DNA from: Methylovirgula sp.
GTDB lineage: Bacteria; Pseudomonadota; Alphaproteobacteria; Rhizobiales; Beijerinckiaceae
Direction: 5' to 3'
DNA length: 19,284 nt
Assembly: GCA_030038595.1 (NCBI GenBank)
Contig: JASHSW010000234.1
Location: 1-19,284, forward strand
The notes below the pieces were generated by a model that saw nothing but the letters and a program-made list of their open reading frames with translations, did not search any database and was not told the origin of the DNA. Positions 1-19,284 of this stretch are shown here, piece after piece; position 1 is the first letter of the stretch, and every line of letters begins with the position of its first letter. A program made the translations under genes and the position numbers.

Positions 1-219
1 CTTCTCGCGAAGCCGGCATACCTCGCAGCCCCAGGCTCAACCTAAGCCGGGAGATCGAGGTTTGGCAAGCTTCTGTGTGTCCGGAAACCGGTAGGGGATA
101 AGCGCGCGGCCGCGCCGCCAAACGATCGCCGTGACGGCGCGCGCAAAGGCCGCGATGCCCCGGTCTGTGCCTGCCTGCGGTCGAAAGGAGTTCTCCATAA
201 ACCCGAAGCGCCCGGAAAA
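1..219. other. Non-coding left edge
   Basis: I see no convincing coding region here. All three plus-strand frames are broken within about 110 bases of the left edge, and no RNA gene fold was recognised. The stretch could carry decayed upstream parts of the recombinase-like remnant that follows. Confidence 0.4.
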
Positions 220-321
220 ATGACCTCCGCGACGCGCGACAGGCTTCTTACCGCGATCGCCGAGGCGCGGGGCTGGATCGATGCCCTTGTCTCAGGCAGG
301 GCCGCATGCAGAGACCGCTAA
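220..321 (+). pseudogene. Possible C-terminal remnant of a serine recombinase
   Basis: A 33-codon frame reads MTSATRDRLLTAIAEARGW followed by IDALVSGRAA and then stops. Charged helix, then W-x-x-L-x-S-G-x-A-A, is the pattern near the C-terminus of large serine recombinases of alphaproteobacteria, where it is normally followed by an S-I-x-E-I-A-x-R-E-G helix. After the stop, another frame (about 309-345) reads AETAKRASANAARG, which could be that helix after a frameshift. No catalytic resolvase domain is in the window. It may equally be a chance frame; the assignment rests on motif memory only. Confidence 0.3.
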
Positions 322-2171
322 GCGTGCGTCGGCCAATGCCGCTCGTGGAACCAGGTGCGATATTCCGACATCTTCACGCGCTGCGCCTGCGGCGCATGCC
401 GCCTGCAGGTCGATGCCTCTTTGCTTCCTTCGGGCGCGCCCCACCTCAGTTCCACGCAGTCGTTCAGGTTGTACGCCATCTCAAAAGCGGGCGCCCGATC
501 GACGACATCCTTGAGCGAGAGCGTCCACGTCGAGCCGTCGCTGCGCGTATACGTGAACTTGCGCGTCGCAAGTTCCGATGCGAGCACGCTCTCCAATTCG
601 GCTTGCACTTCGGCGACGCTCTTGCCTGCCGGCATCGCGTAGCGCTCCGGGTGCCGCGCGACGCGATCCGGGAACCCCTCCACCACGTCGATCGCAATCA
701 GCAGCCGAAAATCGCGCGCCGGCGTCGCAAAATCTTCCCATGCTCCGTTCGTCTCGAAGATCGACGGACCATCCGGCATCGCCGCGTCGCCCGACGAATT
801 GCCCAGGTACTTGCGTCCGTTTTCGACCGCCGTGACGCGCGTCTTTACTTGCTCTTCGAGCGACGTGATCGCGTCCTCCATCGCACGCAGAGGATCGAGC
901 GGCGCGGGCGACATCACCTCGTCCATCCGGTCGTAGAAATCTTCGGCCCCGAGCCGCGACTGTTCGAGCGAATAGTCGCCGTATTGCGGATCTTTGATGA
1001 TTTCGGCGTTGGTCAGCCGCCGCAACGCACCGCTCTCGGCGCGGACGACCGGCCGGAAGCGCTTGAACCCGGGGCTGCCGAGGGCGGGATCGTGCACGAA
1101 CAGGAAATTGCCGCGCCAAAAGCGTTTGCGCGTGACCGTCCCGTCGGGCTCCGCATCGACCGCGAGAAAAATGCCCGCCGCGCTGCCGACTTGCGGCACG
1201 CGCCGTACGAGCATGAGAATGTGGCCGTACGGATCGGCATATATGGTCCCGGGGCGCAGCGTTTCCTGGCTCAGCGGCACCGGATAGAAGTCGGTGTCGT
1301 TGTCGCTCGCCGAGGTGCGCCCGTTTCCGGATTGGACGGCGTCGGCGAGCATCGGCAAAAAGCGACGGAACGACGCCGCGGGCGCGGCTGGGCCTGCGCC
1401 CGCATTCGAAGTGTTAAACCACTGCGAACATTTCGGCGGGCTGCCCTCCTTGCCGCGCGAACAATGCGAGTAGCCGAAGGGCAAGCCCATCTTGAACGCA
1501 AAGTAGGCGCGCAAGAAATAAGGGAGCTTGGCGCAGTCGGGGTGAAAAACGATTCCCATCTCGTCTTCATGGAGGCCCAAATAGTTGAACAGAATATTGC
1601 GCGATCGGTCGCGCAACACGTCTTGCAGCGTCGGCCACGATAGCTCGGTATCGAGCGGTCCGTCGAAAAGCTTTTGGATCCATGCCGAATAGAGGTTTTC
1701 CGTCGCGCGGTTCCAGGTGTTGCGAAGCGGCCAGAGGCTTCCCGGCGTCGCGCGCGGCGGCGACGGCGCGGCATCGTGCACGATGATGTCGCGCGTAACC
1801 GTGCCGCATCCAGCCGGCGCATTAGAGAGCGCGAGGCTGGCGTGCCACGTTCCGGCTGTCGGCGAGGCGACCTCGGCGAACCAGAAATACGGCGGCCCGC
1901 CTTGCCGTTCGGACGATTTGGTCGCAACGCTTCCATCCGGCGCAATCAGCGAAAGTGCGCCTGTAAGCGGCTTCTCCGCCGCGAAGACGACCCGCAGCGG
2001 CGCGCCCTTCCACGGCGCCAGCGGTGTGGGCAAAACGGCAAGCCCAGCCGCGTCTTCGCAGATGCCGGATGCCGCTTCGGCCCGCGAGTCGACCACCGCA
2101 AGAAGCAAGATAAGAAACGCACTTGCCGTCGGCAGTGTTACGGCGGCCCGAAACCGGCGTGCAAAATCCAT
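318..2171 (-). CDS. Exported protein with NlpC/P60-like hydrolase core
   Basis: A 617-residue protein with a signal peptide (arginines at 5, 6 and 8, hydrophobic core about 11-28, likely cut after SRAEA near 33). Residues about 36-132 look like an Ig/beta-sandwich domain. The middle carries Cys213 in HPDCAKLPYFLRAYF, then LRPGTIYADPYGHILML (305-321) with His317, then Asp339 in LAVDAEPD. The order Cys, L-x-P-G-x, G-H, Asp matches the NlpC/P60 papain-like layout, so a cell-wall or peptide hydrolase role is plausible but inferred. Residues 420-617 are unassigned. I chose the ATG at 2171, with AAAGG nine bases upstream, over the GTG at 2180, which has no room for a Shine-Dalgarno site. No specific family name is recognised. 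Confidence 0.75.
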   Translation of the reverse strand: MDFARRFRAAVTLPTASAFLILLLAVVDSRAEAASGICEDAAGLAVLPTPLAPWKGAPLRVVFAAEKPLTGALSLIAPDGSVATKSSERQGGPPYFWFAEVASPTAGTWHASLALSNAPAGCGTVTRDIIVHDAAPSPPRATPGSLWPLRNTWNRATENLYSAWIQKLFDGPLDTELSWPTLQDVLRDRSRNILFNYLGLHEDEMGIVFHPDCAKLPYFLRAYFAFKMGLPFGYSHCSRGKEGSPPKCSQWFNTSNAGAGPAAPAASFRRFLPMLADAVQSGNGRTSASDNDTDFYPVPLSQETLRPGTIYADPYGHILMLVRRVPQVGSAAGIFLAVDAEPDGTVTRKRFWRGNFLFVHDPALGSPGFKRFRPVVRAESGALRRLTNAEIIKDPQYGDYSLEQSRLGAEDFYDRMDEVMSPAPLDPLRAMEDAITSLEEQVKTRVTAVENGRKYLGNSSGDAAMPDGPSIFETNGAWEDFATPARDFRLLIAIDVVEGFPDRVARHPERYAMPAGKSVAEVQAELESVLASELATRKFTYTRSDGSTWTLSLKDVVDRAPAFEMAYNLNDCVELRWGAPEGSKEASTCRRHAPQAQRVKMSEYRTWFHERHWPTHA

Positions 2172-2537
2172 TCGTGCCACCTTTCCGGAGTGCCCAAAAA
2201 GCCACCGTCCCTACCACAAGGGCCGGGTCGCAGGATACCGAATCGGCGGAGATCATGTCAGAAACGTGAATGCGATTTTGCGCCGCGCCGATCGCTGCGC
2301 AGCCTATGTGCCGCATGGATCAGAAACGCAGGCCGCTCATAAGGTTATCGCCTGCGCAAAGTGCCCATAGGTCCGATTGTTCCGACAAGATAAGGACATC
2401 GTCCACCTCAATCGCGCGGTGCCGGGCGGTGCCTTCAAGTTCCGCGTCGCCGAGAAGCAGTTGGCGGGCGTGCAGACGGTTCTTTACTCGGGCAAGGCGA
2501 GGCCGGAAACAAACTGTCAGCCCAAGTCCTCCCAGGT

Positions 2538-2552
2538 CGGGATTATATCCCG
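2538..2552 (+). terminator. Short hairpin followed by a T-rich tail
   Basis: CGGGAT pairs with ATCCCG around a TAT loop, and the plus strand continues CATTTTCC. It could end a short transcript entering from the left, or be an operator just upstream of the kinase promoter. The stem is only 6 bp, so the call is weak. Confidence 0.3.
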
Positions 2553-2619
2553 CATTTTCCGGGCGAGTTGATACGCATTTCCTAGACTGATCTTCGTGTC
2601 GGCGCTCTGGAGCGGCCTC

Positions 2620-2625
2620 TATAAT
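2620..2625 (+). promoter_or_regulatory. Candidate -10 box for the two-component operon
   Basis: A perfect TATAAT lies 76 bases upstream of the kinase ATG in an otherwise GC-rich region. The hexamer 17 bases upstream (TGTCGG) is a poor -35 match, so an activator may be needed if this promoter is used. Confidence 0.4.
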
Positions 2626-2701
2626 ATTGCAGACGCGGAAATTGTCTTTGCTGGGATATCGCTTCCGACTTTATTGGTGCTGGTGCGCGTAGGACGGTTC
2701 G

Positions 2702-4048
2702 ATGTCGTTGCGATTTCGACTGCTGATTTCCATTGCCTTCGTGCTTTCCTCTACGCTGATTTTTGGAAGCGTCCTTATCTATTTGAACGCCATCACCAAG
2801 GTCGACACCGAAATGCAGGCGGCGCTGGCCGTCGGCGTGAGAACGGTACAAAACGCGACCGACGATGCGGAAGAAGCCGTCAATCCGCTTCGCCAGTTGG
2901 AACTGCTGGTCGAGGACTTCAATGGGAATCGTCATGTGCGCGCGTTCCTGATGGGCGGCGAAGGCGCCGCAATCGACAGGTCTGTTCTTCTCATGCCCGA
3001 GAATCCCGCGCCGGAATGGTTCAACGCGTTGCTGGCCCGCGAACCGAAGTTCGTACATATCTTTCTTCCACCGCCCTTCGCACGATACGGATCGATCATC
3101 CTCACCACCGATTCGCATAACGAGATCGATGAAGTTTGGAGCGAATTTCTGGTTACGCTGGCGATTCTCGCGTTTTTTTGCACGCTCGTGCTTGTGTTGA
3201 TCTACATAACGCTTGAGCCGCCGCTGCGATTGCTGCGGAACATGTCGACGGCTTTCAAGCGCGTCGGAAGCGGCGATTACAGCCCGCGTATCGCGGAAAT
3301 CGGCGCGCGCGAATTAGCCGATCTGGCGCGCTGCTTTAACGAGATGGTGACGCGCCTTTCGGCGATAGAACGCCAAAACTTTAAGCTCGGGGCGCAGCTT
3401 GCGACGGTCCAGGAGGAGGAGCGCGCCGATCTGGCACGCGATCTCCATGACGAGATCGGGCCTTTGCTCTTCGCGCTAAATATCGACGTTTCGACTCTTC
3501 AATCGCAGGATTGGAGCTCCGCGAGAGAAAGAATCACACGCCAACTCGATGCCATGTCTTCGGCAGTCTCCAGCATCCAGCAGCATGTACGATCGATGCT
3601 GGGCAAGCTGCGGCCCGCGGTGCTGCTCGACCTGGGACTTACGCATGCAGTTGACAATCTTATTTGCTTTTGGGGCAAACGCCATGACGTCCGCATCACC
3701 GCCAATCTCGAGCGCCAGGGCTTCGGCGAAAAGTTGGATGCGACAATCTACCGAGTGTTGCAGGAGGCTCTCAACAACGCCCTGCGACACGGCAATCCTT
3801 CTTTAATCGAAATTGAGGCACGCGAAGACGGGCGTGGTTTTGTCTTGGTCGAAGTTCGCGACGACGGTTCCGGGCTGGCGGCATATGGCACCGATTTCGG
3901 ATTTGGCCTCAAGGGAATGAAGGAACGTGTGGAATCCTTGGGGGGAACGCTCGTGGTGAGCAATCGGGTCGGTCACGGCGGGGTCTTCGTTCGCGCCAGG
4001 CTGCCATTGCCGGACTCGGAGGAAGCGTTGATTACGGAGGTTATCTGA
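2702..4048 (+). CDS. NarX/MoxY-type sensor histidine kinase
   Basis: A 448-residue membrane sensor kinase. A first membrane helix at about 7-29, a periplasmic region about 30-147 and a second helix at about 148-170 are followed by a HAMP domain (about 172-225). The HisKA_3 dimerisation domain carries phosphoacceptor His249 in ARDLHDEIG. The HATPase domain has the N-box QEALNNALRH (354-363), DDGSG (387-391) and GFGLKGM (400-406). The ATG at 2702 is preceded by TAGGA at a 7-base spacing. The stop codon shares one base with the next gene's start. This architecture matches MoxY and FlhS, which control methanol and formaldehyde oxidation in Paracoccus-like bacteria. The convergent xoxF block supports a similar role here, but the signal sensed cannot be read from the sequence. 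Confidence 0.88.
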   Translation: MSLRFRLLISIAFVLSSTLIFGSVLIYLNAITKVDTEMQAALAVGVRTVQNATDDAEEAVNPLRQLELLVEDFNGNRHVRAFLMGGEGAAIDRSVLLMPENPAPEWFNALLAREPKFVHIFLPPPFARYGSIILTTDSHNEIDEVWSEFLVTLAILAFFCTLVLVLIYITLEPPLRLLRNMSTAFKRVGSGDYSPRIAEIGARELADLARCFNEMVTRLSAIERQNFKLGAQLATVQEEERADLARDLHDEIGPLLFALNIDVSTLQSQDWSSARERITRQLDAMSSAVSSIQQHVRSMLGKLRPAVLLDLGLTHAVDNLICFWGKRHDVRITANLERQGFGEKLDATIYRVLQEALNNALRHGNPSLIEIEAREDGRGFVLVEVRDDGSGLAAYGTDFGFGLKGMKERVESLGGTLVVSNRVGHGGVFVRARLPLPDSEEALITEVI

Positions 4049-4665
4049 TGAAGATCCTAATTGTGGACGATCACGTCATCGTCCGAGAAGGCGCCCGCCG
4101 GCTCTTGTCGGCGATGCCGGACGTGGCAGTTTTCGAGGCTTCTTCCGCACGCGAGGGGCTAGCCTTATTCAAGACCATACGCCCCAATCTCGTCCTCCTC
4201 GATCTGAACTTGCCGAATTCGAGCGGCCTCGAATTGCTGCGTCGATTGCAACTCGAAGACCGGGCGGTGCGCGTTCTCGTCCTCAGCATGCACGCGGAGC
4301 CCATTTATGTCTCGCGCACGCTTGAGGCCGGTGCGCGTGGCTACATCAGCAAGACGGCCTCCGCCGATGAACTCATGGCGGCCGTCCGCGAAGTCGGCGC
4401 CGGCGGCCGCTACGTCGAGCGAGAGATCGCCGCGCAGCTCGTCGTTTCGCAATACGGCGGGGTGGACCCATTACAGAAGCTGACGACGCGCGAGGTCGAT
4501 ATCGTCCGTCTCATCGGCGAGGGCAAGAACTTCTCGACGATAGCCGAGGCGCTGGGGATTACCTACAAAACGGTTGCGAACGCCTGCAGCATCATCAAAG
4601 GCAAGCTCGGAGTGGAACGAACCTCGGATCTCATCCGCCTCACTTACCAAATGCAGGACCGCTAA
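4048..4665 (+). CDS. LuxR/FixJ-type response regulator, partner of the kinase
   Basis: A 205-residue regulator. The receiver domain (about 1-120) has the acidic pair in VDDH (7-8), phosphoacceptor Asp52 in LVLLDLNLP, and Lys102 in GYISKT. A LuxR-type helix-turn-helix follows at about 143-200 (LTTREVDIVRLIGEGK, then IAEALGITYKTVANACSIIK). The start overlaps the kinase stop in TGATG and has a strong GGAGG site at 4036-4040, inside the kinase gene, so the two proteins should be co-translated. It resembles MoxX/FlhR regulators of methanol oxidation. Its DNA target is not known; the dyads upstream of xoxF are candidates. Confidence 0.9.
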   Translation: MKILIVDDHVIVREGARRLLSAMPDVAVFEASSAREGLALFKTIRPNLVLLDLNLPNSSGLELLRRLQLEDRAVRVLVLSMHAEPIYVSRTLEAGARGYISKTASADELMAAVREVGAGGRYVEREIAAQLVVSQYGGVDPLQKLTTREVDIVRLIGEGKNFSTIAEALGITYKTVANACSIIKGKLGVERTSDLIRLTYQMQDR

Positions 4666-4673
4666 ACTGAAGA

Positions 4674-4687
4674 GCTGCGAGCGCAGC
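4674..4687. terminator. Small hairpin between convergent genes
   Basis: GCTGC pairs with GCAGC around a GAGC loop in the 30-base gap between the response regulator and the propeller gene. There is no T-run on either side. It may help separate the two convergent transcription units, but the stem is short. Confidence 0.25.
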
Positions 4688-4695
4688 CTGATGCG

Positions 4696-5661
4696 TCAAG
4701 GCATAGCCGCGACGCCCCAGGGAAGATGGCCGACGTTGACCGAACGTATCGGCTTTAGGGTCTTGAGGTCGATCGCCGTAAGATCATTGGTGTTGCCATT
4801 TGCGACGTAGAGCTTCGTTCCATTCGGATCGAGCGCCATATGCCATGGTCTTTCGCCGACGAGCACATAAGCGATTGGCATCAGGGTTTTCGTGTCCACC
4901 ACGGCGACGTGATTGGCATGGCTTAGAGCGACATAGGCGCGCTTTCCGTCCGAAGAAAACAGAATACCGACCGGCTGGATCAGTTCCGGCTGCACGCCCG
5001 GGATGTCGAATCCGATCTTCTTGATGATCACGCGCGTTCGCGCGTCGATGACGGAAACCGTGCCGCCGACTTCTGCCGAAACCCAGACCTGTTTTCCATC
5101 GCGGGTATACTGCGCCACGCGCGGGCGCTGGTCGACGAGGACATCGGCCTCGATTTTCAACGTTTTGACATTGATGAAAAACGCCATGCTGGCCAATTCC
5201 GACGTGTTCACGACGGTTTTTAGGTCTGGACTTACGGCGAGCCCCTCCGGTTCGCCGCCGACTGCGACGGTGCCAACGATCTTGCCGGTAGCGCGATCGA
5301 TAACGGTCACCTGCGATTGCTCCTCGTTCGCGACGTAGAGGCGCTCGCCCTTGGGATCTGTGGCGATCAGTTCCGGATCGGGAACGTTGGGAATGCTGCG
5401 CGAGACACTAAGAGTTTTCGTGTCTATAACGTCGATGCGGTTATCGTCGCCGAGGCAGACAAAAATTTCATCGTGGTCGGGCGACATCACGATTCCGCGC
5501 GGCCTGGCTCCGACTTGAATGATCTTCTTGATAGCGAGCGTCTCACTGTCGAGTACGGTTACCGTATTATCTCTTTCGTTGGTCACGAAAAGGGTGGCGG
5601 CGAGTGCGGCCTGCGACGAGAGAATAGCCGCGGATAATGCGATCGACAGGGCAAGGCGCAT
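4696..5661 (-). CDS. Exported YVTN beta-propeller, PQQ-dehydrogenase associated
   Basis: A 321-residue exported protein whose signal peptide is about residues 1-21 (cut after AALA). The rest is a series of YVTN-type blades, seen as recurring units such as LFVTNERDNTVTVLDSETL, DDNRIDVIDTKTL, LYVANEEQSQVTVIDRATG and LYVANGNTNDLTAIDLKTL. The family is the PQQ-dependent-catabolism beta-propeller group (TIGR03866-like), normally found next to ABC transporter parts and alcohol dehydrogenases. The open frame extends 68 codons further upstream into the binding-protein gene, but the ATG at 5661 directly begins the signal peptide, so it is the likely start. GAGGA lies 12 bases upstream, a rather long spacing. 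Only 16 bases separate it from the upstream gene, so they form an operon. Its biochemical role is not established. Confidence 0.87.
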   Translation of the reverse strand: MRLALSIALSAAILSSQAALAATLFVTNERDNTVTVLDSETLAIKKIIQVGARPRGIVMSPDHDEIFVCLGDDNRIDVIDTKTLSVSRSIPNVPDPELIATDPKGERLYVANEEQSQVTVIDRATGKIVGTVAVGGEPEGLAVSPDLKTVVNTSELASMAFFINVKTLKIEADVLVDQRPRVAQYTRDGKQVWVSAEVGGTVSVIDARTRVIIKKIGFDIPGVQPELIQPVGILFSSDGKRAYVALSHANHVAVVDTKTLMPIAYVLVGERPWHMALDPNGTKLYVANGNTNDLTAIDLKTLKPIRSVNVGHLPWGVAAMP

Positions 5662-5677
5662 CGGCTGGCGTGGTCCT

Positions 5678-6979
5678 CTATTTGGCGAAATGGCACTTCG
5701 TTTCCGGCTCGTCGAAGCCCAAGGAATCCGTGAGGTACTTCGGATGCAGAAAGCCTGCGATCGGCGCGATTGAGACGAGCGCACGCGGGCCTGCGAGCAG
5801 GATTGGCTGACGCAATTGCAGATCCCACTTTCGAAACGAAAGGCCGATGCCTTTGTAGGCGGCAATGTTGAATTCGTCAGAGAGGATGTAGCTGCGTAAC
5901 GACTTCGTATCCGTTGCGCCGGTGCGCAGCAGGGCTTCGCCGAAAATCCGAACTGCGAGCCAGCCCTCGTAATCGCGCTCGGTCATGGTGCGATGGGCGA
6001 ATTTCTCGAACCGATTCTGCATTTCCTGGCCGGCGTATTCTTCGAACGAGCGGTGCCAGGCAACCGCGATCAGTCCTTGCGTTCCAACGACTGGACGCGG
6101 ATCGAAGCTGTTGAACAGGAGGTACTCGCCGAATACTTCATCCATATCGACTACGAAGATCACGTCGTAAGCCGGGACGCTTTGGGTTAGCAGCGCCATT
6201 TGCTGCTCGGTCTGCTGATGGCCCGTATCGGTGGTGCGGGCGCGCGCGCTATAGGCATAGGTGCGCTCGGCGACGATGCGCGAGCCAAACCTGGATGCGG
6301 CGCGCTTGACCGCCGCCGTATAGGCGAGATCCGCCGGTTTTGTGCCATGAATGAGGAACCAGCGCTGCCATCGCTTGTAAAGAAGGAACTGGCCGAGGGC
6401 GTCGGCGCGCATGGCGTAGCTGGGGGCGAGGTGAAAGACGTTTGCCCGGCATTGCTCTTGGCGCAGGTCGTCGTCGCTGGTGCGGATGTCGAGGATGATC
6501 GCTGTTTTGGCTTCAGGGAGGTCGGCTACCGCCAGCAGGTCTTTCGCTTCAAGGTCGGCGACGATTAGGGAATTGCCGGCCGCAAAGACCTTCTTGGCTT
6601 CGGCGACGATGTCGCCGTTTTGCGGTAGGATGTCCTCGGTAAGATCGGTTTCCTGACCGACGAATTTCCCGGTGACATTATTATCTGCTGCGCCTACGCG
6701 CGCGCCCTGAATGCCCTTGTCATAGACGGGCTTGTCGAGGAGCGACAAAGGGACCGGTTCGCTGTAGCGTTTGCCGAGATAGACGATCCGCAAATGTTTG
6801 ATCGGCGTGGCCATGGCCGCCGGCTGAGATTGCGCCCATCCCGCGCTGGGGGCGATGAACATTATCGTCAAACCTGCGGCGCCAAGTCTGCAAAGAGTTC
6901 GCCATGAGCGCCGATAGAGGCCCGGGCAGGTAGTCTTGTCGGCGCGACGCGGTGCGAATTGCAATGCTGCTTTCATCAT
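5678..6979 (-). CDS. PQQ-associated ABC-type substrate-binding protein
   Basis: A 433-residue periplasmic protein. An unusually long N-terminal stretch precedes the signal hydrophobic core (about 32-48) and a cut near SAGWAQ. YRRSWRTL just before the core is faintly Tat-like. The mature part (IKHLRIVYLGKRYSEPVPLS, later IVADLEAKDLLAVADLP, VVGTQGLIAVAWHRSFEEY) matches the branched-chain-amino-acid-like binding proteins found with PQQ dehydrogenases (TIGR03863-like). The start is one of two adjacent ATG codons (6979 or 6976), neither with a strong Shine-Dalgarno site. It lies between the XoxJ-like gene and the propeller. The matching ATPase and permease genes are not in the window, so its ligand and partner are unknown. 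Confidence 0.85.
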   Translation of the reverse strand: MMKAALQFAPRRADKTTCPGLYRRSWRTLCRLGAAGLTIMFIAPSAGWAQSQPAAMATPIKHLRIVYLGKRYSEPVPLSLLDKPVYDKGIQGARVGAADNNVTGKFVGQETDLTEDILPQNGDIVAEAKKVFAAGNSLIVADLEAKDLLAVADLPEAKTAIILDIRTSDDDLRQEQCRANVFHLAPSYAMRADALGQFLLYKRWQRWFLIHGTKPADLAYTAAVKRAASRFGSRIVAERTYAYSARARTTDTGHQQTEQQMALLTQSVPAYDVIFVVDMDEVFGEYLLFNSFDPRPVVGTQGLIAVAWHRSFEEYAGQEMQNRFEKFAHRTMTERDYEGWLAVRIFGEALLRTGATDTKSLRSYILSDEFNIAAYKGIGLSFRKWDLQLRQPILLAGPRALVSIAPIAGFLHPKYLTDSLGFDEPETKCHFAK

Positions 6980-7030
6980 CCGATCGAGGGTCCGGATTGC
7001 GGAGTAGAGGTGGGTTCACCGGTCGGGCGT

Positions 7031-7048
7031 CGGGCTATGCGAAGCCCG
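7031..7048 (-). other. Intercistronic hairpin
   Basis: CGGGCT pairs with AGCCCG around a six-base loop in the 82-base gap between the XoxJ-like gene and the second binding-protein gene. No T-run follows on the minus strand, so RNA processing or stabilisation is more likely than termination. Confidence 0.3.
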
Positions 7049-7061
7049 CTTGCCGTATCGA

Positions 7062-8861
7062 TCAGAGATTCTTCCCTTGCTGCGAAACACTGCCACGCGG
7101 CGGATCAGGCTTGGCATCGGTCTTCGGCGCGGTTGCGGCGAGGACGTTGAGAATGTTGACGGCCGCGGCGTTTTGGTTGGCTATCGCGAGGTCGCGCGCC
7201 GTGCGGCCGCCCGCCTCTCTGGCTGCGGGATTGGCGCCGAGTTGCAGGAGCACACCGATCATCGCGGGATTGTTGTGGACCGCGGCGATCATCAGGGCCG
7301 TCATGCCGGCAGTGGAGGCCGCGTTGACGTGCGCACCGCGCGCGACCAAAAGGCGCGCAATGTCGAGCGGCCCGACGCCCTCGACGAGCGCCATCTCGCG
7401 CTGCTCGATCGGGCGCTGGCTGGCGTCGATCATCAGCGGCGTCAACTTTTCCGCGCCCACGGGTTTGCTCACCATGGCGCCGGCGTCGACAAGCGCCTTG
7501 GCGGCCGCGAACTTGCCTTGCGCCAACGCGTAGGCGAGCGCCGTATAGCCTTGCGGGGTGACAGCATCGACGTCAGCCTTGCGTGCCACGAGCAGCTGAA
7601 TAGCCGGGACGTTGTCCTGCGCGGCGGCGTGCATGAGGGGAGTCCAGCCGTCGTTGTCCCGCGCCTCGATCTTTGCGCCGTCGTCGATTAGGTCGGCGAG
7701 CACGTCCATGTCACGCTGCTCGGCGGCGATGTGGATCGGATATTGGCCGAGTCCGTCGCGCCAGTTTACGTTCGCGCCCTTGCTCACCAGAAAACGGATG
7801 CGCTCGAGATCGCCGGCGAGCACCGCGCCGTCGAGAGCGGAATTTACGTCGAGGCCTTGGCTCAGCCATGTCTCGACTTGCGCATCGCCGACATGCGGGG
7901 CTTCGCCCGTCGTCGTATCCGTCGGCCGGATCGGATGCATTATCTGCGCATAGTAGGTCCCGTGCGCCGGGATGTCTCCGGAGATGATGCAAGTGCCGCA
8001 TTCGACGAGGGGAACTCCGTAATCAATGAGAATTTTCTTGATCTCGTCCTTGTGCTTCTCGAGTGCGTTGTCGATCATGTATTTCAGCACGGCGTCGGTC
8101 CGAGCTACCCCGAGCGCCAACTCGAACTCGAGGGGAATGGTGTCTTCCATGCGGTTGACCGGTTGGATCGTCAGCGGAGCGCCCTTCTTGGCCTTGGCGA
8201 AACCAGCGAAGGGCCCCCACACCGCGGCCACGTCGAGCTGACCTGAAGCGACCTCCTCGACCTGCCACCAAGGTTGGTCCTTGACGACCTTGTCGCCGTC
8301 GTAGGTGACGGGTTGAACTTCGATGTTCTTGGTGACGCCGTGCTGCGCCAATGCCTCCCGCAAACCGGATGTTTCGTAAACGCCGATCTTCAAGGTTTTC
8401 AGGCGCGGGTCGTCGAGGCTTGTGAAAGGAGCGATTCCCCTGTCGCTGCGGTAGGCCAGGACATAAGTCGACTTATAAAGAGGTAGCGTCGTCAATGCCT
8501 GTTGGTAATCTGCGGGGATGTCCATCAACACGTCGCAGGCGTCGGCATCGAAGGTCGCGCGGGTGAGACCGCGCTCGAGGTAGGGACGCCAATAATAGCT
8601 GAGCTCCGCTCCCATCGACTTCGCTAGAATTTCGGCGATCTTGTTCTCGAAGCCCTCCCCTTTCAGGTCCGAGAACGGCAGGTTGCCCGGATCGGCGCAG
8701 ACTCTGAGGAAGTCGAGCTTCTGCTTCGCCGCTTCGGCCTTTGCCGCGAGCTTCTGCGCGGCGGTCATATCGTCGAAGTCGGTCTGCGCACGCGCCGGTT
8801 GCCGAACGAGAAGCAAGACCGCGATCGAAGCGATCGCAAACAGAACGCTACGGAGTCTCAT
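7062..8861 (-). CDS. xoxJ: XoxJ/MxaJ-like binding protein fused to ankyrin repeats
   Basis: A 599-residue exported protein. The signal peptide is about residues 1-25 (cut after ARA). Residues about 50-300 form a solute-binding domain of the quinoprotein-dehydrogenase-associated family (TIGR03871-like, XoxJ/MxaJ), with LRVCADPGNLPFSD (52-65), CDVLMDIPADYQ (109-120) and VAAVWGPFAGF (211-221). A Cys-x-x-Cys pair is at 288-291. From about 340 to 575 it has roughly six or seven ankyrin units (for example DGWTPLMHAAAQDNVPAIQL and GMTALMIAAVHNNPAMIGVL), then a polar tail. The ATG at 8861 was chosen because it starts the signal peptide; the frame continues 56 codons upstream without meaning. XoxJ proteins are thought to assist XoxF maturation or activation. 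MxaJ/XoxJ proteins are usually about 270-300 residues, so the ankyrin half is an addition. Confidence 0.87.
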   Translation of the reverse strand: MRLRSVLFAIASIAVLLLVRQPARAQTDFDDMTAAQKLAAKAEAAKQKLDFLRVCADPGNLPFSDLKGEGFENKIAEILAKSMGAELSYYWRPYLERGLTRATFDADACDVLMDIPADYQQALTTLPLYKSTYVLAYRSDRGIAPFTSLDDPRLKTLKIGVYETSGLREALAQHGVTKNIEVQPVTYDGDKVVKDQPWWQVEEVASGQLDVAAVWGPFAGFAKAKKGAPLTIQPVNRMEDTIPLEFELALGVARTDAVLKYMIDNALEKHKDEIKKILIDYGVPLVECGTCIISGDIPAHGTYYAQIMHPIRPTDTTTGEAPHVGDAQVETWLSQGLDVNSALDGAVLAGDLERIRFLVSKGANVNWRDGLGQYPIHIAAEQRDMDVLADLIDDGAKIEARDNDGWTPLMHAAAQDNVPAIQLLVARKADVDAVTPQGYTALAYALAQGKFAAAKALVDAGAMVSKPVGAEKLTPLMIDASQRPIEQREMALVEGVGPLDIARLLVARGAHVNAASTAGMTALMIAAVHNNPAMIGVLLQLGANPAAREAGGRTARDLAIANQNAAAVNILNVLAATAPKTDAKPDPPRGSVSQQGKNL

Positions 8862-8886
8862 GAGTTGTTTCCGGTAAGGTTGGCAG

Positions 8887-8931
8887 AAAAAGAAAGGGTC
8901 CCCGGCGCGCATGGGAGCTCGCGCCGGGGAC
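8887..8931 (-). terminator. Intrinsic terminator or attenuator after xoxF
   Basis: On the minus strand a perfect 12-bp stem (GTCCCCGGCGCG with CGCGCCGGGGAC, arms 8920-8931 and 8898-8909, 10-base loop) is followed by CCTTTCTTTTTC. This is a classical rho-independent terminator shape 18 bases after the xoxF stop and about 25 bases before the XoxJ-like start. Partial read-through would give much more xoxF than accessory message. Confidence 0.75.
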
Positions 8932-8949
8932 GCCAGTGGTTGAGCCTCT

Positions 8950-10815
8950 TCAGTAGACGCGGAACGTGAAGAGCGTGCCACCTTGCGGGATGAGCGGCAG
9001 ATTGGTCGCCTTTGCCATCGCCGTCGCACCGATCGCGCCGAATTTGTCGTTCATGTCGAGACCGGCCGTGACCGGGAGGCCGATCCAACCGCCGATTCCG
9101 GTCCAGATCGAGATGTACTCCTTCCCGTCGATCTTATAGGCGATCGGATTGCCGATGATGCCGGAGGCGAGCTTGCGCTGCCACAGGACCTTGCCGGTAT
9201 CGCGATCGACCGCACGGAAGTCGCCGTTCAAGCTGCCGTAGAAGACAAGGCCGCCGTCGGTGACGAGAGCGCCGCCCCAGTCGGGGTAGGGATCCGGGAT
9301 ATCCCAATCTTCCTTGCCGGTCAGAACGTCGAATTTCTTGAACCGGCCGGCCACGCCTGGTTTTTCTTCATACATGTAGACGTTGGCGAAGACATAGACG
9401 GTGCCTTGCTGGAAGCTCGTGCGCTCCTGCGGTTCGTCCGTCATGCACCAGTTGTTGGTCGGGCAATAAAACTTCGTCGGGTCCTTGGGATCGACGGCGC
9501 AAGGCTGCTGGTCCTTGCCGCCCATCGCCGACGGACACGCCTGGGTCGTCACCCCGATCTTCAACGGCGAGTGTTCGTAGACTTTCACGGGACGGCCAGT
9601 CTTGAGATCGACCCGCTCCGCCCAGTTTACCGTCACGAACTTATGCGCGCGCAGGAGTTCGCCAGTTTCGCGGTTGAGCACGTAGGCGAAACCGTTGCGA
9701 TCGAAATGAACCAGGCATTTGCATGGTTTGCCGTCGACGTCTGGCATGTCGACGAGGATGTTCTCGTTCACGCCGTCATAGTCCCACTGGTCGAACGGAG
9801 TCCACTGGTAGTTCCACGCCACCGTTCCGTCTTCCAAATGGCGCGCCATGATCGTCATCGACCACTTGTTGTCCCATTTGCCGGAGTTGCAGGATTCTTG
9901 TGTCGGCGGGTTGGCGCCGCAGCGGGTCGTCGGACTCCAGTTGCCTGGGTTGCCGTTCGACTCGTAGATCAGTTTGAGTTCAGGGTCGTAACTGTACCAG
10001 GCCCAAGGCGAGCCGCCGCCGCGCTTCCACTCGTCGCCCGGATAAGTGAAGCCCTGATTTTGGGTCTGATCATGCCGAGAGTTGAACTTGTTCGTATCCG
10101 CCGTGATGCCGATTTCCTCGTCTGTGCCGTTGCTTTCCTTGCTCCAAACGAGCTTTCCGGTATCGAGGTCGTAGGCGTCGAGGCGGCCGCGAGCCGCGAA
10201 TTCATCGCCGCCGAAGCCGGCGATCACCAGGTTTCCGGCGATCATCGGCGCGTTGGTCTGCGTCTCGCCATGTTCCGGATAGGAGTGCTTGACGACCCAG
10301 ATCTCCTTGCCGGTCTTGGCATCGAGCGCGATAACGAAACCGTCGAGCGTGCCAAACACCACCTTACCGCTGGCGTAGGAGAGGCCGCGGTTCACGGTGT
10401 CGCAGCAGGCGCGCGGAACGGCCGACTCGTCGCGGTCGGTTTTCTTGAGATAGTTCCAGACTTCCTTCGGATTATCCGGATCGGAGAGATCGAGCGCTTG
10501 CACGATGTTCGGCCAGGCACTGACCAAAAACATCATCGGGGTGCCGTCGACCATGACGACGAGCGGCTGGCCTTCGTGGCCACGCAACGCGCCGCTCGAC
10601 TGCGACCACACCATCTGGAGCCTATCGACGTTCTCTTTGTTGATGTCGCTCAGCGCGCTATGGCGTTGCAGCGCATAATTTTGGCCGGTTACGGGCCAAA
10701 GGTTCGGATCTTTCTCCTCTTGGACGATGAATTCGTTCGCAAAGGCATAGGATGCGCTTGCGACAAGGCCGACCAATGCTCCTGCGAATAATAGAATTTT
10801 CCCTCGATGACTCAT
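8950..10815 (-). CDS. xoxF: Lanthanide-type PQQ methanol dehydrogenase XoxF
   Basis: A 621-residue periplasmic alcohol dehydrogenase that oxidises methanol (and perhaps other short alcohols or formaldehyde) using PQQ and a rare-earth ion. The signal peptide is about 1-27 (ASYAFA, then NEF). The PQQ-binding vicinal disulfide pair is Cys137-Cys138 (RACCDTVNRG). Putative metal ligands are Glu205 (GGDEFAARG), Asn289 (NGNPGNW) and Asp345/Asp347 in QWDYDGVNE. Asp345 is the catalytic base, and Asp347 is the extra aspartate that marks lanthanide XoxF enzymes as opposed to calcium MxaF. Further cysteines at 299, 309, 365, 367, 427, 439, 451 and 457 make it cysteine-rich. The ATG at 10815 has AGAGGA upstream and starts the signal peptide. 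The clade is uncertain; I suspect it is not XoxF5. Confidence 0.95.
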   Translation of the reverse strand: MSHRGKILLFAGALVGLVASASYAFANEFIVQEEKDPNLWPVTGQNYALQRHSALSDINKENVDRLQMVWSQSSGALRGHEGQPLVVMVDGTPMMFLVSAWPNIVQALDLSDPDNPKEVWNYLKKTDRDESAVPRACCDTVNRGLSYASGKVVFGTLDGFVIALDAKTGKEIWVVKHSYPEHGETQTNAPMIAGNLVIAGFGGDEFAARGRLDAYDLDTGKLVWSKESNGTDEEIGITADTNKFNSRHDQTQNQGFTYPGDEWKRGGGSPWAWYSYDPELKLIYESNGNPGNWSPTTRCGANPPTQESCNSGKWDNKWSMTIMARHLEDGTVAWNYQWTPFDQWDYDGVNENILVDMPDVDGKPCKCLVHFDRNGFAYVLNRETGELLRAHKFVTVNWAERVDLKTGRPVKVYEHSPLKIGVTTQACPSAMGGKDQQPCAVDPKDPTKFYCPTNNWCMTDEPQERTSFQQGTVYVFANVYMYEEKPGVAGRFKKFDVLTGKEDWDIPDPYPDWGGALVTDGGLVFYGSLNGDFRAVDRDTGKVLWQRKLASGIIGNPIAYKIDGKEYISIWTGIGGWIGLPVTAGLDMNDKFGAIGATAMAKATNLPLIPQGGTLFTFRVY

Positions 10816-11124
10816 GGCTTTTCCTCTCCAGCTTGGACTTGCGCGTCTGCCGTCTTGAGCGCGGACTCGTGCCGAGATTTCGTTGGCCGGTGAGCCCATC
10901 GCTTGGTCGTGCGCGCCCTCACCGAAGCGCATGATCTCGTTCATGCGACGACGCGCATGCTAGCGAGACGGGATACGAACGAGCTACGGCAGGGTTACCT
11001 AAAGGGCTCGGGAGTTTCTCCCGAAGCGGCAAAGGCTCTTGGGCTTCGCAAAAATGGAGATCTGGAGTTTGCGAAAGTTCGAACTCGGATTCTGGAAGCC
11101 CGCAAGCTTTTTGTGCCGCTCGTC
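10816..11124 (-). promoter_or_regulatory. Upstream region of xoxF with dyads
   Basis: No gene is supported here; frames crossing it show no domain. Three inverted repeats stand out. TTCGCAAA (11045-11052) pairs with TTTGCGAA (11068-11075) across 15 bases. AGTTCGAACT (11076-11085) is a perfect 10-bp palindrome directly adjacent. TCGGGAG/CTCCCGA (11008-11014, 11018-11024) forms a 7-bp hairpin with a 3-base loop. The first two look like regulator sites; the third could be a terminator for the small upstream gene or part of the xoxF leader. I could not identify a clear -35/-10 pair. The xoxF ribosome-binding site AGAGGA is at about 10822-10827. Confidence 0.4.
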
Positions 11125-11232
11125 TTACGGAGCTGCGTCGCCGCCGGCGAGGCGAGCCGAGATCCAGAGCGCCACGATTCCAATAGCGATCCCGACAAAA
11201 ATTCCACCGATGATCAAATTGATTGCGCCCAT
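11125..11232 (-). CDS. 35-residue single-helix membrane peptide
   Basis: A short frame starting at an ATG (11232) begins MGAINLIIGGIFVGIAIGIV, continues ALWISARLAGG and ends DAAP before a TAA stop. Residues about 5-24 are a glycine-containing hydrophobic helix, then an Arg, then a short polar tail, which is typical of real small inner-membrane proteins rather than of random frames. A TGAGA sequence nine bases upstream may serve as a weak ribosome-binding site. It lies about 310 bases upstream of xoxF on the same strand. I do not recognise a family. It may be an independent small gene, a subunit-like partner of the methanol system, or a chance frame. Confidence 0.5.
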   Translation of the reverse strand: MGAINLIIGGIFVGIAIGIVALWISARLAGGDAAP

Positions 11233-11523
11233 GACGCTTGTCTCACGTGATCCTTCTACCGGCCTTTCGGTACGTTAGGATCGCGCAGGGCGGCTGCGTA
11301 ATCTATTGCTAACATTGCTAAGAAAATCGGGAGGAAGACGAAGGCATTTTGGAAAGCATTGCACCCCAAAGAGCGGGCGTGAGACGTTCGGCGAGATTTT
11401 TTGAGAGGCCTTAAGTCTATCCGTGCGCCGGCTCCCATATCAGGGGGTGCGTCACCTGCGATATGGGAGCAGCTCGAAGCGTTGCGGGACAGGCGCGGGC
11501 TGGACGGACAGACCGCACCTGCC
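11233..11523. other. Non-coding stretch between small gene and tRNA
   Basis: No convincing protein gene was found. A minus-strand frame ending at 11256 has a tail reading FLPIFLAMLAIDYAAALRD and PNVPKGR. It overlaps the tRNA upstream and only a short part from an internal ATG (19 codons) could be real. A large inverted repeat at 11431-11470 is listed separately. Confidence 0.45.
11431..11470. repeat. Perfect 11-bp inverted repeat with nested stem
   Basis: GCTCCCATATC (11431-11441) and GATATGGGAGC (11460-11470) are exact reverse complements around an 18-base loop, which itself contains GGTG/CACC (11446-11449, 11453-11456). It lies 53 bases beyond the 3' end of the tRNA gene on the tRNA strand and has no T-run directly after it. 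It may act in tRNA 3'-end formation or termination. Confidence 0.55.
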
Positions 11524-11598
11524 TGGCTGGGGCGGGAGGATTCGAACCTCCGCATGGCGGAATCAAAATCCGCTGCCTTACCGCTTGGCTACGCCCCA
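11524..11598 (-). tRNA. tRNA-Gln (UUG anticodon)
   Basis: Read on the minus strand, the gene starts TGGGGCGTAGCCAAGCGG and folds as a full cloverleaf. The acceptor stem pairs TGGGGCG with CGCCCCA. The anticodon arm is GCGGA-TTTTGAT-TCCGC, giving anticodon UUG, which reads glutamine codons. The T arm contains GGTTCGAATCC. The CCA end is encoded at 11524-11526, so the tRNA body is 72 bases plus CCA. No intron or mismatch in the acceptor stem is seen. The acceptor starts with U, as usual for bacterial tRNA-Gln. Confidence 0.96.
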
Positions 11599-11678
11599 AA
11601 ACACCGGCGCGGCGGGAGCCAGGCCGTCGGCGGCGCGACCATAGGGCCAGCCCTGGAGTGCTGCAACCTCTTCCTCTA

Positions 11679-11714
11679 TGAAGACGGTGCCGTCCCGGTG
11701 AAGACGGCGCCGTC
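11679..11714 (+). promoter_or_regulatory. Two tandem dyads upstream of feruloyl-CoA synthetase
   Basis: TGAAGACGGYGCCGTC occurs twice with a 20-bp period (11679-11694 and 11699-11714), ending 39 bases before the next start codon. The core GACGGCGCCGTC in the second copy is a perfect 12-bp palindrome; the first has one mismatch. Two sites two helical turns apart suggest an operator, for example for a MarR-type regulator such as those controlling ferulate genes, but no regulator gene is present here. Confidence 0.4.
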
Positions 11715-11753
11715 GGATGACGCGGCGGCTTTGGACTTTGAGAGGAGCAGCGG

Positions 11754-13565
11754 ATGCCGCCCTCACCTCGGCGCGAGATCGATTTAGGCCGGCTCGAGAT
11801 GACGGTTGTGCCGGGACCCGAGGGCGCGCTCTATGTCGGCTCGCCTTTGCAGCTCGAAACGTACGAGACGCAGGTCACAGCCTGGCTCGATCGTTGGGCG
11901 GCACGCGCCCCGCAGCGCGTCTTTCTTGCCGAGCGCGACGCACGTGGCAACTGGCAAACTCTGACCTACGCCGAAGCGCGGGTCCGGACGCGGGCGCTTG
12001 CCACGGCGTTCCTTGGTCGAGGTCTCGGTCCGCAGCGGCCGCTCGTCATCCTTTCCGGCAATAGCGTCGCCCATGCGCTCGCGGGGCTCGCGGCCCTTTA
12101 TGTCGGCATTCCCTACGCGCCGATTTCGCCGGCCTATGCACTGGCCTCGGGCGATTTCAGCGCCTTGCGCGGCGTCCTCGAGCTGCTTACGCCGGGGCTG
12201 CTGTTTGTCGAGGACGGCCGACGCTTTGGAGCGGCCATCGATGCCGTTCTGCCGGAGTCCGTCGGGATCATCGCCGCCGAATCGCCGGGCGGCCGCGCCG
12301 CCGATCTCGCGACGCTCTTTGCGACGCCGGAAACGCCGGCCCTCGATTCGGCGCATGCCGAGGTCGGCCCGAACACGATCGCCAAATTCCTATTCACCTC
12401 AGGCTCGACGGCGATCCCGAAGGCGGTCGTCACCACACAGCGCATGCTCTGCGCAAACCAGGCGATGATCGCATCCGCTCTGCGTTTTCTGGGCGCCGCG
12501 CCGCCGGTGCTCGTCGATTGGCTGCCCTGGCATCATAGTTTCGGCGGCAATCAGAATTTCAACCTTGTGCTCCGACACGGCGGCACGCTCTACATCGACG
12601 CCGGCCGACCGACCGAGATCGCAGCGACGCTCGCCAATCTGTGGGAGATCTCTCCGACGCTTTATTTTAACGTGCCGCGCGGGTTCGAAGCGCTGCTGCC
12701 GCATCTCGCTCGCGACAAGGCGCTTGCCGAGAAGTTCTTTCATCGCTTGCAACTCACGTTCTGCGCGGGCGCTTCGTTACCGCGCCGTTGTTTCGATTCG
12801 GTCGCCGAAATCGCGGCACAGACCTGCGGCGAGCGGATCCGGACGATGAGCGGCTATGGAGCGACCGAGACTTCGCCCGCCACCGCGTTCGCAAGCGAGG
12901 ATGGCGCTCTTCTGCCGTTGCCGGGAAGCGAACTGAAGCTTGTGCCGGATGGCGAACGCTATGAAGCGCGGATCAAGGGCCCGCACGTCACGCCGGGCTA
13001 CTGGCGGCGTGCCGACCTTACGCAGCGCGCTTTCGATGCGGAAGGCTATTATCGGCTCGGTGATGCGCTGCGCATTTCCGCAAGCCGCGGGCTTTGGTTC
13101 GACGGACGACTCGATGACGATTTCAAGCTTGCGACCGGCGCATGGGTGCGTGTCGGTCCGTTGCGCGAGGAATTCGTCGAGGCGTTCGCCCCCTATGTCA
13201 GGGATCTGGCGATCGCCGGGGCAGGCGAGGCGGATCTTGCGGCGCTCGTCTTTGCGGATATTCCGGCGTGCCGCGCCTTAGCGCGTCTCGGCGCGCAGGT
13301 TTCCCCCGCCGAGGTCCTCGCCCATCCCGCAGTGCTCGAAAAATTCGCTGCTTTGCTGAACGGCTTCGCCGCAGCGAGATCCTCGCGCCGGATCACGAGG
13401 ATCGCGCTCTTGCATGAGCCGCCGCAACCGGACGAACTCACCGACAAGGGCGGCCTTAACCAGCGCGCGATTCTCGCCCATCGCGCCGCGCTCGTGCGGG
13501 ATCTTTATGAGGGCCGCAACGGTTCCGCCCCGGTGATCGGGCTCGAAACTCTTGCCGTTTCCTAG
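11754..13565 (+). CDS. Feruloyl-CoA synthetase-like acyl-CoA ligase
   Basis: A 603-residue AMP-forming CoA ligase of the feruloyl-CoA synthetase group, predicted to activate hydroxycinnamic acids such as ferulate with ATP and CoA in the cytoplasm. Visible motifs are the phosphate-binding loop FTSGSTAIPKAV (214-225; Ala replaces the common Gly), GYGATETSP (367-375), YRLGDA (433-438), FDGRLDDDFKLATG (449-462) and the C-terminal catalytic Lys565 in LTDKGGLNQ. APISPAYAL (122-130) is also typical of this group. GAGAGGAG lies 6 bases upstream of the ATG at 11754, which decides the start. The partner hydratase/lyase and vanillin dehydrogenase genes are not next to it, so the exact substrate remains inferred. 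Another aryl or acyl acid is possible. Confidence 0.82.
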   Translation: MPPSPRREIDLGRLEMTVVPGPEGALYVGSPLQLETYETQVTAWLDRWAARAPQRVFLAERDARGNWQTLTYAEARVRTRALATAFLGRGLGPQRPLVILSGNSVAHALAGLAALYVGIPYAPISPAYALASGDFSALRGVLELLTPGLLFVEDGRRFGAAIDAVLPESVGIIAAESPGGRAADLATLFATPETPALDSAHAEVGPNTIAKFLFTSGSTAIPKAVVTTQRMLCANQAMIASALRFLGAAPPVLVDWLPWHHSFGGNQNFNLVLRHGGTLYIDAGRPTEIAATLANLWEISPTLYFNVPRGFEALLPHLARDKALAEKFFHRLQLTFCAGASLPRRCFDSVAEIAAQTCGERIRTMSGYGATETSPATAFASEDGALLPLPGSELKLVPDGERYEARIKGPHVTPGYWRRADLTQRAFDAEGYYRLGDALRISASRGLWFDGRLDDDFKLATGAWVRVGPLREEFVEAFAPYVRDLAIAGAGEADLAALVFADIPACRALARLGAQVSPAEVLAHPAVLEKFAALLNGFAAARSSRRITRIALLHEPPQPDELTDKGGLNQRAILAHRAALVRDLYEGRNGSAPVIGLETLAVS

Positions 13566-13675
13566 CCGCCGGCGCGACGCGGCGCGCGGCAAGAGCCAAT
13601 TCACCTTGCAGAGCGAAAGCCATCGCCGTGGCGCCCGCAGCTTGCTAAAGAGAGCAGCAAATTTGAGGAAATTCC

Positions 13676-14806
13676 GTGGGCGAACCCGACTTTACAGCCT
13701 CGCGCGCCGCTGGCGCGGCGATCTTGGCACATCTCGAGGCGGCCGGCTATCCGCGCTGCGAACCGCCGATTCTGCAAAAGCCGGCGGTATTCTTCGATTC
13801 GGGAGAGGATATCCGCAGCCGTCTCTACCTGACGAGCGATCTGTCGGGCGCCGAATATTGCCTGCGCCCGGAATACACGATTCCCGTCTGCCGTCAGTAC
13901 CTTGCCTCGGAGGCGGCGGGAAAGGCCGCCACCTTCAGCTATTGCGGCCCGGTCTTCCGCTATCGCAACGAGGGCGCGAGCGAATTCTTGCAGGCGGGGC
14001 TAGAAAGCTTCGGCCGCGCCGACCGCGAAGCGGCAGACGCCGAGATCCTCAGCCTGGCGCTCGATGCGGCGACAAATGGCGGCGGGCCTTCGCTCGACGT
14101 GCGCTTCGGCGACGCCGGCCTTATCCATGCACTGCTTGCGGCACTTGATCTTTCGCCGCAATGGCGCCGGCGCATTCTGCGCGGCCACGCTCAAGAGAAG
14201 ACGCTCGACGCGGTTCTGGCAACCGCGACGAACGCCACCGGCCATGATCACAGCGGCGTGCTCGCGGCGCTCGAAGGAGCCGACAAGCAAGGCGCGCGCT
14301 CTCTCGTCGAAGACCTTCTCGCGATCGCCGGGATTTCGACGGTCGGGGGACGTAGCGCCGCTGAGATCGCCGAGCGCTTTCTCGAACAGGCGGCGTTGAA
14401 ATCCGGGTCGGGATTTCCTGCCGAGCAGCGCGCCGTGCTCGAAAATTTCCTCGCCATCGAGGCGGAGCCAGATGAGGCTTCGCTGCGATTGCGCGCGCTC
14501 GCCGCCGACGCCCATCTCGATATTGGCGCCGCGCTCGATCGGTTCGACGCGCGGCTCGGATTCCTGGCGGCGCGCGGGATCGACATCGCCGAGTTGCGCT
14601 TCGCGACACGGTTCGCGCGTAATCTCGATTACTACACGGGCTTCGCCTTCGAAGCGTCGGAGCGGCCGGAGGGCAGGCCGGTGATTGGCGGCGGCCGTTA
14701 CGACGGATTGTTGCGCTCGCTCGGCGCGGCCGCCGATATTCCGGCGGTCGGTGCGGCGATCTTCGTCGAACGACTCTCGGCGCAAACTGCGGATAGGCGG
14801 CGATGA
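13676..14806 (+). CDS. hisZ: ATP phosphoribosyltransferase regulatory subunit HisZ
   Basis: A 376-residue protein related to class II histidyl-tRNA synthetase that lacks tRNA charging activity and serves as the regulatory partner of HisG in the first step of histidine synthesis. Synthetase-like motifs remain: [20 protein letters not shown] in the N-terminal half, [12 protein letters not shown] with [12 protein letters not shown], and the late motif [13 protein letters not shown] with GGGRYDGLL. The start is a GTG at 13676 preceded by TGAGGA at a suitable spacing. Its last four bases overlap hisG in ATGA, so the two subunits are translationally coupled. In many Rhizobiales hisS lies upstream; here that place is taken by the CoA ligase gene. 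Confidence 0.92.
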
Positions 14807-15777
14807 GCGATTCCGCAACGCTCGTGCTGGCAGTGCCCTCGAAGGGCCGGCTTCAGGAGAACGCCGCCGCCTTCTTCGCGCGCGCCGGCCTGCATCTCGT
14901 GCAGGGCCGCGGCGCGCGCGACTATCGCGGTCGGATCTCGGGTCTCGAAAACGTCGAGATTGCTTTTCTTTCGGCAGCCGAGATTGTCACCCAGCTCGCT
15001 GCCGGTGCCGCGCATCTTGGCGTGACTGGCGAAGACCTGGTGCGCGAAACCGTGCCTGACGCCGATGCAAAATTCGAGCTTTTGGCGCCGCTCGGATTCG
15101 GCAACGCCAATGTCGTCGTCGCCGTGCCGCAGGCCTGGATCGACGTTAAGACGATGGCGGACCTCGAAGACGTCGCGGCAGCGTTTCGCGCCAAGCGCGG
15201 CGAGCGGATGCGGGTCGCCACCAAATATGTAAACCTAACGCGGCGTTTCTTCGCGGCAAGCCACGTCACCGACTACCGCATCGTCGAAAGCTCCGGCGCG
15301 ACCGAGGGCGCGCCCGCGGCAGGAACCGCAGAACTCATCGTCGACATTACGACCACGGGCGCGACGCTTGCCGCCAACGGGCTGAAAGTTCTCGACGACG
15401 GCGTGATCCTGCGCTCCGAGGCGAATCTAGTTGCTTCGCTGGCGGCGCCGTGGAACGAAGACACACGCGAGGCGGCACGCGTCATCCTCTCGCGGATTGC
15501 GGCGGAAGAAGTGGCGCGCACCACGCGCGAAGTCTCGGCGCGCCTCCCGCAAGCCGACGTCGAACTCTTCGCACACGCCGAAGTCCTGTTCGCGGCGCGG
15601 CCGCGCCGGCACCTCGCCGACGGCTGGCTGACGCTCGCCTGCCCCGCCGAGAAGGTCGCGGCACTGGCCGATTGGCTCGTCGCGCAAGGCGCGGCGGAGG
15701 TCACCGTCGGCGCGGTCGATTACGTCTTCGCCGCGGAAAACAAGCTCTACGAGCGGCTGCTGGCGCGCCTCGGCTGA
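14803..15777 (+). CDS. hisG: ATP phosphoribosyltransferase HisG
   Basis: A 324-residue catalytic subunit joining ATP and PRPP to give phosphoribosyl-ATP, the committed step of histidine synthesis. Characteristic stretches are [11 protein letters not shown] near the start, [11 protein letters not shown], and the PRPP-binding region [19 protein letters not shown] followed by [10 protein letters not shown]. It starts inside the hisZ stop (ATGA). HisZ partners are usually short HisG forms of about 210-230 residues. This protein has about 90 extra C-terminal residues, as some alphaproteobacterial HisG proteins do. Whether that tail binds histidine cannot be told from reading. Confidence 0.94.
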
Positions 15778-15787
15778 CGGCGGCGGC

Positions 15788-17893
<2,106 letters not shown>

Positions 17894-18243
17894 TGTACCT
17901 TCATGTTGTCTTGTCGGACGGGAAGCCCGCGGTCATGCCATTGCACGGCGGACCTCGGACTCAAATGTTCCAGCCCCTTCTGCGTGGGGCCGGGGCGGTT
18001 TCTCTGAAACGCGCAACATGCAACGCTAGGGCGGCTCGGATCGCGATGCAGCGCTTCGACGAGGTTTGCCTGCAGGATCTGGGCCGAGCCCACGGCAGTG
18101 CTCTAAGCCATTGTTTTCGCATGCGTCAAGAAAGGCTCACGGCAAGCGGGGAGCCCTTGCCTCGACATGTGCCCGGATCGCGGTCTTTTGCAAATGGAAA
18201 ATGCGCCGCAATCAGGGCGCGGCGGACAAGCGCCGAGAGGCTT
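17894..18243. other. 350-bp intergenic region
   Basis: No convincing gene lies between the IHF-like gene and the ABC transporter gene, both on the minus strand. Frames across it have no domain-like content. It holds a candidate terminator for the IHF-like gene (18204-18224) and should contain the ABC gene promoter, which I could not place. Confidence 0.5.
18204..18224 (-). terminator. Candidate terminator of the IHF-like gene
   Basis: CGCCGC and GCGGCG form a 6-bp stem with a 9-base loop about 20 bases beyond the stop codon. On the minus strand it is followed by CATTTTCCATTTG, a moderately T-rich tail. Confidence 0.4.
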
Positions 18244-18594
18244 TTACGAACCAACGTTGTGCCTGAGGGAGGGATTTGCGGCGTTGATCGAGCCAACAAG
18301 CACCGGGGACGGCCGAAACGTCAGCACGCGGCGCGGCTTGATCGGTACCTCGATCCCCGTGCGCGGATTGCGGCCGATCCGCTCGCGCTTAGCACGTACC
18401 GAAAATAGCCCGAACGACCGGAGCTTGACCGTTTCTCCACGCACCAGGGCGACGGAGATCTCCTCAAGCGCCACCTCGAAAATCTCCCGCGCCTGGGCGC
18501 GCGACAGACCTTTGCACGATTCGTAAACCGCATTCAAAAGATCGGCCCGCGTGGTCGTCCTTTTGGGCGGTCCGTTCAGCGAGGCATGACGCAC
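18244..18594 (-). CDS. Integration host factor alpha-like DNA-binding protein
   Basis: A 116-residue HU/IHF-family protein. After a 15-residue lead come the dimerisation helices (RADLLNAVYESCKGLSRAQA) and KLRSFGLFSVR. The DNA-bending arm is GRNPRTGIEVPI (74-85), with Pro77 at the intercalation position, then RRVLTFRPS. The arm and the RNPxTG-xxxPI-xxRRVxTFRP wording fit IHF alpha better than HU. The start is a GTG at 18594 with GGGAG six bases upstream. In alphaproteobacteria the main ihfA usually follows plsX-fabH; this isolated copy beside groEL, with a longer N-terminus and an unusual C-terminus (INAANPSLRHNVGS), is probably a paralogue. Confidence 0.85.
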   Translation of the reverse strand: MRHASLNGPPKRTTTRADLLNAVYESCKGLSRAQAREIFEVALEEISVALVRGETVKLRSFGLFSVRAKRERIGRNPRTGIEVPIKPRRVLTFRPSPVLVGSINAANPSLRHNVGS

Positions 18595-18683
18595 TTCATT
18601 CTCCCTGCGTAGGACGGTGCGAACCTGAGCGCTTTAGGACTAAATCTGGAGGGGCTCGAGCTCTGCGGCAAGATCCCCGACCG

Positions 18684-18703
18684 CTCCACAATCCTCCACA
18701 ATC
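18684..18703. repeat. 10-bp tandem repeat upstream of the IHF-like gene
   Basis: CTCCACAATC occurs twice head to tail, 90-110 bases upstream of the GTG start. The period equals about one helical turn. A TTGACG sequence lies further upstream on the minus strand (about 18730-18735), so the repeat could sit within or just after a promoter. Confidence 0.45.
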
Positions 18704-18740
18704 ATAAATCTCGCCGCCGGGGCAAGTGCCGTCAACAAAT

Positions 18741-18766
18741 AAAAGCCCCGGAAATCCGGGGCTTTT
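18741..18766 (-). terminator. Rho-independent terminator of groEL
   Basis: AAAAGCCCCGG pairs with CCGGGGCTTTT (11 bp, AAAT loop), giving a GC-rich stem with a T-run on either strand. It lies 26 bases beyond the groEL stop. It is symmetrical and could also stop transcripts coming from the plus strand. Confidence 0.88.
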
Positions 18767-18792
18767 AAAGTCGTGAAATGGATCGGCTCGGA

Positions 18793-19284
18793 TCAGAAAT
18801 CCATACCGCCCATGCCGCCCATACCGCCCATGCCGCCGCCTGCTCCGGCCGTCTCTTTCTTCGGCTGTTCCGCGACGATGGCTTCGGTGGTGATGAGCAG
18901 CCCGGCCACGGAGGCTGCGTCCTGCAGAGCGGTGCGGACGACCTTCGTCGGATCGATGATACCGAGCTTGACGAGGTCGCCGAACTCGGCCGTCTGGGCG
19001 TTGTACCCATAAGCGTAATTGCTGTTCTCGACAATTTTGCCGACAACGACGGCCCCGTCTGCTCCGGAGTTGTCGATGATCTGTTTGGCGGGAGTTTGAA
19101 TGGCCTTACGGACGATGTCGACGCCGGCTTTCTGGTCGGCATTCTCGGGCTTGAGCGCCAGCAGGGCCTTTACCGCCCGCAGCAGCGGGACGCTGCCGCC
19201 CGGCAGAATTCCCTCCTCGCGGGCCGCCCGGGTGGCATTGAGGGCGTCTTCGACGCGGTCCTTCTTTTCCTTTACCTCGACTTC
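18793..19284 (-). CDS. groEL: Chaperonin GroEL, C-terminal part, runs off the right edge
   Basis: The last 163 residues of a 60-kDa chaperonin, read from [20 protein letters not shown] at the right edge to a tail of GGM repeats ending in GGMDF. The stretch covers the end of the apical/intermediate region and the returning equatorial domain, including [34 protein letters not shown] and [20 protein letters not shown]. Usual GroEL proteins are about 540-550 residues, so roughly 380 residues lie outside. Compared with canonical alphaproteobacterial Gro[17 protein letters not shown] differs from the common EEGIVPGGGVALLRA, which suggests a secondary copy. The stop is followed by a clear terminator. 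Confidence 0.95.

Follow-up and report, generated by a model that had tools for sequence, protein, structure and literature searches.

XoxJ and MxaJ are thought to bind their partly folded apo-enzyme and to aid the insertion of its cofactors (PMC12997753), and when M. extorquens AM1 grows on methanol in the presence of lanthanum, losing xoxJ is reported to have the same effect as losing both xoxF genes (PMC7391723). The XoxJ of this organism (6onp) serves a clade-5 XoxF and MxaJ serves MxaF, following the naming of PMC8546591, by which the enzyme called "XoxF1" in M. extorquens AM1 belongs to clade 5. MxaF and MxaJ have been solved together as a complex, according to the title of entry 9ism. 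An XoxJ domain fused to another periplasmic domain has been described in cytochrome cGJ of Methylacidiphilum, a verrucomicrobial XoxG-XoxJ protein in which the partner is a cytochrome (PMC8170126, PMC8498564).

For clade 1, the described cluster of Methylocella silvestris BL2 comprises XoxF1, XoxJ1, XoxG1 and an ABC-transporter protein (Msil_3149 to 3146; PMC9291206). In the part of that report drawn on here, XoxJ1 (Msil_3148) is called only a solute-binding protein and repeats are not mentioned, and a YVTN protein of the cluster appears in the figure key only. On methanol with lanthanum, XoxJ1 of M. silvestris was down 62-fold (log2 -6.0; PMC9291206, Table 2), compared with approximately 7-fold for both XoxF1 (log2 -2.9) and XoxG1 (log2 -2.7), a response unlike that of a simple 1:1 partner of XoxF1.

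Ankyrin proteins are themselves needed for the activity of cofactor-bearing oxidoreductases: AnkB of P. aeruginosa and Cj1386 of Campylobacter jejuni are required for catalase activity, "probably by allowing heme binding", and AnkB, periplasmic by the title of its paper, is needed for full activity of the catalase KatB (PMC7567364). Their partner, a catalase with heme, sets them apart from the protein described below. Both are separate proteins and are not known to be joined to an XoxJ domain. By analogy, the pair AnkB-KatB is the closest functional precedent for the ankyrin part discussed here.

The window, that is the whole stretch of 19,284 nucleotides that was analysed, encodes on its minus strand, in this order, a XoxF dehydrogenase, an XoxJ-ankyrin fusion protein, a TIGR03863 substrate-binding protein and a TIGR03866 beta-propeller. 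The fusion protein, encoded directly after xoxF1, is here named XoxJ1-ANK. The features of the window are as follows.

8950..10944, minus strand: PQQ methanol dehydrogenase XoxF, clade 1 (start probably at 10815, judged by eye)
7062..8861, minus strand: XoxJ-ankyrin fusion protein XoxJ1-ANK, 599 aa, a single open frame
8784..8861, minus strand: probable signal peptide, residues ~1-26 (assigned by eye; the model places a helix at 3-18)
8004..8708, minus strand: XoxJ/MxaJ-type binding domain, residues 52-286 (TIGR03871 and Foldseek)
7989..8000, minus strand: CxxC pair C288/C291 at the domain joint (alignment and pattern comparison)
7902..7946, minus strand: probably flexible linker, residues 306-320 (pLDDT <50)
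7131..7877, minus strand: ankyrin domain, residues 329-577, seven repeats (Pfam and AlphaFold2 model)
5678..6979, minus strand: TIGR03863 substrate-binding protein, of the family of a PQQ-ADH-linked ABC transporter
4696..5865, minus strand: TIGR03866 beta-propeller (probable start 5664, read by eye)
2702..4048, plus strand: sensor histidine kinase, with relatives in 37 of 81 fused loci
4048..4665, plus strand: response regulator paired with the histidine kinase, with relatives in 41 of 81 fused loci

The first two gaps between the minus-strand genes measure 88 and 82 bases, from which we infer that xoxF, the XoxJ1-ANK gene and the TIGR03863 gene likely form one operon. By description only, the TIGR03863 gene resembles PedA1 (PMC6839425) and the propeller gene resembles PedA2 (PMC6839425, PMC12997753), which are reported to be parts of a lanthanide transporter (PMC6839425). 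A 620-residue open reading frame with a signal-like start lies farther along the same strand (318-2180) and has no NCBIfam or Pfam match at E 0.01. The genome contains a second XoxF1-type cluster (L013; positions 1-5438 of contig C139 of genome G000) with a XoxF fragment, a 621-aa XoxJ-ankyrin protein, a XoxG-like cytochrome, and TIGR03863 and TIGR03866 genes. The presence of two such clusters agrees with a 2025 survey that reported xoxF1 in Methylovirgula, with three copies in M. ligni (PMC12482762).

The original prediction described this gene, without giving its strand, as an XoxJ-type domain and six or seven ankyrin units in one frame behind one signal peptide, next to a lanthanide-type XoxF. 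All of these points hold on the minus strand. TIGR03871, the model for quinoprotein dehydrogenase-associated putative ABC transporter substrate-binding proteins, matches residues 52-286 of the 599-residue protein with 259 bits, above its cut-off of 212.15, whereas the MxaJ/MoxJ equivalog TIGR03870, with a cut-off of 258.1, reaches only 115.5 bits. In the C-terminal part the cut-offs of five Pfam ankyrin models are exceeded, and the AlphaFold2 model likewise has repeated two-helix units there. By sequence, residues 49-286 match XoxJ (6onp) in the PDB, and many ankyrins match within residues ~336-577; Foldseek gave the same division, with 5sv6 (MxaJ), 6onp (XoxJ) and 9ism chain B (from the MxaF/MxaJ complex) for the first domain and many ankyrin proteins for the second. 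XoxJ and MxaJ thus share the fold of XoxJ1-ANK over residues ~49-286 as well as a gene position beside the dehydrogenase gene, but with 284-300 residues the chains of 6onp, 5sv6 and 9ism are too short for ankyrin repeats. The gene starts 88 bases after the stop of a xoxF whose product carries the lanthanide Asp, and this XoxF gene is the next one upstream.

The AlphaFold2 model, built with 77 sequences, contains two ordered domains (mean pLDDT 89.2, pTM 0.62). Sixteen helices follow from residue 326: one is a cap, fourteen are arranged in seven pairs, and one more lies within an insert of the fifth repeat. We count seven ankyrin repeats from the seven pairs. The insert, approximately 15 residues between the two helices of that repeat (residues 484-498, positions 7368-7412), is partly conserved in the family. 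With a pTM of 0.62 and a low-confidence segment at residues 306-320, the model does not predict how the two domains are placed relative to each other. XoxJ1-ANK is also distinct from the cytochrome cGJ type, as it has no cytochrome match and as Ile, rather than His, comes after its CxxC (288-291).

The same fusion, matched over both domains, occurs at 74 loci from other records among the best 80 of 252 relatives in a scan with one genome per species. The nearest of these loci belong to Methylovirgula MAGs (79-81% identity in the best segment), and the best 80 matches further include Hyphomicrobium, Methyloceanibacter, Methyloligella, Methylocella and other genera or MAGs, as well as Methylorubrum rhodinum, Solimonas, Rudaea and a Rhodocyclaceae MAG. 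The concern that a sequencing error had joined two genes is dispelled by these loci, and the same architecture in many independent records rules out an artefact of assembly or reading frame. The 90 fused genes collected (81 loci, some overlapping) correspond to 87 different proteins. A protein search with residues 40-330 retrieved 2357 proteins (90% clusters), a number that may include unfused proteins and in which fused ones are favoured by the preset lengths of 330 to ~1050 residues. Ankyrin Pfam domains are present in 116 of the 120 matches listed, the window's own protein included, and the other four, as read by eye, seem to lose the reading frame either at the repeats or within them. In the family of the window genome, 12 of 298 genomes contain the fusion at E 1e-100 or better, with same-genus matches at 70-82%. 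These matches and the nearest named relatives suggest Methylovirgula (Beijerinckiaceae) as the probable source of the window.

Two records in this collection call for separate comment. Methyloceanibacter marginalis has an apparent triple fusion of XoxJ, ankyrin and TIGR03863 (L024, 1028 aa). It seems to stem from a break in the frame, close to where the repeats end, that carries the frame on into the following gene; that gene has a signal peptide of its own at its start. L024 was counted as fused among the 90 genes and excluded from the alignment. A contig filed under Candidatus Binataceae (L022) carries an XoxJ-ankyrin operon whose fusion protein is 76% identical to that of the window, and it is possibly misbinned.

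Within the wider family the fusion accounts for a minority of TIGR03871 domains. Among 398 genomes from the phylum, 40 contained a total of 46 matches above the TIGR03871 cut-off, of which four were fused frames (588-662 residues, two of them from the window's own genome) and the remaining 42 were frames of at most 507 residues. The statement that XoxJ proteins are normally single-domain is too narrow, as it leaves out the XoxG-XoxJ proteins of Methylacidiphilum and the many ankyrin relatives. The possibility that such fusions are already common and characterised was borne out only in its first half. We found no description of an XoxJ- or MxaJ-ankyrin protein in the open-licence PMC literature, although one may exist elsewhere; the ankyrins in PMC7589939 belong, by that source, to a Francisella-like organism. 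The fusion is real, common, tied to XoxF1 as detailed below, and undescribed in the open-licence PMC literature searched.

In one genome, at 3.46 Mb, a xoxF gene is followed in this order by genes for an XoxJ-ankyrin protein of 581 residues, for a cytochrome, for TIGR03863 and for TIGR03866. This genome is probably that of Methylocella silvestris BL2. If the 581-residue protein is indeed the XoxJ1 of that strain, the fused protein has already been detected by proteomics (PMC9291206).

The XoxF of the window has its best PDB match to 7o6z (800 bits), reported to be the XoxF1 enzyme of Methylacidimicrobium thermophilum (PMC8546591), followed by 4mae with 564 bits. An Asp before the metal-binding Glu is given as diagnostic for XoxF1 (PMC8546591), and the window XoxF has it in the motif GGDEF as Asp247, together with the catalytic Asp388 and the lanthanide Asp390 (numbering of the open reading frame). 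The next gene upstream is xoxF for 85 of the 90 fused genes; 72 of these 85 XoxFs were used for comparison, the other 13 being shorter than 450 residues. The unfused set consisted of 40 stretches derived from 52 unfused rows (37 above and 3 below the TIGR03871 cut-off), and in 29 of the 40 there was a XoxF-like gene of 450 or more residues; we used the one closest to the XoxJ gene, whether or not it was adjacent. The diagnostic Asp is present in all 73 XoxFs paired with a fused XoxJ, the window included, versus none of the 29 paired with an unfused XoxJ. The lanthanide Asp occurs in 73/73 and 26/29, respectively. Seven other XoxF rows were available, and five of them show D-E, two inside the clade-1 branch and three distant and lacking the lanthanide Asp; the diagnostic residue alone is thus not sufficient to assign clade 1.

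The phylogenetic trees display the same division. All 73 fused-linked XoxFs and none of the 29 unfused-linked ones fall in a single branch of 75 rows with support 100, which can be called a clade on the assumption that the root lies outside it, the tree having been built by a quick method with a midpoint root. Of the two extra rows in this branch, one lies at a locus edge and the other is split from its XoxJ by a small ORF. In the tree of XoxJ domains, one branch with support 100/100 parts the 86 fused rows (the 85 genes with an upstream XoxF plus the window) from the 40 unfused ones. Taken together, the two trees fit a single origin of the fusion.

The 74 loci were retrieved by alignment of fused proteins, so that their fused state is partly by design. 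In view of this bias we performed two surveys anchored on XoxF instead, which took the window XoxF as reference and applied cut-offs of 1e-170 and 1e-200. In the order, 44 XoxF matches were found in 24 of 397 genomes and the fusion follows 36 of them (hand tally; three of the 36 fusions, in L145, L154/L172 and L156/L178, are apparently broken by frame changes), and in the class of genome G448 the fusion follows all four XoxFs found, in 4 of 369 genomes. Both surveys together thus give 40 fusions after 48 close XoxF relatives, and an unfused XoxJ follows none of the 48. The remaining eight have no XoxJ in the stretch covered: three lie at contig ends, one is the first of a tandem pair and four have approximately 4 kb covered.

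The diagnostic site is readable in 47 of the 48 surveyed XoxFs (that of L177 is split), and 42 have Asp, comprising all 39 readable ones that are followed by the fusion plus those of L143, L155 and L173. Asn or Ser takes its place in five, namely L166, L174, L175, L176 and the first XoxF of the L172 pair, all of which are among the eight without XoxJ. In the surveyed sample, then, the diagnostic Asp and the fusion appear to come and go nearly together. Four genomes of one genus (L166 and L173-L175) have a XoxF near XoxF1 and no XoxJ within ~4 kb downstream, with Asn in place of the diagnostic Asp in three of them and Asp in L173. As judged from gene neighbourhoods and trees, the fusion appears to be the usual XoxJ helper of proteobacterial XoxF1 systems.

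Downstream of the fusion, we scored the next five called genes wherever 4.5 kb or more of sequence was available. Of the 76 fused genes that qualified, 69 have the propeller among these five, 52 TIGR03863 and 48 a XoxG-like cytochrome. It had been proposed that the fusion could take the place of an absent partner, xoxG for example, and that it might correlate with the lack of this gene. The window cluster would suit this idea, with no xoxG between XoxJ1-ANK and the TIGR03863 gene, as would the 28 of 76 fused clusters with none among the next five called genes. However, the cytochrome is present in the other 48 and adjoins the fusion in the second cluster of the window genome (contig C139), and several genomes, such as G053 and G799, combine a xoxG-bearing with a xoxG-less fused cluster. 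On these counts the repeats are no substitute for xoxG, and we regard replacement of a missing partner as highly improbable. The fusion is associated with XoxF clade 1 rather than with the presence of xoxG.

The recurring gene order after the fusion, with the frequencies just given, could alternatively mean that the ankyrin repeats are a scaffold that brings XoxG, the TIGR03863 protein and the propeller to XoxF1 and thereby links methanol oxidation or metal delivery with them. The membership of the related PedA1 and PedA2 in a lanthanide transporter (PMC6839425) would be in keeping with such a function. On the other hand, fusion clusters exist without each of these three genes, and of the 40 stretches that carry an unfused XoxJ, 19 contain TIGR03863- and TIGR03866-like genes as well. 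The close association of the repeats with XoxF1 is thus matched by none of the three, and a scaffold function seems unlikely, if worth keeping in mind.

A further feature that distinguishes the fused proteins, absent from the original prediction, is a CxxC directly behind the XoxJ domain, present in all 86 fused proteins of the tree set, in 85 of them within the pattern VPLxxCxxC and in the last one with only I for V. Among the 40 unfused XoxJ proteins none has a CxxC in the last 70 residues; in the sets compared, the CxxC at the joint is confined to the fused XoxJ branch. C288 and C291 are invariant in an alignment of 77 rows, consisting of the window and 76 of the 77 rows left (L016 was removed by hand) after L024, a cut copy in L053 and rows with more than 85% identity had been dropped. 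The motif is not a heme motif, as no His follows. It may be a structural disulfide that caps the XoxJ domain.

A different interpretation makes the CxxC, rather than the repeats, the functional element: as a redox-active site it would help to form the vicinal disulfide of XoxF1 or protect it, and the repeats would do no more than hold the substrate. Its invariance in the 77 rows and its distribution (86/86 fused, 0/40 unfused) are compatible with this, and a CC pair is found somewhere in the sequence of all 109 XoxF/ADH proteins compared. This last observation cuts both ways, because XoxFs served by an unfused XoxJ have the CC pair too, and a CxxC-bearing XoxJ is therefore not generally needed for it. 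Moreover, the blocks at residues 281-300 are well ordered in the AlphaFold2 model (pLDDT 96-97), and the pair may simply be structural. We consider this interpretation very unlikely.

The reading that we favour, with modest confidence, assigns XoxJ1-ANK, as its XoxJ, to a lanthanide methanol dehydrogenase system of clade 1, in which the tethered ankyrin domain would act as a second grip in the maturation of XoxF1. The XoxJ domain would bind partly folded XoxF1 and help PQQ and the lanthanide into it, as proposed for XoxJ/MxaJ, and the ankyrin domain would provide the second grip. The likeliest target of this grip would be XoxF1 itself, or XoxF1 in its open, unloaded form; a single protein could then hold the enzyme during cofactor loading. 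A maturation role with the repeats as second grip is favoured by the role assigned to XoxJ and MxaJ, the MxaF/MxaJ complex and the ankyrin proteins needed by catalases. A more elaborate mechanism, unused by the better-studied clades, would have the XoxJ and ankyrin parts grip open apo-XoxF1 from both sides while the CxxC sets the vicinal disulfide; we find this quite unlikely.

A conserved ankyrin groove was sought as a sign of a common target. The target-binding positions in designed ankyrins are 2, 3, 5, 13, 14 and 33 of the repeat. Conservation at these positions in the 77 sequences is not above that of the outer helix (0.399 vs 0.380, p = 0.57), nor was it under an earlier layout of the fifth repeat (0.406 vs 0.380, p = 0.40), and no conserved groove emerges under either layout. 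The lack of this signal and the uneven response of XoxJ1 and XoxF1 to lanthanum count against the second-grip reading. So do the other XoxF and MxaF systems, which manage without ankyrin repeats, and the four XoxF genes near XoxF1 (L166, L173-L175) that have no XoxJ within ~4 kb downstream, the one in L173 despite its diagnostic Asp.

The lack of a conserved groove could also point to an ankyrin domain that is a passenger of the lineage or serves a task other than methanol oxidation, for example protection of XoxJ1-ANK itself or cell-wall binding, and given a single origin, inheritance alone could explain the association of the fusion with XoxF1. Yet the repeats are kept in alpha- and gammaproteobacteria, mostly at 40-50% identity to the window protein and with the repeat pattern conserved, and no repeat-less XoxJ was encountered in the 48 XoxF neighbourhoods. 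A passenger domain is, in our judgement, very doubtful, and we retain the second-grip reading as the more probable account of XoxJ1-ANK.

XoxF1 is a little-studied clade, and the combination of a clade-specific extension with a conserved cysteine pair offers a concrete and testable handle on it. In metagenomes, the fusion also offers an easy way to recognise proteobacterial XoxF1 systems by sequence. Finally, our results suggest that the XoxJ1-ANK helper may be needed for heterologous expression of XoxF1.
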